A stretch of 64,000 nt of DNA from Ferruginibacter sp. Lineage in GTDB: Bacteria; Bacteroidota; Bacteroidia; Chitinophagales; Chitinophagaceae. A program made the translations under genes and the position numbers. Shown here in pieces: positions 1 to 64,000 of the stretch. A model generated the notes under the pieces. That model had not been told where the DNA came from. It did no database searches and worked only from the letters and a program-made list of their open reading frames with translations. Within the stretch, counting starts at the first letter, position 1, and the number at the start of each line of letters is the position of its first letter. Location: assembly GCA_013141435.1 (NCBI GenBank), contig JABFQZ010000020.1, positions 40,095 to 104,094 on the forward strand. The letters run 5' to 3'.

Positions 1-1585
1 TATAACTTGCTTTTACCGATTTGTTTTCGTTAAATGCGTAAGATATAGATACTCTTGGCTCAGGATTATTGAATTTTGCAATGGTTTCATTTTTGCCATA
101 TTTAGCTACTCCAATAGGTTTTGCTTTTTCATAAATTTTAAAATTATCGTTAAATACAACCGCATTGTTGTTGGCATATACATTAATATTTTGATTTCCC
201 AAACGATAAAACATACTATATCTTAATCCATAATTTATGGTTAATTTTTTAAATATTTTTTGGTCAATATCTAAATATAATGCAGGTTCAAATGCATATT
301 TTTTATCTAATTGAGTAGATACTACTCCGGATTTATTATCGATTGGGTCTACTTTACCCGGATTGAATGTATAGTATTGAGCATTTAAGCCATAAGTTAG
401 TTTTGTTGCTTTGGTTAAATAGTGTTTAAAATCATATTTTACATTAAAATTTTTGATATTACTATTCCATTCTATACCAAAGTAATTTACAACTAACCCA
501 TAGTAATAATCGCTATATATTAATGATAGGTTAGAAAATAATTTATCGGAAAACAAATGATTCCATCTTAAATTTCCAAATGAATTGCCATACGTATTTA
601 TAAAACCACCGTTTAAATCAAAAACATCTTTACCAAAATAGCCAGATAGAAAAAGCTTGTTTTTATCGTTGATTTTATAATTTAGTTTGGTATTAATATC
701 ATAAAAATAAGCAGCGTTTTTATTGCCTGATAGTTTTAAAAGCAAATGCCCATAAGAGCCACGGCCAGCTAAAATAAATGAGCCTCTTTCTTTTTTCAAT
801 GGTCCTTCGGCTAAGAGTCTACTAGAAATTAAACCAACACCACCTTGTACTTTAAAGTTTTCTTTGTTTCCATCTTTTTGATAAATGTCTAATACGGATG
901 ATAATCTACCTCCAAATCTAGCTGGTATTCCGCCTTTATATAATTTTAAATCTTTTATAGCATCAGCATTAAATACAGAAAAAAAGCCAAACAAATGCGA
1001 CGAATTATAAATAGTAGCTTCGTCGAGTAATACTAAATTTTGATCGGCAGAACCTCCTCTTACATTAAAGCCCGATTGACCTTCGCCTGCATTAGTAACA
1101 CCTGGTAATTGCATTATAGATTTTAAAATATCTACTTCGCCAAATACTACTGGCATTTGCTTTATTGTTTGTACCGATAATTTATTTACACTCATTTCGG
1201 TATTTTTTATTTCGCTACGCTTTTTGTTTGTAGATACGATAACTGTTTGTAATTCTTTGCTATTTTCTATAAGTGAAAAATTAGTGCTAATGTTTTCTAC
1301 TAACTTTATACTATCGGTTACTAGCTTATAACCCTGATGACTAATAACTAATGTATAATTACCAACAGGTATTGTCAAGGAATAGAAACCGTATTCGTTT
1401 GAAGATGTACCTACTTGCAGCTCTTTTATATAAATACTTGCCCCAAATATTGTTTCTCCGTTTTTTAAATCTTTAACAATGCCACTTATAGTAACATTTT
1501 GAACATTTAATTTTTCATTATTATTTTTTTGCGAATATGTAGCAAGAGAAATAAATTGAACAAGTAAAAATGATATTATTTTCAT
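1..1585 (-). CDS. TonB-dependent receptor, N-terminal part (runs off the window)
   Basis: This is an outer-membrane TonB-dependent receptor whose 3' end lies outside the window, so it is absent from the ORF track. Translation from the ATG at 1585 is open all the way to base 1. It begins with a signal peptide (MKIISFLLVQFISLATYSQ). A carboxypeptidase-regulatory-like beta-sandwich follows at about residues 33-115 (GIVKDLKNGETIFGASIYIK). The plug domain comes next, with the typical GFNVRGGSADQNLVLLDE stretch at about residues 165-185. After it come alternating beta-barrel strands, including the EPRVSISYAF motif near base 60. The family imports large substrates with TonB/ExbB/ExbD energy; the substrate cannot be told. 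No SusD partner is visible here. The next gene on the same strand is a small lipoprotein 51 bases upstream, so the two may be co-transcribed. Confidence 0.9.
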   Translation of the reverse strand, partial: MKIISFLLVQFISLATYSQKNNNEKLNVQNVTISGIVKDLKNGETIFGASIYIKELQVGTSSNEYGFYSLTIPVGNYTLVISHQGYKLVTDSIKLVENISTNFSLIENSKELQTVIVSTNKKRSEIKNTEMSVNKLSVQTIKQMPVVFGEVDILKSIMQLPGVTNAGEGQSGFNVRGGSADQNLVLLDEATIYNSSHLFGFFSVFNADAIKDLKLYKGGIPARFGGRLSSVLDIYQKDGNKENFKVQGGVGLISSRLLAEGPLKKERGSFILAGRGSYGHLLLKLSGNKNAAYFYDINTKLNYKINDKNKLFLSGYFGKDVFDLNGGFINTYGNSFGNLRWNHLFSDKLFSNLSLIYSDYYYGLVVNYFGIEWNSNIKNFNVKYDFKHYLTKATKLTYGLNAQYYTFNPGKVDPIDNKSGVVSTQLDKKYAFEPALYLDIDQKIFKKLTINYGLRYSMFYRLGNQNINVYANNNAVVFNDNFKIYEKAKPIGVAKYGKNETIAKFNNPEPRVSISYAFNENKSVKASY

Positions 1586-1636
1586 ATTTTTTTTGATTTT
1601 TTTCACTATTTTGATTAAAGCTAATTTTTAAATTTG

Positions 1637-2035
1637 TTAAGGAAACACATAAGCTAATGCATCAAAATTAAATACCCCATTTGCATCGGATATTTTATTG
1701 CTTTGTGCTACTATGTTATTGCCGTTGTATATTTTTAGACTTGCCGTTTGGCCAATGCTGCCACCACTTTGAAATACAGCATTGCCACTTATACCAATGC
1801 CTTGCACATTACTTGCATAATCAATAGTTTTGCTCCACGGCAACGAAGTAATTGTTAACGTTGTATTGCCAGATAAATTATTATTGTAAACTAAAAATAT
1901 GTTACCAGAATAAGTACCTGTAATTTCAAATTTTGCAGACTTTATTGGCGATGGTTTTGGTATTATATCATCTTTTTTGCAAGAAAATAATGTGAATACA
2001 AATGATAAAAAGAAGAAGGGTTTAATGTATTTCAT
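1637..2035 (-). CDS. Small hypothetical lipoprotein, 132 aa
   Basis: The protein has a lipoprotein signal with a lipobox ending at FTLFSC, followed by a Lys/Asp/Pro-rich linker. It should therefore be lipidated on that Cys. The remainder is Gly/Ser/Asn/Thr-rich and looks all-beta (NTTLTITSLPW, TASLKIYNGNNIVAQS). I do not recognise the family. It lies directly upstream of the TonB-dependent receptor on the same strand, which makes a surface or periplasmic partner role possible, but that is only inference from position. Confidence 0.75.
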   Translation of the reverse strand: MKYIKPFFFLSFVFTLFSCKKDDIIPKPSPIKSAKFEITGTYSGNIFLVYNNNLSGNTTLTITSLPWSKTIDYASNVQGIGISGNAVFQSGGSIGQTASLKIYNGNNIVAQSNKISDANGVFNFDALAYVFP

Positions 2036-2147
2036 ATGTTCATTTTTTGGTATTTCTTAAGCTTACTAAATTGTATTTTATGTTGCCAATATTTAAAAAT
2101 TCTTTACAAATTGTTATGCTTATTTATTTGTTATAACATTGCAAAAA

Positions 2148-2864
2148 TTAGTTAGCATTTATCAAATTACCACTTCCATTTTTGTTTTTTACTATTAATG
2201 GATTGCCTTTGTAATAAATATTACCACTTCCGTTAATTACTGCATTTAAGTTTGAAATTGTAGTTGTTTCTATTTTTCCACTTCCATTTTTTACAGCGTT
2301 AGTTACATTAGATTTCATTGAAAATGCAGCTAAACAACCACTCCCATCTTGTTTGTAATTAGCAAGCTGGGTATTACCAGATACAATAATTTTACCTGAA
2401 CCATCTTTATCAACCGAAAGAAGATTGGCAACATTTGCTCTTACATCAATTTCTCCACTTCCATCTAAGTTTAGGATTAAGTTTGTACACAAAAAAGTAT
2501 CAATGCTATAAATTTTTCCAGAGCTGGTAACATTTAGTTGGCTTATATTTGGCACAAATAAAGTTAGTTTGGTTTTTGTTTTTGGTATTAAAAGTGTGTT
2601 ATTTTCTGTGGTAATTATTAATTCGTTGTTTACTATTTTTGTTATAACTTTCTTTATAATATTTGATTCGGCTTCGATATCAATATCTTTAAAATTACTT
2701 TTTACTAATACCACATCGGCATTCATATCTAAATGTATTTTATCGTATGTGCCTACTGTTCTTGTTTCTTTTATTATATCACCTTTACCAACTACAATTT
2801 TTGAGCAAGATGTAGTTGCAAGCATTGTAAGTGTTAATACAATTGAATAGAATAATTTTTTCAT
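2148..2864 (-). CDS. Head-GIN domain (DUF2807) lipoprotein
   Basis: The 238-residue protein starts with a lipoprotein signal peptide (LATTSC). It then shows the DUF2807 pattern: repeated beta-strand rungs each ending in Gly-Ser-Gly (DGSGEI, DGSGKI, DGSG, NGSGKI, NGSGNI, NGSGNL) between about residues 130 and 238. The family is predicted to form a right-handed beta-helix and is sometimes called a putative auto-transporter adhesin; no biochemical activity is established that I can name. It lies between the lipoprotein gene and a LytS/LytTR pair on the same strand, separated from the latter by about 390 bases. Confidence 0.85.
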   Translation of the reverse strand: MKKLFYSIVLTLTMLATTSCSKIVVGKGDIIKETRTVGTYDKIHLDMNADVVLVKSNFKDIDIEAESNIIKKVITKIVNNELIITTENNTLLIPKTKTKLTLFVPNISQLNVTSSGKIYSIDTFLCTNLILNLDGSGEIDVRANVANLLSVDKDGSGKIIVSGNTQLANYKQDGSGCLAAFSMKSNVTNAVKNGSGKIETTTISNLNAVINGSGNIYYKGNPLIVKNKNGSGNLINAN

Positions 2865-3257
2865 AATACTTAATTTTTAATTTATTTAATAATATTGTTG
2901 TTATGATTTTTTAGTAAAAAACCATTTCTACTATTATTAACAATCCAAATTAGGATTACCCTTAGTTTCTTAAAATTATTTTGTCTAATTTGTTTTTATT
3001 AACTCAATAAACTACGGCATTCTGGTAATTATATTTTTATAGATAACTGCTTTTATTTTACAATTTCTTTTTGTAAAAATTTATTTAAGCAAAAATGAAA
3101 AAATAAATGGAGACGTTTATTTTGGTTCTGCAAATAGTTGAAATTTGTCTGCAAGAATCTGTAAATTGTATGTAATAATTGTTTATAATAAAAATTAATA
3201 CAATCATTTATAACTGGAGAAGTATAGTTATTTCAGATAAACAAGTTGGCTATTGGT
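2865..3257. other. Intergenic gap, 393 bases, no gene seen
   Basis: AT-rich sequence between the DUF2807 gene and the LytTR regulator, both on the minus strand. I see no open frame with coding character, no tRNA and no clear TAnnTTTG box. It probably holds the DUF2807 promoter, but I cannot place it. Confidence 0.4.
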
Positions 3258-3941
3258 TTACTTATTTATTAGTTTGAAAAACATTTCTTTATAGGTATCA
3301 GAAATTGGAATAAAATTACCTGCAATATTTATTCCACTTTTTTCAATAGACTCAATTTTGTGAATAGCCACCATGTATGATTTGTGTACTCTACATAGAA
3401 TATGCGAAGGTATTAGGCTTTCCAAATCGCCGAAGTTTTGAAGTGTCATTATTTTTTTTGTTGTGGTATGAATTTTTCTATAATCTCTCATACCTTCAAT
3501 AAAAATAATATCGTTTAGCACAATTTTTTCTAGTCTATTTTCAGTTTTTACAAAAATATATTCCATACTTTTTGCGTTACTACTTTCCAATATTTTTGAA
3601 TTAATTTTTGTAACTGCTTGCAAAAACCTAGCAAATGTAAATGGCTTTAATAAATAATCGGCTACGTTTAACTCATAACCTTTTAGTGCATATTCTTGAT
3701 ATGCTGTAGTGATTATAACATGGCAATTAATTTTAGAATTTTCGAGCAATTCTATCCCCGATAATTCATCCATATTAATATCCAAAAAAAGCAAATCAAT
3801 TGCGTTTGCTTTTAAGTATGAAAGACCGTCGAGTGCATTATCAAAGGTGTCTACAAGGTTTAAAAATGGCACTTTTAAAGCAAATGATTTTGTACGCTCC
3901 AGCGCTAAAGGTTCATCTTCTATAATTATACAATTTATCAA
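3258..3941 (-). CDS. LytTR-family response regulator
   Basis: A 227-residue response regulator. The receiver domain (about residues 1-118) shows the acidic pair EDEP near the N terminus, the phospho-acceptor Asp in LLFLDINM (about residue 54), a Thr in VIITTA and Lys in LLKPF. The LytTR DNA-binding domain (about 128-227) follows, containing IFVKTENRLEKIVLNDI and IEGMRDYRKIHT. The start codon is TTG, and it overlaps the stop of the upstream kinase gene in the four bases TTGA, which points to translational coupling. It is the output half of a LytS/LytTR pair with the kinase at 3938-4987. Its targets are unknown, but the lipoprotein and receptor genes downstream are candidates. Confidence 0.92.
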   Translation of the reverse strand: MINCIIIEDEPLALERTKSFALKVPFLNLVDTFDNALDGLSYLKANAIDLLFLDINMDELSGIELLENSKINCHVIITTAYQEYALKGYELNVADYLLKPFTFARFLQAVTKINSKILESSNAKSMEYIFVKTENRLEKIVLNDIIFIEGMRDYRKIHTTTKKIMTLQNFGDLESLIPSHILCRVHKSYMVAIHKIESIEKSGINIAGNFIPISDTYKEMFFKLINK

Positions 3942-4987
3942 AGTGCAAAATTTATTGTTAATGTAACTGTATAGGTATTTTTATTATTATCGATAACTAA
4001 TGAGTGTTTTTGAGGGTATAATAATTGTAATCTTTTTTCAATTAATTGAGTACCTATGCCATTATATTTATCAAATGATTTGGTAGTAGATATTCCAAAT
4101 TTATTAATACAAATAAAAATTATTTTACTACTTGTTATTTCAATTTCAATTTTAATGGCATCTTCTGCTTTTTTATCATTACAATGTTTAAATGCATTTT
4201 CTATAAATGGTATAAAAATCATTGGGGCAATGTAACGGTTGGCTAAATTTCCAACAATATTAAAATGTGCAAAAGATGTATTTGAAGTACGAATCTTTTG
4301 CAACTCAATATATTTTTTAATATACTCAATTTCTTTACTCAAAGGAATAACTTCTTCTTTAGTTTCATAAAGCATAAAACGCATAATGCCCGATAATTTG
4401 TTTAGATACTCCGACGCAATATTTGGATTTTTTAAGATTAATACATCAATATTATTTAGGGTATTAAACAAAAAATGTGGGTCGAGCTGCGATTTTAAAA
4501 GTGCCAATTCTGTTTGGTGAGTTTTTATAAGTAGTGCTTCTTTAACTTTTATATCGCTATACCAAGCTATAAAACCCCTTATTACAAAACCCACAAAGCC
4601 TTCAATAAAAGCAATAAAACTCATAAAAAAAAACATGGCTAAAATTATAGTTATTGCAGAGCCAATTGGCTTAGTACAAGGTTCATCAACAATAAAAAAC
4701 ATTACTATAAACCCAATAATAGCAGAAGCCATTGAAATTAAAATACCATTACCAATTGTTTTTAAAATACTTTTTGTTTTGATGTAATTTGGGAAAACAT
4801 ATAAATAAAACCCATAAAAAGAAACAGCGCATGGTACTAATGCAAAGCCCAAAAATGTTTTTAAATAACCTGAAATTTTAGTATAATCATTTTCATTTGG
4901 GTTTAATACGGCAAGTAGTATTATAAAAATAAATAAATAACAAAGCCAAAAACCTATGTGTAAAAGAAATATAAATTTTGTTTTCAT
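3938..4987 (-). CDS. LytS-type sensor histidine kinase
   Basis: A 349-residue membrane kinase of the His_kinase (PF06580) family. The N-terminal half has about four hydrophobic segments (near residues 5-27, 43-65, 75-100, 108-135). The phospho-acceptor region is QLDPHFLFNTLNNIDVLI at about residues 168-185, and the ATP-binding N-box is IPFIENAFKHC at about 259-269. There is no obvious extracytoplasmic sensor domain, so the signal is probably sensed within the membrane. It is co-transcribed with the LytTR regulator downstream (4-base overlap). Confidence 0.92.
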   Translation of the reverse strand: MKTKFIFLLHIGFWLCYLFIFIILLAVLNPNENDYTKISGYLKTFLGFALVPCAVSFYGFYLYVFPNYIKTKSILKTIGNGILISMASAIIGFIVMFFIVDEPCTKPIGSAITIILAMFFFMSFIAFIEGFVGFVIRGFIAWYSDIKVKEALLIKTHQTELALLKSQLDPHFLFNTLNNIDVLILKNPNIASEYLNKLSGIMRFMLYETKEEVIPLSKEIEYIKKYIELQKIRTSNTSFAHFNIVGNLANRYIAPMIFIPFIENAFKHCNDKKAEDAIKIEIEITSSKIIFICINKFGISTTKSFDKYNGIGTQLIEKRLQLLYPQKHSLVIDNNKNTYTVTLTINFAL

Positions 4988-5179
4988 CTTTTAATTAATT
5001 GGTTAGATTCTTTTCTATCTCAACAGACAGATTAACATCTCTACTTTTTTTGATATGCCTTATATAAGTTTTATTTTGGCAGAACTACAAATTTATTAGT
5101 AATCGAATTCCTGAAATCTAATACTCTGCAAAAAGGTAATATTCATCTGCTAAAAAATAGAGTGACTAAACTTTATAAG

Positions 5180-7327
5180 CTATGCAATTTTGCTCCAACT
5201 TGTTTTTCCTTTTTGCGATACTAAATATTTTTTAATCACTTCATTTTCTTTTAATTCAATATTTGGATCTTGTTCCAATAATTTTTCTACCACATCTCTA
5301 GCTACTTCAAGCATAGCTTTATCATTTACTATACTGGCAAGTTTAAAATTAAGTGCTCCACTTTGTTTTGTACCTTCTATTTCGCCAGGTCCACGGAGTT
5401 CCAAATCTTTTTCGGCTATTGCAAATCCGTCATTGGTAGCTACCATTATTTTCATGCGCTCCCTGCCATCGTTCGATAATTTATTGCCAGTAAGCAAAAT
5501 GCAATAACTTTTATCGGCTCCTCTGCCTACCCTACCTCTTAGCTGGTGCAATTGCGATAAGCCAAACCTTTCGGCACTTTCAATAACCATTACCGATGCA
5601 TTTGGCACATTTACTCCCACTTCAATAACAGTTGTACTTACCATTATTTGTGTATTGCCACTTACAAATCGTTGCATATTGGTTTCTTTTATTTCTGGTG
5701 TTTGTTTGCCATGCACCATACTTATCCAATATTTTGGTTCCGGAAAAAATGATTTTATTTCTTCGTAACCCTTCATTAAATTTTCAAAATCGAGTGTACT
5801 ACTTTCTTCTATTAAAGGGTAAACAATATACACTTGTCGGCCTTGAGTAATTTCTGTTTTTATAAAATCCATTACCTGAGGTCTAGCACTTTCATTTCTA
5901 TGAATAGTTTCTATTGGTTTACGCCCAGGTGGCAATTCGTCCATTACACTATAATCTAAATCGCCATAGGCTGTAAGCGCTAGTGTACGAGGGATAGGTG
6001 TTGCAGTCATTACAAGCACATGCGGAGGTATGGTATTTTTATCTCTTAGTTGTGCCCTTTGTGCTACACCAAATTTATGTTGTTCATCAATAATTGCAAG
6101 ACCAAGGTTTTTAAAATTTACTTTTGTTTCTATCACTGCATGTGTACCAATTAAAAAATGAGCTGTACCATCTTCGGCATCTTTTAATATTTCTCTACGA
6201 GCTTTTGTTTTTACAGAGCCAGTAAGTAAATGCAATTTAATAGGCATATCTTTTAGCATTTCACTAATGCCAATAAAATGTTGGGTTGCTAATATTTCGG
6301 TAGGCGCCATTAGCACACTTTGAAAACCATTGTCGGCAGCTATAAGCATACAAAGCAATGCCACCATAGTTTTGCCACTGCCTACATCGCCTTGCAAAAG
6401 CCTGCTCATTTGTCTGCCACTGCCTATATCTTTTCTTATTTCTTTTAATACTCTTTTTTGAGCATTGGTAAGTGTAAAGGGCAAATAATTATTATAAAAA
6501 TCATTAAATCTATTTCCTACTTTATCAAAAACATTGCCTTTGCTAAACCTGTGCCTTTCTAGTTTTACCAATTGCATTCGTATTTGTGCAAAAAACAATT
6601 CTTCAAATTTTAATCGCCTTAGTGCATACTGATAATGCTTTTCGGAAAAAGGAAAATGGATTTGTTTGTATGCATCGTACCTACGCAAAAGTTTATAATC
6701 GCTTATTATAGCCTCGGGCAAATTTTCGGGCAAATCTTTTTCCGTTATTTTTAAAAATAATTCGGCAGTAAATTTTGCAATATTGCTACCATTTATTCCT
6801 CTAGCTTTAAGTTTTTCGGTGCAAGGATAAATAGGCTCTAAACTTGGCTTACCATCCATTTTTTGGGGAGCAAAATTTTCAATTTCGGGGTGAGCTATTT
6901 GTGGGCTACCATTAAAAAAACCGAGTTTTCCAAACACCAAATATTGATGCCCTACATGCAACATTTTTTCGATAAAATTTATACCCTGAAACCAAACTAA
7001 ATCTATTGTACCTGTATTATCTTTCAATTTAGCCACAAGCCGTTTTGCTCTATTTTCGCCAAGCATTTCGAGGCTCAATAATTTGCCTGCTACATAGGCA
7101 TACTCATCATGCATAGTTAAGCTAGCAATAATATCTACTTGCGTTTTATCTATATGTCTAAATGGAAAATGATTTAACAAATCATTAAACGTATGTATGT
7201 TCAAATCTTTGCGCAACATATCGCCACGCTGTGTAGATATACCTGTAATGTATTCTATTGGAGTTTGTAATATAGTAGATGGTGCATTGATGATGCAAAT
7301 ATAAAGAGCAGCAAGCAGTTTGCACAA
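5180..7327 (-). CDS. recG: ATP-dependent DNA helicase RecG
   Basis: RecG remodels stalled replication forks and Holliday junctions. The N-terminal wedge/OB region spans about residues 20-220. Helicase motif I is LLQGDVGSGKT, motif II is the DEQH box (AIIDEQHKFG), motif III is MTATPIPRTLA, and motif VI is QLRGRVGRG. Length fits the family (about 700). The start is doubtful. The track uses a TTG at 7327, but a TATATTTG promoter box lies inside the first ten codons (7296-7303) and that TTG sits 21 bases before it, where a -33 element would be. Family members usually start just before the ILQTPIEY segment, yet no in-frame ATG exists there. An ATG at 7287 is one base out of frame. The true start is therefore near 7270-7294 with a non-ATG codon, or one base is missing. 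Confidence 0.95.
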   Translation of the reverse strand: MCKLLAALYICIINAPSTILQTPIEYITGISTQRGDMLRKDLNIHTFNDLLNHFPFRHIDKTQVDIIASLTMHDEYAYVAGKLLSLEMLGENRAKRLVAKLKDNTGTIDLVWFQGINFIEKMLHVGHQYLVFGKLGFFNGSPQIAHPEIENFAPQKMDGKPSLEPIYPCTEKLKARGINGSNIAKFTAELFLKITEKDLPENLPEAIISDYKLLRRYDAYKQIHFPFSEKHYQYALRRLKFEELFFAQIRMQLVKLERHRFSKGNVFDKVGNRFNDFYNNYLPFTLTNAQKRVLKEIRKDIGSGRQMSRLLQGDVGSGKTMVALLCMLIAADNGFQSVLMAPTEILATQHFIGISEMLKDMPIKLHLLTGSVKTKARREILKDAEDGTAHFLIGTHAVIETKVNFKNLGLAIIDEQHKFGVAQRAQLRDKNTIPPHVLVMTATPIPRTLALTAYGDLDYSVMDELPPGRKPIETIHRNESARPQVMDFIKTEITQGRQVYIVYPLIEESSTLDFENLMKGYEEIKSFFPEPKYWISMVHGKQTPEIKETNMQRFVSGNTQIMVSTTVIEVGVNVPNASVMVIESAERFGLSQLHQLRGRVGRGADKSYCILLTGNKLSNDGRERMKIMVATNDGFAIAEKDLELRGPGEIEGTKQSGALNFKLASIVNDKAMLEVARDVVEKLLEQDPNIELKENEVIKKYLVSQKGKTSWSKIA
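7296..7303 (-). promoter_or_regulatory. -7 promoter box of recG (TATATTTG)
   Basis: The minus strand reads TATATTTG, an exact match to the Bacteroidota TAnnTTTG box. It has a TTG 21 bases upstream that fits a -33 element. It lies inside the ORF-track version of recG, so transcription probably starts near 7290. Confidence 0.55.
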
Positions 7328-7355
7328 TGTAAACTAGTGCTTGTTTAAAGTTCAA

Positions 7356-8567
7356 TTATTTTCTCCCTTTAAAACCCTTCTTCCCCTTAAATCCTCCACT
7401 ACTTCTCTTTTCAGAAACATTGTAAGCTGGTTGTTCTCCCAATTCTTCAGGTATGGCACATTTTGTTACTACTTTTTCAATTAGTTTTTCAATTTCAAAA
7501 AACTTATACTGTTCCTTTTCATTTATAAGTGTGTAGGCAGTACCATCGGCTTCGGCACGGGCAGTACGTCCTATGCGGTGTACGTAATCTTCACCGTCGT
7601 GTGGCACGTCAAAATTTATTACCAAATCTATGTCATCAATATCAATACCACGACTCAAAATATCGGTAGCTACAAGTACTGGCAATCGTCCACTTCTAAA
7701 ATGTATCAGCGTTTCTTCTCTTTGCTCCTGGTCTAAATCGCTGTGTATTTCGCCTGCTTTTACGCTATTGCGCATAAGGTCACGGGTAAGTTGTTTTACG
7801 CTTAGTTTGCTGCTACAAAAAACAACAACTTTTTTAAAATTTTTTGTTTTCAGCAAATGTACAATTAACGGAATTTTTTGTGTGTCGTACACCACAAATG
7901 CAAACTGCTTTATTTTTTCGGCAGGTTTACTTATAGATATACTTACCTCCTCTGGATTATGCAAAATTGTTTTGGCAAGGCTACGAATTTTTGGTGGCAT
8001 AGTAGCCGAAAACAACAAATTTTGTCGCTGTTTTGGTAAGTGCTTTATTATAAAATCAATATCATCATAAAAGCCCATGTCTAGCATTCTGTCGGCTTCA
8101 TCGAGCACCAAATATTTTAAGTTGTCTAATTTTACATAACCCATTTTTATATGGCTCATCATTTTGCCAGGCGTACATACCACAAAATCGGCACCCATAC
8201 TGAGAGCCTTTTTTTCTTGTACAAATGCGTTACCATCGCCACCGCCATAAATTGGAATAGAGCTTATAGATGTAAAATAAGAAAGCCCTTCTAAGTGTTG
8301 CGCTATTTGAATAGCAAGCTCTCTTGTAGGTACAATTACAAGTGCAGTAATGCTATGAGGGTCGTGCACTTCGCCAAGCATTTTATGTATTAACGGCAGT
8401 AAAAATGCAGCAGTTTTACCTGTGCCAGTTTGAGCCGATGCAATAATATCTTTACCTGCAAGTATATGAGGTATTACTTGCTCTTGTACAGGTGTAGCAG
8501 TGTCGTAGTTAGATGCTTCAATACCTTCTTGAAGGCGAGCATCAAAATTAAATTCGGTAAATTTCAA
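7356..8567 (-). CDS. DEAD-box RNA helicase, RhlE-like
   Basis: An ATP-dependent RNA helicase of about 403 residues. It has the Q motif (TATPVQEQ), motif I (AQTGTGKT), motif Ia (PTRELAIQ), motif II (DEADRMLD), motif III (SAT) and motif VI (HRIGRTARA). A short basic tail rich in Gly and Lys ends the protein. I place the start at a TTG (8567), giving MKFTEFNFDARLQEGI, which fits family N termini. The track start at 8615 lies upstream of a TACCTTTG promoter box at 8591-8598, so its first 16 codons are probably not transcribed. It likely helps ribosome assembly or RNA turnover. It precedes recG on the same strand with a 28-base gap, but recG seems to have its own promoter. Confidence 0.93.
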   Translation of the reverse strand: MKFTEFNFDARLQEGIEASNYDTATPVQEQVIPHILAGKDIIASAQTGTGKTAAFLLPLIHKMLGEVHDPHSITALVIVPTRELAIQIAQHLEGLSYFTSISSIPIYGGGDGNAFVQEKKALSMGADFVVCTPGKMMSHIKMGYVKLDNLKYLVLDEADRMLDMGFYDDIDFIIKHLPKQRQNLLFSATMPPKIRSLAKTILHNPEEVSISISKPAEKIKQFAFVVYDTQKIPLIVHLLKTKNFKKVVVFCSSKLSVKQLTRDLMRNSVKAGEIHSDLDQEQREETLIHFRSGRLPVLVATDILSRGIDIDDIDLVINFDVPHDGEDYVHRIGRTARAEADGTAYTLINEKEQYKFFEIEKLIEKVVTKCAIPEELGEQPAYNVSEKRSSGGFKGKKGFKGRK

Positions 8568-8590
8568 AAGATTTTTGTTTATTTCTTTTG

Positions 8591-8598
8591 CAAAGGTA
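8591..8598 (-). promoter_or_regulatory. -7 promoter box of the DEAD-box helicase gene (TACCTTTG)
   Basis: The minus strand reads TACCTTTG, an exact match to TAnnTTTG, 23 bases before the proposed TTG start. Its place inside the longer ORF is the main reason for shortening that gene. Confidence 0.6.
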
Positions 8599-8700
8599 AT
8601 TAAAGCATTTGGCAAAAATAGCTTTCAATGAATACGATACAAACAATAATCAATATTGTTTTTTTTGGAGCAGGAGCTTAAGAATAATGCCAAACATTTG

Positions 8701-8760
8701 TTTCCCGCTTTTCATTTCTGCCACCTTAGGGTGGCATACATTACAATCGGGGCTATACTC
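8701..8760 (+). repeat. Interspersed intergenic element, copy A
   Basis: This copy begins TTTCCCGCTTTTC and ends CATTACAATCGGGGCTATAC. A small hairpin sits inside (GCCACCTTAGGGTGGC). The two outer motifs recur in the elements at 16973, 21303 and 43727 (see findings). It is non-coding and lies between the helicase gene and the 32-residue ORF. Confidence 0.55.
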
Positions 8761-8853
8761 ATCAGTTTCTAAAGTTCATCATTTATTAAGCAGAAGATTA
8801 CTATTATTAAAAGGGTTAATAGAATTAAAAAAAAATAAAAAAGCTATAAAACT

Positions 8854-8952
8854 TTATTTTTTTGGAGTGCGAAATTTATATACCAAATAGCCAAATCCTA
8901 CAACTAAATGTAGCATTACAATAATAAAAATAATATTACCCATATTGTTCAT
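8854..8952 (-). CDS. Small membrane peptide, 32 aa (not in the ORF track)
   Basis: The ATG at 8952 opens a frame that reads MNNMGNIIFIIVMLHLVVGF, then GYLVYKFRTPKK and a stop. One hydrophobic helix (about residues 5-26) is followed by a basic tail, giving a single-pass peptide with the C terminus inside. A perfect TACCTTTG box lies 18 bases upstream of the start (8971-8978), which supports expression. I recall similar tiny single-helix proteins in Chitinophagaceae but cannot name a family, so no function is claimed. Its conserved-looking HLVVGFGYLVYK core is the part to search with. Confidence 0.6.
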   Translation of the reverse strand: MNNMGNIIFIIVMLHLVVGFGYLVYKFRTPKK

Positions 8953-8970
8953 AAGTATACTTTTTTTTTG

Positions 8971-8978
8971 CAAAGGTA
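8971..8978 (-). promoter_or_regulatory. -7 promoter box of the 32-aa peptide gene (TACCTTTG)
   Basis: The minus strand reads TACCTTTG, an exact TAnnTTTG match, 18 bases before the ATG at 8952. Confidence 0.55.
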
Positions 8979-9034
8979 AAAAGCAAAAATTTCAATAAAA
9001 GTGATATTTATTACACGGCATTCATCAAATATTT

Positions 9035-9367
9035 TTATCCTTCAAATAATAAATATAAACCATAAAAGACTAGGCCAGCAGCTATTAATGTAGAGCTGTA
9101 TAAGAAAAAATCGAACATATGTGGCATAATATTCATAACCATAAACACACAGCCCAAAAAACCAATAATTGCACCAACACCTAAATAAATACCAGCCGCA
9201 AAACTTCTTTTTAAATAGCGCAACCTTTTATACTCTTTTAAATATGACATTTTAAGGTCATCGTCAAAATTTTTGGTGATTAATTCTAAGTTTATCTCTT
9301 GAAGGTTCATTTTTTTATTTAGCCATTGTTGTATTAACTCATTATTTAATTGCATGGTTTGGGACAT
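9035..9367 (-). CDS. Small two-helix membrane protein, 110 aa, hypothetical
   Basis: The first 50 residues are soluble and charged (LNNELIQQWLNKKMNLQEIN, then KEYKRLRYLKRS). Two transmembrane helices follow at about residues 53-76 (AGIYLGVGAIIGFLGCVFMV) and 84-107. I do not recognise the family. The layout, a short cytoplasmic domain followed by a hairpin of helices, recalls many small Bacteroidota inner-membrane proteins. It stands alone between the 32-residue peptide and a GNAT gene of opposite strand. Confidence 0.75.
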   Translation of the reverse strand: MSQTMQLNNELIQQWLNKKMNLQEINLELITKNFDDDLKMSYLKEYKRLRYLKRSFAAGIYLGVGAIIGFLGCVFMVMNIMPHMFDFFLYSSTLIAAGLVFYGLYLLFEG

Positions 9368-9547
9368 ATAAAAAAATTAAAATGAATAAATAAATAAAAT
9401 TAAAATGTTAAGTTATGAAATTAGATCTACTAAACAAAATTGCCATTATAAAATTTTATGCAATAGTAAAATCGTTTCTAAATATGCAATAATTGCTTTT
9501 CCAAATATTAAAATAGAAATTGTAAATTTGATAGAAATTAAATTACT

Positions 9548-10147
9548 ATGATAGCATTTGATTCTACAAAATCATACATTTTAGAAAATGACACTGTATT
9601 ACTTCGACCATTGTTAGATACTGATTATGAAAATCTTTTACATTTTGCTATTAAGGAACCAGATATTTGGAAATTTTCTCTCATAGCTGTAAGTGGCAAA
9701 GATGGTTTAAAAAATTATATAGATACAGCTCTTGCAGCTAGAGCAATTGGAAATGAGTACCCATTTATTGTATTTGATAAACGTACACAACAATATGCAG
9801 GTAGTACAAGGTTTTACGATATACAATTGCATAATAAATCTGCTCAGTTAGGTTACACATGGTATGGCAAATCATTTCAGGGTACTGGGCTTAATAAAAA
9901 TTGCAAACTACTATTGCTACAATTTGCATTTGAAAATTTAGAATTAGAAAGAGTAGAATTTAGGGCCGATAATAATAACGAAAGAAGCAAAGCTGCCATG
10001 AAAAGCATAGGTTGTGTAGAAGAAGGTGTACTACGTAGCCATGTAGATACATTTACAGGCATACGAAGAAATAGTGTTATACTAAGTATTTTAAAACAGG
10101 AATGGTATGGTGGAGTAAAAGAAAATTTAGCAGCAAAAATCAACTAA
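9548..10147 (+). CDS. GNAT acetyltransferase, RimJ/RimL type
   Basis: A 199-residue N-acetyltransferase using acetyl-CoA. The N-terminal strand has LRPLLDTDYENLLHFA. The fold then follows the RimL-like pattern: AGSTRFYDI, LGYTWYGKSFQGTGLNK (motif A region with the pyrophosphate loop) and ELERVEFRADNNNERSKAAMKSIGCVEEGVLR. The family acetylates protein N termini, amino acids or other amines; the substrate here is unknown. Its stop overlaps the stop of the convergent CNNM gene (CTAA shared). Confidence 0.88.
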   Translation: MIAFDSTKSYILENDTVLLRPLLDTDYENLLHFAIKEPDIWKFSLIAVSGKDGLKNYIDTALAARAIGNEYPFIVFDKRTQQYAGSTRFYDIQLHNKSAQLGYTWYGKSFQGTGLNKNCKLLLLQFAFENLELERVEFRADNNNERSKAAMKSIGCVEEGVLRSHVDTFTGIRRNSVILSILKQEWYGGVKENLAAKIN

Positions 10148-11445
10148 TCTTCTTCCATCAAATCTTTTAATTCGTCCGATACAGTAACTAATATTTTATC
10201 AATTCTTTGCCCATCCATATCTATTATTTCTAAGTTAAAATCTTTCCAATTAAATTTTTCCCCTGTGGCTGGAATATGTTCCAACTCATGCAGTACAAAA
10301 CCTGCAAGCGTATCAAACTCATGCTCACCTTCATTCATCCATTCTGCTTTTTCAAAATAGCTTAAAAAATCATAAAAATGTATTTGAGCATCTACTAAAT
10401 AACTGCCATCTTCTCTCTTAGTTATACCATACTCTTCTTGCCCAGATTGTGGTACATCTCCAATTATGGCTTCCAAAATATCATTTAAAGTAATCATACC
10501 TTCAAGAGTACCATATTCGTTTACAATAAATGCTGAATGTATTTTTGTAGATTTGAATTTTTCTAATAATTGATATGCCGTATTGTTTTCTGGTACAAAT
10601 AATGCAGGTTTCACTATTTCGCCCAATGGCTTATCTGTATTAGCTTTTAGCAAATCTTTTACATAAACTATGCCTTTTATATTATCTACATTATCTTCAC
10701 AAACCGGAAAAGTACTAAAAATTATTTCTTCCGATTTGTTCTTTACATCAGTAACTGTATCTTTTATATCGTACCATACAATATCGGTTCTATGTGTCAT
10801 TAGCGATGTAATATTTCTATCTCCCAAATGAAATACCCTTTCAATAATTTCTTTTTCATCTTCTTCAATAGAGCCATGCTCACTACCTTCAGATATCATT
10901 GCTTTTATTTCCTCTTCGGTTACTGCACTATCGGCTGGCTTTTTTATATTAAAAATTTTGAAAATACCAGCAGTAATACCCGATAAAAACCAAACCAGAG
11001 GATGTACAATTGTAGATAAACTATTCATTGGTATTGCTACAGCTCTGGCAATTTTTTCGGCTCTTATTAACCCAATTTTTTTGGGTACCAATTCGCCAAA
11101 TATTATGGTAAGAAAAGTTACAATTAATACCACAACTATTGTTGCTATTGTTTCAGCGTATTTATCTGTTAAAGTATATTTTTCAAAATATGGCGTGAGC
11201 ATTTTGCTAAACTTATCTTCGGCAAAAACACCCACCAATATTGATATTAAAGTAATACCAATAGTAGCAGTACTCAAAAATTTTTCGGGGTTATTGGCAA
11301 GTTCCAAAGCAGCTTTTGCTTTATAATCTCCTTTGGCAGCCATAGATTCTAATCTGCCTTTGCGAGCACTTACCAAAGCTATTTCGCTCATTACGAACAG
11401 AGCCGTTAAAAAAATTAATAATAGTAATACAAAAACCTCAATCAT
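10144..11445 (-). CDS. CNNM/CorC-type transporter with CBS pair (hemolysin family)
   Basis: A 433-residue protein with the standard three-part layout. A DUF21/CNNM membrane domain (about residues 1-185) has about three hydrophobic helices and the motif FGELVPKKIGL. Paired CBS domains (about 205-335) include MTHRTDIVWYD and LEGMITLNDILEAIIGD. A CorC_HlyC domain (about 350-430) includes FDTLAGFVLHELEHIPATGE. Members are linked to magnesium or cobalt efflux; the hemolysin name is historical. The PAP2 gene lies 9 bases upstream on the same strand, so they probably form an operon. Confidence 0.9.
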   Translation of the reverse strand: MIEVFVLLLLIFLTALFVMSEIALVSARKGRLESMAAKGDYKAKAALELANNPEKFLSTATIGITLISILVGVFAEDKFSKMLTPYFEKYTLTDKYAETIATIVVVLIVTFLTIIFGELVPKKIGLIRAEKIARAVAIPMNSLSTIVHPLVWFLSGITAGIFKIFNIKKPADSAVTEEEIKAMISEGSEHGSIEEDEKEIIERVFHLGDRNITSLMTHRTDIVWYDIKDTVTDVKNKSEEIIFSTFPVCEDNVDNIKGIVYVKDLLKANTDKPLGEIVKPALFVPENNTAYQLLEKFKSTKIHSAFIVNEYGTLEGMITLNDILEAIIGDVPQSGQEEYGITKREDGSYLVDAQIHFYDFLSYFEKAEWMNEGEHEFDTLAGFVLHELEHIPATGEKFNWKDFNLEIIDMDGQRIDKILVTVSDELKDLMEED

Positions 11446-11454
11446 TATGATTAA

Positions 11455-12018
11455 TTACGTTAAAAAATATCTTTTATTAAAAGATGTGGCACACAAATAT
11501 CCGAAAATAAAGCCAATAATACCTCCACAAATAACATCTAACGGAAAATGTACTCCTACATATACCTGTGCAAAACAAATTAATGCGGCCCAAATAAAGA
11601 AAAGAACCGAAAATTTGCCAAAATACTGCTTTAATGTATAAAAGAAAAAAGCAGCCATAGCAAAATGGTTGGTAGCATGCGACGATGTAAAACTTGAACT
11701 TTGAGGCCTGTAACCTATTAGTAGTGTAAATGTATCTCTTAAAGTGTGGTCGTTACAAGGTCTGAGCCTAAATATATTTTCTTTTATTATATTGCTACTT
11801 AAATAATTGGATAGAAAAACAGTAGCAATTGCAAATAACAACCACCAAATTTTATTTTGTTTAAAATTAATTAAAATAAAAACTAAAATAAAAATATAAA
11901 GCGGATACCAAGTGGTTGAATTTCTTAGCAAAGGCATAAACCAATCGAAAAAAGAATTATGCAAATTTTTGGTTATGAAAATAAAAAACTGCCTATCAAT
12001 ATCTATAATCTTTTGCAT
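11455..12018 (-). CDS. PAP2-family membrane phosphatase
   Basis: A lipid phosphatase-like protein with about five transmembrane helices. The three PAP2 motifs are visible: KENIFRLRP (KX6RP), SSHATNH (the PSGH-like motif with its catalytic His), and AQVYVGVHFPLD for SRX5HX3D. In the last motif the usual Ser-Arg is Ala-Gln, while the His and Asp are kept. I start at the ATG at 12018 (MQKIIDIDRQ), because the longer ORF begins at a TTG that is part of the TATATTTG promoter box. It may act on undecaprenyl pyrophosphate or phosphatidylglycerol phosphate; the sequence does not decide which. Confidence 0.88.
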   Translation of the reverse strand: MQKIIDIDRQFFIFITKNLHNSFFDWFMPLLRNSTTWYPLYIFILVFILINFKQNKIWWLLFAIATVFLSNYLSSNIIKENIFRLRPCNDHTLRDTFTLLIGYRPQSSSFTSSHATNHFAMAAFFFYTLKQYFGKFSVLFFIWAALICFAQVYVGVHFPLDVICGGIIGFIFGYLCATSFNKRYFLT

Positions 12019-12027
12019 ATTATAAAG

Positions 12028-12035
12028 CAAATATA
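12028..12035 (-). promoter_or_regulatory. -7 promoter box of the PAP2 gene (TATATTTG)
   Basis: The minus strand reads TATATTTG, ten bases before the ATG at 12018. It is arranged back to back with the plus-strand box at 12085. Confidence 0.55.
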
Positions 12036-12084
12036 ATATAAATGGTACAAGTTTATGTTAACTATCCTACAACAAAAAACCGTT

Positions 12085-12092
12085 TACCTTTG
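12085..12092 (+). promoter_or_regulatory. -7 promoter box of the first LtaS-like gene (TACCTTTG)
   Basis: TACCTTTG lies 27 bases before the ATG at 12120 and is an exact TAnnTTTG match. Confidence 0.55.
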
Positions 12093-12119
12093 TAAAAACA
12101 ACAAATAATAATAACGTAA

Positions 12120-14105
12120 ATGTATTTATATTCTAAAATACCAAAAAATATCAAGCTATTACTCACAGTAATGAGTGTTTTTTTATTAATAATGACAATT
12201 TACAGGTTGTTTTTCTTTTTTCATTATAGGCAAGACCTTAAGCCATTTAGTGGCTCTATGATGCTAATGGGGTTGAGGTTTGATTTGAGAATTGTTGCTG
12301 TAATAGGGTTGGGCTTGTTTGTTTTTTCGTTATTGTTAAATCCTTTTAAAAATAAAAAATTACAAAATTTTTGGGTTATAATATTAACTTTTATATTTGT
12401 TATTTTATTAATTACTTATAGCAGCGATTACTATTATTACGACTACCTAAAACAGCGTTTAAGTGCAAGCATAATAAGTTTTGCAAAAGATGCTACCATA
12501 TCTACAAAAATGATGTGGCAAACTTACCCATTACTAAAAATATTGCTATTACTAATATTATTTATTGTTGCATTTGTACAATTTATAAAATGGATATTTA
12601 AAAAAATTTTTTTGCAAAAGGGAGCGTTCAATAAAAAAAATAATTTAATTTTTTCTATACTTTTTATTTGCACTTCTGCCCTTGCAATTTTTGGTAAAAT
12701 TGGACAATACCCACTTAGATGGAGTGATGCATTTGCATTGTCTGACGAATTTAAGGCAAATGTTGCTCTCAATCCTTTTCAAAGTTTTTTTAGTAGTTTA
12801 AGTTTTAAAAACTCAGGATATGATTTAAAAAAAGTAAAAAAATATTACCCAATTATTGCAAATTATTTAGGAATAAAAGATACAAATATTACCACATTAA
12901 ATTATAATAGACCATACAATTTCGCAAATGCTAATATTAATATTTCAAAACCAAATATTGTAATTGTAATATGCGAAAGTTTTAGTGCATACAAAAGCTC
13001 AATGTTTGGAAACCATTTAAACCCTACTCCATATTTTAATACAATGTCTAATAATGGAGTATTTTTTGAACGTTGCTTTACGCCTGCCTTTGGTACTGCA
13101 AGAGGTGTGTGGGCTACACTTACAGGCATACCCGATGTTGAAGATAATAAAACAGCAAGTAGAAACCCAGCTGCAGTAAACCAACACAGCATTATGGATA
13201 ATTTTATTGGATACGATAAATATTATTTTTTGGGTGGTAGCACCACATGGGCAAATATAAGAGGCTTACTTACCAATAATATTGAAGGCTTAAAAATATA
13301 TGAAGAAGACAATTTCAAAGCAAAAAAAGTAGATGTTTGGGGTATTAGCGATAAAAATTTATTTTTAGAAGCCAACAAGGTTTTTGCTACACAAACAACG
13401 CCTTTTGTATCCATAATTCAAACAGCCGATAACCACAGGCCATACACAATACCTACCGAAGATTTGATTGAATTTAAAAAAGTAGATTACCCAAAAGATA
13501 CTTTAACAAAGTATGGATTTGATGACAATGGGCAATTAAATGCTTTTATGTACACCGATTTTTGTTTTAAAAAATTTATAGAAACAGCAAAAAAAGAAAA
13601 ATATTTTTCCAACACTATTTTTGTATTTGTTGGCGATCATGGGCTTAGAGGTAATGCAGGAAAAATGTTTCCTAAAAGTTTTACCGAGCAAGGCATATTA
13701 GCAGAGCATGTGCCTTTATTATTTTATGCGCCTAATTTATTAAAATCAGTTAGAATAAAAGAGCCTGCATCGCAGTTAGATATTTTTCCGAGTGTGGCTT
13801 ACTTGGCAAAACAAAGTTTTACAAATACTACCTTAGGTAATAATCTTTTTGATACTGCTAAAACAAACAATAGATTTGCATTTATTGCTGACCCAGATAT
13901 GCGTACAATTGGTTTAGTAAGTAATGAATTTTATTTTGTAAAAAATTTGAATACAGGAAAAGAAAATTTTGTATCTGTAGTCAATAATGACCCAATAATT
14001 AGTACTAAAAAAACAGACAGTATAAAAAATAATATGAAAGATATTTCAGAAGCTTTTTATAATACTGCAAAATATATGTTGTTAAATAATAATAAGAAAA
14101 AATAA
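12120..14105 (+). CDS. LtaS/sulfatase-family membrane enzyme, paralog 1
   Basis: A 661-residue protein with five N-terminal transmembrane helices (to about residue 190) and a sulfatase-fold extracytoplasmic domain (about residues 275-640). Active-site landmarks are NIVIVICESFSAYKSSM (metal-binding Glu), FGTARGVWATLTGIPD (the TARG Thr is the likely nucleophile), NLFLEANKVF, TADNHRPY and FVGDHGLRGN (metal-binding Asp-His). The family includes lipoteichoic acid synthase and phosphoglycerol or phosphoethanolamine transferases. Bacteroidota lack lipoteichoic acid, so the product is unknown; modification of an envelope glycolipid or glycan is a reasonable guess. A close paralog follows 54 bases downstream. 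Confidence 0.88.
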   Translation: MYLYSKIPKNIKLLLTVMSVFLLIMTIYRLFFFFHYRQDLKPFSGSMMLMGLRFDLRIVAVIGLGLFVFSLLLNPFKNKKLQNFWVIILTFIFVILLITYSSDYYYYDYLKQRLSASIISFAKDATISTKMMWQTYPLLKILLLLILFIVAFVQFIKWIFKKIFLQKGAFNKKNNLIFSILFICTSALAIFGKIGQYPLRWSDAFALSDEFKANVALNPFQSFFSSLSFKNSGYDLKKVKKYYPIIANYLGIKDTNITTLNYNRPYNFANANINISKPNIVIVICESFSAYKSSMFGNHLNPTPYFNTMSNNGVFFERCFTPAFGTARGVWATLTGIPDVEDNKTASRNPAAVNQHSIMDNFIGYDKYYFLGGSTTWANIRGLLTNNIEGLKIYEEDNFKAKKVDVWGISDKNLFLEANKVFATQTTPFVSIIQTADNHRPYTIPTEDLIEFKKVDYPKDTLTKYGFDDNGQLNAFMYTDFCFKKFIETAKKEKYFSNTIFVFVGDHGLRGNAGKMFPKSFTEQGILAEHVPLLFYAPNLLKSVRIKEPASQLDIFPSVAYLAKQSFTNTTLGNNLFDTAKTNNRFAFIADPDMRTIGLVSNEFYFVKNLNTGKENFVSVVNNDPIISTKKTDSIKNNMKDISEAFYNTAKYMLLNNNKKK

Positions 14106-14159
14106 TCAAATTTTAAATAAACCATACAATTAGTTAAAGTATTTGCTTTTACCAAAAAA

Positions 14160-16136
14160 ATGTTTACAAGACTACTAATTCCAAAAACCGTACAATGGAT
14201 AGTGAAATTATTTTTCATTTATCTTTTCATTTTTACTGCTTTTAGAGTAGCTACAGTGCTTTTCTTTAAGCCAGATAATTTGCCTTGGTCGCAATTAGGA
14301 TCTTCTTTTTGGTTAGGGTTAAAATACGATCTCCGCTGGATTTCATTTATCCTTAGCCCTATTGCTGTACTATCTTTATACAAAAAGTTTTCGCCATTTT
14401 ATAACGAAACTTCCAAAAAAATATGGACAGGATATTTAGGAATTATTACATTACTTGTTTTGTTTTTTTATGGTGCCGATTTTGGGCAGTTTGCATACAT
14501 AAATGCAAGGTTAAATGCCGATGCTTTAATTTTTGCCGAAGACCCAAAAGAAAGCCTGCAAATGATATGGGAAAGCTATCCAATTATTTGGATATTGATT
14601 GGTTTATTTGGAGCTGTGTTAATGACAATTTGGATGTTTAGGCGCACACATGTTATTGTAGAAGAAAAAAATGTGCTTATACATAAATTTAGTTTTAGAA
14701 AAATTTGGCATTCTGTAGCATTACTATTTTTAGGTTGGTTTATATATGGCTTTTTTACTGCATCGCCATTAAATTTTTATAGGGCATTTAATTTAAACGA
14801 TGGCTTTAAAAGCAACTTGGCATTAAACCCTATGCAAAATTTTTTTACAACACTTAGTTTCAGAAAACCCCAGTATGCTACCAAAGCAAAAGAAAATTAC
14901 CCAATAATAAAAGAATTTTTAGGACTAGGTAATAATGTAACCAATAATTACCAAAGGCTTGTTCACCCTAATAGTAAAGCCCTAGAAAGTAAACCCAATG
15001 TGGTGTTGGTAATTTGCGAAAGCTTTAGTATGTATAAAAGTAGCATGAGCGGCAATGTGCTAAATGCCACACCTTATTTTAACCAAATGTGTAAAGAAGG
15101 TATATTTTTCAACCACTGTTTTTCGCCAACATTTGGTACAGCCCGTGGAGTATTTGCTACTATTACTGGTATTCCCGATGTGCAGCTGGGCAAGTTTTCT
15201 ACCCGAAACGAAGAATCTGTAAACCAACATACAATTATAAACGATTTTGAAGGCTACGAAAAATTTTATTTTATTGGAGGTCGTAGTGAGTTTAATAATT
15301 TTAAAGGCTTAGTACAAAATATTAAAGATGTACAAATTTTTGAAGAAGGAAAATACAAAGACCCTAAATTAAATGTATGGGGCATTAGCGATAAAAATTT
15401 ATTTTTGGCAGCCAATAGCCAAATGGCAAAACAAACAAAACCTTTTTTTACCATAATTCAAACAGCCGATAATCATAGGCCATTTAACATACCCGAAGAA
15501 GACATAGATTTTATTCCTAAAAACATAACGAAAGACGAATTAGAAAAAAATGGCTTTGAATCATTAAAAGAATACAATGCTTTTTTATACTCCGATTATT
15601 GTTTTAAAAAATATATAGAAGCGGCAAAAAAAGAAACTTACTTTAACAATACCATTTTTATTTTTATTGGCGATCATGGGCTAGAAGGTAATACAGATGC
15701 CATATATCCAAAAGCATGGAAAACACAACGCTTAGCCGATGAGCATGTACCATTACTTTTTTACGCACCAGCATTACTTAGCCCACAAGTGCACAATGAG
15801 CCAGTATCGCAAATAGATGTTTTACCAACAGTAGCTAGCATGATACAGCAACCATATACCAATTATACACTTGGCAGAGATTTGTTAGACACTACAAAAA
15901 AGCAACATGCCGCATTTATAATTTATCATGCACCTGGCTGGGTTGGTGTAGTAAACGAAAAATATTTTTATAGAAAAAACATACACATGAAAACCGATGA
16001 ATTGGTTTCGGTAACAAACAATAATATTTTATTAAATATACAACAAACAGACTCAGTAAAAAGAGCAATGGGTAAACTTACTACCGCCATTTATGAAACA
16101 GCAAAATGGATGTTGGTAAACAATAAAAACAAATAA
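14160..16136 (+). CDS. LtaS/sulfatase-family membrane enzyme, paralog 2
   Basis: A 658-residue paralog of the gene just upstream, with the same plan of five helices and a sulfatase-fold domain. The key motifs are kept: NVVLVICESFSMYKSSM, FGTARGVFATITGIPD, NVWGISDKNLFLAA, TADNHRPF and FIGDHGLEGN. Long stretches are nearly identical to paralog 1 (for example NVWGISDKNLFLAANS against VWGISDKNLFLEANK), so this is a tandem duplication. Both copies retain the metal and nucleophile residues and are probably active. The short 54-base gap without a visible promoter box suggests co-transcription. Confidence 0.88.
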   Translation: MFTRLLIPKTVQWIVKLFFIYLFIFTAFRVATVLFFKPDNLPWSQLGSSFWLGLKYDLRWISFILSPIAVLSLYKKFSPFYNETSKKIWTGYLGIITLLVLFFYGADFGQFAYINARLNADALIFAEDPKESLQMIWESYPIIWILIGLFGAVLMTIWMFRRTHVIVEEKNVLIHKFSFRKIWHSVALLFLGWFIYGFFTASPLNFYRAFNLNDGFKSNLALNPMQNFFTTLSFRKPQYATKAKENYPIIKEFLGLGNNVTNNYQRLVHPNSKALESKPNVVLVICESFSMYKSSMSGNVLNATPYFNQMCKEGIFFNHCFSPTFGTARGVFATITGIPDVQLGKFSTRNEESVNQHTIINDFEGYEKFYFIGGRSEFNNFKGLVQNIKDVQIFEEGKYKDPKLNVWGISDKNLFLAANSQMAKQTKPFFTIIQTADNHRPFNIPEEDIDFIPKNITKDELEKNGFESLKEYNAFLYSDYCFKKYIEAAKKETYFNNTIFIFIGDHGLEGNTDAIYPKAWKTQRLADEHVPLLFYAPALLSPQVHNEPVSQIDVLPTVASMIQQPYTNYTLGRDLLDTTKKQHAAFIIYHAPGWVGVVNEKYFYRKNIHMKTDELVSVTNNNILLNIQQTDSVKRAMGKLTTAIYETAKWMLVNNKNK

Positions 16137-16157
16137 TTGTTAGCTTCGTTTATGTTT

Positions 16158-16898
16158 TTAAATTTTCTTTTCGGCAATCATTATAAGCCTTGGCGATAAT
16201 TTTTCGTCGTACTTTCCAAAAGCATAATCGCCAAAAACTTGTTTTATTTTAAGCCCTTGTTTGGCAAACATTATTTCAAAATTTGGCAACGAAAATTTAG
16301 CTACTTTTTCGGTGTATTGCATTGGTTTTGCAAGTACCAAATCTTCTACAATTATTTTTTTGTAAAAATGATGCGCATCACTCCATTTACTAATAGTATA
16401 TTTAGTTGTGCCAATTTGTTGTTGCATTTCGGCAATTGTTTTATCGGTAGAAAAAGCTACATTCAAATAATCCATTACAAAAATTCCACCTGGTTTTAAC
16501 GATAATGCAAAACTTTTTATAGCATTATCATGCTCTCTTTGTGTTTTAAAATACCCAAAACTTGTAAAAAAATTAAAAGTAATATCAAAATAATTTATCC
16601 GAAAAGGTTTGCGCATATCATGCACATAAAAATGTAAATTTTCTTCTTCATTTTTTTGAGCTTCAGCAATGCTTTCGGTACTCAAATCAATGCCAGTTAC
16701 ATCAAACCCAATTTGAGCCAATTGCACACTGTGCCTGCCTTTACCGCAAGCAATATCAAAAACCTTAGCATCTTTTTGTGGTTGCAAATGAGCTGCCAAT
16801 TTATCAATAAAATTTGAAGCCTCTTGCTCATCTCTATGCGCATATAATTGATGATAATAAGGCGAATTAAACCAATCTACAAACCAAGTATCTAACAT
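16158..16898 (-). CDS. Class I SAM-dependent methyltransferase
   Basis: A 246-residue methyltransferase with the SAM-binding motif I VFDIACGKGRHSVQLAQ (about residues 43-59) and the acidic end of strand 2 in VTGIDLS. The middle has MRKPFRINYFDITFNFFTSFGYF, where the substrate-binding side would be. The substrate is not evident. It converges with the LtaS-like gene (21-base gap) and diverges from glmM. Confidence 0.85.
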   Translation of the reverse strand: MLDTWFVDWFNSPYYHQLYAHRDEQEASNFIDKLAAHLQPQKDAKVFDIACGKGRHSVQLAQIGFDVTGIDLSTESIAEAQKNEEENLHFYVHDMRKPFRINYFDITFNFFTSFGYFKTQREHDNAIKSFALSLKPGGIFVMDYLNVAFSTDKTIAEMQQQIGTTKYTISKWSDAHHFYKKIIVEDLVLAKPMQYTEKVAKFSLPNFEIMFAKQGLKIKQVFGDYAFGKYDEKLSPRLIMIAEKKI

Positions 16899-16972
16899 AG
16901 TTGCAAAATTAATGCTTTAACAACAAAATTTATTTTTATTTGTACGTCTGCCTTTGAAAACATATCAATATT

Positions 16973-17048
16973 TGCCCAGCTTTTCGCTATTACTCCTCGG
17001 TATTCGTTCCTCATACCTGTGGGGTAACCGCTACAATCAGGCGTAATA
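16973..17048 (+). repeat. Interspersed intergenic element, copy B
   Basis: The element starts GCCCAGCTTTTCGCTATTAC and ends CCGCTACAATCAGGCGTAAT. The middle holds TCCTCGGTATTCGTTCCTC and CCTGTGGGG. It aligns over almost its whole length with the element at 43727-43796 on the minus strand, and shares both outer motifs with copies A and C. It is non-coding, in the divergent gap before glmM. Confidence 0.65.
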
Positions 17049-17131
17049 TTTCGGCAGCTGTACTTTATTCAACATTATTGTAACTAGGTGTCTTCTATAC
17101 TTTTTTAAATCATATATTCTTACATAATTCG

Positions 17132-17139
17132 TACATTTG
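17132..17139 (+). promoter_or_regulatory. -7 promoter box of glmM (TACATTTG)
   Basis: TACATTTG lies 25 bases before the ATG at 17165 and is an exact TAnnTTTG match. Confidence 0.55.
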
Positions 17140-17164
17140 CAGCTACACAAAACGAAGAAAAAGA

Positions 17165-18562
17165 ATGGCATTAATAAAAAGCATTTCGGGCATTAGAGGT
17201 ACAATTGGTGGCACACCAAACGATAACCTTACACCATTAGATATAGTAAAATTTGCAGCAGCATACGGCACCTGGCTAAAAACACAAAACAATAGTACTA
17301 CAAATAAAAAAGTAGTAATAGGTAGAGACGGACGCATAAGCGGCAAAATGGTTAGCAACATTGTAGCATCTACTTTAACTGCTTTGGGTATAGATGTAAT
17401 TGATACCGACTTTAGCACTACACCCACGGTAGAAATGGCTGTAGTTTCCCTTAAAGCCGATGGCGGTATTATACTTACCGCAAGCCATAACCCCAAAGAG
17501 TGGAATGCATTAAAATTACTAAATAGCAAAGGCGAATTTATAAGTGGTGCAGAGGGAGAAATGATATTGCAAATAGCTGCCTCCGAAAATTTTGATTTTG
17601 TGTCGGTAGATAATTTAGGAAGTATTACCCATAACGATAATACACTCAACCATCATATCGAAAAAGTATTGGCACACAAATTTGTAGATATAAATGCTAT
17701 AAAAGAAGCTAATTTTAATATTGTAATAGATGTTGTAAATAGTACTGGAGCAATTGCCATACCAGCATTGTTAGATAAGCTTGGCGTAAAAAATTATAAC
17801 ATTATACATGGCGAAATTACTGGAAACTTTGCACACAACCCAGAGCCATTGCCCGAAAACCTAACCGACCTTAGCAGAGAAGTAATTAGCAAAAAAGCAG
17901 ATATAGGAATAGCCGTGGACCCAGATGTGGATAGGCTATGCTTTGTATGCGAAGATGGCAGCATGTTTGGCGAAGAATATACTTTGGTAGCTGTGGCCGA
18001 TTACATGCTTAGTTTGCAAAAAGGAAATAGTGTAAGCAACATGAGTAGTACACAAGCACTAAGAGATATAACTATAAAACATGGTGGCGAATATTTTGCA
18101 AGTGCAGTAGGCGAAGTAAATGTAGTAAATAAAATGAAAGCCAAAAATGCAGTTATTGGTGGAGAAGGTAATGGCGGTATTATTGTACCCGACTTACACT
18201 ATGGTAGAGATGCATTAATAGGTATTGCACTTTTTCTAACTCACTTAGCAAAGAGTAGAAAAACCGTACGCCAACTCCGCAATACATACCCAGACTATTT
18301 TATGAGTAAAAATAAAATAACGTTGAATGCAGGTATAGATACTAAACAAATTTTTACAAGCATAAAAGACAAATATAAAAATCAACCAATAAATGATGAA
18401 GATGGATTAAAAATACAATTTGATAATGACTGGGTGCAACTTCGTACAAGCAATACTGAGCCTATTATTCGTATTTATGCCGAAAGTAATTTAGAAACCA
18501 CAGCAGAAAATATTGCAAAGAGATTAATGCAGGATATACAAGAGTTAATGAATAATTTATAA
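17165..18562 (+). CDS. glmM: Phosphoglucosamine mutase (alpha-D-phosphohexomutase family)
   Basis: A 465-residue phosphohexomutase. The N-terminal ISGIRGTIGG loop, the GRDGRISGKMV segment, the phospho-Ser loop TASHNPKEWNALK (Ser at about residue 103), the metal-binding DPDVDR loop (about residues 252-257), the sugar-binding GGEGNGGIIV loop and the C-terminal phosphate loop RTSNTEPIIRIYAES are all present. GlmM converts glucosamine-6-phosphate to glucosamine-1-phosphate for UDP-GlcNAc synthesis. Bacteroidota proteins of this form are usually named GlmM; a phosphomannomutase or phosphoglucomutase activity cannot be excluded from sequence alone. It has its own promoter and is followed by a cysteine desulfurase gene. 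Confidence 0.88.
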   Translation: MALIKSISGIRGTIGGTPNDNLTPLDIVKFAAAYGTWLKTQNNSTTNKKVVIGRDGRISGKMVSNIVASTLTALGIDVIDTDFSTTPTVEMAVVSLKADGGIILTASHNPKEWNALKLLNSKGEFISGAEGEMILQIAASENFDFVSVDNLGSITHNDNTLNHHIEKVLAHKFVDINAIKEANFNIVIDVVNSTGAIAIPALLDKLGVKNYNIIHGEITGNFAHNPEPLPENLTDLSREVISKKADIGIAVDPDVDRLCFVCEDGSMFGEEYTLVAVADYMLSLQKGNSVSNMSSTQALRDITIKHGGEYFASAVGEVNVVNKMKAKNAVIGGEGNGGIIVPDLHYGRDALIGIALFLTHLAKSRKTVRQLRNTYPDYFMSKNKITLNAGIDTKQIFTSIKDKYKNQPINDEDGLKIQFDNDWVQLRTSNTEPIIRIYAESNLETTAENIAKRLMQDIQELMNNL

Positions 18563-18667
18563 TGAATATTGAATAATTTTTTATTTTATATTGAATCATC
18601 TTTTATTTTCAGGAAGTTAAAATAATTAAAGTATTCATCTCAATACTAACAGCTCAATACTAATTTT

Positions 18668-19795
18668 ATGCAAAGAATATATTTTGATAACGCTGCCACT
18701 ACCTCACTCGACCCAATAGTATTAGAAGCAATGATGCCATTTTTAACCGAAAAATTTGGCAATCCATCAAGCATTTATTCTTACGGCAGAGAAACAAGAA
18801 TGGCTGTAGAAACTGCACGTAAAACTGTAGCAAAAATATTGAATGCAAACCCTGCCGAAATATTTTTTACAAGTGGTGGCACCGAAAGTAGCAATATGGC
18901 TATACATGCAGCTATTAGAGATTTGGGTTGTAAACATATCATAACTTCTGTAATAGAGCACCATGCTGTATCACATACCGTTTCGCATTTAGATTGTTTA
19001 GATGAAGTAAAAGTAAGCCATGTAAAACTATTGCCCAATGGCCATATAGATATTGATGATTTAGAAAAACTATTGGCAGCAGCCGAAGAAAAAACATTGG
19101 TAACATTAATGCATGCCAATAACGAAATTGGTAATATTTTAGACCTACATATTATTGGCAATCTTTGCAAATTATATAATGCCATATTTCATAGCGATAC
19201 TGTGCAAACTGTAGGGCATTTTCCTATAGATTTACGAAATACACCTGTACATTTTATTACTGGCGCTGCACATAAATTTCATGGTCCAAAAGGTGTAGGT
19301 ATAATTTATATAAATGAAAATATACGCATTAAACCTTTTGTACATGGCGGTGGGCAAGAGCGTAATATGCGAGCAGGTACCGAAAATATTTATGGAATTG
19401 TAGGTTTTGCCAAGGCGCTAGAATTAGCTAATACAAATTACGAAACCGATAGCGCTTACATTGGTACAATTAAATATTACATGCATGAGCAATTAAAAAA
19501 ACATATACCTGGTGTAGGGTTTAATGGAGATACTTTAGGAAATAGCTTATACACTGTATTGAGTGTAAGTTTTCCTAAAACCGAAAAATCGGAAATGATT
19601 TTATTTAACCTTGATATAAATAACATTTGTGCAAGTGGTGGTAGTGCTTGTACAAGTGGCGCCGATGCTGGCAGTCATGTAATAAGAGCTGTAAATAATA
19701 ACCCAAATCAGCTTACTGTGCGTTTTAGTTTTAGCAAATACAATACTAAAGCTGAGGTAGATACTGTGGTAGAAAAATTAAAAGAATTGGTGTAG
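18668..19795 (+). CDS. Cysteine desulfurase (NifS/IscS family)
   Basis: A 375-residue PLP enzyme that takes sulfur from cysteine for Fe-S clusters or thio-modification. It shows the N-terminal YFDNAATTSLDP, the phosphate-binding SGGTESSNMAI, the PLP-contacting HANNEIGN and HSDTVQTVGH, and the Schiff-base Lys in GAAHKFHGPKG (about residue 202). The catalytic Cys is in SACTSG near residue 325. The short ACTSG loop is typical of the NifS/IscS group I enzymes rather than SufS. It follows glmM by 105 bases; no iscU or suf genes are near. Confidence 0.92.
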   Translation: MQRIYFDNAATTSLDPIVLEAMMPFLTEKFGNPSSIYSYGRETRMAVETARKTVAKILNANPAEIFFTSGGTESSNMAIHAAIRDLGCKHIITSVIEHHAVSHTVSHLDCLDEVKVSHVKLLPNGHIDIDDLEKLLAAAEEKTLVTLMHANNEIGNILDLHIIGNLCKLYNAIFHSDTVQTVGHFPIDLRNTPVHFITGAAHKFHGPKGVGIIYINENIRIKPFVHGGGQERNMRAGTENIYGIVGFAKALELANTNYETDSAYIGTIKYYMHEQLKKHIPGVGFNGDTLGNSLYTVLSVSFPKTEKSEMILFNLDINNICASGGSACTSGADAGSHVIRAVNNNPNQLTVRFSFSKYNTKAEVDTVVEKLKELV

Positions 19796-20036
19796 ATGCT
19801 CTAAGATAATTATACCAAATGCTCTGATTTCAAAAATTTAAAAACAGTTTCTAACTTTTGCTACATCTTTAAAAACTAAGTTTGCATTTAAAAAAAGACA
19901 CAAAGATGAGTGTTTTTTTTAGTAGTAATTTTAACGGTTTCTAAATATTCAGCTACGCTATGTTTTAATAAAGTTGTAGCACTCATAATTTTTCTTTTTT
20001 GTAAAGTACAATAAATATTTCAACAAGTTTACAAGC

Positions 20037-21212
20037 TTATTCTTTCTTCTTTTCTCTAGAGCCAGCATACAATTCATACTCCAATAATCTACAATCTATC
20101 TTGCTAGTAAAAAACTCAATTCTTCGTTTTGGTTTAAGTCCAATTTTTTTTGCCAGTTCTAAATTTCCGGTAAAAATATAGCCAGTATAACCTTTGCATT
20201 TTTTCTTCATAAAATCACCCATAAGAGCATAGGTTTCTTCTAAGGCTTCTTCCACACCAAGTCTATCGCCATACTCTGGGTTAAAAATAATTACCGATCC
20301 CTCAACATCGGGCAGCGTAGTTTGCTGAAAATCGCATACTTCATACGTAAGCATATCTTCTACACCAGCCATACCAGCATTTACTTTCGATACATTTATA
20401 GCATCTTCACTTATATCGGATACAATAATTTTTAAAGAAGCATTTTCTACAACCTGCGCTTCTATTTTTTCAAATTCGGCCTCATAGATTTCTTTATTAA
20501 AACCTTCCAAATGCATAAACGAATAGTTGCTACGGTACAAGCCTGGTACTCTATGAGTTGCCATAAGAGCAGCTTCTATGGCAATAGTGCCCGAGCCACA
20601 CATAGGGTTTATAAAAGGAGTTTCTTTGTTCCAATTTGTAGCGTACAATACGCCAGCAGCCAAGGCTTCAAGCATAGGAGCTTTACCAGGTATTTTTCTA
20701 TACCCATGTTTCGATAAAGTTTCGCCACTAGTATCTATAAATAATTCAGCAGCTTCTTCCTTCCAAAATAAATGCACCACTACACCATTAAGCGTAGCGC
20801 CAGAGTCTGGTCTGCTACCAGTTTTATCTCTAAACCTATCAGCAATAGCATCTTTTACCTTTACATTGGCAAACAAATTATTGGTAATAGTTTCGTTGCT
20901 CACATTACTACTTATCGAAAAATATCCTTCCGCAGGTATAATATTTTCCCACTCCACATTTAGCGCTACATTATACACATCATCGGCATTTACAGCCCTA
21001 AATTCTTTTATAGAAAATAGCACTTGGCTTGCACACCTAAGGTTTAAGTTTAGCCTTATACAATCCTGCATTGTGCCAAAAATTTCTACACCAGTTTTAA
21101 AAATGCGTACGGGCGTATAGCCTAAAGCTGTAATTTCTTTTTCTAAATAAATCGATAAACGATTGCTGCACGTAATAATTATACGGCTTTCGGTAGTAAA
21201 TATTTTCACCAT
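20037..21212 (-). CDS. THUMP-domain rRNA methyltransferase (RlmL N-terminal type)
   Basis: A class I SAM methyltransferase of about 391 residues, related to the half of RlmL that makes m2G in 23S rRNA (YpsC/Ycbl family). A THUMP domain occupies about residues 45-150. The Rossmann domain has NPMCGSGTIAIEAALMA (SAM motif I) and IIFNPEYGDRLG, which is the NPPY-type catalytic loop with Glu in place of the second Pro. I start at the ATG at 21212 (MVKIFTTESRIIITC); the track's 26 extra residues are hydrophobic, unlike the family, and run into the intergenic element. A TATTTTTG sequence sits right before this ATG. Confidence 0.88.
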   Translation of the reverse strand: MVKIFTTESRIIITCSNRLSIYLEKEITALGYTPVRIFKTGVEIFGTMQDCIRLNLNLRCASQVLFSIKEFRAVNADDVYNVALNVEWENIIPAEGYFSISSNVSNETITNNLFANVKVKDAIADRFRDKTGSRPDSGATLNGVVVHLFWKEEAAELFIDTSGETLSKHGYRKIPGKAPMLEALAAGVLYATNWNKETPFINPMCGSGTIAIEAALMATHRVPGLYRSNYSFMHLEGFNKEIYEAEFEKIEAQVVENASLKIIVSDISEDAINVSKVNAGMAGVEDMLTYEVCDFQQTTLPDVEGSVIIFNPEYGDRLGVEEALEETYALMGDFMKKKCKGYTGYIFTGNLELAKKIGLKPKRRIEFFTSKIDCRLLEYELYAGSREKKKE

Positions 21213-21302
21213 GCAAAAATACCAAACAAAATTAAAGAGTAAGTATTTGTTTTTTTGCAATAAAATTAAGAAGCATATAGCGCAAAACAATATTCAGCGT
21301 TA

Positions 21303-21391
21303 GTTTCCAGCTATTCGCTACAATCTTTTTTCGTTTCCGCCAAAAAGCGGACTAACTCTCAAAAAGTATTTTCACTACTATCTGGGCTATG
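21303..21391 (+). repeat. Interspersed intergenic element, copy C
   Basis: The element reads TTTCCAGCTATTCGCTACAA at one end and TTTTCACTACTATCTGGGCT at the other. A hairpin lies between (CCGCCAAAAAGCGG). The CGCTACAATC motif occurs near the left end and its variant CACTACTATC near the right, so the element has an internal direct repeat around a hairpin. It belongs with copies A, B and E. Confidence 0.6.
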
Positions 21392-21440
21392 CTCAGCATC
21401 AAATCATTAATGAGCAGTTATTATTTTAGTATTTATGTTT

Positions 21441-22658
21441 TTATTTCAACCCAACAATTTGCCCTGCAGCTTTTTTTGCTGGAAACCATGCTGCCAAAAA
21501 AGTTATAGTAAGTGCAATTAATGTAACCAATAAAAAATCTGTAAAAATCATTTTTACTGGAAAATAATCTATTAAAAATGTACCACCAATAATTTTTACT
21601 ACATGAAATTTTATTTGTAACCCACAAATAATAAGTGCCAATAAAATACCCGAAGCAGCACCAATAATACCAAGTAAAAGCCCTTCTGCTAAAAATATTT
21701 TTTGAATAGCCAATTTTGTTGAACCCATGCTTCGTAAAATTCCTATATCTTTTCTTTTTTCAAGTACAAGCATAGTAAGCGAACTTACCATGTTAAAAGC
21801 AGCAATAATAAGTATTAGCGTAAGTACCATATAAATCGCCCATTTTTCCATGCGCATAGTATTATACAAATTAGAATTTTGTTCGTACAAAGTTTGCACT
21901 TTTAAATGTGCGCCAACCAATTTTTGCAATTCTATTTTTGCAAAATCTACATTAGTTTTTTCTTTTAATTTTATTTCAATGGCGCTGTATTCATTTTCGG
22001 CAAAGCCCAATTGTTGTTTAGCAAAATCTATATTGGTAAAAGCATATTTATCATCTATTTCTTGCTGTATGGCAAATACACCAGAGGCTATTGCATTGCC
22101 TTCGCTCATGGCATCTTGTGCATTTACCGATTCTGTTTTTTTGGGTAATATAATGGTTAAATTCGATGATGGTAAAGCCTCGCTTACAGTTATGGATGCA
22201 GCATTTTGTACTCCATACCCTACTACAATTTTTGGCGAATCTATATTGCCTAAATAAAAATTACCTGCAGTTGTTTTGGCTGCAATGCCGCTTATGTTTT
22301 TATAATTACTATCTACCGCTTTTAATGAAACCACAGTTTGCGATTCGTCGTTTTGCAACAATGCTTTTTCTTCTACAATCAAGGAAGAGCCAGCCACAAA
22401 AGTTTTATTATTTATGCTTGCAATTTGCACAGGTGTAAGTGTAAATGTTTTGCCAGTATTTGCAATAATTTTTACATCGCTATAAAAAGAAGTGTATAAG
22501 GATTTTACTAAATCTTCAAAACCATTAAAAACACTAAGCACCAATAATTGACAACAAGTAGCAAATGCAATAACAGCAGTAGTAACCCACGCAATAATAT
22601 TTATAGCGTTTGCCGATTTTTTTGCCTTAAAATAGCGCCATGCAAATGTTAGGTACAA
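21441..22658 (-). CDS. FtsX-like ABC transporter permease (LolC/LolE type)
   Basis: A 405-residue permease with one N-terminal helix (about residues 18-45), a periplasmic MacB-like core domain (about 50-265), and three C-terminal helices (about 270-400). Landmarks are the cytoplasmic N-terminal LTFAWRYFKAKKSANAINII and the coupling segment VLEKRKDIGILRSMGSTKLAIQKIFLAEG. LolC/E proteins move lipoproteins out of the inner membrane. No LolD ATPase gene adjoins it. The start is TTG (22658); no ATG is available before the conserved FAWRYF segment. rbfA lies upstream on the same strand. Confidence 0.88.
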   Translation of the reverse strand: MYLTFAWRYFKAKKSANAINIIAWVTTAVIAFATCCQLLVLSVFNGFEDLVKSLYTSFYSDVKIIANTGKTFTLTPVQIASINNKTFVAGSSLIVEEKALLQNDESQTVVSLKAVDSNYKNISGIAAKTTAGNFYLGNIDSPKIVVGYGVQNAASITVSEALPSSNLTIILPKKTESVNAQDAMSEGNAIASGVFAIQQEIDDKYAFTNIDFAKQQLGFAENEYSAIEIKLKEKTNVDFAKIELQKLVGAHLKVQTLYEQNSNLYNTMRMEKWAIYMVLTLILIIAAFNMVSSLTMLVLEKRKDIGILRSMGSTKLAIQKIFLAEGLLLGIIGAASGILLALIICGLQIKFHVVKIIGGTFLIDYFPVKMIFTDFLLVTLIALTITFLAAWFPAKKAAGQIVGLK

Positions 22659-22747
22659 TGGTTAAAAAGTTTAAAGTTAAAAGTTCAGGTTCAAGAAAAA
22701 AATCACTAATACTTCGCTAAAATCTCCCCTTGCAGATTTTAGGTGGC

Positions 22748-23122
22748 TTAAGTGGCTGGAGGAGTTGGGTCAGCTTTCTTTATTTCTTTAAAAAGCACTT
22801 CCATTTTATCTACATATTCCAATGTATCATCAATATAAAATGTTAGCTGAGGCATACTACGTAGTTGGTGGCGTACTCTTGCCGTAAGTTCTTTTTTTAT
22901 TTCCCAAGCTTGCTCCTGTATTTTATTTAAAGTAGCTACACTGTCTTTTATCTGAAAAAAACTGAGGTAAATTCTAGCATCAAACAAATCGGGTGTAATT
23001 TTTACAGATGCTATAGAAACCATACCGCCATCAAGCATCGTAAGCCCTTTACGCTGAAAAATTTCGTTCAAATCTTTTTCTATTACTGCTGCCACTTGTT
23101 TTTGTCTTTTGCCTTCTAACAT
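22748..23122 (-). CDS. rbfA: Ribosome-binding factor A
   Basis: A 124-residue KH-like protein needed for 30S maturation and 16S rRNA 5'-end processing. It begins MLEGKRQKQVAAVIEKDLNEIFQ, then has the core VSIASVKITPDLFDARIYLSFF and RHQLRSMPQLTFYIDDTLEYVDKMEVLF, all as in RbfA. Length is normal. The permease gene lies 89 bases downstream on the same strand, and an exporter gene diverges 65 bases upstream. Confidence 0.93.
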   Translation of the reverse strand: MLEGKRQKQVAAVIEKDLNEIFQRKGLTMLDGGMVSIASVKITPDLFDARIYLSFFQIKDSVATLNKIQEQAWEIKKELTARVRHQLRSMPQLTFYIDDTLEYVDKMEVLFKEIKKADPTPPAT

Positions 23123-23187
23123 ATTATTGCGATTTTTATAGCCGTAAAATTAGTTACTTTGTACTTTATAGCACATTTAATTATACA

Positions 23188-25005
23188 ATGAAAAAATATT
23201 CTCTCATTTTTAAGTATTTAAAAGATTATAAACTTTCTTTATTAGCATACATAGTTTATACTATTCTTTCAATATTGTTTGGTGTAGCATCGTTTTTTAT
23301 GATGTTTCCTTTTTTGGAAGTATTGTTTTTAGGAAAGCAAAAAGAGTCTGTAATTTCCGGTGCCACTCCAGTTTCTTTTTTTAGTAATTTAAAACAAAAC
23401 GTTACCAATTGGGTATCGGCTGGTAAGCCTTTGGAAGTTCTCACAACTGTATGTATTTTAATTATAAGTTGCATAATACTAAAAAATTTATTTTTATACT
23501 TGGCTAATCGTTCTTTAATGCCTGTAAAAAACAAAGTTGCTACAAGATTTCGTATCGATATTTTTAATAAAGTATTGAGCTTGCCAATAGGATATTTTAC
23601 CGAACAAAGAAAAGGCGATTTAATGCACCGCATGACTGGCGATGTATCTCAAGTTGAAGTATCTGTATTAGGTGCTTTAGAAGGATGGGTTAAAGATCCA
23701 TTATCAATCTTAATAAACTTAGTTGCACTTTTTATGATTAATGCTGAACTTACGATTATTATTTTATTTTTTATACCTATAATGGGGTTTCTTATTGGTA
23801 GAGTAGGGCGCTCTTTAAAAAAACCTTCGGGTATTGTTGCCCAAAAAAGTGGAGAGTCTATTTCTATTTTAGATGAAACATTAGGAGGACTTAGGGTTAT
23901 AAAAGCATTTAATGTAGAAAAAACTATCCGTAAAAAATTTGCAGATACCAATTACTATTTGCTCAAAATGAATAATAAAATTGGGTACCGCCAAAGCTTA
24001 GCAAGCCCAATGAGTGAAGTACTTGGAGTAACTATGTTTACTTTTATATTGTGGTGGGGCGGTAAACAAATATTTACTGATGGCTCTTCGTATATGACTG
24101 GCTCTGTTTTTTTAGGTTATATGGCTATGTTTTTTGGTATAATAGATCCTGCAAAAAGTATATCGGGTGCATTTAGTAATTTGCAAAGAGGCTCGGCTGC
24201 CATCGAAAGAATACAGGAGGTTTTAGCAGCGCCAATAACAGTAAACGAAAATACTGCAGGCAAGCAAATATTAAATTTTAAGGATAGTATAGAATTTAAA
24301 AATGTAAGTTTTTATTATGACGATATAGCAATCTTAAAAAATATAAATTTTAAAGTAGAAAAAGGTAAAACTGTAGCACTTGTAGGTAGTAGTGGAGCTG
24401 GCAAATCCACATTAGCCGATTTAATACCAAGGTTTCATGATGCAAGTGGAGGCGAAATTTTAGTAGATGGAATTAATATAAAAGACTATTCCTTATTTTC
24501 GTTGCGCAATTTAATGAGTATAGTAACTCAGGAGCCTATTTTATTTAACGATACAATTGCCAACAACATTGCACTTGGTATGGAAAATTGTAATAGAGAT
24601 GAAATAGTACATGCTGCAAAAATTGCTAATGCACATTTATTTATCGAAAAAAAAGAACTAGGTTACGATACCAATATAGGCGATAGAGGAAGCAAACTTA
24701 GTGGTGGCGAACGCCAACGGCTTACCATAGCAAGAGCTGTATTAAAAAACCCTCCAATACTTATTTTAGATGAAGCAACATCTTCGCTTGATACCGAAAG
24801 CGAACGATTAGTGCAAGATGCCATAAATAATTTGATGGAAAACAGAACATCAGTAGTAATTGCTCATAGATTAAGTACAATAAAACATGCCGACGAAATT
24901 TTGGTTTTAAGCAAAGGCGAAATTGTAGAAAGAGGCACACACAGTGGCTTAATAAATCAAGATGGGTTTTATAAAAAATTAGTAGATATGCAAGAAGTTA
25001 AGTAG
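23188..25005 (+). CDS. MsbA-type ABC exporter (fused permease and ATPase)
   Basis: A 605-residue half-transporter. Six transmembrane helices fill about residues 1-330, followed by an ATPase with Walker A GSSGAGKST, Q-loop VTQEPILFND, signature LSGGERQRL, Walker B ILILDEATSSLD and the H-loop VIAHRLST. The architecture matches MsbA and lipid-exporter-like proteins, which work as dimers and flip lipids or drugs. The substrate is inferred only from family. It is followed by bshA after 46 bases. Confidence 0.9.
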   Translation: MKKYSLIFKYLKDYKLSLLAYIVYTILSILFGVASFFMMFPFLEVLFLGKQKESVISGATPVSFFSNLKQNVTNWVSAGKPLEVLTTVCILIISCIILKNLFLYLANRSLMPVKNKVATRFRIDIFNKVLSLPIGYFTEQRKGDLMHRMTGDVSQVEVSVLGALEGWVKDPLSILINLVALFMINAELTIIILFFIPIMGFLIGRVGRSLKKPSGIVAQKSGESISILDETLGGLRVIKAFNVEKTIRKKFADTNYYLLKMNNKIGYRQSLASPMSEVLGVTMFTFILWWGGKQIFTDGSSYMTGSVFLGYMAMFFGIIDPAKSISGAFSNLQRGSAAIERIQEVLAAPITVNENTAGKQILNFKDSIEFKNVSFYYDDIAILKNINFKVEKGKTVALVGSSGAGKSTLADLIPRFHDASGGEILVDGINIKDYSLFSLRNLMSIVTQEPILFNDTIANNIALGMENCNRDEIVHAAKIANAHLFIEKKELGYDTNIGDRGSKLSGGERQRLTIARAVLKNPPILILDEATSSLDTESERLVQDAINNLMENRTSVVIAHRLSTIKHADEILVLSKGEIVERGTHSGLINQDGFYKKLVDMQEVK

Positions 25006-25051
25006 AACTGAGCTTATTTAGAAAAGAAGGAAAGTAAAAAAAATATAAAAA

Positions 25052-26170
25052 ATGAATATAGTAATTGTATGTTATCCAACTTTTGGAGGTAGTGGCGTTT
25101 TAGCTACAGAGCTCGGAAAAGCTTTGGCAGAAAAAAATCATAATATTCATTTCATAACATACCAGCAACCAGTTAGGCTTAGCGGCTTTCATGCCAATAT
25201 TTTTTACCATGAAGTACGTGTACCTACTTATCCTTTATTCGATTTCCCACCATACGAAACTGCCTTAGCAAGTACAATGGTAGATGTAGTAAAAAATAAT
25301 GGTATAGATGTGCTTCATGTACACTATGCTATACCACATGCTGCAGCAGCCTATATGGCAAAACAAATTTTGGCTAAAGAAAACATAAAAATTCCAGTAA
25401 TAACAACATTGCATGGTACTGATATTACACTTGTAGGCAAAGATAAAACATACAGCCCTGTAGTTACTTTTTCTATGGAAGAAAGCGATATTCTTACCGC
25501 TGTTTCCAATAATTTAAAAGAAGAAACTTATCGTAATTTTAGTATTAATAAACCTATAGATGTTATTCATAATTTTGTAGATGTAAATCGTTTTCACAAA
25601 AAACCTATTGATGCTTTTAAAAAATTAATTGCACCCAATGGCGAAAGAATAATAGTACATGCTTCTAATTTTAGAAAAGTAAAAAGGGTAGATGATGTTA
25701 TCAAAGTTTTTAAATTAATAGCAAAAGAAATACCAGCAAAATTATTATTGATAGGCGATGGACCCGAAAGGCCAGAATTAGAATCGGCTACCAGAGAATG
25801 TATTTTTAAAGATGACATTAGATTTTTGGGAAAGCAAGAACAAATGGAAGATTTGTTACCAATAGCAGATTTGTTTTTGCTACCAAGCGAATATGAAAGC
25901 TTTGGCTTAGCAGCCTTAGAAGCAATGGCAGCCGAAGTGCCAGTAATATCAACAAATGCAGGTGGATTACCCGAAATAATAATAAATGGATATTGTGGCT
26001 ATATGAGTAATATTGGCGATGTAGAAGATATGGCAAAAAATGCCATAAAAATTTTAAAAGATGATGCTATCTATGCAATATTTAAACAAAATGCATTAGC
26101 TCAAGCTATGTTATTTGATATAGAAAATATAGTGCCACAATATGAGGTACTATACAAAAAACTTTTATAA
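25052..26170 (+). CDS. bshA: N-acetyl-alpha-D-glucosaminyl L-malate synthase BshA
   Basis: A GT4-family glycosyltransferase of 372 residues that makes GlcNAc-malate from UDP-GlcNAc and malate, the first step of bacillithiol synthesis. BshA-specific landmarks include IVCYPTFGGSGVLATELGKAL at the N terminus and LHVHYAIPHAAAAYMA. The GT4 EX7E motif is in PSEYESFGLAALEAMA near residue 280, preceded by LIGDGPERPELE. Length is normal for BshA. bshB and bshC are not in this window. Confidence 0.93.
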   Translation: MNIVIVCYPTFGGSGVLATELGKALAEKNHNIHFITYQQPVRLSGFHANIFYHEVRVPTYPLFDFPPYETALASTMVDVVKNNGIDVLHVHYAIPHAAAAYMAKQILAKENIKIPVITTLHGTDITLVGKDKTYSPVVTFSMEESDILTAVSNNLKEETYRNFSINKPIDVIHNFVDVNRFHKKPIDAFKKLIAPNGERIIVHASNFRKVKRVDDVIKVFKLIAKEIPAKLLLIGDGPERPELESATRECIFKDDIRFLGKQEQMEDLLPIADLFLLPSEYESFGLAALEAMAAEVPVISTNAGGLPEIIINGYCGYMSNIGDVEDMAKNAIKILKDDAIYAIFKQNALAQAMLFDIENIVPQYEVLYKKLL

Positions 26171-26173
26171 ACT

Positions 26174-27553
26174 TTAGTGCCTACGCAACCAACTTTCAGG
26201 ATTAAAATTTACATCTCCTTTTGATGTATAAAAATCGATAGTGCCAACACCATCTAAGTTGGTAGCTACTTTTCCTAATGCTTGGCCAGTTTTAATTACT
26301 TGACCTTGCTTTACCATTACATTATTAATATTGCTATAAGTAGTAAAGTAATTGCCATGCTTTATAAGTACAGTAAATTTGCCTTCGTCAATTTCAACCG
26401 ACATAGTAACACTACCATCAAATACAGCCTTTACATTTGTACCTACAGGCGCAGCAATAGTAACACAATCTACATTCATACTTGCACCACTTGGCAAAGA
26501 ATTTCTGCCAAAATGATTTAAAACTCTAGGGTTATCTACTGGCCAAGGTAAGCTACCTTTGTTTTTTTCGAAACTCGAATTTAAAGCAATACTTTCTGAG
26601 CTTAAAATTACAGGCTCGGCTTCTTTTGGTTCTTTTATTACTTTTGTTGTTGTAGGTTTTATAACATCGGGCAATGGGGTTTTACCAGCTGCAATTGCCG
26701 CAGCCCTTTTATCTCTATTTGCTTTGTCTTCAGCAGCTTTACGCTCTCTTTCTTTTTTAGCTTCAGCTGCTCTTTCTTCATCTCTTTTCTTTTTTGCAGC
26801 TAGTGCTACTAATCTTTCTCTTTCCTTTTCTTCCCTTATAGCTTTTGCAATGGCAGCCTTTACTGCTGCATTTACTTTTGCTACTTGTCTTTGTTTTTCG
26901 GCTATACGAGCATTCAAATCTTTACCTTCTTTTTTTAAGCTGGCTACTATTTTATCTTGTTCTAATTTTTGCTCTTCTACTTTTTTTTGCTCTTCGGTTT
27001 GGGTGGTAAGGCTGCTATTTTTTATTTTTTTGGTTACTCCTAAATCTTCCAATTTTTTTCTTCTAAGCTCTTGTGTACGCAAAATATTTTGACCTTGCAT
27101 TTCTCTAAACGTTCTGTAACTTTTTAAATAGGCTATTCTTTTTATAGCGTCGTTAAAATTATCTGCCGAAAATATAAAGTTTAAAAACTCATAGTTTCCC
27201 CTATTTTTATATGCGTACACCATGCTTTTGGCATATTCTTGTTTTAGTGTATCTAAAATTCTATCGTATTTATTGATATCTCTTTGTATGCCATAAATAT
27301 TATTATCCAAAATATTTATATCCTTCGAAATGTTTTCTACAACCCTCTCCTGCAAGTTTGCTTTATTGCCAAGTATAATTAGTGTAGTTAAGTTTTTGTT
27401 TGTTTCTGCTTTATTATTAGTTAATAATTTTTGAGTTTCATCTATCTCTTTTTTTAAAGAACTGCGTTGTTTTTCTAAATCTTCTCTACTTTGTGCAAAC
27501 AAAGTATGTATTGTAGTAAAACAAAATACAAACAAAAAAATAACTCTCAGCAT
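26174..27553 (-). CDS. EnvC-like murein hydrolase activator (degenerate LytM domain)
   Basis: A 459-residue secreted protein. It has a signal peptide, then a long coiled coil (about residues 22-250) with a very charged Lys/Glu/Arg/Ala stretch (RDEERAAEAKKERERKAAED), and a C-terminal M23/LytM domain (about 340-459). The zinc ligands look lost: the HxxxD position reads GASMNVDCVTIAAP, and the HxH position reads TYSNINN rather than YAHL. This is the EnvC pattern, where the domain activates amidases instead of cutting peptidoglycan. It converges with bshA with a 3-base gap. Confidence 0.85.
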   Translation of the reverse strand: MLRVIFLFVFCFTTIHTLFAQSREDLEKQRSSLKKEIDETQKLLTNNKAETNKNLTTLIILGNKANLQERVVENISKDINILDNNIYGIQRDINKYDRILDTLKQEYAKSMVYAYKNRGNYEFLNFIFSADNFNDAIKRIAYLKSYRTFREMQGQNILRTQELRRKKLEDLGVTKKIKNSSLTTQTEEQKKVEEQKLEQDKIVASLKKEGKDLNARIAEKQRQVAKVNAAVKAAIAKAIREEKERERLVALAAKKKRDEERAAEAKKERERKAAEDKANRDKRAAAIAAGKTPLPDVIKPTTTKVIKEPKEAEPVILSSESIALNSSFEKNKGSLPWPVDNPRVLNHFGRNSLPSGASMNVDCVTIAAPVGTNVKAVFDGSVTMSVEIDEGKFTVLIKHGNYFTTYSNINNVMVKQGQVIKTGQALGKVATNLDGVGTIDFYTSKGDVNFNPESWLRRH

Positions 27554-27753
27554 AGGTTTAATATTTTAGAAAAATAAAGTATAATAATTTAAAAACACTT
27601 TATTTATTATGGTAATGATATTTGTAATTGCAACTATATTTAAAGCCACCAACCTTCGCAAATGTACTATCTAATACATTCTATACCTAAAAAGGTTATC
27701 ACAATATACCTGAAATTTGACACACCCAATTAGGCGAACATTAAAAGTAAGGA

Positions 27754-28575
27754 TTATTTCTTTTTATAGTTTTTTGGTACACTATATAAAATAGATAATT
27801 CTTTGTTAAACTCATATTGTTTAAAATTCATGCGTACATCTAATTTGTTTTTTTCTGTTACAAAAATTTGCCTAATTGTAGAAAAAGGTACTCCATTATT
27901 TATTGCATAGTTATCGTAAGAAAAATCGGCAGTTCTATTTTGTAAAATATTTAAATCGTCTAATTTACTATGTTGTATTAGATTATCTGCTAACGATATT
28001 GTAACTAGATTTTTAAATTCGTTTGTTAAAGTTGCAATAATCAAAAACTTTTCTGTAGTTTTTATTGCCATTTTTTCAGTATTTAAAAAAATGGGGTTTC
28101 CTACTATCAAATCCTGAATAGTTTTTAAGTCGAAAGGTATATTAGTTAATTCTTGCAAATATTCTATAGATCTATAGTGTATTGTTCTTTCTTTTTTGTC
28201 AATTAGTGTTACACTGTCTTTTGTAATAAATACTCTAAATACCTCAGTGTTTAATAATAATGGTGCCGTTATAGAAATCCATACCACACTATCTTTTATC
28301 ATTTTTACATTGGCAACCAAGTCTGGTTTCTTACCTTCACCATCTTCAATATCTAATTTAATTTTAGCCGAAAAGCTGTTGTAATTAATTGTGTTTTTTT
28401 GTAAAATTTCTTTTGCAAAATTTATTTGTATAACCGAATCGGAAGCAGTAGTAATTTGTGCATTTTTTGTAGAGTCTCTTGGCGCAATAGCTTTCGTAAT
28501 TGCCTTTTGCGTTTTACAACGAGTTAATCCAAATAATGTAAATATTGATATGAAAAAGTAAAGAAAATATTTCAT
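27754..28575 (-). CDS. DUF4292 lipoprotein
   Basis: A 273-residue lipoprotein with lipobox LTRC. The central part (about residues 50-250) matches the DUF4292 pattern, a LolA/LolB-like beta-sheet with VANVKMIKDSVVWISITAPLL and VFRVFITKDSVTLIDKKERT. The role is not established; a lipoprotein-carrier-like fold is a common suggestion. In many Bacteroidota it sits between dut/TPR genes and an EnvC gene. Here the TPR gene is absent, but dut and envC-like genes still flank it. Confidence 0.85.
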   Translation of the reverse strand: MKYFLYFFISIFTLFGLTRCKTQKAITKAIAPRDSTKNAQITTASDSVIQINFAKEILQKNTINYNSFSAKIKLDIEDGEGKKPDLVANVKMIKDSVVWISITAPLLLNTEVFRVFITKDSVTLIDKKERTIHYRSIEYLQELTNIPFDLKTIQDLIVGNPIFLNTEKMAIKTTEKFLIIATLTNEFKNLVTISLADNLIQHSKLDDLNILQNRTADFSYDNYAINNGVPFSTIRQIFVTEKNKLDVRMNFKQYEFNKELSILYSVPKNYKKK

Positions 28576-28785
28576 GTAATCATTTTTATTTTGGTAATCG
28601 CTTCCTACAACTTGTAATTATTTACTAACGTACATTTATAATTGTACTAAAATTGCTTTAATTAATTACAAGCATATTTTGGGTTGTGATAAATATTATT
28701 GTAAGAAGAACATTTGGTATTGAGATAACTTAATTAATGAATAATCGCATAGTAATTTATGATAACTAATTTAATAATTATTAAA

Positions 28786-29223
28786 CTACGCACCAGTATG
28801 TCCAAATCCTCCAGCACCTCTCTCAGTATCATTTATTTCATTTACTTGTAATAATGAGGCTTGTATTACACTAGCTACTATTAATTGTGCTATTCTGTCG
28901 TTATGTTTTATAGTTTGTGTTTCGCTACTTAGGTTTATAAGCAATACTTTTAATTCTCCTCTATAATCACTATCTATTGTGCCAGGCGTATTTAGGCATG
29001 TAATACCATTTTTTAATGCTAAGCCACTTCTTGGTCTTATCTGTACTTCGTAGCCAGCAGGTATTTCCATAAATATACCAGTTGGTATAAGTATTCGCTC
29101 TAGTGGCGCAAGTGTAATGGTATTTTCTAAATTTGCTCTAATATCCATACCAGCTGCACCTGCTGTAGCATAATGTGGTAACTCATTTGTAGATGTATTT
29201 ACAGTTTTAATTATAACACTCAT
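28786..29223 (-). CDS. dut: dUTP diphosphatase
   Basis: A 145-residue trimeric dUTPase that hydrolyses dUTP to dUMP. All five motifs can be read: AAGMDIRAN (1), [12 protein letters not shown] (2), [15 protein letters not shown] with the catalytic Asp (3), DRIAQLIVA (4) and the flexible C-terminal [10 protein letters not shown] (5). It is 6 bases downstream of ispF and is certainly co-transcribed with it. Confidence 0.97.
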
Positions 29224-29229
29224 AATTTA

Positions 29230-29709
29230 TTATATTTTTTGAAGTAATACAGTTGCATTGGCAAATAACCCCTCTTCTCTACCTGCAAACCCCATTTTTT
29301 CGGTGGTTGTAGCTTTTATCGAAATATCATTTTCTTCTATTTCTAAAATATTGGCTATTGTTTTTTGCATTGCAGGAGCATAAGGCATTATTTTAGGACA
29401 TTCTAAGCATACATTGCTATCTATATTTATAACTTTATAGCCTTTTTCTTTTATTAATGAATAAGTTTTGGTAAGCAAAATTTTACTATCTATGTTTTTT
29501 AAAGTTTGATCAGTGTCAGGAAAATGTTTTCCTATATCTCCTAAACACAATGCACCTAATAATGCATCACAAATAGCATGTAGTAACACATCGGCATCGC
29601 TATGCCCTACAGCACCTTTGTTGTGTGGTATTTGTACTCCACCTAGCCATAATGCTCTACCAGCTGCTAATTGATGAAAATCTATCCCTGAACCTATTCG
29701 TAAACTCAT
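29230..29709 (-). CDS. ispF: 2-C-methyl-D-erythritol 2,4-cyclodiphosphate synthase
   Basis: IspF makes the cyclodiphosphate of the MEP isoprenoid pathway. The 159-residue protein has the zinc ligands in GSGIDFHQL (Asp and His) and GHSDADVLLHAICDALLGAL. It also has HFPDTD and the C-terminal cytidine-binding ATTTEKMGFAGREEGL. Length is normal. It forms an operon with dut. Confidence 0.97.
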   Translation of the reverse strand: MSLRIGSGIDFHQLAAGRALWLGGVQIPHNKGAVGHSDADVLLHAICDALLGALCLGDIGKHFPDTDQTLKNIDSKILLTKTYSLIKEKGYKVINIDSNVCLECPKIMPYAPAMQKTIANILEIEENDISIKATTTEKMGFAGREEGLFANATVLLQKI

Positions 29710-29747
29710 ATTTTTTATTTATGGCAAAGATGCGTAAAACCTTTTGT

Positions 29748-29787
29748 AAAAAAAAAGCGTTCTGCAAAACAGAACGCTTTTTTTTTA
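29748..29787 (-). terminator. Bidirectional Rho-independent terminator after porV
   Basis: A 9-bp stem AGCGTTCTG/CAGAACGCT with a five-base loop, flanked by an A-run on the left and a T-run on the right. It follows porV on the minus strand and stops transcripts before ispF. Confidence 0.85.
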
Positions 29788-29798
29788 TTATTTTTCTC

Positions 29799-30932
29799 TT
29801 ATTTTTTATCAATATCAAACATTAAACTCAAACGAAAAGTATTAGATAATGGAGTACGAGTAACACCACTACCAGAAGGTACTATGTAAGCTATATTTAA
29901 ACCTACCATGCTATATTTTAAACCAGCGCCAACTGTTGCATAACGGCGATCACCTTTTAATTTATTTTCGTAGAAATAACCTGCACGTAAAGAAAACTGA
30001 TCTTTGTAAGTATATTCAGCACCAATACCAGCAGTAATTTCTTTTGTTTCGCCAGATTTATCGCCAAAAGATTTAGTCCAGCTACTTACTACGCTTTTAG
30101 TTTGGTATCCAGCTGTACCACCTGCAGAAGTATCCAAAGGAACTAATAATTTATTCAAATCCAATGCAAAAGTTAATTTACTATCTGCATCAAATACTTT
30201 TGTATAAGCACCACCCAAACCAAGGTTTGCAGGTATAAAATCTTTTTTAGCACTGTTATCGGTATAAGAAATTTTTGAACCCAAATTACTCAAAGTTAAA
30301 CCCCAGTTTAAACCTTCGCCATTTTCTTTAGCACCAGTATGGTATAAATGTAAATCGCCAGATACTGAGCTTCCTTTTTTGTAATTAATGCCACCATAGT
30401 TACCTACAGCAAGGCTTGAACTTACATACTTTAAGCCTAAACCAATACCAGTTTTTGAGCTTAGTTTTCTAGAGTATCCTAAATCTAAAGAAAACTCACG
30501 TGGACGACTACTTCCATCAGGAGTACCAGCTATTGTAGTAAAGTCTATATTTCCAAGGCTAAAATAGCGTAGCCCTAAAGATATTGCTTGAGCATCGCCC
30601 ATTTTATAAAAACCAGCTAAAGAAGTTAAATAAACATCTTTTAAATTCAAATCATGCAACCATGGAGTGTATGTTAATCCAAAAGATGCATTTTGTTTTG
30701 CAAAAGGCGTTTTACCTAAATTCCAAAAGTTAGAATAAGCGTCGGCACTTGTAGCAATACCAGTTTCGCCCATACCAGTAGCTCTTGCATCAGGCGATAT
30801 ACGCAACATTGGAACAGCTGTTGTTATTACTTTAATGTTATTTACAACACCTGTTACTTGTGCAGTTGTTTCGTTAATTGTTCCCCCTATTATTATCGCT
30901 AGGGCAGCTAATCTTAAAGTTGCTTTTTTCAT
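29799..30932 (-). CDS. porV: Type IX secretion outer-membrane protein PorV
   Basis: A 377-residue beta-barrel of the PorV/PorQ family with a signal peptide. Landmarks are the N-terminal AVPMLRISPDARATGMGETG and SNFWNLGKTPFAKQ, alternating amphipathic strands such as AISLGLRYFSLGNIDF, and the C-terminal NTFRLSLMFDIDKK. PorV shuttles T9SS cargo from the translocon to the PorU attachment complex. porU often neighbours porV, but it is not here. gldJ diverges 428 bases away, so the two T9SS/gliding genes share a regulatory region. Confidence 0.93.
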   Translation of the reverse strand: MKKATLRLAALAIIIGGTINETTAQVTGVVNNIKVITTAVPMLRISPDARATGMGETGIATSADAYSNFWNLGKTPFAKQNASFGLTYTPWLHDLNLKDVYLTSLAGFYKMGDAQAISLGLRYFSLGNIDFTTIAGTPDGSSRPREFSLDLGYSRKLSSKTGIGLGLKYVSSSLAVGNYGGINYKKGSSVSGDLHLYHTGAKENGEGLNWGLTLSNLGSKISYTDNSAKKDFIPANLGLGGAYTKVFDADSKLTFALDLNKLLVPLDTSAGGTAGYQTKSVVSSWTKSFGDKSGETKEITAGIGAEYTYKDQFSLRAGYFYENKLKGDRRYATVGAGLKYSMVGLNIAYIVPSGSGVTRTPLSNTFRLSLMFDIDKK

Positions 30933-31360
30933 GCGTTTTTTTTGTCTTGGTTAGGTAGACTTACCTCTATAAGCGTTAAGTTTAAAATTTCGAGTACTCT
31001 AAAATTGAATACTCTTTAAATCAAATGCAATTTATAATTTTTTGTTAAAGAAAACAATAATTATTTTTCAAATGTATATAAAAATTATTTTTAGAACAAA
31101 ATTTTTTTCGAGTATTAATGAAAAAAAATATTTTTCTAGTTATTTTTCATCTAATTTGAATCAAAAAAAACATTTAGTTTAAGAACGATTTTTGAAAAAG
31201 TATATTGTAAGTAAAGATATTTTTTTTCAAAAAGAAATGCTAAAGATTTATTTTGCTATACTTTTTCAAGTTAAAGTAATTATATTCGCAGCTTGAAATA
31301 CAATAACACAATAAATTTATGTTATTTACCGTTCAATAAAATGTAAAACACCAATATATT
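30933..31360. promoter_or_regulatory. Divergent porV/gldJ intergenic region, 428 bases
   Basis: AT-rich region between the divergent porV and gldJ genes. It contains a perfect 13-bp inverted repeat TTGAAAAAGTATA (31192-31204) and TATACTTTTTCAA (31257-31269) with 52 bases between. A weak -7-like TATATTCG lies at 31281-31288, 72 bases before gldJ. No gene was seen. Confidence 0.45.
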
Positions 31361-32911
31361 ATGTTTAAAGCATTCTCTGGGAGATTTCTTTTAGTAGCAC
31401 TTGTTGTAGCAATCTCTTTAAATTCTTGTAAAAAAAGTAGTTCTGGCGGTAAATCTAGTGCAACAGGCTGGAATTACAACGACAAAAAAATGGGCAATTT
31501 TAATGTTGCTAAAGTGAAGTATCCTAAAGCTGGTCCTGGGCTTAAGTTTGTACAAGGTGGATCGTTTGTAATGGGAGCAAAGGACGAAGATGTAATGGGA
31601 GATTGGAATAATGTACCCCGTAGAGTAACTATACCTTCGTTTTTTATTGATGAAACTGAGGTAGCAAATGTGCACTACAGAGAATACCTTTATTGGTTAG
31701 AAAATACTTTTAGCGACGATACCAATATAACAAGAAAAGCTTTGCCAGATACTTTGGTGTGGAGAGAAGAGCTTGCGTATAACGAACCTTATGTAGAGTA
31801 TTATTTTAGGTTTCCATCTTACAATTATTACCCTGTTGTAGGTGTAAACTGGCAACAAGCGCACGACTTTTGTATTTGGAGAACAGATAGGGTAAATGAA
31901 TTGCTTTTGGTAAAAAAAGGCTTTTTAGGTAAAGATGCTATAAAAAAAGAAATGAGAGGTGGTGGAAAAGATGGTTCCTTTAATACAGAATCTTACTTAA
32001 CTAATCCTGAGCTTGTGCAAATGGCAAAGGGTAAACCTAAATCATCTGGTTTAAAAGATATAAATGGCAAACCAAGAAAAGATGTACGTATGGAAGATGG
32101 TATTTTAAACATGGGATACCGTTTACCAACCGAGGCTGAGTGGGAGTATGCTGCTTATGGTTTATTAGACCAAAACCCAAATATTCGTAAAAAAGAAAAA
32201 GGAAGTGGAGAAGAAAATCGTTTAAATCAACAAATATATTCATGGTCTAAAAACCCTAATGGTTTAAGAGATAATCGTAGAGGAACTTTTCAGGGCAAAT
32301 TTTTAGCTAACTTTAAAAGAGGAAATGGTGATAATATGGGTATTGCAGGAGGTTTGAATGATAGAGGAGCAATACCAGAAAATGTAGTTTCATTTTACCC
32401 AAATTCGTTTGGCTTATTTAATATGAGTGGTAATGTGAGTGAGTGGGTAGGCGATGTGTATAGGCCGATGACATCTGTTGATGGGCAAGATTTTAATTAT
32501 TTCCGTGGAAATAAATTTACAAAAGTTTACAAAAACGCATCTAACGAATACGAAAGAGATAGTGCAGGGCATTTAAAAAGAACCGACATATCTGACGATG
32601 AGGTAAAAAACAGAGCTAATTATCAAAAAAATAATGTTATTAATTATTTAGATGGCGATTCGGCTAGTGGTGTTTTTTATGGTTATGGTATTACATCTTT
32701 GGTAAATGACCAAAGTCGTGTAATAAAAGGTGGAAGTTGGAATGATAGAGGATATTGGTTATCGCCAGGCACACGTCGTTTTATGCAAGAAGATCAGGCG
32801 TCGAGTACAGTTGGCTTTAGGTGTGCACAAACATATCTTGGTCCGCCAGAAGGACCAGGCTTTAAAGGAGGAAATAATTTCCCTACAAGAAAGCAAGGAA
32901 AAAGAAAATAA
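31361..32911 (+). CDS. gldJ: Gliding motility lipoprotein GldJ
   Basis: A 516-residue outer-membrane lipoprotein (lipobox SLNSC) with an FGE-sulfatase (SUMF1-like) domain from about residue 60 to the C terminus. Landmarks are LKFVQGGSFVMGAKDEDVMG, IDETEVANVHYREYLYWL, YRLPTEAEWEYAAYG and VIKGGSWNDRGYW. I chose GldJ over the related GldK because of the ATGWNYNDKKMGNF N-terminal region, the adjacent murF and the nearby porV, as in Flavobacterium, and because no gldLMN follows. GldJ is needed for T9SS function and gliding and stabilises GldK. A strong terminator follows. Confidence 0.85.
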   Translation: MFKAFSGRFLLVALVVAISLNSCKKSSSGGKSSATGWNYNDKKMGNFNVAKVKYPKAGPGLKFVQGGSFVMGAKDEDVMGDWNNVPRRVTIPSFFIDETEVANVHYREYLYWLENTFSDDTNITRKALPDTLVWREELAYNEPYVEYYFRFPSYNYYPVVGVNWQQAHDFCIWRTDRVNELLLVKKGFLGKDAIKKEMRGGGKDGSFNTESYLTNPELVQMAKGKPKSSGLKDINGKPRKDVRMEDGILNMGYRLPTEAEWEYAAYGLLDQNPNIRKKEKGSGEENRLNQQIYSWSKNPNGLRDNRRGTFQGKFLANFKRGNGDNMGIAGGLNDRGAIPENVVSFYPNSFGLFNMSGNVSEWVGDVYRPMTSVDGQDFNYFRGNKFTKVYKNASNEYERDSAGHLKRTDISDDEVKNRANYQKNNVINYLDGDSASGVFYGYGITSLVNDQSRVIKGGSWNDRGYWLSPGTRRFMQEDQASSTVGFRCAQTYLGPPEGPGFKGGNNFPTRKQGKRK

Positions 32912-32924
32912 TAAATTTTTAAAA

Positions 32925-32960
32925 ATAAAAAAGCCCTTCATATTGTGAAGGGCTTTTTTG
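32925..32960 (+). terminator. Rho-independent terminator after gldJ
   Basis: A 9-bp stem AGCCCTTCA/TGAAGGGCT with loop TATTG and a T-tract, with an A-run on the other side. The last TTTG of the T-tract also stands where the murF -33 element would be. Confidence 0.85.
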
Positions 32961-32988
32961 CAACAAATAGGTTTAGCTATTACCTTTG
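32957..32988 (+). promoter_or_regulatory. murF promoter (TTTG-N20-TACCTTTG)
   Basis: TTTG at 32957-32960 and TACCTTTG at 32981-32988 are separated by 20 bases, the expected Bacteroidota sigma-A spacing. The murF ATG follows only 4 bases after the box, so the leader is very short or absent. Confidence 0.65.
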
Positions 32989-32992
32989 CATA

Positions 32993-34270
32993 ATGAATAT
33001 AGAAGAAATATATAAAATTTATCTGCAATTTCCATCTGTAGTTACAGATACAAGAAATATAAAAATAGGCGATATATTTTTTGCATTAAAAGGACCAAAT
33101 TTTAATGGAAATATGTATGCAGAGCAAGCTGTAAAAGCTGGAGCAGCCTATTGTATATGCGACGAAAGAACAGATTATACTAATGAAAAAATTATTTATG
33201 TAGATGATTCCTTGCTTTGTATGCAATCATTAGCAAAGCACCATAGGCAACAATTTAATATACCAGTAATAGCCATTACTGGTAGCAATGGCAAAACCAC
33301 CACCAAGGAGTTGGTACATGTAGTTTTATCAAAAAAATACAGATGCTATACCACAAAGGGTAATTTGAATAACCATATAGGAATACCACTCACTATTTTG
33401 GCTATAAAAAATGATGCTGAAATAGCTGTTATAGAAATGGGAGCAAATCATTTGTATGAAATTGAAAACTATTGTACATACGCTATGCCTACACATGGTA
33501 TAATTGTAAATTGTGGCAAGGCTCATTTGGAAGGTTTTGGTAGCGAAGATGGAGTACGAAAAGCCAAAGGCGAATTGTACAATTATTTAGAAAAAAACAA
33601 TGGTACAATTTTTATAAATACCGATTATAATTACTTATTAGAAATGAGTAATAATATAACAAATAAAATTACTTACGGCACATCAAACGCTATGTACACA
33701 GGCATTGTAGCCAATGATAATAATTTTGTAGAAGTAAAAATTACCATTGGCTTGCAATTACAATGTATTAAAACAAAACTTGCAGGCAACTATAATTTGC
33801 CCAATATTTTAAGTGCAGTATGTATTGGCAAAACTTTTGGTGTAAACGATTCTGATATTAAAGATGCTATTGAAAATTACACTCCATCAAATAGCAGATC
33901 GCAAATAATAAAAAAAGATACCAACACCATATTATTAGATGCTTACAATGCCAACCCTAGTAGTATGAAAGCAGCTATAGAAAACTTTGCCGCAATGGAT
34001 GGCAACAATAAAATTGTAATACTTGGAGGTATGATGGAGCTAGGGTTAGAGAGTATAGCCGAGCATACAAATATTATTAATTTGTTGCTGCAGCATAATT
34101 GGAAACAAATAATTGTAACTGGAAAAGATTACCAAAATTTGCCACCAAATATTTTGCACTTTAATAACTCAAACGAAACTGCTGCTTGGTATAAGTTACA
34201 AAATTTTGAAAATTGTTTTATCTTAATTAAAGGATCTAGAGGTATGGCAATGGAAAAACTGTTGGATTAA
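32993..34270 (+). CDS. murF: UDP-N-acetylmuramoyl-tripeptide--D-alanyl-D-alanine ligase
   Basis: MurF adds D-Ala-D-Ala to the UDP-MurNAc tripeptide, the last cytoplasmic step of the peptidoglycan precursor. The 425-residue protein has the N-terminal VVTDTRNIKIGDIFFALKG, the ATP loop ITGSNGKTTTKELV, the central VIEMGANHLYEIE and NCGKAHLEGFGS, and the C-terminal LLDAYNANPSSMKAAIE. The start is the ATG at 32993 (MNIEEIYKIY); the ORF-track start at 32945 lies within the gldJ terminator and upstream of the promoter. The gldJ-murF adjacency is seen in other Bacteroidota. Confidence 0.95.
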   Translation: MNIEEIYKIYLQFPSVVTDTRNIKIGDIFFALKGPNFNGNMYAEQAVKAGAAYCICDERTDYTNEKIIYVDDSLLCMQSLAKHHRQQFNIPVIAITGSNGKTTTKELVHVVLSKKYRCYTTKGNLNNHIGIPLTILAIKNDAEIAVIEMGANHLYEIENYCTYAMPTHGIIVNCGKAHLEGFGSEDGVRKAKGELYNYLEKNNGTIFINTDYNYLLEMSNNITNKITYGTSNAMYTGIVANDNNFVEVKITIGLQLQCIKTKLAGNYNLPNILSAVCIGKTFGVNDSDIKDAIENYTPSNSRSQIIKKDTNTILLDAYNANPSSMKAAIENFAAMDGNNKIVILGGMMELGLESIAEHTNIINLLLQHNWKQIIVTGKDYQNLPPNILHFNNSNETAAWYKLQNFENCFILIKGSRGMAMEKLLD

Positions 34271-34358
34271 TAGATTTGATAGTTTTAAATACTAAGAAAC
34301 ATTTAAAATTAATAGTTATAACAAGAAAAATAATGAATAAAATTTGAATAATTACGCT

Positions 34359-34979
34359 ATGAAAAATTATACTTTTACTATTTTTCTTGTACTACTTATT
34401 GCAATAGCATTTTATTTTTTAGGCAAAAAAAATGGCGGAAACGATGCTAAAATAACTATGGTAGAAAATGTGGAAATTGTAAAACAAATTGCAGAACTTT
34501 CGGCATTGAACGTATCGGGTATTGTAAATTTAAAAGTGAGTAATAAAGGTGAAGAAGGAGGAAGCTGGGATAAATTTAAAAATTATTTTGCCGAAAATAC
34601 TTTGCAAGTAAACTTACCTTACGATGCAAAATTTGGGGTAAATATGAGTAATCAAAAACTGGAAATAAATACTAAAACTAGCATAGTAAATATTACATTA
34701 CCGCATTGCAAATTAATGAGCTTGCAACTAAAGATGGATAAAATGGAAACCATGACACAAACTGGTTTATTTGCAAGTGCAAGTATGAACGATTTGGTAA
34801 AAGCGCAAAAACAATTATATGCGCAGAGCTTGCTACAGTTACAAAACAATGCAAATTATATTAAACTTGCCGAAGAGCATATTGCTACAATATTAAACAA
34901 TTATTACAAACCTTTAGGTTACAAAGTGCAATGTAGTTTTGAAAACGAAGGTGTAAATATTTTAAATACAAAAAATTAG
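34359..34979 (+). CDS. DUF4230 membrane-anchored protein
   Basis: A 206-residue protein with one N-terminal transmembrane anchor (YTFTIFLVLLIAIAFYFLG). The outer part is of the DUF4230 type, with VEIVKQIAELSALNVSGIVNL, LQVNLPYDAKFGVNM and TSIVNITLPHCKLMSLQL. The family has no established role. The start is the ATG at 34359; the track's TTG five codons earlier is less likely. Confidence 0.8.
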   Translation: MKNYTFTIFLVLLIAIAFYFLGKKNGGNDAKITMVENVEIVKQIAELSALNVSGIVNLKVSNKGEEGGSWDKFKNYFAENTLQVNLPYDAKFGVNMSNQKLEINTKTSIVNITLPHCKLMSLQLKMDKMETMTQTGLFASASMNDLVKAQKQLYAQSLLQLQNNANYIKLAEEHIATILNNYYKPLGYKVQCSFENEGVNILNTKN

Positions 34980-35084
34980 GATACATTAATTTAGTATGTT
35001 TTTAAACACACTAAAGGCTACAATAGTTTTGCAAACCTATTGCAATATTTTGCTATTTTTAAAATGTGATGGACTAGTTGTAAA

Positions 35085-35585
35085 TTAATAAACCAACTGC
35101 ACTGTATCCTTTATAATTCCCATTACAAATACACTTTGCACATTACCTATGTTTTCTATTTGGCTTAGTTTATTTACATGAAAGTTGTAATAAGTATCCA
35201 TATTTTCTTCAACTACTTTTAGCATAAAATCAAATTCGCCGCTTATGCTGTAGCATTCTATAATTTCGTTCATTTCATTTATGGCATTTATAAATTTGGT
35301 GCCTGCATTTTTGCTATGAGCTTTTAACGATACATAGCAAATTACCATGAGGCTTTTTTTTACTTTGCTATGGTTTACAAGTGCCGCATATTGCTTTATT
35401 ACTCCATCAGCTTCCATACGCTTAATACGCTCATGCACAGGTGTGGTACTTAAGTGTACTTTTTCTGAAATTTCTTTTACAGTTATCCTTGCATTTTGTT
35501 GCAATAATGCAAGTATTGCAAAATCTTTTTTATCTAAAGAAATATCAATAATAGTGGTTTCTTCTTTTACAAGTTGTTTTGTCAT
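35085..35585 (-). CDS. Lrp/AsnC-family transcription regulator
   Basis: A 166-residue regulator with a winged helix-turn-helix (about residues 18-75: KDFAILALLQQNARITVKEI, STTPVHERIKRMEADGVIKQY) and a RAM ligand-binding domain (about 85-160: VKKSLMVICYVSLKAH, YSISGEFDFMLKVV). It probably senses an amino acid. It is divergent from ahcY, so it may regulate ahcY, but this is inference from position. Confidence 0.9.
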   Translation of the reverse strand: MTKQLVKEETTIIDISLDKKDFAILALLQQNARITVKEISEKVHLSTTPVHERIKRMEADGVIKQYAALVNHSKVKKSLMVICYVSLKAHSKNAGTKFINAINEMNEIIECYSISGEFDFMLKVVEENMDTYYNFHVNKLSQIENIGNVQSVFVMGIIKDTVQLVY

Positions 35586-35676
35586 AGTAAAATGTATATT
35601 TATTCTATAAAATTAAGTAATTATTATATTTTATCCTAAATATATAATATTTTGTAGTGTATTTTTCTATATACTG

Positions 35677-35684
35677 TATATTTG
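35677..35684 (+). promoter_or_regulatory. -7 promoter box of ahcY (TATATTTG)
   Basis: TATATTTG with a TTTG 22 bases upstream (35651-35654). Transcription should start near 35690, which gives a leader of about 200 bases. Confidence 0.6.
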
Positions 35685-35689
35685 CATAT

Positions 35690-35888
35690 TGTTTCACATA
35701 CCTAAGCGGAGATAACAACAATACAACGCTGTGTACGCTGTAATCGTTGTCTTATTGTGTAAAAAAATCGCTTTGATAAAAGTTGAACAAAGATATAATG
35801 ATGAATGGTGCGACGCCACCGAAGTTCATTCAGGAATCTAAAGCTGGTAAAAAACAAAATTAAAATTTAAAATAAAAAACAATTTACA
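35690..35888 (+). ncRNA. Structured 5' leader of ahcY, candidate cis-regulatory RNA
   Basis: The roughly 200-base leader has stems visible by eye. ACAACG at 35723-35728 pairs with CGTTGT at 35745-35750, extended by CAAT/ATTG across a CTT bulge. GCTTTGAT at 35770-35777 pairs with ATCTAAAGC at 35836-35844 (one bulged base), and that stem encloses TGAATGGTG...CACC...ATTCA (35802-35832). AAGCG at 35704-35708 could pair with CGCTT at 35769-35773 as an alternative or pseudoknot. The last 45 bases before the ATG are A-rich and unstructured. It does not match the SAM-I, SAM-II or SAH riboswitch signatures I know. Confidence 0.45.
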
Positions 35889-37214
35889 ATGAGCACAACA
35901 ACTACAGCTATTGATTTTAGCTTAAAAAACAAAGTTGCCGATATGAGCCTTGCAGCTTGGGGACGCAAAGAAATTATGCTTGCCGAAGCCGAAATGCCAG
36001 GTCTTATGAGCATTAGAGCAGAGTATGGCGATAGCAAACCACTTGCAGGCGCACGTATTGCTGGTTGCTTACACATGACAATACAAACGGCCGTTCTTAT
36101 TGAAACCTTAACCCACCTTGGTGCCGAAGTGAAATGGAGTAGCTGTAATATTTTTAGTACGCAAGATCAAGCTGCTGCTGCAATTGCAGAAACTGGCTTA
36201 GGTGTATTTGCTTGGAAAGGACAAACACAAGAAGAAAGCGATTGGTGCATTGAGCAAACTTTATTTTTTGGAAGTGCCGACAAACCTTTGAACATGATTT
36301 TGGACGATGGTGGCGATTTGACCAATATGGTTTTTGATAAATATCCTGAGCTTGTTAGCGGCATTAAAGGCTTAAGCGAAGAAACTACTACAGGTGTACA
36401 CCGCTTATATGAGCGTATGAATGCTGGTACTTTACCAATTCCTGCAATCAACATTAACGACTCTGTTACTAAATCTAAATTTGATAATAAATATGGTTGT
36501 CAAGAATCGTTAGTTGACTCTATTCGTAGAGCTACCGATGTAATGATGGCTGGTAAAGTAGCAGTAGTGGGTGGTTACGGCGATGTGGGTAAAGGAAGTG
36601 CACAAAGTTTACGTGGTGCTGGTGCAAGAGTTATTGTAACAGAGATTGATCCAATTTGTGCATTGCAAGCTGCAATGGATGGCTTTGAAGTAAAGAAAAT
36701 GATTGATGCAGTAAAAGAAGCAGATATTATTGTAACTGCATCTGGCTGTAGAGATTTGATTACAGAAAATCATTTCCGCAACATGAAAGATAAAGCAATT
36801 GTTTGTAATATTGGTCACTTCGATATTGAAATAGACATGGCTTGGTTAAATGCAAACTATGGTGCTAGCAAAAATACCATTAAACCACAGGTAGATTTAT
36901 ATACCATCGAAGGTAAAGATATTATCGTATTGGCGGAAGGTCGTTTGGTAAACTTAGGTTGTGCTACTGGCCACCCAAGTTTTGTAATGAGTAACTCATT
37001 CACTAACCAAACTTTAGCTCAGCTTGAGTTGTGGCAAAATAGTGCTAACTACGAAAACAAAGTTTATGTGTTACCAAAACACCTAGATGAGAAAGTTGCA
37101 CGCCTTCACCTTGCAAAAATAAATGTAGTGTTAGATGAATTAACTACTGCACAATCTGAATACTTAGGTATACCAAAAGTTGGTCCGTTTAAGAGTGATA
37201 TGTATCGTTATTAA
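35889..37214 (+). CDS. ahcY: Adenosylhomocysteinase
   Basis: AhcY hydrolyses S-adenosylhomocysteine to adenosine and homocysteine, relieving product inhibition of methyltransferases. The 441-residue protein has the N-terminal [22 protein letters not shown], the substrate-site motifs [17 protein letters not shown] and [15 protein letters not shown], the NAD fold [20 protein letters not shown] and the conserved [21 protein letters not shown]. The C-terminal tail KSDMYRY ends with the NAD-contacting Tyr. Its product is made by methyltransferases that are common in this window. It is preceded by a long structured leader and followed by a terminator. Confidence 0.97.
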
Positions 37215-37246
37215 TGGATAATTTTATAATGAATAATTAAAAATAG

Positions 37247-37275
37247 AAGCCATCGTTTTTACGGTGGCTTTTGTT
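37247..37275 (+). terminator. Rho-independent terminator after ahcY
   Basis: Stem AAGCCATCGT/ACGGTGGCTT (one G-T pair) with a TTTT loop, then a T-rich stretch. Confidence 0.7.
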
Positions 37276-37290
37276 ATTATAAAAAACATT

Positions 37291-37428
37291 TGGGGCTTTC
37301 GGCATTAGTACTTTACCAAACATTGGTTCGGTCTTAGTCGCTGTGCCGTATGTATCTGTATGTATATGCTCCTTCGTCGCATACATACAGATACATACAT
37401 CGCTCCCGCCACCGCAGCCCTTGGGCAG
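37291..37428 (+). repeat. Intergenic element D with a long perfect hairpin
   Basis: The element starts TGGGGCTTTCGGCATTAG and ends ATCGCTCCCGCCACCGCAGC, then CCTTGGGC. At its centre GTATGTATCTGTATGTAT (37348-37365) pairs perfectly over 18 bp with ATACATACAGATACATAC (37381-37398), and GC/GC extends the stem after a two-base bulge. It is more GC-rich than the surroundings. I recall similar elements in other Chitinophagaceae genomes, but that needs a search. Confidence 0.65.
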
Positions 37429-37614
37429 ATAATCATAGCCGAACAAAAAAATCCTTTTTTTCTAATAATCTTTTTATAAATCTATAAATTTTGTAATTTT
37501 ATAATATAATGATAAATAATTAATTATGATTTTAATAATTACATTATCGGATAATTTGATAAATATAATATCATAAAAGATTGTTTTTTGGTTTTAATTT
37601 TATCAAAAAAGATG

Positions 37615-37622
37615 TATATTTG
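37615..37622 (+). promoter_or_regulatory. -7 promoter box of the DUF4143 ATPase gene (TATATTTG)
   Basis: TATATTTG lies 23 bases before the ATG at 37646. The rest of the gap from 37429 to 37614 is AT-rich with no visible gene. Confidence 0.5.
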
Positions 37623-37645
37623 TAAAAACACAATACAGTTTTATA

Positions 37646-38827
37646 ATGTTTACCCGTAAAATATACCCAGCTTTAGAAAGCCATTTGCAAAAAAAACAAG
37701 TAACAGTAATTACTGGCTTGCGTCGTATTGGCAAATCTACAGCCATGAAATATTTGTACAATAAATCGGAATTAACAAACAAAGTGTATTTGGATTTGGA
37801 GCGTATAGAAAACCAAAATATTTTTTTACAAAATTCATACAAAGACATTGAAAGATCTATAGAGTTATTGGGTTTCGATTTTTTACAACCAGGTATAATA
37901 GCATTAGATGAAATACAAATGGTAAAAAATAGCAGCAGTATTATAAAAGCATTGTACGACGAATATGGTACAAAATTTATAGTTACAGGCTCAAGTTCGT
38001 TTTATTTAAAAAACCATTTTTCCGAAAGCTTGGCAGGACGCAAAAGAATATTTGAAATGAACCCACTCGACTTTGAAGAGTTTTTAATATTTAAAGAAAT
38101 AAATACAAAAGCAATACAAAAAGAAAAATTAAAAACGCTTTTGCCAACGTATTACAACTTGTATAAAGTACAATACGAAGAATATATACAATTTGGCGCT
38201 TTCCCCGAAGTTGTGTTGGCAAAAAGCAATGATGATAAAATAGCTTATTTAAAAGATATTTTAAATTCTCATATAGAGCTTGATGTAAAATTGTTGGGCG
38301 ATGTATCTTCGTCGGATATATTGTATAAACTTATTTTATTACTGGCAAATAGGGTAGGAAGCAAGGTAGATTATTCAAAAATAGCATCGTTATTAGGCAT
38401 AAATAGGCTAAAGGTAAAAGAGTATTTATTGTTGTTGGAATATACGTATTTAATTAGAACCATAAAACCTTTTACTAAAGGAATAGATAAGGAAATAACC
38501 AAACAAGCTAAAATTTATTTTGCCGATACAGGATTATTGCAAATTTGTGGGCAAACATCGAGTGGGGCAATTTTTGAAAACATAATTGCCAATCAATTAG
38601 CCAATATTGGCGAAATAAATTATTACGAAAAAAGCTCAGGCACCGAAATTGATTTTATTTTAGACAAAAGAACAGCCATAGAAGTAAAAGAAACGCCAAG
38701 CAGTTTTGATGTAAAAACAGTAGAAAAAAGAGCCAAACCTTTGGAGTTAGAAAATAATTTTGTAATAGGCAGAAGCCTTGCCCCAAGTGGGTTTAAAGAT
38801 TTTGTATGGGGTGGAAATATTTTTTAA
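37646..38827 (+). CDS. AAA ATPase with C-terminal DUF4143 domain
   Basis: A 393-residue ATP-binding protein of the AAA_14/DUF4143 group. Walker A is TGLRRIGKSTAMKYL (about residues 22-36), Walker B is IIALDEIQMVKN, and sensor-like VTGSSSFYLKNH follows. The DUF4143 part (about 195-370) has LLLEYTYLIRTIKPF and the nuclease-like EKSSGTEIDFILDKRTAIEVKE, which resembles a PD-(D/E)XK core (E, D, ExK). These proteins are common accessory genes with patchy distribution and uncertain function. It stands alone, next to a repeat element and a broken gene, which fits an accessory locus. Confidence 0.85.
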   Translation: MFTRKIYPALESHLQKKQVTVITGLRRIGKSTAMKYLYNKSELTNKVYLDLERIENQNIFLQNSYKDIERSIELLGFDFLQPGIIALDEIQMVKNSSSIIKALYDEYGTKFIVTGSSSFYLKNHFSESLAGRKRIFEMNPLDFEEFLIFKEINTKAIQKEKLKTLLPTYYNLYKVQYEEYIQFGAFPEVVLAKSNDDKIAYLKDILNSHIELDVKLLGDVSSSDILYKLILLLANRVGSKVDYSKIASLLGINRLKVKEYLLLLEYTYLIRTIKPFTKGIDKEITKQAKIYFADTGLLQICGQTSSGAIFENIIANQLANIGEINYYEKSSGTEIDFILDKRTAIEVKETPSSFDVKTVEKRAKPLELENNFVIGRSLAPSGFKDFVWGGNIF

Positions 38828-38911
38828 AATCTTATAATTTTACATTACGAAGCAAGGATAAAAACGAATACAAAGTTTTAAAATGCTTAGTATTAGTTGT
38901 TTTATTTATGC

Positions 38912-39566
38912 TTAGTTTGTAGTTATTTCAATGTTATTAGAAAAGCCAGTGGCTTCAATTTGTGTGTTAATTCTGTCGGCAGAAATGCCTTTTCTTTTTA
39001 TTAAATATTTAGATATTTTCTTTAATCTTTTGTTTGCAATTGTAGTTTGATTTTGTGAATCCCTATTATCTGTAAATGCAGTTATTTCAATTTGATGGGT
39101 GTGTTTAGGATTTAATGATGCAGATAAATTAGTTAGTTTCTTTTTGTTTTCTTGTGAAAGTCTTTTTAATATGGAGTTTTTATAATTTAATGTTGAATAA
39201 TGCTTGAAGCTATAAAACTAGAACAATATCCAGCTATTATCGATTGAGTTCTTTTTTCATTACCATTGCCCACTAAAACATTAATATTTTCTAAAAGTTC
39301 AGCATCACAAAAATTTTGGTTGTTTTTTATCAAAGAGGTATCGCTAATTGATGCTTTGTTATTTTTGTCATTTTTTTTTCTTTTAGTATAGTGGCAGGTT
39401 TAATTTTTTGGGCAGAAGAGGTAAAACTTTTAAAAGTGAAAATTGTAAAAATCGTAAATAATATGATTACATTTATCACAATGCTTACCGCCTTGCTTTT
39501 CTGGCATAGCTGCAAAATTTTCTTGGCATGGGTTAGGTATTGTAAAAAAAGTGGTTTAAATTTCAT
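38912..39566 (-). pseudogene. OmpA-family protein, broken by two frameshifts
   Basis: The minus strand encodes three pieces of one protein in different frames. Piece 1 starts at the ATG at 39566 (MKFKPLFLQYL, one transmembrane helix). Piece 2 (KASISDTSLIKNNQNFCDAE, then LLENINVLVGNGNEKRTQSI) is reached by a -1 shift at the nine-T run at 39371-39379. Piece 3, reached by another -1 shift between about 39190 and 39239, holds an OmpA-like peptidoglycan-binding domain: IEITAFTDNRDSQNQTTIAN and KRLKKISKYLIKRKGISADR. It ends at TAA (38912). Both shifts could be single-base deletions, either real decay or sequencing error. Confidence 0.75.
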
Positions 39567-39652
39567 GTAATAAAAATACATAAAAACAACATTTAAAAAA
39601 TATTAATTAATTTAGTGTTTTAAAGCTAACAGTAAAACCCCTTACAAATACT

Positions 39653-40462
39653 ATGTACAATTTATTAAAAGGAAAAAAAGGAATAATTTTTGGTGCATTA
39701 GATGAAAAATCTATAGCATGGATTACGGCACTTAAATGCCATGAAGAAGGTGCCGAAATTGTATTAAGTAATGCACCTGTAGCTATGCGCATGGGCGAAA
39801 TAAATAAATTAGCTGCACAAATAAATGCACCTGTAATAGGCTGCGATGTAAGCAATGCCGAAGATGTAGAAAATCTTATTGTAAAAACAATGGAGCATTT
39901 TGGTGGAGGTTTCGATTTTATTTTACACTCTATAGGAATGAGCATAAATGTGCGTAAAGGCAAACATTATACTGAAATAGATTATGTACACAACCTAAAA
40001 ACCTACGAAATAAGTAGTATGAGCTTGCACCGAGTACTTGCAACTTGTATGAAACATGATGCACTTAACGAATGGGCAAGTGTGGTAGCTTTAACATATA
40101 TTGCTGCACAACGTATTTTTCCGGATTATAGCGAAATGGCCGATGCAAAAGCATTGTTGGAAAGTGTAGCTCGTAGTTTTGGGTATCATTATGGAGTAAA
40201 AAAACATGTAAGAGTAAATACGATTTCGCAATCGCCTACACGTACTACTGCAGGTAGTGGTGTAAAGGGTTTTGATGGGTTTGTAACTTATGCCGAAAAA
40301 ATGAGCCCACTTGGCAATGCAAGTGCCGAAGCTTGTGGTAACTATTGTGTATCGTTGTTTAGTGATCTTACTAAAATGGTTACTATGCAAAATTTATTTC
40401 ATGATGGTGGTTTTTCAAATACAGGTGTAACCCAAGCTGTAATAGAGCAAATGGAAAAATAA
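39653..40462 (+). CDS. fabI: Enoyl-[acyl-carrier-protein] reductase FabI
   Basis: An SDR-fold reductase of 269 residues that reduces enoyl-ACP in the last step of fatty-acid elongation, using NAD(P)H. It has the FabI nucleotide-binding GKKGIIFGALDEKSIAWITA, the strand-4 motif ILHSIGMS, and the catalytic YX6K-type segment FPDYSEMADAKALLES. It also has the conserved VRVNTISQSPTRTTAGSGVKGF. In FabI the usual P at the last segment is often followed by small loops as here. A perfect hairpin follows. Confidence 0.94.
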   Translation: MYNLLKGKKGIIFGALDEKSIAWITALKCHEEGAEIVLSNAPVAMRMGEINKLAAQINAPVIGCDVSNAEDVENLIVKTMEHFGGGFDFILHSIGMSINVRKGKHYTEIDYVHNLKTYEISSMSLHRVLATCMKHDALNEWASVVALTYIAAQRIFPDYSEMADAKALLESVARSFGYHYGVKKHVRVNTISQSPTRTTAGSGVKGFDGFVTYAEKMSPLGNASAEACGNYCVSLFSDLTKMVTMQNLFHDGGFSNTGVTQAVIEQMEK

Positions 40463-40485
40463 TATTTGTAGAAAATATTTGAAAA

Positions 40486-40522
40486 ATATCGATGCCAACT
40501 TTTTAAAAGTTGGCATCGATAT
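40486..40522. terminator. Long perfect hairpin between fabI and the response regulator gene
   Basis: ATATCGATGCCAACTTTT and AAAAGTTGGCATCGATAT form an 18-bp inverted repeat with essentially no spacer. It lies between convergent genes and probably stops transcripts from both sides, although no T-tract follows on either side. Confidence 0.6.
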
Positions 40523-40548
40523 GTATGGAATAAGTTGGCTTCTTTTTA

Positions 40549-41238
40549 TTATTCTTTCACACTAAATTTAAACCCAATGCCGTGTAAGTTTTCTATAACA
40601 ATGTTTTCATCTTTGCACAATATCTTTCTAAGTCGAGAAATAAATACATCTAAACTTCGTCCCATAAAATAATCATCGTTGCCCCAAAGTGTTTTTAATA
40701 TATCTTCTCTTTTCAAAACCTTTTGAGGGTTTTGTATAAATAGTTTTAGTAACTCGGCTTCACGTAGGGTAAGTGTAGCTTTTTCGTTTTCATAAATTAT
40801 TTCATAATTATTGGTATCAAATTGGTATTTGCCTACATGGTAAATTTTATTTTTACTTGTATTTTTTTTACTACGCTGCAAAAATATTTCTATTTTTAAA
40901 ACCAACTCTTCTATACTAAATGGCTTTACCAAATAATCGTCGGCACCAAGTTTTAGGCCTTTTATTTTGTCTTCTTTTAAGGTTTTTGCCGATAAAAATA
41001 TAATAGGTATTTCGTTGTTAAATTGTCTTATTACTTGAGCTATTTCAAAGCCATCTTTTTTTGGAACCATAATATCTAATATGCAAATATCATATTCTTG
41101 ACTTTCAAAATTATGTAATGCTGTTGCACCATCGGCAAAATGGTGCACTTGGTAATTGTTTATTTCCAAACTATCTTTTGTAAGGTAGGCAAGGGTTTCG
41201 TCGTCTTCTACATATAATACTTTGTATTGCTTAGTCAT
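40549..41238 (-). CDS. OmpR/PhoB-family response regulator (RprY-like)
   Basis: A 229-residue regulator. The receiver domain (about residues 1-120) has the acidic pair VEDDE, the phospho-acceptor Asp in DICILDIMVPKKDG (about residue 53), Ser in IIFLSA and Lys in YLVKPF. The trans_reg_C winged helix (about 130-228) has LTLREAELLKLFIQNPQKVLKREDIL and RSLDVFISRLRKIL. The gene overlaps the end of its kinase gene by 8 bases. It resembles RprY of Bacteroides. Direct repeats upstream of the operon may be its binding sites. Confidence 0.92.
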   Translation of the reverse strand: MTKQYKVLYVEDDETLAYLTKDSLEINNYQVHHFADGATALHNFESQEYDICILDIMVPKKDGFEIAQVIRQFNNEIPIIFLSAKTLKEDKIKGLKLGADDYLVKPFSIEELVLKIEIFLQRSKKNTSKNKIYHVGKYQFDTNNYEIIYENEKATLTLREAELLKLFIQNPQKVLKREDILKTLWGNDDYFMGRSLDVFISRLRKILCKDENIVIENLHGIGFKFSVKE

Positions 41239-42490
41239 GTGTTGGTATTAATATTTTTATGGTAGTACCTTCTTGTATTTTACTATGTAATGTAATATTC
41301 CAATTATGTTCTTTGCAAATTCTTTTTACATAAAAAAGCCCTAAGCCAAAGCCATTTACCTCATTACTTTTTATATTTTTTATTCTGTAAAATTTTTCAA
41401 ATATATGTTGTTGTTCTTTTATTGGTATTCCTATTCCATTATCAGTAAAAATTAATTGCACAAACTTTTTTTGCTTTTCTATCTTAATTAAAATAATCGG
41501 ATTTGTACTTGCATATTTTGCTGCATTATCTAATAAATTATAAACCAGGTTAGAAAAATGAAATTCATCGGCAAAAATAGATACATCAGCATTGTTATTT
41601 ATTTTTATAACTGCATTTGGGTATTTAAGTAAAATGTTATCTACCACTAATTGTACAGAATTTACAACATGTATACTAGTTTTTTGAAGGCTTATTTTAT
41701 TGTTATCAGCTTTTGCAAGGTTTAATATTTTTTCTACATGGTTGTTAAGTTTTACTGCTTGTTGGGTTATGAGTTCGGTATATTTTTTTAGTTTATCATT
41801 TAGTAAAATTGGCTCTTGCTTATCCAAAAAATTAGAGGCAATAAGTATAGAAGATATTGGTGTTTTAAACTCATGGGTCATGTTATTAATAAAATCATTT
41901 TGCAGCTCGGAGTATTTTTTTTGCTGTAAAATGGTAAAGGCAGAATATCCATACAGCATAAGTACAATGAGCATTACAAGCGAAAATATTATCCAAATAT
42001 GTAGTGCTTTGTATATGTATTTATCTAAATTAGGGAAATGTACGGCAAAATAATATGCCATTCCATTTTTTGCAAGCGCAAAGTTTGTTTTATTTTTTTT
42101 ACTGTTATTTTCTTCCGAAATGTATTTGCCATATTTCATACATTCTTTTGTACAGTCGTAATAACCGTATTCAAAATCGGCACCAATGTCAAATTTTTCA
42201 AATTCATTTTTTAGGTAATAATCTAAAGATGCTTCTTCAAATTTGCTATTTACATTTACAACATAATAATTATTGCTTTTTTTTTCGATAGGGTTTGTTT
42301 GTGGTAATGCAGTATTGCTTTCTACATTTAACTTGCCCGATACTTCTAATAAAGCAACATGTACTTTTTGGGCAAATTTTTTTTCTTCGTAGTTGTATGC
42401 TTGGCGTAGCAATAAAAATTGCAAAATCATAATGCCTACAATTACAATAAAGCCAAGCCACAGAGCAATATTTAGTTTTTTTATTTTCAT
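41231..42490 (-). CDS. Sensor histidine kinase (RprX-like)
   Basis: A membrane kinase of about 419 residues with two transmembrane helices (about residues 8-28 and 165-187) enclosing an extracytoplasmic domain of about 135 residues with two Cys (YDCTKEC). The cytoplasmic part has HisKA with the phospho-His in NNMTHEFKTPISSI, the N-box NLVYNLLDNAAKY, the G1 box TDNGIGIP and the G2 box GFGLGLFYVKRI. I use the ATG at 42490 rather than the TTG two codons earlier. It pairs with the response regulator downstream. Confidence 0.92.
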   Translation of the reverse strand: MKIKKLNIALWLGFIVIVGIMILQFLLLRQAYNYEEKKFAQKVHVALLEVSGKLNVESNTALPQTNPIEKKSNNYYVVNVNSKFEEASLDYYLKNEFEKFDIGADFEYGYYDCTKECMKYGKYISEENNSKKNKTNFALAKNGMAYYFAVHFPNLDKYIYKALHIWIIFSLVMLIVLMLYGYSAFTILQQKKYSELQNDFINNMTHEFKTPISSILIASNFLDKQEPILLNDKLKKYTELITQQAVKLNNHVEKILNLAKADNNKISLQKTSIHVVNSVQLVVDNILLKYPNAVIKINNNADVSIFADEFHFSNLVYNLLDNAAKYASTNPIILIKIEKQKKFVQLIFTDNGIGIPIKEQQHIFEKFYRIKNIKSNEVNGFGLGLFYVKRICKEHNWNITLHSKIQEGTTIKILIPTHD

Positions 42491-42544
42491 GTGCAATACA
42501 AGGTTACTATAAAATGTATTGAAATCTTAATGCATTTAATTTTC

Positions 42545-42598
42545 ATTAACAAACATTGGGCAATCGTTAACAACTATTCGGTTATCGTTAACAGCTAT
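42545..42598. promoter_or_regulatory. Three direct half-sites with 21-bp spacing
   Basis: ATTAACAAACATT (from 42545), GTTAACAACTATT (from 42566) and GTTAACAGCTATA (from 42587) repeat exactly every 21 bases. They lie in the divergent region between the kinase operon and the DUF1573 gene. The spacing of two helical turns puts all three on one face of the DNA, as expected for a regulator of the OmpR type binding in tandem. Confidence 0.55.
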
Positions 42599-42685
42599 AA
42601 AAACACTAGGGGTTTACTTTTACATTGTTAATTACTTGCAAGGTAAAACACAAATATTTTTTATACACTTTTAAAAACAACTATT

Positions 42686-43093
42686 ATGAAATTAGTAAAA
42701 TTATTTTCTCTTTTGGCTTTAGTTTTAACTTTTATGTCTTTTACTGCAAAAGATAATTTACCAAAAAGCAAATTTTATTCTGCGTATTTTAATAATTCTA
42801 TTTCTTGGAAAACAGATGTGATAGACTTAGGAGAAATACCAGTTGGAAAACCTGTAACTATTGAATTTGAATTTACGAACAATAGTAAAGCTGAAGTAAT
42901 TGTAACCGATGCAAAAGCTAGCTGCGGTTGTACCGTAGCTGATTATCCTAAGCAACCTATTGCTGCTGGCAAAACTGCAAAAATATCTGCTACATATAAT
43001 GCAGCAACTGCAGGTGCTTTTAGTAAAAATGTAACCGTAAGTTTTGCTAATGAAGAATCGAAAGTACTTAGTTTTAAAGGCACTGTAAAATAG
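42686..43093 (+). CDS. DUF1573 secreted protein
   Basis: A 135-residue protein with a signal peptide (MKLVKLFSLLALVLTFMSFTA). One DUF1573 Ig-like domain follows (about residues 45-135): DLGEIPVGKPVTIEFEFTNN, VTDAKASCGCTVADYPKQPI and GKTAKISATYNA. The SCGCT Cys pair is a hallmark of the domain. It is diverged from the kinase operon and shares the 21-bp repeat array with it, so it may be a target of that two-component system. Confidence 0.88.
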   Translation: MKLVKLFSLLALVLTFMSFTAKDNLPKSKFYSAYFNNSISWKTDVIDLGEIPVGKPVTIEFEFTNNSKAEVIVTDAKASCGCTVADYPKQPIAAGKTAKISATYNAATAGAFSKNVTVSFANEESKVLSFKGTVK

Positions 43094-43116
43094 TAACTTT
43101 ATTTATACAGTAATTT

Positions 43117-43148
43117 AAAAGCCAATGCAAATTTGCATTGGCTTTTTT
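43117..43148 (+). terminator. Rho-independent terminator after the DUF1573 gene
   Basis: Stem AAAAGCCAATGCAAAT/ATTTGCATTGGCTTTT followed by more T. The ORF-track start of the next gene (43133) lies inside it. Confidence 0.85.
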
Positions 43149-43177
43149 GTATTAAGCAAAATAATTATTTTTACAAT

Positions 43178-43660
43178 ATGTATAGAAAAGCTACCGAAAA
43201 TGATTTTGAATTTATTTATGCATTATTTATGCATCCTACAATAAACCCACATTTGTTGTATGAAAATATGAGTGAGCAAGACTTTAAACCAATTTTTGAA
43301 GACTTACTTAATAAAGAAATATTGTATGTTTTTGAAATCGAAGAAAAGCCTGTAGGCATGTTTAAACTTATACGCCACACTTATAGAAGTGCGCATGTAG
43401 CATACTTAGGAAGTTTTGCTATACACCCAAATTATATTGGAAATGGCTTTGGTACAAAAATGCTTAAAGTTATTATTGCATTTGCAAAAGATATTGGCAT
43501 TAAAAGATTAGAGCTAAGTGCTGGTGTAAGAAATGAAAAGGCAATTTTGCTTTATGAAAAATGTGGGTTTGAAAAGGAAGGAGTATTAAGGAATCTTACT
43601 TATTTTGAAAGTGAAAAGATGTTTATAGATGAAGTAATGATGAGTTATATAATAGAGTAA
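43178..43660 (+). CDS. GNAT acetyltransferase
   Basis: A 160-residue N-acetyltransferase starting at the ATG at 43178 (MYRKATENDFEFIYALF). The acetyl-CoA motif A is AYLGSFAIHPNYIGNGFGTKMLKVIIAFAK, and motif B follows as RLELSAGVRNEKAILLYEKCGFEKEGVLR. The substrate is unknown. The longer track ORF begins in the preceding terminator and can be dismissed. Confidence 0.88.
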   Translation: MYRKATENDFEFIYALFMHPTINPHLLYENMSEQDFKPIFEDLLNKEILYVFEIEEKPVGMFKLIRHTYRSAHVAYLGSFAIHPNYIGNGFGTKMLKVIIAFAKDIGIKRLELSAGVRNEKAILLYEKCGFEKEGVLRNLTYFESEKMFIDEVMMSYIIE

Positions 43661-43726
43661 TATTAGATAAAGTAATTTTTTTGTAATAGGCTAAAAATGC
43701 TAATTGTAAGTATAAAGTTAAATAAA

Positions 43727-43796
43727 TACGCCTGATTGGAGGGGAAAGCCCACAGGGAGGAACGACCGAGGACTTGTACCAAAAAGCAGGGCTAAA
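43727..43796 (-). repeat. Interspersed intergenic element, copy E (minus orientation)
   Basis: On the minus strand this reads AGCCCTGCTTTTTGGTACAA, then GTCCTCGGTCGTTCCTCCCT, and ends CCAATCAGGCGTA. It aligns with copy B at 16973-17048 from end to end with a few short gaps. It sits upstream of rplU but ends well before its promoter, so it is unlikely to be a ribosomal-protein leader. Confidence 0.65.
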
Positions 43797-43923
43797 GATG
43801 ATTTATACACAACTGCTGGCGTACAACTGTTTAATAATCAATTAGTTTAGATAAGGAATAATTATTTTGTGTAGAAAATTTTAATAAAGTAAAAATAGTT
43901 GACAATTTTAAAGGATAAAGTTG

Positions 43924-43931
43924 TACTTTTG
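43924..43931 (+). promoter_or_regulatory. -7 promoter box of rplU (TACTTTTG)
   Basis: TACTTTTG matches TAnnTTTG, with a TTG 22 bases upstream (43899-43901), and lies 22 bases before the ATG at 43954. It falls inside the longer ORF-track version of the gene. Confidence 0.6.
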
Positions 43932-43953
43932 CAGTCCTAAATTTGGATTAGAT

Positions 43954-44259
43954 ATGTTAGCAATTGTAAAAATAGCTGGTCAGCAATTTAAAGTAAAAGC
44001 AGGTGACCGCTTATATGTACCTCATATTGAGGGCAAAACTGGAGATTCGGTAGAGTTTTCGGATGTATTATTTACTAGTAATGGCGATGCCATTGTAAGT
44101 GGTGCAAATGTAAAAGCTGTGGTAACCGCAGAAATTTTAAACGACCTTGTAAAAGGCGAAAAAGTAATAGCGTTTAAAATGAAAAGAAGAAAAGGTTTCC
44201 GTAAAAAGCACGGACATCGTACTCAGTACACACATTTAAAAGTAACTGCAATAGCATAA
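43954..44259 (+). CDS. rplU: 50S ribosomal protein L21
   Basis: L21 of 101 residues: MLAIVKIAGQQFKVKAGDRLYVP, then FKMKRRKGFRKKHGHRTQYTHLKV, as in the family. The start is the ATG at 43954; the track's 11 extra residues include the promoter box. rpmA follows 91 bases downstream, as is usual. Confidence 0.97.
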   Translation: MLAIVKIAGQQFKVKAGDRLYVPHIEGKTGDSVEFSDVLFTSNGDAIVSGANVKAVVTAEILNDLVKGEKVIAFKMKRRKGFRKKHGHRTQYTHLKVTAIA

Positions 44260-44350
44260 TAAAAAGTTATAAGTTAAAAGTTGGTATCTAAATATACTAA
44301 ATGTATTTAAAATTTAAAACTTAAAAGCTAAAACTCAAAAAGTATAAAAC

Positions 44351-44617
44351 ATGGCACATAAGAAAGGTGAAGGTTCCGTAAAAAACGGTAGAGATTCACA
44401 AGCAAAAAGATTAGGTGTAAAAATATTTGGTGGCCAAGCTGCAATTGCAGGCAACATTATTATTCGCCAAAGAGGTACACAATACCACCCTGGTAAAAAT
44501 GTTGGTCTTGGAAAGGACTTTACAATTTTTGCAATGACTGATGGGTTGGTAGAATTTAGAAAAACAAAAGGCGATAAAACTTTTGTTTCGGTTGCTGCTA
44601 TAGAAGCTACTGCATAG
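44351..44617 (+). CDS. rpmA: 50S ribosomal protein L27
   Basis: L27 of 88 residues with the conserved N-terminal [24 protein letters not shown], where the tail reaches the peptidyl-transferase centre, and the core [23 protein letters not shown]. The N terminus has no cleavable Firmicutes-type extension. It is co-transcribed with rplU. Confidence 0.97.
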
Positions 44618-44698
44618 TTTTTTTGAAATTTATTTTGGTAATTAAGAAAATGTATTTATTTTTAATCTTTATTACTAACCATAATTAAATTCAAACAA

Positions 44699-44974
44699 AT
44701 GGCAACAGCAAAAAAAGCAGCTCCAAAAAAAGCTGCAGCAAAAAAAGCAGCACCTGCAAAGAAGGCAGCTCCTGCAAAAAAAGCAGCTCCTAAAAAAGCA
44801 GCACCAGTAAAAAAAGCAGCACCTGCTAAAAAAGCAGCACCAGTAAAAAAAGCAGCACCTGCTAAAAAAGCAGCTCCTGCAAAAAAAGCGGCTCCTAAAA
44901 AAGCAGCTCCTGCAAAAAAAGCAGCTCCTAAAAAAGCGGCTCCTGCAAAAAAAGCAGCTCCAAAAAAGAAATAA
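44699..44974 (+). CDS. Lys/Ala/Pro repeat protein resembling a histone H1 tail, 91 aa
   Basis: The whole protein is low-complexity: after MATAK it is built of KKAAP, AKKAAP and PKKAAP units to the C-terminal KKK. It would carry roughly 35-40 Lys and no acidic residue. Such tails occur in bacterial H1-like proteins and fused to HU; here it stands alone. It may bind DNA or RNA, but function is inferred only from composition. The minus-strand ORF of 106 residues over the same bases is a shadow. A strong terminator follows the gene. Confidence 0.75.
   Translation: MATAKKAAPKKAAAKKAAPAKKAAPAKKAAPKKAAPVKKAAPAKKAAPVKKAAPAKKAAPAKKAAPKKAAPAKKAAPKKAAPAKKAAPKKK
44719..44970 (+). repeat. Tandem 15-18-base coding repeats of the KAAP protein
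   Basis: The DNA is made of recurring blocks such as GCAGCTCCTGCAAAAAAA and GCAGCACCAGTAAAAAAA. Such an array can change length by slipped-strand replication and is hard to assemble from short reads. Confidence 0.7.
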
Positions 44975-44995
44975 TAAAGCATAGCTTTAAAGTTT

Positions 44996-45030
44996 AAAAA
45001 AAAGTCTCAATATTATTGAGACTTTTTTTA
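44996..45030 (+). terminator. Rho-independent terminator after the KAAP gene
   Basis: Stem AAAAAGTCTCAA/TTGAGACTTTTT with loop TATTA and a T-tract. The rest of the gap to 45330 is AT-rich; only a near match to a -7 box (GACATTTG at 45237) was seen, and no gene. Confidence 0.85.
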
Positions 45031-45330
45031 TGATACACTTTTTTATGATATCATGGTATTATATATATATTCATAAAATAATTTTTTCGATTTTTTAATG
45101 CCATTCTTTTTTATTATTGTTTTTTTCTAATACAAACAATAATAATTATCACAGAGTCTTTGGAAGTTTATTAATAATTAGTATTGGTAAAATCTATTAA
45201 AAAAATAGAATAGTTTTTGATTTAAAAAATAATAGGGACATTTGTAAAATACACTTATATATTGATGAATTTATTTGCAAATTTTTTAGTGAGAGACATG
45301 TACAATCATCATCATAAAAATTAAATAACA

Positions 45331-45876
45331 ATGGAAGACAATCAAATGAATTTAGGTATAGGTACAAGGTTGCAACATACCATGCATGGGCAAGGGGTAA
45401 TTGTAGGTGTACGTTATGCTACTTACTTAATATCATTTATAGATTTTGGTATTAAAGAAATAGAAAAAAACGATACAAAGCTAGAAAATATAATTGCCGA
45501 AAATGTAACTGTAGAAGTAGAAACTACTGCCGAAGTTGAAAAATCGTTGTTGCAAATATTACGCCAATGGAGTGATGTAAGCGAAGTAGTACCACTTGGC
45601 GATAAATGGAATGGTGGCACAATACTTTTACAAACTGCCGATAAAACTTTAAAACCAAAAGAAATTTCGATAGATGATTTTTTTCATAAAATTGTAATGC
45701 TTAGAGATAGATTACGAGTATTGGAACAAAATATAAATAGCCACAAAAAATTATCTGATGAGGATAAAGTAAACATTCAACAATACATTACAAGATGTTA
45801 CGGATCGTTAACAACTTTTAATGTATTGTTTAAAAACAAAGAGCAATGGTTTGTTGGTGATAAAGCCTCTAGTTAA
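45331..45876 (+). CDS. Hypothetical protein with Tudor-like N-terminal segment, 181 aa
   Basis: I do not recognise the family with certainty. The N terminus (GTRLQHTMHGQGVIVGVRYA) resembles the short Tudor-like beta-barrel found in UvrD/PcrA and CarD proteins. The rest is a mixed domain (WSDVSEVVPLGDKWNGGTIL, then LKPKEISIDDFFHKIVMLRD) and ends with helices that may form a coiled coil (RDRLRVLEQNINSHKKLSDE). It is cytoplasmic, with no signal peptide. It sits alone behind the KAAP terminator. Confidence 0.75.
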   Translation: MEDNQMNLGIGTRLQHTMHGQGVIVGVRYATYLISFIDFGIKEIEKNDTKLENIIAENVTVEVETTAEVEKSLLQILRQWSDVSEVVPLGDKWNGGTILLQTADKTLKPKEISIDDFFHKIVMLRDRLRVLEQNINSHKKLSDEDKVNIQQYITRCYGSLTTFNVLFKNKEQWFVGDKASS

Positions 45877-46091
45877 AAAGTACTAATGGGGACACTAAAA
45901 ATACAAAGTCAAATTTTACCGCAAAGAGCACAAAGAAAATTCATACAAAGAAATACTCCTCATTGTAGACTTTGTAGTTTACAAACTTAATTTTTAGAGA
46001 TGCCTTAATAAAATATATCGTAACAAAATTCTAATAAAATCAAAAATTAGCTAAAGCAATTAAGTACAATTTATTGGTGGCTACAAATAAA

Positions 46092-46583
46092 ATGAAAATG
46101 AAAAAAATATACATTCTATTATTGCTTGGTATTTGTTTGGATACAAACGCACAAGAAAAAAAATTGTATGATGTAGCCGCAAATGCTGAGAAAGATATAG
46201 CTTTGGCAATAAAAAAAGCAAAAGCACAAAACAAATTTGTGCTAATACAAGCTGGTGGAAATTGGTGCAGTTGGTGTATAGAGTTTGCTAGGTTTGCTAA
46301 AGCAGATGTAAAAATAGATTCGGTAATAAATTCGGCATTTATACTATACCATTTAAACTATAGTAAAGAAAATGAAAACAAAGCTATGTTTGCAAAACTT
46401 GGTTACCCACAACGTTTTGGCTATCCAGTATTTATTATTTTAAATAACAAAGGTGAACGAATACATACACAAGCAAGCGAATATTTAGAAGATGGTAAAA
46501 AAAGTTATGACCAGCAAAAAGTTCAATTTTTTTTAGAAATGTGGAGCCCAAGAGTATTACAGCCGAAAATATGGGGTAATTAA
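46092..46583 (+). CDS. Secreted thioredoxin-fold protein
   Basis: A 163-residue protein from the ATG at 46092, with a signal peptide (MKMKKIYILLLLGICLDTNA). A thioredoxin-like domain follows with the active site GGNWCSWCIEFA (CXXC at about residue 62) and a cis-Pro segment RFGYPVFIILNNKGE. It is likely to act in the periplasm in thiol-disulfide exchange; the partner is unknown. Confidence 0.85.
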   Translation: MKMKKIYILLLLGICLDTNAQEKKLYDVAANAEKDIALAIKKAKAQNKFVLIQAGGNWCSWCIEFARFAKADVKIDSVINSAFILYHLNYSKENENKAMFAKLGYPQRFGYPVFIILNNKGERIHTQASEYLEDGKKSYDQQKVQFFLEMWSPRVLQPKIWGN

Positions 46584-46604
46584 ATTTTTAATAATATATA
46601 AATC

Positions 46605-46637
46605 AAAGGAAGCAATTTGTATAAAATTGCTTCCTTT
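46605..46637. terminator. Hairpin between convergent thioredoxin-like and uspA genes
   Basis: Perfect 14-bp stem AAAGGAAGCAATTT/AAATTGCTTCCTTT with a five-base loop, without a long T-tract. Confidence 0.6.
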
Positions 46638-46654
46638 AGGATGAAAATATTCAA

Positions 46655-47476
46655 TTAGTCATGCATACATAATATTAGCACATTGGTATGGTATAACAGC
46701 TCTTTTGTTTGGCTACGTTTAAATAATTTATCCATTAAATTATGTTTTTTAGGAATAACAACTAACCAATCTAATTCTTCTTGTTTTGCAAACCAATTTA
46801 TGCCTTCACTTATTTCTTCGGCATATACAGTGCGATAATTGGGGTTCAAATCTTTTATTAAAATATCTAAAATACTAGATTCAGAAATTTTTTCATTATC
46901 AAGCACTTTATCGTTTGACACATTTATTACAAATAAATTGGCATTAAAATCTTTAACTATTTTTTTTAACAAAGCAAGCGGTGTAGTTTCTATAATTTTT
47001 TTATAATCGCATGCAAATCCAATTTTGCGAATAGGCGCAAACGTAGCTTTGGTTGGCACAACTAAAATGGGTACTTTTAAGTGCTCTATTGCACTTATTG
47101 TATTACTGCCAACTACCAGTTTTGTAAGTGCACTTTTTCCAGATAAACCCATTACTATTAAATCTGGTTTTAATTCATTGCAAAAATTAGCCAAGCCATT
47201 TTGTAAATCTATATTTTCTATTCTTGTAAAAATATTTACAGATGTACGTATTTTATTTTCTATTCTAATTTTAAATTCATCTAATTCAAACTCGGTAGCA
47301 TTTAATAAATCGGCAGGAGTAATTGCCGAAAATCCAATTTCGGTATAAGGTGCTATTAACTGATACGAATGGTACAACCATAAATCAGCTTTATAAAATT
47401 CGGCTAATTGGACAGCAAATATTGCTGCATTTTCGGCAGTAGTAGAAAAATCTACAGGTACTAGTATACGTTTCAT
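46655..47476 (-). CDS. Universal stress protein, tandem UspA domains
   Basis: A 273-residue protein with two UspA folds (about residues 1-140 and 150-273). Domain 1 is canonical: MKRILVPVDFSTTAENAAIF and LIVMGLSGKSALTKLVVGSNT, with the GX2GX9GS-type ATP loop. Domain 2 is more degenerate (IGFACDYKKIIETTPLALLK) and lacks a clear Gly-rich loop (LVVIPKKHNLMDKLFKRS). The role is a stress-related one in the cytoplasm. Confidence 0.88.
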   Translation of the reverse strand: MKRILVPVDFSTTAENAAIFAVQLAEFYKADLWLYHSYQLIAPYTEIGFSAITPADLLNATEFELDEFKIRIENKIRTSVNIFTRIENIDLQNGLANFCNELKPDLIVMGLSGKSALTKLVVGSNTISAIEHLKVPILVVPTKATFAPIRKIGFACDYKKIIETTPLALLKKIVKDFNANLFVINVSNDKVLDNEKISESSILDILIKDLNPNYRTVYAEEISEGINWFAKQEELDWLVVIPKKHNLMDKLFKRSQTKELLYHTNVLILCMHD

Positions 47477-47848
47477 ATCTTCTATTTTTTTGGTTAATAA
47501 ATTGGTTTAATCAATAATATTTTTTATTAGAATTATCTTGATTAGTACAGTTTTTCAATTTTATTATTACTAGCTGTCTTTTTAATAATCAAATTTCTGA
47601 TTTAAGCATTGTTTAAAGTATGATTGTAATTAGTGTAACAACTAATATTAATCATAGATATATATATTGTTTTGCAATTTGGTGATATATAGAAAACCAA
47701 ATAAGTATGTCGAAATCTAACTACAAATAACTTACAATCAATAAATTACAAACCGTATTTTTACTATATTTTTTACTGTTTAGGTTACAAATTGTAATAA
47801 AAATTTTACTTTACCGTTTAAAACTAGATAATATTAAAAAATTCAATT
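47477..47848. other. Divergent intergenic gap, 372 bases, no gene seen
   Basis: AT-rich region between uspA (minus) and the DUF4442 gene (plus). I see no ORF, RNA gene or exact -7 box. Confidence 0.4.
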
Positions 47849-48352
47849 ATGGCATTGCCTGATTATAAAGATCTAGATTCGTTTTGCTGGAAAATGATGA
47901 ATCCTATTTTGTTTCGTATTTACTTAATTATAAAATTGCCAAGCGCATATTTTTGTGGAGTAAGATTACTATACCTCAACGAAAACAAATGCGTAGCAAC
48001 AGTACCTTACAAATGGTTTTCAAAAAATCCTTTTGGAAGTACCTATTTTGCTTGTTTGGCTATGGCTGCAGAAATGAGTACTGGCGTATTAGCACTTGCT
48101 CATACTTACAAAAAAAATCCTAGGGTAAGTATGCTTGTAACCAGAGTAGAAGGCAATTTTATGAAAAAAGCTACAGGAAGAACATTGTTTATGTGTGATG
48201 ATGGAAGCAGAATAGAAGATGCAGTAAATACAGCTTTAGCATCGGGTAAGAGTATTACATTAAACACCTATTCTTACGGCGAAGATAAAAATGGGGTAAG
48301 AATTGCAGAGTTTCGTATAACTTGGTCATTTATGGCAATAACAAAAAAATAG
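47849..48352 (+). CDS. DUF4442 (hotdog-fold, thioesterase-like) protein
   Basis: A 167-residue protein with the DUF4442 pattern of the hotdog superfamily. It has LNENKCVATVPYKWFSKNPFGSTYFACLAMAAEMSTGVLAL, which corresponds to the central helix of the hotdog. Members act like acyl-CoA thioesterases but the substrate is unknown. It stands alone between two large gaps. Confidence 0.82.
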   Translation: MALPDYKDLDSFCWKMMNPILFRIYLIIKLPSAYFCGVRLLYLNENKCVATVPYKWFSKNPFGSTYFACLAMAAEMSTGVLALAHTYKKNPRVSMLVTRVEGNFMKKATGRTLFMCDDGSRIEDAVNTALASGKSITLNTYSYGEDKNGVRIAEFRITWSFMAITKK

Positions 48353-48687
48353 CTATTTTTTAATCTTTTCCTTCATTATAAAAATTACTAGATTATACTT
48401 TTTTTATTTTATAAAGCAAACAATTTATAGTAGTTAGACCAAAGTAAAAATTTACTTATCTTTAGCTGGAATGTTGCTAAACACTGCAATGTAAGTATAA
48501 ATATATTTTAGATAGTATGATACCTTTAACCATTCAAGGAAATAGAATTTAGATTAAATGTACTCTTATTTTATGTGCTTGTTTTTATTTCTGTAAATTG
48601 CATTTCAATATATTAAAAAGGCAACTATTTTTAAAATAAAATTATACCTTATTTTATTGTCTTTTACTAAATAAGAATTGAAATTTT
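48353..48687. other. Intergenic gap before maeB, 335 bases, no gene seen
   Basis: AT-rich. The near matches TATCTTTA (about 48449) and TACCTTTA (about 48521) differ from TAnnTTTG only in the last base and may be promoter boxes. No ORF or clear RNA structure was seen. Confidence 0.35.
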
Positions 48688-51033
48688 ATGGCAAAAGAAC
48701 TACGTAAACAATTAGCATTAGAATACCACTCCAAGGGTAGGCCTGGCAAAATAGAAGTAGTGCCTACAAAAGAAGCAAAAACCCAAAGAGATTTATCTTT
48801 AGCTTATTCGCCAGGTGTAGCTGAGCCATGTAATGAAATTGTAAAAAACCCCGATGATGTTTTTAAATATACTGCCAAAGGAAATTTGGTAGGTGTAATA
48901 ACCAATGGTACTGCGGTATTGGGTTTGGGCAATATAGGGCCCGAAGCTAGCAAGCCAGTAATGGAGGGTAAGGCTGTATTGTTTAAAATATTTGCAGATA
49001 TTGATGTTTTTGATATAGAAATAAACGAAACCGACCCTGTAAAATTTGTACAAATTGTAAAATCTTTGGAGCCAACTTTTGGTGGTATAAATTTAGAAGA
49101 CATAAAAGCACCCGAATGTTTTTACATAGAGCAAGAACTTAAAAAGCAGTGTAATATTCCTGTAATGCATGATGACCAGCATGGTACTGCCATAATATCT
49201 TCAGCAGCATTATTGAATGCATTAGAAATTCAAAAGAAAAAAATTGACAAAGTTCATTTTGTAGTAAATGGTGCAGGTGCAGCAGCAAGTGCATGTATGC
49301 GGCTGTATGTATCGCTTGGAGCAAAGCCCGAAAACTTTATTGTATTTGACAAAGATGGTATTTTACATAATGGGCGTACCGATATTCCAAAAATATTAGA
49401 ATCGTTTATAAAAGATAAAAAATATGCTACTTGGAATTTGGCAAAAGCAATGAAAGATGCCGATGTGTTTTTGGGGCTAAGTGTAGGCAATGTTGTAACA
49501 ACCGATATGATAAAATCTATGGAAAAAAAACCCATAGTTTTTGCAATGGCAAACCCAGTGCCAGAAATAATGTATGACCTTGCAAAAAGCTGTAGAAAAG
49601 ATTTGATAATGGCAACTGGCAGAAGCGATACACCAAATATGGTAAACAATGTATTGGGTTTTCCATATATTTTTAGAGGAGCATTAGATGTAAGAGCTAC
49701 TACAATAAACGAAGCCATGAAACTTGCAGCTGTAAAAGCTTTAGCAGAACTAGCAAAAACACCCGTACCCGATATTGTAAACCTTGCTTATAATGAAAAA
49801 GCGCTTTCCTTTGGCGAAGATTATATTATACCAAAACCTTTAGACCCACGCTTACTTGCAGCAGTAGCGCCAGCAGTTGCAAAAGCGGCTATTGATAGTG
49901 GAGTAGCCCGTACAGTAATTACAGATTGGGAAGCATACAAAATAGAAATGAATAGGCGATTAGGTTTAGATAATCAGCTTAGTAGAGGGATAAGCAATAA
50001 AGCTAAAAGAAATCCGAAAAGGGTAGTATTTGCCGATGCCGAAAACTCAAAGGTTTTAAAAGCCGCTCAATTGGTTTTAGAAGAAAAAATTGCGTATCCT
50101 ATTCTTTTGGGAAATGAAAAAAGAATAAGAAAAATAGCCGAAGAAAATGCAGTAGAGTTAGAAGGAATGGCTATCATTAATCCGCAGGATGATGACACGG
50201 AAGAAATGCGAAAAAATTTTGGAGCAATATTTTTTGAAAAAAGAAAGAGGAAGGGCGTAAATAATTATGAGGCCTACAAAGCCATGAAAGATAGAAACCA
50301 TTTTGGTTGTATGATGGTAGAAACCGGAGCAGCAGATTGTATGATTAGTGGGCTTAGTAGAAATTACCCAGATACAATTAAACCAGCTTTACAAATAATA
50401 GGTACCGACCCAAGCGTAAAAAAGATTGCAGGTATGTATTTATTGTTTACAAAAAAAGGTCCTTTATTTTTAGCCGATACTACCGTAAATTTTAATCCAA
50501 CTGCCGAAGAGCTTGCAGAAATAACTTTACTAGTTGCAAAAGAAGTAAGAAATTTTAATATAGTACCCAAAATTGCATTGCTATCTTATTCTAATTTTGG
50601 AAGTAGCGATTCACCCGAAGCTAGACTAGTACAACATGCACACCAAATTATAAAAGAAAAAGAACCAACTTTAATTTGCGATGGCGAAATGCAGGGTATT
50701 TTGGCATTTAATAAAGAAATTTTAAAAGAAAATTACCCTTTTTCAGAATTAGTAAATGACGATGTAAATATTTTAATTTTCCCAAATTTAGCAGCTGGTA
50801 ATATTGCATATAATTTATTGCAAGAGCTTGGTGGTGCCGATACCATTGGCCCAATTTTGTTAGGATTAAATAAACCTGTGCATGTATTGCAACTTGGTAG
50901 TAGCATACGTAGCATTTACAATATGGTAGTAATTGCGGTTATTGATGCGCAAGAAAAATGCAAAAATAAAGGTGTTACTTTACCAGCTACACAAGAAGAA
51001 ATAAAACGAACCAAATGGTGGAAAAGTAAATAA
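48688..51033 (+). CDS. maeB: NADP-dependent malic enzyme (MaeB type, phosphotransacetylase fusion)
   Basis: A 781-residue enzyme that decarboxylates malate to pyruvate and yields NADPH. The malic domain (about residues 1-165) has [20 protein letters not shown] and [20 protein letters not shown]. The NAD(P) domain (about 166-410) has [20 protein letters not shown]. The C-terminal phosphotransacetylase-like domain (about 425-781) has [20 protein letters not shown] and [18 protein letters not shown]. This domain is regulatory (acetyl-CoA) in studied MaeB proteins. The mlaE gene follows 8 bases downstream, which suggests co-transcription although the functions differ. Confidence 0.94.
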
Positions 51034-51041
51034 AAAATGTA

Positions 51042-51779
51042 ATGAATATAATTACACATTTTGGCAAGTATGTTATTATGCTCAAAGGCATGATATCGAA
51101 ACCAGAAAATACAAAAGTTTATTGGAAAGAATTTATGCTACAATGCAATGATATTGGAGTAGGATCATTAGGTATTGTATCTATAGTATCTGTGTTTATA
51201 GGAGCTGTAAGTGCAGTACAAACATCGTATCAATTAGTAAGCCCACTTATACCTAAAACAACTATAGCCCAAATAGTAAGAGATACGGTAATACTTGAAT
51301 TTGCTCCTACCTTAGTTTGTATAGTATTAGCAGGTGTAGTAGGTAGCAAAATAGCAAGTGAGCTTGGAAACATGCGTGTAAGCGAACAAATTGATGCTTT
51401 AGAAATTATGGGTATTAATACAAAAACTTTTTTAATAATGCCAAAAATTACAGCTGCTTTGGTAATGATACCATTGCTTGTAATATTATCTATGGTGCTA
51501 GGTATATGGGGCGGTCGTTTTGCTGGTAATGCATCTGGCATATTATCTTACGATACTTTCGATAGAGGCTTACTATTAGATTTTAGGGCTTTTAACGTTT
51601 GGTTTGCTTTAATTAAAGGTTACACCTTTGCATTTATCATAAGTTCTATACCAGCTTATTATGGTTACCATGTACAGGGTGGTGCATTAGAAATTGGCAG
51701 ATCAAGCACAAAAGCTGTAGTAGTTAGTTGTATTATGATTTTATTATCGGATTACATTTTGGCTGCTTTATTGTTGTAA
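51042..51779 (+). CDS. MlaE-family ABC transporter permease
   Basis: A 245-residue membrane permease with about five helices. The MlaE signature includes GIVSIVSVFIGAVSAVQTSY, EFAPTLVCIVLAGVVGSKIASELGNMRVSEQIDALEIMGI and the C-terminal SSTKAVVVSCIMILLSDYIL. The Mla system carries phospholipids between membranes. The matching ATPase gene is 63 bases downstream; no MlaD (MCE) gene adjoins. Confidence 0.92.
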   Translation: MNIITHFGKYVIMLKGMISKPENTKVYWKEFMLQCNDIGVGSLGIVSIVSVFIGAVSAVQTSYQLVSPLIPKTTIAQIVRDTVILEFAPTLVCIVLAGVVGSKIASELGNMRVSEQIDALEIMGINTKTFLIMPKITAALVMIPLLVILSMVLGIWGGRFAGNASGILSYDTFDRGLLLDFRAFNVWFALIKGYTFAFIISSIPAYYGYHVQGGALEIGRSSTKAVVVSCIMILLSDYILAALLL

Positions 51780-51842
51780 TTATTTGTAAATAAAAAGTAG
51801 AAGTTTCTAAAATTTGATAGTATAAAAAATTCTTTTTTTGAG

Positions 51843-52625
51843 ATGATAGAATTTAAAAACATAAATAAAAAATTTGGAGATAAAGTTGTTTTAGATGGTG
51901 TAAGCCATGTAATGGAAACTGGTAAAACTAACCTTATCATTGGTACAAGTGGAAGTGGAAAAACAGTTTTGCAAAAATGCTTGGTCGGATTATTTGAGCC
52001 AGATGCTGGAGAAATAATTTATGATGGAAAGAGTTTTACAAACATGACAGAAGATGACAGAAAATTACTTCGCCAACAAATTGGCATGTTGTTTCAGGGT
52101 TCAGCTTTATTTGATAGTATGACAGTGGAAGAAAATATAATGTTTCCATTAAATATGTTTACTCATGATAATTTTGTAAAAAAATTAAAAAGAGTAAATG
52201 AGGTTTTAGATAGAGTAAATTTAAAAGAAGCCAATAAAAAATCGCCATCAGAAATAAGTGGTGGTATGAAAAAAAGAGTTGGTATAGCTAGGGCAATTGT
52301 ATTAAACCCAAAATTCCTTTTTTGCGATGAGCCTAACTCTGGGCTTGATCCAGTAACATCTATGGTTATTGACAAATTAATAAAAGAGCTTACTGTAGAA
52401 TTTAATATTACAACTATTGTAAACACTCATGATATGAATAGTGTAATGGAAATTGGCGATAATATTCTTTATATGGTAAAAGGTAAAAAAGAATGGACAG
52501 GAAATAGTAAAGACATAATTTTTTCGGAAAATAAACAGCTTAACGAATTTATTTTTGCATCTGAGTTTTTACAAGATGCCAAAAGCCTTCGTATGATGGA
52601 AGCAAAGGCAATACAGAAACAATAA
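51843..52625 (+). CDS. MlaF-type ABC transporter ATPase
   Basis: A 260-residue ATPase with Walker A GTSGSGKT, Q-loop LFQGSALFDSMTVEEN, signature SGGMKKRVGIARAI, Walker B FLFCDEPNSGLDP, and H-loop VNTHDMNSVMEIGD. The SGGM signature and the sequence around FQGSALFDS are typical of MlaF. It powers the MlaE permease encoded upstream. Confidence 0.93.
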   Translation: MIEFKNINKKFGDKVVLDGVSHVMETGKTNLIIGTSGSGKTVLQKCLVGLFEPDAGEIIYDGKSFTNMTEDDRKLLRQQIGMLFQGSALFDSMTVEENIMFPLNMFTHDNFVKKLKRVNEVLDRVNLKEANKKSPSEISGGMKKRVGIARAIVLNPKFLFCDEPNSGLDPVTSMVIDKLIKELTVEFNITTIVNTHDMNSVMEIGDNILYMVKGKKEWTGNSKDIIFSENKQLNEFIFASEFLQDAKSLRMMEAKAIQKQ

Positions 52626-52752
52626 CGGTATTTAATATGTTTGTTATTTGTAAAATGCTATATTAATTTTTTTATGTACTATCTTATTCAACCTTTGGTT
52701 AAACTAAATAATAATTGTTATTAGTTTCAATTTTTTTTTAATAATACAAAAA

Positions 52753-54270
52753 ATGACAAAACTGAATAAACTCATAATTGCATTTTTTTGCATAATAAAA
52801 CTTGCACTTCATTTAATTGCAGACAGTAATTCAGGATTTCAAGGCGATGAATTATTGCATATTGAAACAGGCAAACACTTGGCTTTCGGTTACATGGAAT
52901 TTCCACCATTAATTGGAATTTTAGCATTTATTCAAAATCTTTTCAATTCTAATTCGGTATTTATTCACCATTTATTTTCTCATATTTCTAGCATTTTAAT
53001 TATTATTTATGTTGCAAAAATCACAATAGAATTAGGTGGAAAAAGCAAAGCAATATTTTTAACTTTGTTGTGCATCATCATTGCTCCAGCTTTTGGACGT
53101 TCGCAACAACTTTTTCAACCAGTTGTATTTGGGCAACTTTTTTGGGTTTTGGGGTTTTATCAATTGGTACTTTATACAAAATATCTTGATAAAAAACAGT
53201 TAACTTATTTAGCCACTTTTGCAGTAATTGGTTTTTTATTCAAGTACGATATTCTATTTTTTATTTTTGGATTGTCATCATTATTCTTTTTCAAAAGAAC
53301 AAGGGAAGTAATTTTAAAACAGAATTTTGGATTACATATTGCTATTGCTTTATTAATCATTCTGCCAAATATTTATTGGCAATACGCAAACAATTTCCCT
53401 GTATTACAAATGTTTGGTCGATTATACGAAACGCAACTAGATAAACTTTCAAGAATCGGAAATTTGAAGAATTTAATTCTTGCAATAAACCCTGTTTCGC
53501 TTATTTTGGTTTTACCAGCATTTTTTTATATGTTCAAATCCAACAAACCAGAACTTGATAAACCAATAGCATTTTCAATTATTTTATCATTTCTTTTGTT
53601 GTTAATTAGCAACGGAAAATCTTATTATTTCTTTCCAATCATTTTAACAGTTTTACCTTTCGGAGCCATTTTTTGGGAACAAAAGATTATTCAAAATCGT
53701 AAATGGATTATTTATCCTATTACTGTAATACTCTTTTTAGGTGCAATATTAATTCCATTCGGAATGCCAGTTTATTCATTCAATAAAATGCTAAATTCAA
53801 TTCAAAAATATGAACCAACAAAAGTAGTAGGAGGGAAATATGCAGTTCGTTATGATGAATATTACACACAAGAAAAGTGGAAAAATACAATGGTTGAATT
53901 GCAAAAAGTTTATGACAGTTTGCCCGAAAGTGAAAAACAAAATTGCTTAATTTGGGGAAAACATTATGGACAAGCAGGAGCAATTAATCTGTTTGGCTCA
54001 GCATACAATTTGCCCAAAGTATTCTCCTATCATGGAAGTTTTTATAGTTGGGCACCATACGGAGAAATGCCAAATACTACTATTGCTTTGAGTTATCAGG
54101 TTGGCAATTTTTTTAATCCTTATTTTGATGAAGTAATTTTAGTTAAAACTATATATAATCCTTATGCAGATACTGAAGAAGAATTGTACCAAAGGATATA
54201 TATCTGTAAAAATCCAAAACAGAATTTTAAAAAAATGAAAGAATTGTTTGCAAATAGAATATTTGAATAA
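52753..54270 (+). CDS. ArnT/PMT-like membrane glycosyltransferase (GT39/GT83)
   Basis: A 505-residue membrane protein with about ten hydrophobic segments in the first 340 residues. The first external loop has the Asp-Glu motif of the GT-C fold (QGDELLHIETGKHLAFGYME, FPPLIG). A soluble C-terminal part follows (YDSLPESEKQNCLIWGKHYG). Such enzymes use polyprenyl-phosphate sugars to modify lipids or proteins; the target is unknown. It may be co-transcribed with the VOC gene 19 bases downstream. Confidence 0.85.
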   Translation: MTKLNKLIIAFFCIIKLALHLIADSNSGFQGDELLHIETGKHLAFGYMEFPPLIGILAFIQNLFNSNSVFIHHLFSHISSILIIIYVAKITIELGGKSKAIFLTLLCIIIAPAFGRSQQLFQPVVFGQLFWVLGFYQLVLYTKYLDKKQLTYLATFAVIGFLFKYDILFFIFGLSSLFFFKRTREVILKQNFGLHIAIALLIILPNIYWQYANNFPVLQMFGRLYETQLDKLSRIGNLKNLILAINPVSLILVLPAFFYMFKSNKPELDKPIAFSIILSFLLLLISNGKSYYFFPIILTVLPFGAIFWEQKIIQNRKWIIYPITVILFLGAILIPFGMPVYSFNKMLNSIQKYEPTKVVGGKYAVRYDEYYTQEKWKNTMVELQKVYDSLPESEKQNCLIWGKHYGQAGAINLFGSAYNLPKVFSYHGSFYSWAPYGEMPNTTIALSYQVGNFFNPYFDEVILVKTIYNPYADTEEELYQRIYICKNPKQNFKKMKELFANRIFE

Positions 54271-54289
54271 GAAACTAAATTTATCTAAT

Positions 54290-54685
54290 GTGAATCTAAA
54301 CCAAGTTACAGTCAGCGTAAAAAATATTGAAAAATCAATTGCATTCTATGAAACACTTGGGTTGATATTAATTGTAAAATCACCTCATTATGCTCGTTTT
54401 GAATGCCCAGAAGGCGATGCTACTTTTTCAATAAGTTTGCAAGAAAATGAATATGAAAATTATGGCACAACCATTTATTTTGAACTTGATAATTTAGACA
54501 AAAAGGTTGAAGAATTACTTAAAAAAGGAGTACACTTTATTCAACTTCCTATGGATAAAAGTTATTTATGGCGGGAAGCAAATCTAAAAGACCTAGATAA
54601 CAACATTATTAAATTATTTTATGCAGGAGATAACAGAAAAAATCCACCTTGGAGAGTAAAAAATAATGCAATTAAAAAGGAGTAA
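54290..54685 (+). CDS. VOC-superfamily (glyoxalase-like) protein
   Basis: A 131-residue protein from a GTG at 54290 (MNLNQVTVSVKNIEKSIAFY). The two beta-alpha-beta-beta-beta modules of the VOC fold are visible: VTVSVKNIEKSIAFYETLG to CPEGDATFSISLQE, and TTIYFELDNLDKKVEELLKK to LKDLDNNIIKLFY. The usual metal ligands His/Glu at the strand starts are only partly recognisable, so enzymatic activity is open. The track's TTG start at 54248 would overlap the preceding gene and is less likely. Confidence 0.82.
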   Translation: MNLNQVTVSVKNIEKSIAFYETLGLILIVKSPHYARFECPEGDATFSISLQENEYENYGTTIYFELDNLDKKVEELLKKGVHFIQLPMDKSYLWREANLKDLDNNIIKLFYAGDNRKNPPWRVKNNAIKKE

Positions 54686-54955
54686 GTGTATTCAAAAATA
54701 TGTGTAGTTTTATAGTTTTAAAAAGAATGTGGTATCAATAATATTGTTATCTTTTGTATAATACCATTGTGAAAAATAAATTGGCCCACAAAAATAGCTG
54801 TGTACGTATTTATCGCTGTTTTGCAGTGTGAAATAATTAACTACATTGGTATAACTTGCTAGGAGTGGCTCAAGCAATACAAAAAATTAAATTAGTATTT
54901 CGTAATTTTAATATATTTCTTCAAATTTTTTGATTAATTTTCGTAAAAATTCTTA

Positions 54956-57900
54956 GTGAAATTCTTTTTAAAAATACAATATTTATTTACCATATTATTG
55001 TTGCATTTATTTGCAACTTCAAATGTATTTGCACAATTACAATTTATAGAAAACAAAGGTCAATGGAATAGCAAGGTGAACTACCAAGCCAATTTTAACA
55101 CAGGTGCATTTTTTTTAGAAAATAATGGGTTCACAGTTTTGTTAAATAATACCGATGAGTATAAGGCTATTGCACAAAACGCACATGGCATAAAAAATGT
55201 AAAATCAAATACAGATACCAAAGATTTTACATTAAACTCATTTGCATACCAAGTATTATTTGCAAATGCAAACAATACTCCTAATATTTTTCCCGATAAA
55301 TCATTGCCTACTTACAATAATTATTTTATAGGTAATGATAAAAATAATTGGGCAAGCAATTGTAAAATATACAATGCTATAACATACAAAAATATTTATC
55401 CAAATATTGATGTACGTTATTATAGTACACTAAACTCTCTTAAATACGATTTTATAGTGCACCCCGGAGGAAACCCAAATGATATTGTAATGCAATATAA
55501 AGGTGGAGTAAAACTATCTTTAAAAAATAACGCTTTAATTATTGGTACAACTTTAGGAAATGTAACAGAGTTAGAACCTTATACTTACCAAACAAATGCT
55601 GTAGAGCAAAAAAATATTACAACAAAGTATGTAATAAACAACAATGTTGTAACATTTAATATTAGCAACTACGACCTTGCATCTACATTAATTATAGATC
55701 CTCAACTAATTTTTTCATCGTTTACTGGCAGTACAGAAGATAACTGGGGTTTTACCGCCACTCCAGGTGCCGATGGAAGTTTTTTTGCTGGAGGTATTGT
55801 TATGGGTACAGGCTTTCCAACTAGCCTAGGTGCTTTTCAAACAACCTATGCTGGCGGTGTTTTCGATGGTTGGGTAAATGGATTTGATATGGGCATTTTT
55901 AAATTTTCGGCAAACGGGTCACAACGAATTTATGCTACTTATATCGGAGGCAATGGCAATGAACAACCGCATAGCATGATAGCCGATGCCAACGGTAATT
56001 TAATAATAGCAGGCCGTACAAATTCAACAAACTATCCAATACTTAGTAGCGTACCTGCTACAGGTAGCCAGTTTGATATTGTAATAACAAAATTAAATGC
56101 TACTGGTACTGCTATTATCGGCTCTGTGCGTATTGGTGGCAGTGGCGATGATGGTGTAAATATAAAATCGAAAACACTTTTTTCTGGCGACACTAGTCTT
56201 CGCCGAAATTATGGCGACGATGCTAAAAGCGAAGTGATATTAGATGCAAGCAATAATGTAATACTTGCCTCATCAACTCAATCAACAGATTTTCCTGCAG
56301 TAAATGCATTCCAGCCTACACTTGGTGGTATGCAAGATGGAGTAATTTTAAAATTAACTCCTAATTTGAATAGCATTATTTTCTCTTCTTTTATTGGTGG
56401 ATCGGAAGATGATGCCTGTTTTGTAACAGCAATAAACCCTATTACAAATAATATTTATATTGGAGGTGCTACCAAGAGTAATAATATGCCGGGCAATACA
56501 ATCGGCACTATTAATCCTAATTTTGTAGGTAGAATAGATGGCTTTGTAACTGAATTGCAAGCAAGTGGTACTGCAATTTTTAAAACAACATATATTGGTA
56601 CAAGCAATGTAGATGCTGTTTACGGATTAAAATTTGATAGGTTTGGTTATCCTTATATTATGGGTACAACTATGGGCACTATGCCAGTAATAAATGCACT
56701 ATACTTTGTTGCAGGAGCAAAACAATTTGTAGCAAAAATGCAACCAGATTTATCGGCTTTTATTTATTCTACCAATTTCGGAACTAATTCGCCGTCGCCA
56801 AATATTTCACCAATAGCTTTTTTGGTAGATAGATGTGAAAACGTATATGTTTCTGGCTGGGGAGGTTCTGTAAATATAGGATCTGGTTACACCAATAGTG
56901 GTACTTCAGGTTTGCCCGAAATTAACCAAATAGCAGGTTTGCCGGCTGCCGATGGCTCCGACTTTTATTTTTTTGTGCTGCGCAAAAATGCCGATGCACA
57001 ATTGTTTGGTTCGCATTTTGGACAAAATGGAGCTGCAGGTGAGCATGTAGATGGTGGCACAAGTAGGTTTGATGCAAACGGAATTATTTATCAAGCAATT
57101 TGTGCAAACTGTTTGGGTTTTGGTCCAGCAGCTTTTCCTACATTTCCTCCCTCATCTAGCCCAACTCCACCATGGTCATCTATAAACCCTAGCCCCAACT
57201 GCAACCTTGCAGCTATAAAAATTGATATGAATTTTGCAGGTGTAGCTACAACCATCCAATCTTCGATTGCGGGAATACAAAACGATACGCTTGGCTGTGT
57301 GCCTACCTTAATACAATTTAGAGATACATTGCAAAAAGGTGTAAAATATTTTTGGAATTTTAATTCTGTTGCTTTCCCTAATGCAACAGATTTAACTACT
57401 ACTGTAGCCAACGCAGCCCATACTTTTTTAGCTGTAGGTATTTATAAAGTAAGATTAATAGCCGAAGATTCGCTTACCTGCAATATTAGAGATACATCGT
57501 ACATTACTATAAATATTTCGGATAGGCTTGCAACTCCTAAAATAATTGTAAAAAGAAATTTGCCTTGTAATTTAAAACAATACGAATTTTCAAATGCATC
57601 TTTCAATACACATGCCGAAGCATTTAATGCACAATCTTTTGTATGGGATTATGGTGATGGTTCGCCAAAAGATACCACTAATATAACTCCCATACGCATG
57701 CATACCTATACAGGCATAGGTACTTATTTTGTAACTCTTACAGTTATCGACAATAGATTTTGCAACTCACCAATTTCTGATACTGTTAAAATAATAATTA
57801 AACCTGATTTGCTGGCTAAAACACAGCAAGAAATAACAGGCTGCTCACAAACCGCTGTGGCTTTCAAAAACATAACCCAAGGTGGTGGATTAAGTTGGAA

Positions 57901-58588
57901 ATGGGAATTTTGGAATGTTACAACTAATACCATTGCTGCAACATCAACTTTATTTGAACCAACATTTATTTTTCCTGCCGATGGAGATTATAAATATCGT
58001 TTAATTGCTTTCGATTCTACTACTTGTAATAAAACAGATACAACACAATTTTATTTTATAAGTATTATTAAAGCGCCAAGAGCACTTTTCGATTATACAC
58101 CAAAACCTTCTTTGCCAAATACTCCTACTAATTTTATAAATCTTTCTTCATTTGCCGATAAATATTTGTGGAATTTTGGAGATGGTAATTCATCTACTTT
58201 ATTTGAACCAACACATGAGTACAATAAAACTGGCACTTACAAGGTAGTATTATTTGCCTTTAACAAATCAAGTTGTGCAGATACTTTTTCGTTGGTATTA
58301 GATGTAATCATTAACCCATTATTAGATGTGCCAAATGCATTTACACCTGGCAAATTTGGGGCAAACGGAATTGTGTATGTAAGAGGGTTTGGTATTGAAA
58401 AAATGAAATGGAGAATATTTAATAGGTGGGGAGAAATTGTGTTTGAATCTACCAATAAAAATAATGGCTGGAATGGGTTTTACAAAGGCAAACTACAACC
58501 TACTGATGTTTATACTTATACCTTAGATGCCGAATTTGTAGATGGACAAACAGCCCAAAAAACTGGAGACATTACTTTGTTGAGGTAA
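54956..58588 (+). CDS. Giant T9SS type B cargo protein with PKD domains, paralog 1
   Basis: A 1,210-residue secreted protein starting with GTG. It has a signal peptide (to NVFA), then a DUF7948-like N-terminal domain (QLQFIENKGQWNSKVNYQAN, about residues 27-245). SBBP-type beta-propeller repeats follow (about 250-740: YATYIGGNGNEQPHSMIADA, AGRTNSTNYP). Several PKD domains follow (FVWDYGDGSPKDTTN; YLWNFGDGNSSTLFEPTHEY). The C terminus is a type B sorting domain: LLDVPNAFTPGKFGANGIVY and MKWRIFNRWGEIVFE. It should be exported by the T9SS and displayed or released. Its function is unknown; adhesion is likely from architecture. Confidence 0.9.
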   Translation: MKFFLKIQYLFTILLLHLFATSNVFAQLQFIENKGQWNSKVNYQANFNTGAFFLENNGFTVLLNNTDEYKAIAQNAHGIKNVKSNTDTKDFTLNSFAYQVLFANANNTPNIFPDKSLPTYNNYFIGNDKNNWASNCKIYNAITYKNIYPNIDVRYYSTLNSLKYDFIVHPGGNPNDIVMQYKGGVKLSLKNNALIIGTTLGNVTELEPYTYQTNAVEQKNITTKYVINNNVVTFNISNYDLASTLIIDPQLIFSSFTGSTEDNWGFTATPGADGSFFAGGIVMGTGFPTSLGAFQTTYAGGVFDGWVNGFDMGIFKFSANGSQRIYATYIGGNGNEQPHSMIADANGNLIIAGRTNSTNYPILSSVPATGSQFDIVITKLNATGTAIIGSVRIGGSGDDGVNIKSKTLFSGDTSLRRNYGDDAKSEVILDASNNVILASSTQSTDFPAVNAFQPTLGGMQDGVILKLTPNLNSIIFSSFIGGSEDDACFVTAINPITNNIYIGGATKSNNMPGNTIGTINPNFVGRIDGFVTELQASGTAIFKTTYIGTSNVDAVYGLKFDRFGYPYIMGTTMGTMPVINALYFVAGAKQFVAKMQPDLSAFIYSTNFGTNSPSPNISPIAFLVDRCENVYVSGWGGSVNIGSGYTNSGTSGLPEINQIAGLPAADGSDFYFFVLRKNADAQLFGSHFGQNGAAGEHVDGGTSRFDANGIIYQAICANCLGFGPAAFPTFPPSSSPTPPWSSINPSPNCNLAAIKIDMNFAGVATTIQSSIAGIQNDTLGCVPTLIQFRDTLQKGVKYFWNFNSVAFPNATDLTTTVANAAHTFLAVGIYKVRLIAEDSLTCNIRDTSYITINISDRLATPKIIVKRNLPCNLKQYEFSNASFNTHAEAFNAQSFVWDYGDGSPKDTTNITPIRMHTYTGIGTYFVTLTVIDNRFCNSPISDTVKIIIKPDLLAKTQQEITGCSQTAVAFKNITQGGGLSWKWEFWNVTTNTIAATSTLFEPTFIFPADGDYKYRLIAFDSTTCNKTDTTQFYFISIIKAPRALFDYTPKPSLPNTPTNFINLSSFADKYLWNFGDGNSSTLFEPTHEYNKTGTYKVVLFAFNKSSCADTFSLVLDVIINPLLDVPNAFTPGKFGANGIVYVRGFGIEKMKWRIFNRWGEIVFESTNKNNGWNGFYKGKLQPTDVYTYTLDAEFVDGQTAQKTGDITLLR

Positions 58589-58693
58589 AAATGATTATTG
58601 CTGTTAAATTAATTGTTAAATTATCTAATAGTATTCAAAATAAAAAAACTAAACAAATAAATGTTTCGTTTATTTAAGTAAATTGAAAAAAAA

Positions 58694-61600
58694 TTGACTA
58701 TTAAAAATAAAATACTTTACACTTTTGCTGTTTTTTTGATTTTGATAATGAACAAAAAAACAGGGTTTGCACAAATGCAATTTGTGCAAAATAAAGGGCA
58801 ATGGAATTCAAATATTAATTACAAATCTGATTTTAGTACAGGTGCTTTGTTTTTAGAAAACAATGGATTTACCGTTTTGTTAAACGACCCTAACGATGTA
58901 ATAAAAGCAGCTCAATATTCGCACAGGCATTTCGAAAATGAAAACACATCTGCATCAAAAGAATTTATTTTTCATTCCTTTGCCTACAATGTTTCTTTTT
59001 TAGGAGCTTCAAAAAACATTACTTCTACTCCAGATAAACCATTGGATACATACAATAATTATTTTATAGGAAGCGATGAAAAAACTTGGGCAGGAAATTG
59101 CAAAGTGTATAATGCAATTACTTACAAAAATGTGTATCCAAATATAGATGTAAGGTATTACAGTACTCAAGATAAATTAAAATACGATTTTATCATACAT
59201 CCTGGTGGCAACCCAAATGCTATAGCTTTGCGCTACGATGGAGTTACTAATTTGAATGTAAAAAATAAAGAATTAATAATAAGTACTAGCCTTGGAGCAG
59301 TTAAAGAACTAGCACCATATACATATCAAATAAATACAAAAGGAACTGAAGAAATAATTGCTAAATATGAGGTAAAAGACAATGTTGTAACATTTAATGT
59401 AAATAATTATGATGCTACTGCTACTCTAATTATCGACCCACAATTAATTTTTTCTACACTTACAGGAAGTGCTGCCAATAATTACGGCTTTACTGCTACA
59501 CCAGGCGCAGATGGAAGTTTTTTTGCTGGAGGCATCGCTTTTTCGCAAGGTTATCCTTTAACCACAGGCGCTTTTCAAACAACGTTTAACGGTGGTAAAT
59601 ACGATATGGCAATTTTTAAATTTTCGGCCAATGGTAGTCAAAAAATTTACAGTACATATATTGGAGGAGCTAAGGAAGATCAGCCGCATAGTATGATTGC
59701 CGATGCTGTTGGAAACTTAATTATTGCTGGCAGAACTAACTCTAATAATTACCCATTACGTACGGGCATACCAGCCACTGGCAGTGGGTATGATATTGTA
59801 ATAACAAAACTAAATGCTGCAGGTACTGATATTATAGGCTCCACTAAAATTGGAGGCTCTGCTAATGATGGAGTAAATATTGAACAAAATGATTTAACAA
59901 CAACACTTGGTACAAGTAGTATAAGAAGAAATTATGGCGACGATGCTCGTAGCGAAGTTATTTTAGATGCTGCTAATAATATTATTGTTGCTTCTTGTAC
60001 TAACTCTACAAATTTCCCTTTACTAAACGCCGCACAAAATACTTTTGGAGGCTTGCAAGATGGAGTTGTATTAAAACTTAATACCAACCTAAGTGCCTTG
60101 TTGTTTTCTACCTATTACGGTGGTAGTGGCGATGATGCTTGCTTTGTAGCATCTATAAATCCAATCAACAATAATTTGTATATAGCTGGTGCTACAGCTA
60201 GTAATAATTTATTGGGTAGCACATCTAGTACAATTGGTGCAAACTCACAAGGAAATATAGATGGATTTGTAACAATATTTTCGCCAAATGGGTCACTATT
60301 AAAAACAACATATTTGGGCACAAATGGTATCGATTTAGTATATGGTATAAAATTTGATAAAAAAGGATTTCCTTATGTAACAGGCACTACTACTGGTACT
60401 TGGCCAGTAATAAATGCAACATATTCTAATGCCAATTCAAAACAATTTATAGCAAAAATACAACCCGATTTATCAGCTTATATTTATTCTACAGTTTTTG
60501 GCGGTGCATCATCAGTGCCCAAAATATCGCCAGTTGCTTTTTTGGTAGATAGGTGCGAAAATGTGTACGTATCAGGCTGGGGAGGTGGAGAAAATAGCCA
60601 AAATGGTTTTACAATGGGTAATACATCTGGCATGCCATTGGTAAACCCTTTAGCCATACCATCAGATGGAAAAGATTTTTATTTTTTTATTTTACAAAAA
60701 GACGCTTTATCGCAATTATTTGGCACTTATTTTGGACAAAATGGAGGCGAAGGAGATCATGTAGATGGTGGCACAAGTAGATTTGATGATAATGGAATAA
60801 TTTACCAAGCAATATGCGCAAATTGTGGAGGAAGAATTCCACCTCAAATAAATTTCCCTACAACACCTGGTGTATGGGCTCGTACAAATGGTAGCCAAGG
60901 TTGTAACCAAGCTGCTGTAAAAATAGAAATGAATTTTTCGGGTGTAGCTTCATTAGTACAATCGGAAATTGATGGAGAAATAAATGACACTTTGGGCTGT
61001 ATTCCTTTAACAGTAAATTTTAAAGACACTAAAGCAAAAGGTATTACTTATTATTGGAATTTTAATTCTCTTGATTTTCCAAATGCCGTAGATGCAACAA
61101 CTACAACACCACAAACATCTTTTACTTTTAATACAGTTGGAGTATTTAGGGTACGATTAATATCCGAAGATTTATCTACCTGTAACCAAAGAGATACTTC
61201 TTATATAACAATAAGAACAGGTAAGGATAAGGTATTGCCTAGCTTTACCAATATAAAAATTGGGCCTTGTACTAGTAAGGTTTTTCAATTTGCAAATACT
61301 AGCACATCTATTGCTGGTATTCCATTTTTACCACAAACTTTTGTTTGGGATTTTGGCGATGGTTCTCCATTAGACACTGCTGATTTTACCGAAAATATTA
61401 CACACACATTTGCATCTTCTGGCACATACAATGTAAAACTTAGTGTATTCGATATAAGATTTTGTAATGCCCCAAAAGATACCTTAATACCATTGCGTAT
61501 TAACGATAACGTAAAAGCTATACCTAAATCTAATGAACTTGGTTGTGCTTTATATACACCAGTTTTTGAAAACCTTAGCCTTGCAGGCCTTAGTTGGAAA

Positions 61601-62287
61601 TGGGAATTGTTAGATGCTACCACAAATGTAATTATACAAACATCTACCAATGTTGTACCATCGTTTACGCCACTACCTATTGGTCAATATAAATATCGTT
61701 TAATTGCTTTCGATACTACCACTTGCAATAAAATAGATACATCGGCATATTTCAATATTAAAGTTGTTCAAAAACCACAAGCTGCTTTTACATGGGCTCC
61801 TAATCCGCCACAAGCCAATGTGCCAGTAAGGTTTTCTAATATTTCTAATTTTGCAAATACATATTTATGGAACTTTGGCGATGGCGAAAGCGCTACAAAT
61901 TTTGCACCTACTCATGAGTATAATGCTACTGGCACATATACTGCTGAGCTTATTGCATATAGTATTGCTGGTTGTACCGATACTTTTAGGCTGCCAGTAA
62001 ATGTAATTGTAAACCCATTGTTAGATGTACCAAATGCATTTACACCTGGACGTTTTGGTGCAAATAGTATTATAAGTGTAAGAGGTTTTGGTATTGCTAA
62101 AATGGATTGGAAAATTTACAACAGATGGGGGCAAATTGTTTTTAAATCTGATAATAAAAAAAATGGTTGGGATGGAACATTTAAAAGTAAATTGCAACCA
62201 ATAGATGTATATAGTTATATTTTAGATGTAGAATTTACAGATGGAATAAAATTAAGAAAGACAGGAGATATAACTCTGTTGAGGTAA
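58694..62287 (+). CDS. Giant T9SS type B cargo protein with PKD domains, paralog 2
   Basis: A 1,197-residue paralog of the gene upstream, 105 bases away, starting with TTG (no in-frame ATG precedes the signal peptide). The plan is the same: signal peptide, FVQNKGQWNSNINYKSDF domain, SBBP-type propeller (YSTYIGGAKEDQPHSMIADA), PKD domains (FVWDFGDGSPLDTADF; YLWNFGDGESATNFAPTHEY) and type B sorting domain (LLDVPNAFTPGRFGANSIIS). Long blocks of DNA are nearly identical to paralog 1, for example the AAATATCGTTTAATTGCTTT stretch, so recombination between them is possible. Confidence 0.9.
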   Translation: MTIKNKILYTFAVFLILIMNKKTGFAQMQFVQNKGQWNSNINYKSDFSTGALFLENNGFTVLLNDPNDVIKAAQYSHRHFENENTSASKEFIFHSFAYNVSFLGASKNITSTPDKPLDTYNNYFIGSDEKTWAGNCKVYNAITYKNVYPNIDVRYYSTQDKLKYDFIIHPGGNPNAIALRYDGVTNLNVKNKELIISTSLGAVKELAPYTYQINTKGTEEIIAKYEVKDNVVTFNVNNYDATATLIIDPQLIFSTLTGSAANNYGFTATPGADGSFFAGGIAFSQGYPLTTGAFQTTFNGGKYDMAIFKFSANGSQKIYSTYIGGAKEDQPHSMIADAVGNLIIAGRTNSNNYPLRTGIPATGSGYDIVITKLNAAGTDIIGSTKIGGSANDGVNIEQNDLTTTLGTSSIRRNYGDDARSEVILDAANNIIVASCTNSTNFPLLNAAQNTFGGLQDGVVLKLNTNLSALLFSTYYGGSGDDACFVASINPINNNLYIAGATASNNLLGSTSSTIGANSQGNIDGFVTIFSPNGSLLKTTYLGTNGIDLVYGIKFDKKGFPYVTGTTTGTWPVINATYSNANSKQFIAKIQPDLSAYIYSTVFGGASSVPKISPVAFLVDRCENVYVSGWGGGENSQNGFTMGNTSGMPLVNPLAIPSDGKDFYFFILQKDALSQLFGTYFGQNGGEGDHVDGGTSRFDDNGIIYQAICANCGGRIPPQINFPTTPGVWARTNGSQGCNQAAVKIEMNFSGVASLVQSEIDGEINDTLGCIPLTVNFKDTKAKGITYYWNFNSLDFPNAVDATTTTPQTSFTFNTVGVFRVRLISEDLSTCNQRDTSYITIRTGKDKVLPSFTNIKIGPCTSKVFQFANTSTSIAGIPFLPQTFVWDFGDGSPLDTADFTENITHTFASSGTYNVKLSVFDIRFCNAPKDTLIPLRINDNVKAIPKSNELGCALYTPVFENLSLAGLSWKWELLDATTNVIIQTSTNVVPSFTPLPIGQYKYRLIAFDTTTCNKIDTSAYFNIKVVQKPQAAFTWAPNPPQANVPVRFSNISNFANTYLWNFGDGESATNFAPTHEYNATGTYTAELIAYSIAGCTDTFRLPVNVIVNPLLDVPNAFTPGRFGANSIISVRGFGIAKMDWKIYNRWGQIVFKSDNKKNGWDGTFKSKLQPIDVYSYILDVEFTDGIKLRKTGDITLLR

Positions 62288-62372
62288 GGTTTTTGGCAGT
62301 TAGATATTTTTACAAAAAAATAAAATAACTAATGTCGAATAACAAATAATGATAAATAATTAACAACCAATC

Positions 62373-63392
62373 TTGCATAAATTAAAACACATATTAGTAC
62401 TAAATATTTTCCTTTTTTTGGGATTGTGTACTCATGCGCAGGATTTACATTTTTCTCAATTTTTTAATTCGCCGCTTACTACAAACCCTGCTAATACTGG
62501 ATTTATTCCCGATGCCGATTATAGGCTTGGAGTAAACTACCGAAACCAATGGAGTAGTATTTTAGGAGCGCCATACAAAACTATGAGTGCCTTTGCCGAT
62601 GCTCAATTATTTAAAAATAAATTAGAAAATAGTTGGATTGGTTTGGGAGGTGTTATACTTAGCGATAAAGCTGGTAGCGGAAGTTTAAAGTCAGATAAAT
62701 TTTATGGCTCAGTTGCATTTCATCAAATGCTTGGCTACAGTAGCTTGCTAAGTGCAGGATTTAATTTGGGCTACGTTTCTAAAAGAATAGACCCTACAAA
62801 TTTAAAATTTCCCGATCAGTTTAACGGTAAATTTTTTGATGGTACAACACCAACTTCAGTACAATTTAACAATCTTAATATTGATTATTATGATATGCAA
62901 GTAGGTATGAATTATGCTTACTTCCCCGATGAAAATACATATATAAATGCGGGCTACTCTATACATCATGTAAACAAACCTAAAGAAACTTTTTTTGGTG
63001 ACAATACATCTAATGGTAAAATACCAATACGTCATATTGGTTTTGTAAATGCTATTTTAAAAGTAAACCCTAGGGTAATAATAAATCCTAATATTTATTT
63101 TACTACACAAACAAATGCAATAGAAATAAATGGTGGTTTAAATGCTAATTATAATTTATCAGAATTTGGCGAAAGTCAACTCATTGCTGGGTTATATTAC
63201 AGGTATAAAGATGCAATAATACCTATGTTGGGTTTAGAAACAAAAAAATTGTCGGTTACTTTAAATTATGATATAACATTATCAAAACTAAGTAAATTTA
63301 ATAATTTTAGAGGTGCAGCAGAAATAAGTATTGTAAAGAAAGGCTTTTATCCTAGCAATGTTGATAAGCAAACTTTGTGCCCCAAATTTTAA
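62373..63392 (+). CDS. PorP/SprF-family type IX secretion membrane protein
   Basis: A 339-residue outer-membrane protein starting with TTG and a signal peptide (to THA). The family hallmark QDLHFSQFFNSPLTTNPANTG is directly after the cleavage site. Beta-strands follow (YRLGVNYRNQWSSILGAPYK, WIGLGGVILSDKAG). SprF-like proteins are required for secretion of type B cargo encoded next to them. Here it follows two type B cargo genes, so it is probably their dedicated partner. Confidence 0.92.
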   Translation: MHKLKHILVLNIFLFLGLCTHAQDLHFSQFFNSPLTTNPANTGFIPDADYRLGVNYRNQWSSILGAPYKTMSAFADAQLFKNKLENSWIGLGGVILSDKAGSGSLKSDKFYGSVAFHQMLGYSSLLSAGFNLGYVSKRIDPTNLKFPDQFNGKFFDGTTPTSVQFNNLNIDYYDMQVGMNYAYFPDENTYINAGYSIHHVNKPKETFFGDNTSNGKIPIRHIGFVNAILKVNPRVIINPNIYFTTQTNAIEINGGLNANYNLSEFGESQLIAGLYYRYKDAIIPMLGLETKKLSVTLNYDITLSKLSKFNNFRGAAEISIVKKGFYPSNVDKQTLCPKF

Positions 63393-63405
63393 TAAAAAAA
63401 TATTA

Positions 63406-63921
63406 GTGAAAAAAATATTTCTTTTTTGCATAATCTGTATTGCAAACTTTGCTACAACTGCCCAAGTAAATGATGAACTACAGCCTGCATATTTGCGCAT
63501 AACAAATGTACCTCCTTTTAAATTACTTGTGGCTCCAGATAGTACATTATTTGAAAAAATAAATTTAAAAAAAAGGAAGCCAACAATAATAATGGTTTTT
63601 AGCCCCGATTGCGATCATTGTATAATATCTACACAAAATTTAATAGCCAATTATAAGTTGTTTAAGAAAGTACAAATTATTTTAGCTACTTCGAGCCCAT
63701 TTGCAAATGTAAATAAGTTTTATACCGATTTGAATTTAGCAAATTATCCTAATATAAAAGTAGGACAAGATAATACGTATTTTCTTGGTCAGTTTTTTAG
63801 TGTACGTAGTTTTCCATCAATATACTTGTATGATAAAAAAGGGAATTTTAAAAAATATTTTGACAGTAATTCACCTGTCTTCGCCACTGGGACACCCAAG
63901 CCTAAAATTCAAATATTTTAG
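63406..63921 (+). CDS. Secreted thioredoxin-fold (TlpA/AhpC-like) protein
   Basis: A 171-residue protein starting with GTG (MKKIFLFCIICIANFATTAQ as signal peptide). The thioredoxin domain has IIMVFSPDCDHCIIST (CXXC) and a cis-Pro segment VRSFPSIYLYDKKGNFKKYF. It starts 13 bases after the PorP/SprF gene, so it is in the same operon. It may protect or isomerise disulfides in the cargo. The last about 14 residues (VFATGTPKPKIQIF) look unlike the family and overlap a minus-strand frame, so the C terminus may have been altered by an event at the window edge. Confidence 0.82.
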   Translation: MKKIFLFCIICIANFATTAQVNDELQPAYLRITNVPPFKLLVAPDSTLFEKINLKKRKPTIIMVFSPDCDHCIISTQNLIANYKLFKKVQIILATSSPFANVNKFYTDLNLANYPNIKVGQDNTYFLGQFFSVRSFPSIYLYDKKGNFKKYFDSNSPVFATGTPKPKIQIF

Positions 63922-64000
63922 CTAAATATTTTTGTTCTTCTGTGATTAGAATCGTTTTGTATGTTACTTTTTTTGTTATTGGATGTTCTACTTTAACAGC
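63902..64000 (-). CDS. C-terminal fragment of an unknown gene (runs off the window)
   Basis: On the minus strand a frame open from the window edge reads KVEHPITKKVTYKTILITEE and ends LAKIFEF with a TAG at 63902-63904. It overlaps the plus-strand thioredoxin gene tail to tail by 20 bases. The fragment is too short to identify. It could be a normal convergent neighbour or part of an inserted element. Confidence 0.4.
   Translation of the reverse strand, partial: AVKVEHPITKKVTYKTILITEEQKYLAKIFEF

Follow-up and report, generated by a model that had tools for sequence, protein, structure and literature searches.

A tandem array of TTAACA-type half-sites, lying in the gap between a DUF1573 gene and a divergently transcribed kinase-regulator operon of Ferruginibacter sp., is probably an operator for the neighboring response regulator, which is of the OmpR/PhoB type, and likely serves to activate the DUF1573 gene, as judged from the sequence of the window (the whole 64,000-nucleotide stretch analyzed here) and from its counterparts in other genomes. 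The array runs in one orientation, is built of TTAACA or degenerate TT-starting half-sites in steps of 10 or 11 bp, and ends 26-27 bp upstream of a -7 box of the DUF1573 gene (Table 1). This supplies a candidate operator, a promoter geometry and a target for a branch of regulators for which we found no DNA site in the literature searched, and it would link DUF1573, a family of unknown function, with a two-component system dedicated to it. We found no description in the open-licence literature of DUF1573 being tied to a two-component operator.

Table 1. Features of the locus, in window coordinates (offsets of half-sites are counted from the last one)
Feature	Coordinates	Strand	Basis and remarks
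Regulator gene, OmpR/PhoB-type, RprY-like; likely operator binder	40549..41238	-	PF00072 + PF00486; NCBIfam best RprY; conserved GRSLDVFISRLRK helix
Sensor histidine kinase gene (HisKA + HATPase_c), first in operon	41231..42496	-	Pfam; orthologs found
Possible -7 box of kinase promoter, TAACCTTG	42499..42506	-	5/6; weak; similar boxes at kinase start in several orthologs
Half-site 1 (TTAACA)	42546..42551	+	-42; sequence, conserved in same-genus G039
Half-site 2, degenerate (TTGGGC)	42556..42561	+	-32; TT at -32/-31 invariant in 14/14 gaps
Half-site 3 (TTAACA)	42567..42572	+	-21; TTA invariant in 14/14 gaps
Half-site 4, degenerate (TTCGGT)	42577..42582	+	-11; TT at -11/-10 invariant in 14/14 gaps
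Half-site 5 (TTAACA)	42588..42593	+	0; TTAAC invariant in all 14 gaps; -7 box always 26-27 bp away
Predicted -7 box of DUF1573 promoter, TACTTTTA	42615..42622	+	5/6 of TAnnTTTG; predicted start near 42627
DUF1573 gene, exported protein, 135 aa, SCGCT motif; likely target	42686..43093	+	PF07610 1.7e-30

The array and its promoter geometry

The initial annotation had reported three ATTAAC/GTTAAC sites at exact 21-bp intervals, and these are borne out: the RTTAAC sequences start at 42545 (ATTAAC), 42566 (GTTAAC) and 42587 (GTTAAC), spaced by exactly 21 + 21 bp. When the gap was shuffled 200,000 times with dinucleotides preserved, a 21-bp triple arose in no shuffle and an equally spaced triple of any period in 13. 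Tandem Repeats Finder called a repeat of period 21 at 42546-42593, and the stretch from 42543 to 42605 reads tcATTAACAAACATTgggcaa / tcGTTAACAACTATTcggtta / tcGTTAACAGCTATAaaaaca. The length of 195 bases that had been given for the gap holds when it is counted from the kinase ATG (complement 42488-42490); counted from the upstream TTG at 42496, the length is 189 bases. On both strands of the 64-kb window, the triple in the gap is the sole equally spaced RTTAAC triple; elsewhere in the 3.06-Mb genome, apart from one isolated pair, RTTAAC spaced by exactly 21 bp is confined to low-complexity AATTAAC runs. Low-complexity AATTAAC/AATAAC runs (G000:C14:18435-18489, G000:C40:4559-4585 and G000:C1:94684-94710) are a confounder for TTAAC pattern searches. 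In an AT-rich genome with such runs elsewhere, the array might itself be a chance repeat or a product of low-complexity drift, a reading that the shuffles, the half-site register, the conservation and the association tests given below make scarcely credible.

The repeats had also been likened to the sites commonly bound by phosphorylated OmpR-type regulators. They do have the pattern of OmpR/PhoB-type tandem sites, but 21 bp is not the unit: every second half-site had been caught, and degenerate ones lie in between, at 42556 and 42577. When the 14 non-redundant gaps are aligned by their last TTAACA, TT is invariant at -32, -21, -11 and 0 in every one, so the biological unit is a half-site of ~10.5 bp, the 21-bp period corresponding to two of them. 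One-orientation direct repeats at 10-11 bp steps are thus present, as in a PhoB-type tandem (pho-box-like) operator. LytTR-type direct repeats, a candidate prompted by the 21-bp period, were dropped, the true step being ~10.5 bp and the partner an OmpR-type regulator.

The divergent layout of DUF1573 and kinase-regulator genes recurs in genomes of the same genus (G039, G028, G050 and G002), in another family of the order (G069), and in Flavobacterium and Cytophagales genomes. G039 carries the same 21-bp triple. In the majority of the other lineages, TTAACA is found at 0, 11 and 32, the site near 21-22 being weaker, and a TTAACA-type sequence takes the position of half-site 2. A lack of conservation in orthologous gaps had been named as an observation that would speak against the repeats, and we observed the opposite, the register being kept in 14 of 14 non-redundant gaps; the putative operator is conserved across many Bacteroidota lineages.

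The -7 element of Bacteroidota is TAnnTTTG, with its T at -12 (PMC6847099, PMC9723704). Counted from the first base of the last TTAACA, every one of the 14 non-redundant gaps has a match to it (5/6 or 6/6) at +26/+27, and no other offset has one in more than 2 of the 14; the array thus occupies the position at which an activator of the PhoB type would stand in for the -33 element of the DUF1573 promoter. The last half-site overlaps the -35/-33 element, and its distance from the -10/-7 element is constant, the arrangement of PhoB-type operators; in the window it spans roughly -39 to -34 with respect to the predicted start of DUF1573 transcription. Comparison of the window with G039 shows the operator and TTTACTTTT conserved and the spacer that separates them, equal in length, almost wholly changed, a pattern that reads as the footprint of two constrained elements whose spacing is set.

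It is from this geometry only that we infer activation rather than repression. The overlap of the last half-site with about -39 to -34 would also suit a regulator that represses DUF1573 by covering the -33 region; we consider this unlikely, as the site shows no convincing TTTG -33 element, and the tandem same-orientation sites of the array end at the -33 edge, an arrangement typical of activators such as PhoB. Under activation, phosphorylated regulator monomers would line up head-to-tail along one face of the DNA, with two of them in each 21 bp, and the promoter-proximal monomer at the -33 region would recruit RNA polymerase in a PhoB-like, class II manner, so that the bound array would switch on the DUF1573 gene.

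Association of the putative operator with the kinase-regulator operon and DUF1573

We built a score matrix from 14 gaps and applied it to the regions upstream of 59 DUF1573 genes. The results show the full operator at 12 of 19 DUF1573 genes with a divergent kinase and at 0 of 40 without one (Fisher P = 3.6e-8, computed with 41 controls, not 40). All 12 loci scoring at least 35 have a divergently adjacent kinase, whereas the 40 kinase-less genes score 5.4 or less; seven of these 12 loci lie outside the matrix training set, with scores of 35-51 against that maximum of 5.4. The other 7 of the 19 kinase-adjacent loci are without the full architecture, one scoring 12.8 and six falling within noise, with a half-site pair visible. 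Seen from the kinase side, scores of 18.9 or more (leave-one-out for matrix loci) are obtained at all 20 kinase loci that have a DUF1573 gene nearby, compared with 3 of 41 kinase loci without one that carry the array, suggesting that the operator tracks the regulator and the DUF1573 gene together and is not simply an autoregulatory site.

An array that is chiefly autoregulatory for the kinase-regulator operon, with DUF1573 as a bystander, would have precedents in Porphyromonas gingivalis RprY, whose binding to its own promoter was detected by EMSA (PMC3646045), and in Riemerella PhoP, which binds DNA upstream of its own operon (PMC9603813); moreover, one locus, L119, carries the array without DUF1573. 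The counts of 3/41 against 20/20 nevertheless render this reading very unlikely, as does the finding that four same-genus loci (L099, L100, L101 and L103), whose regulators are 59-64% identical, have lost both the DUF1573 gene and the array, and that the array keeps its fixed geometry relative to the -7 box of DUF1573 and not to the kinase side. The kinase ortholog of L101 (G004:C34:15438-16685) contains one in-frame TGA stop and is possibly a decaying gene or a misassembled one.

The bound array, whose likely target is the DUF1573 gene, is located ~50-100 bp before the start of the kinase gene and could influence the kinase-regulator operon as well. A -7-like box on the kinase side was found in none of the Flavobacterium orthologs. 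The initial annotation had proposed that the regulator controls itself, a claim for which the signs are weak, since the operator is missing from the majority of kinase operons that have no divergent DUF1573 gene. Its other proposal, that the regulator controls DUF1573, agrees with the operator being found at 12/19 genes with a divergent kinase and 0/40 others. Taken together, the conserved register, the -7 geometry, this association and the pattern search described below lend good support to the prediction that DUF1573 is under the control of the neighboring RprY-like regulator.

The regulator and the wider occurrence of the TTAACA box

The window regulator has the receiver and Trans_reg_C winged helix of an OmpR/PhoB-type response regulator (PF00072, 5.9e-28; PF00486, 1.2e-18). 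That it is RprY-like, as had been stated, is correct insofar as RprY is its best NCBIfam model, but its 253.6 bits lie under the cut-off of 370 of that equivalog (NF051850), and the genome also encodes L187, an RprY-like orphan regulator, which scores higher (298.7 bits) yet also below the cut-off. To the Bacteroidota PhoB model (NF053854), the window regulator scores 176 bits against a cut-off of 270. Four clear OmpR-type regulators are present in the genome. The recognition helix, GRSLDVFISRLRK, is nearly constant in the regulators of operator-bearing loci, and that of L187, GRSMDVYIAKLRK, is similar to it.

We searched 395 genomes of the class with the blind pattern TTAACAN{14,16}TTAACAN{20,21}TANNTTTG. 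It matched in 75 of the 395, with 2 matches in all for the reversed control, which makes the TTAACA array with its -7 box a strong searchable promoter signature in Bacteroidota. Nine of these sites stand directly upstream of DUF1573 genes, at distances of 44-181 bp, the genes having been identified independently by protein search. Among 30 pattern loci inspected, six precede DUF1573 genes, six stand beside another kinase type and four precede a DEAD-box helicase gene, and the remainder include sites before genes for a PstS-like phosphate-binding protein or porin-like proteins. Because the inspected loci adjoin such varied genes, the TTAACA box is probably common to several OmpR-type regulators of the phylum.

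Several of these loci deserve mention. The array with the same -7 geometry lies before a PstS-type phosphate-binding protein gene at L157 and before porin-like genes at L165 and L166, the L165 array being also beside a possible phosphate transporter gene (a fragment without Pfam match); these three loci suggest that a Pho box of this kind exists in Bacteroidota. A different kinase family (~480 aa, MNKxNIxxIT...) has a TTAACA array with ~10-11-bp steps in its divergent gap (L154-L156, L159, L160 and L171), and some of these arrays adjoin a gene for an exported protein, which in L155 carries a Por secretion tail. In one family, a DEAD-box RNA helicase gene lies behind the same promoter signature (L177, L178, L179 and L181).

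The operator could instead be bound by L187, or by the PhoB-like L184, with the adjacency of the kinase-regulator operon being incidental or reflecting cross-regulation. Arrays with the same -7 geometry at L157, L165, L166, L154-L160 and L171 are compatible with this, as are the similar recognition helix of L187, which could suit the same box, the same array at L119, whose regulator is closest to L187, and the TTTAACA sequence bound by Riemerella PhoP (PMC9603813). We nonetheless regard such binding as improbable, given that at DUF1573 genes the full operator occurs only beside a kinase operon of the window type (12/19 vs 0/40). Locality and the association tests favor the window's own regulator as the operator binder.

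The motif had been expected to lead to a wider regulon, an expectation that failed in the genome itself: 35 matches at up to 3 mismatches were found against 49 for the reversed control, with no enrichment, and a broad regulon is not visible there. The best match is the window site itself. One additional exact candidate, L167 (G000:C15:51675-51731), precedes a gene for a 461-aa protein without Pfam match, for which no homolog was found in eight congeners.

The DUF1573 protein and comparison with known systems

The protein exceeds the PF07610 gathering score (105.4 bits vs 26.1), and its match to the NCBIfam OS_HP2 (seleno)protein model is below the cut-off. As the DUF1573 family includes selenoprotein forms with a UGC motif (PMC9312934), and an SCGCT motif is present here, a thiol-redox role of the protein in the envelope is possible. 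More speculatively, and with appreciable doubt, the locus might represent a Bacteroidota-wide envelope-stress module, in which a dedicated RprY-like two-component system has as its principal conserved output one exported CGC-thiol DUF1573 protein, possibly feeding back on the periplasmic domain of the kinase. Farther along the window, at 44699-44974, an alanine/lysine-rich ORF with a 33-bp repeat (AAPAKKAAPKK...) resembles bacterial histone-H1-like tails.

The pho boxes of Escherichia coli PhoB and Bacillus subtilis PhoP, the latter TTAACA-like, are head-to-tail direct repeats of ~11 bp that abut or replace the -35/-33 element. The window array resembles them in its repeats and in its place at this element, and differs in having a Bacteroidota -7 box, in the degeneracy of alternate half-sites within the genus, and in not preceding a phosphate gene. 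The ArcA box of E. coli likewise consists of GTTAA-type direct repeats at ~11 bp, although regulator subfamily, phylum and promoter differ from those of the window. The motif of Riemerella anatipestifer PhoP has been likened to the ArcA box (PMC9603813). This PhoP is, like the window regulator, a Bacteroidota OmpR-type protein, and its DAP-seq motif has TTTAACA as its most conserved core; hundreds of peaks are reported for it, in contrast to the window regulator with no visible regulon, and the part of the report available mentions neither an array nor a -7 geometry nor DUF1573, all three of which are present in the window (PMC9603813). For RprY, we found no DNA motif in PMC3646045 or PMC6032018; the targets of RprY in Porphyromonas and Bacteroides are heat-shock chaperones and the sodium response, whereas the likely target in the window is a DUF1573 gene.
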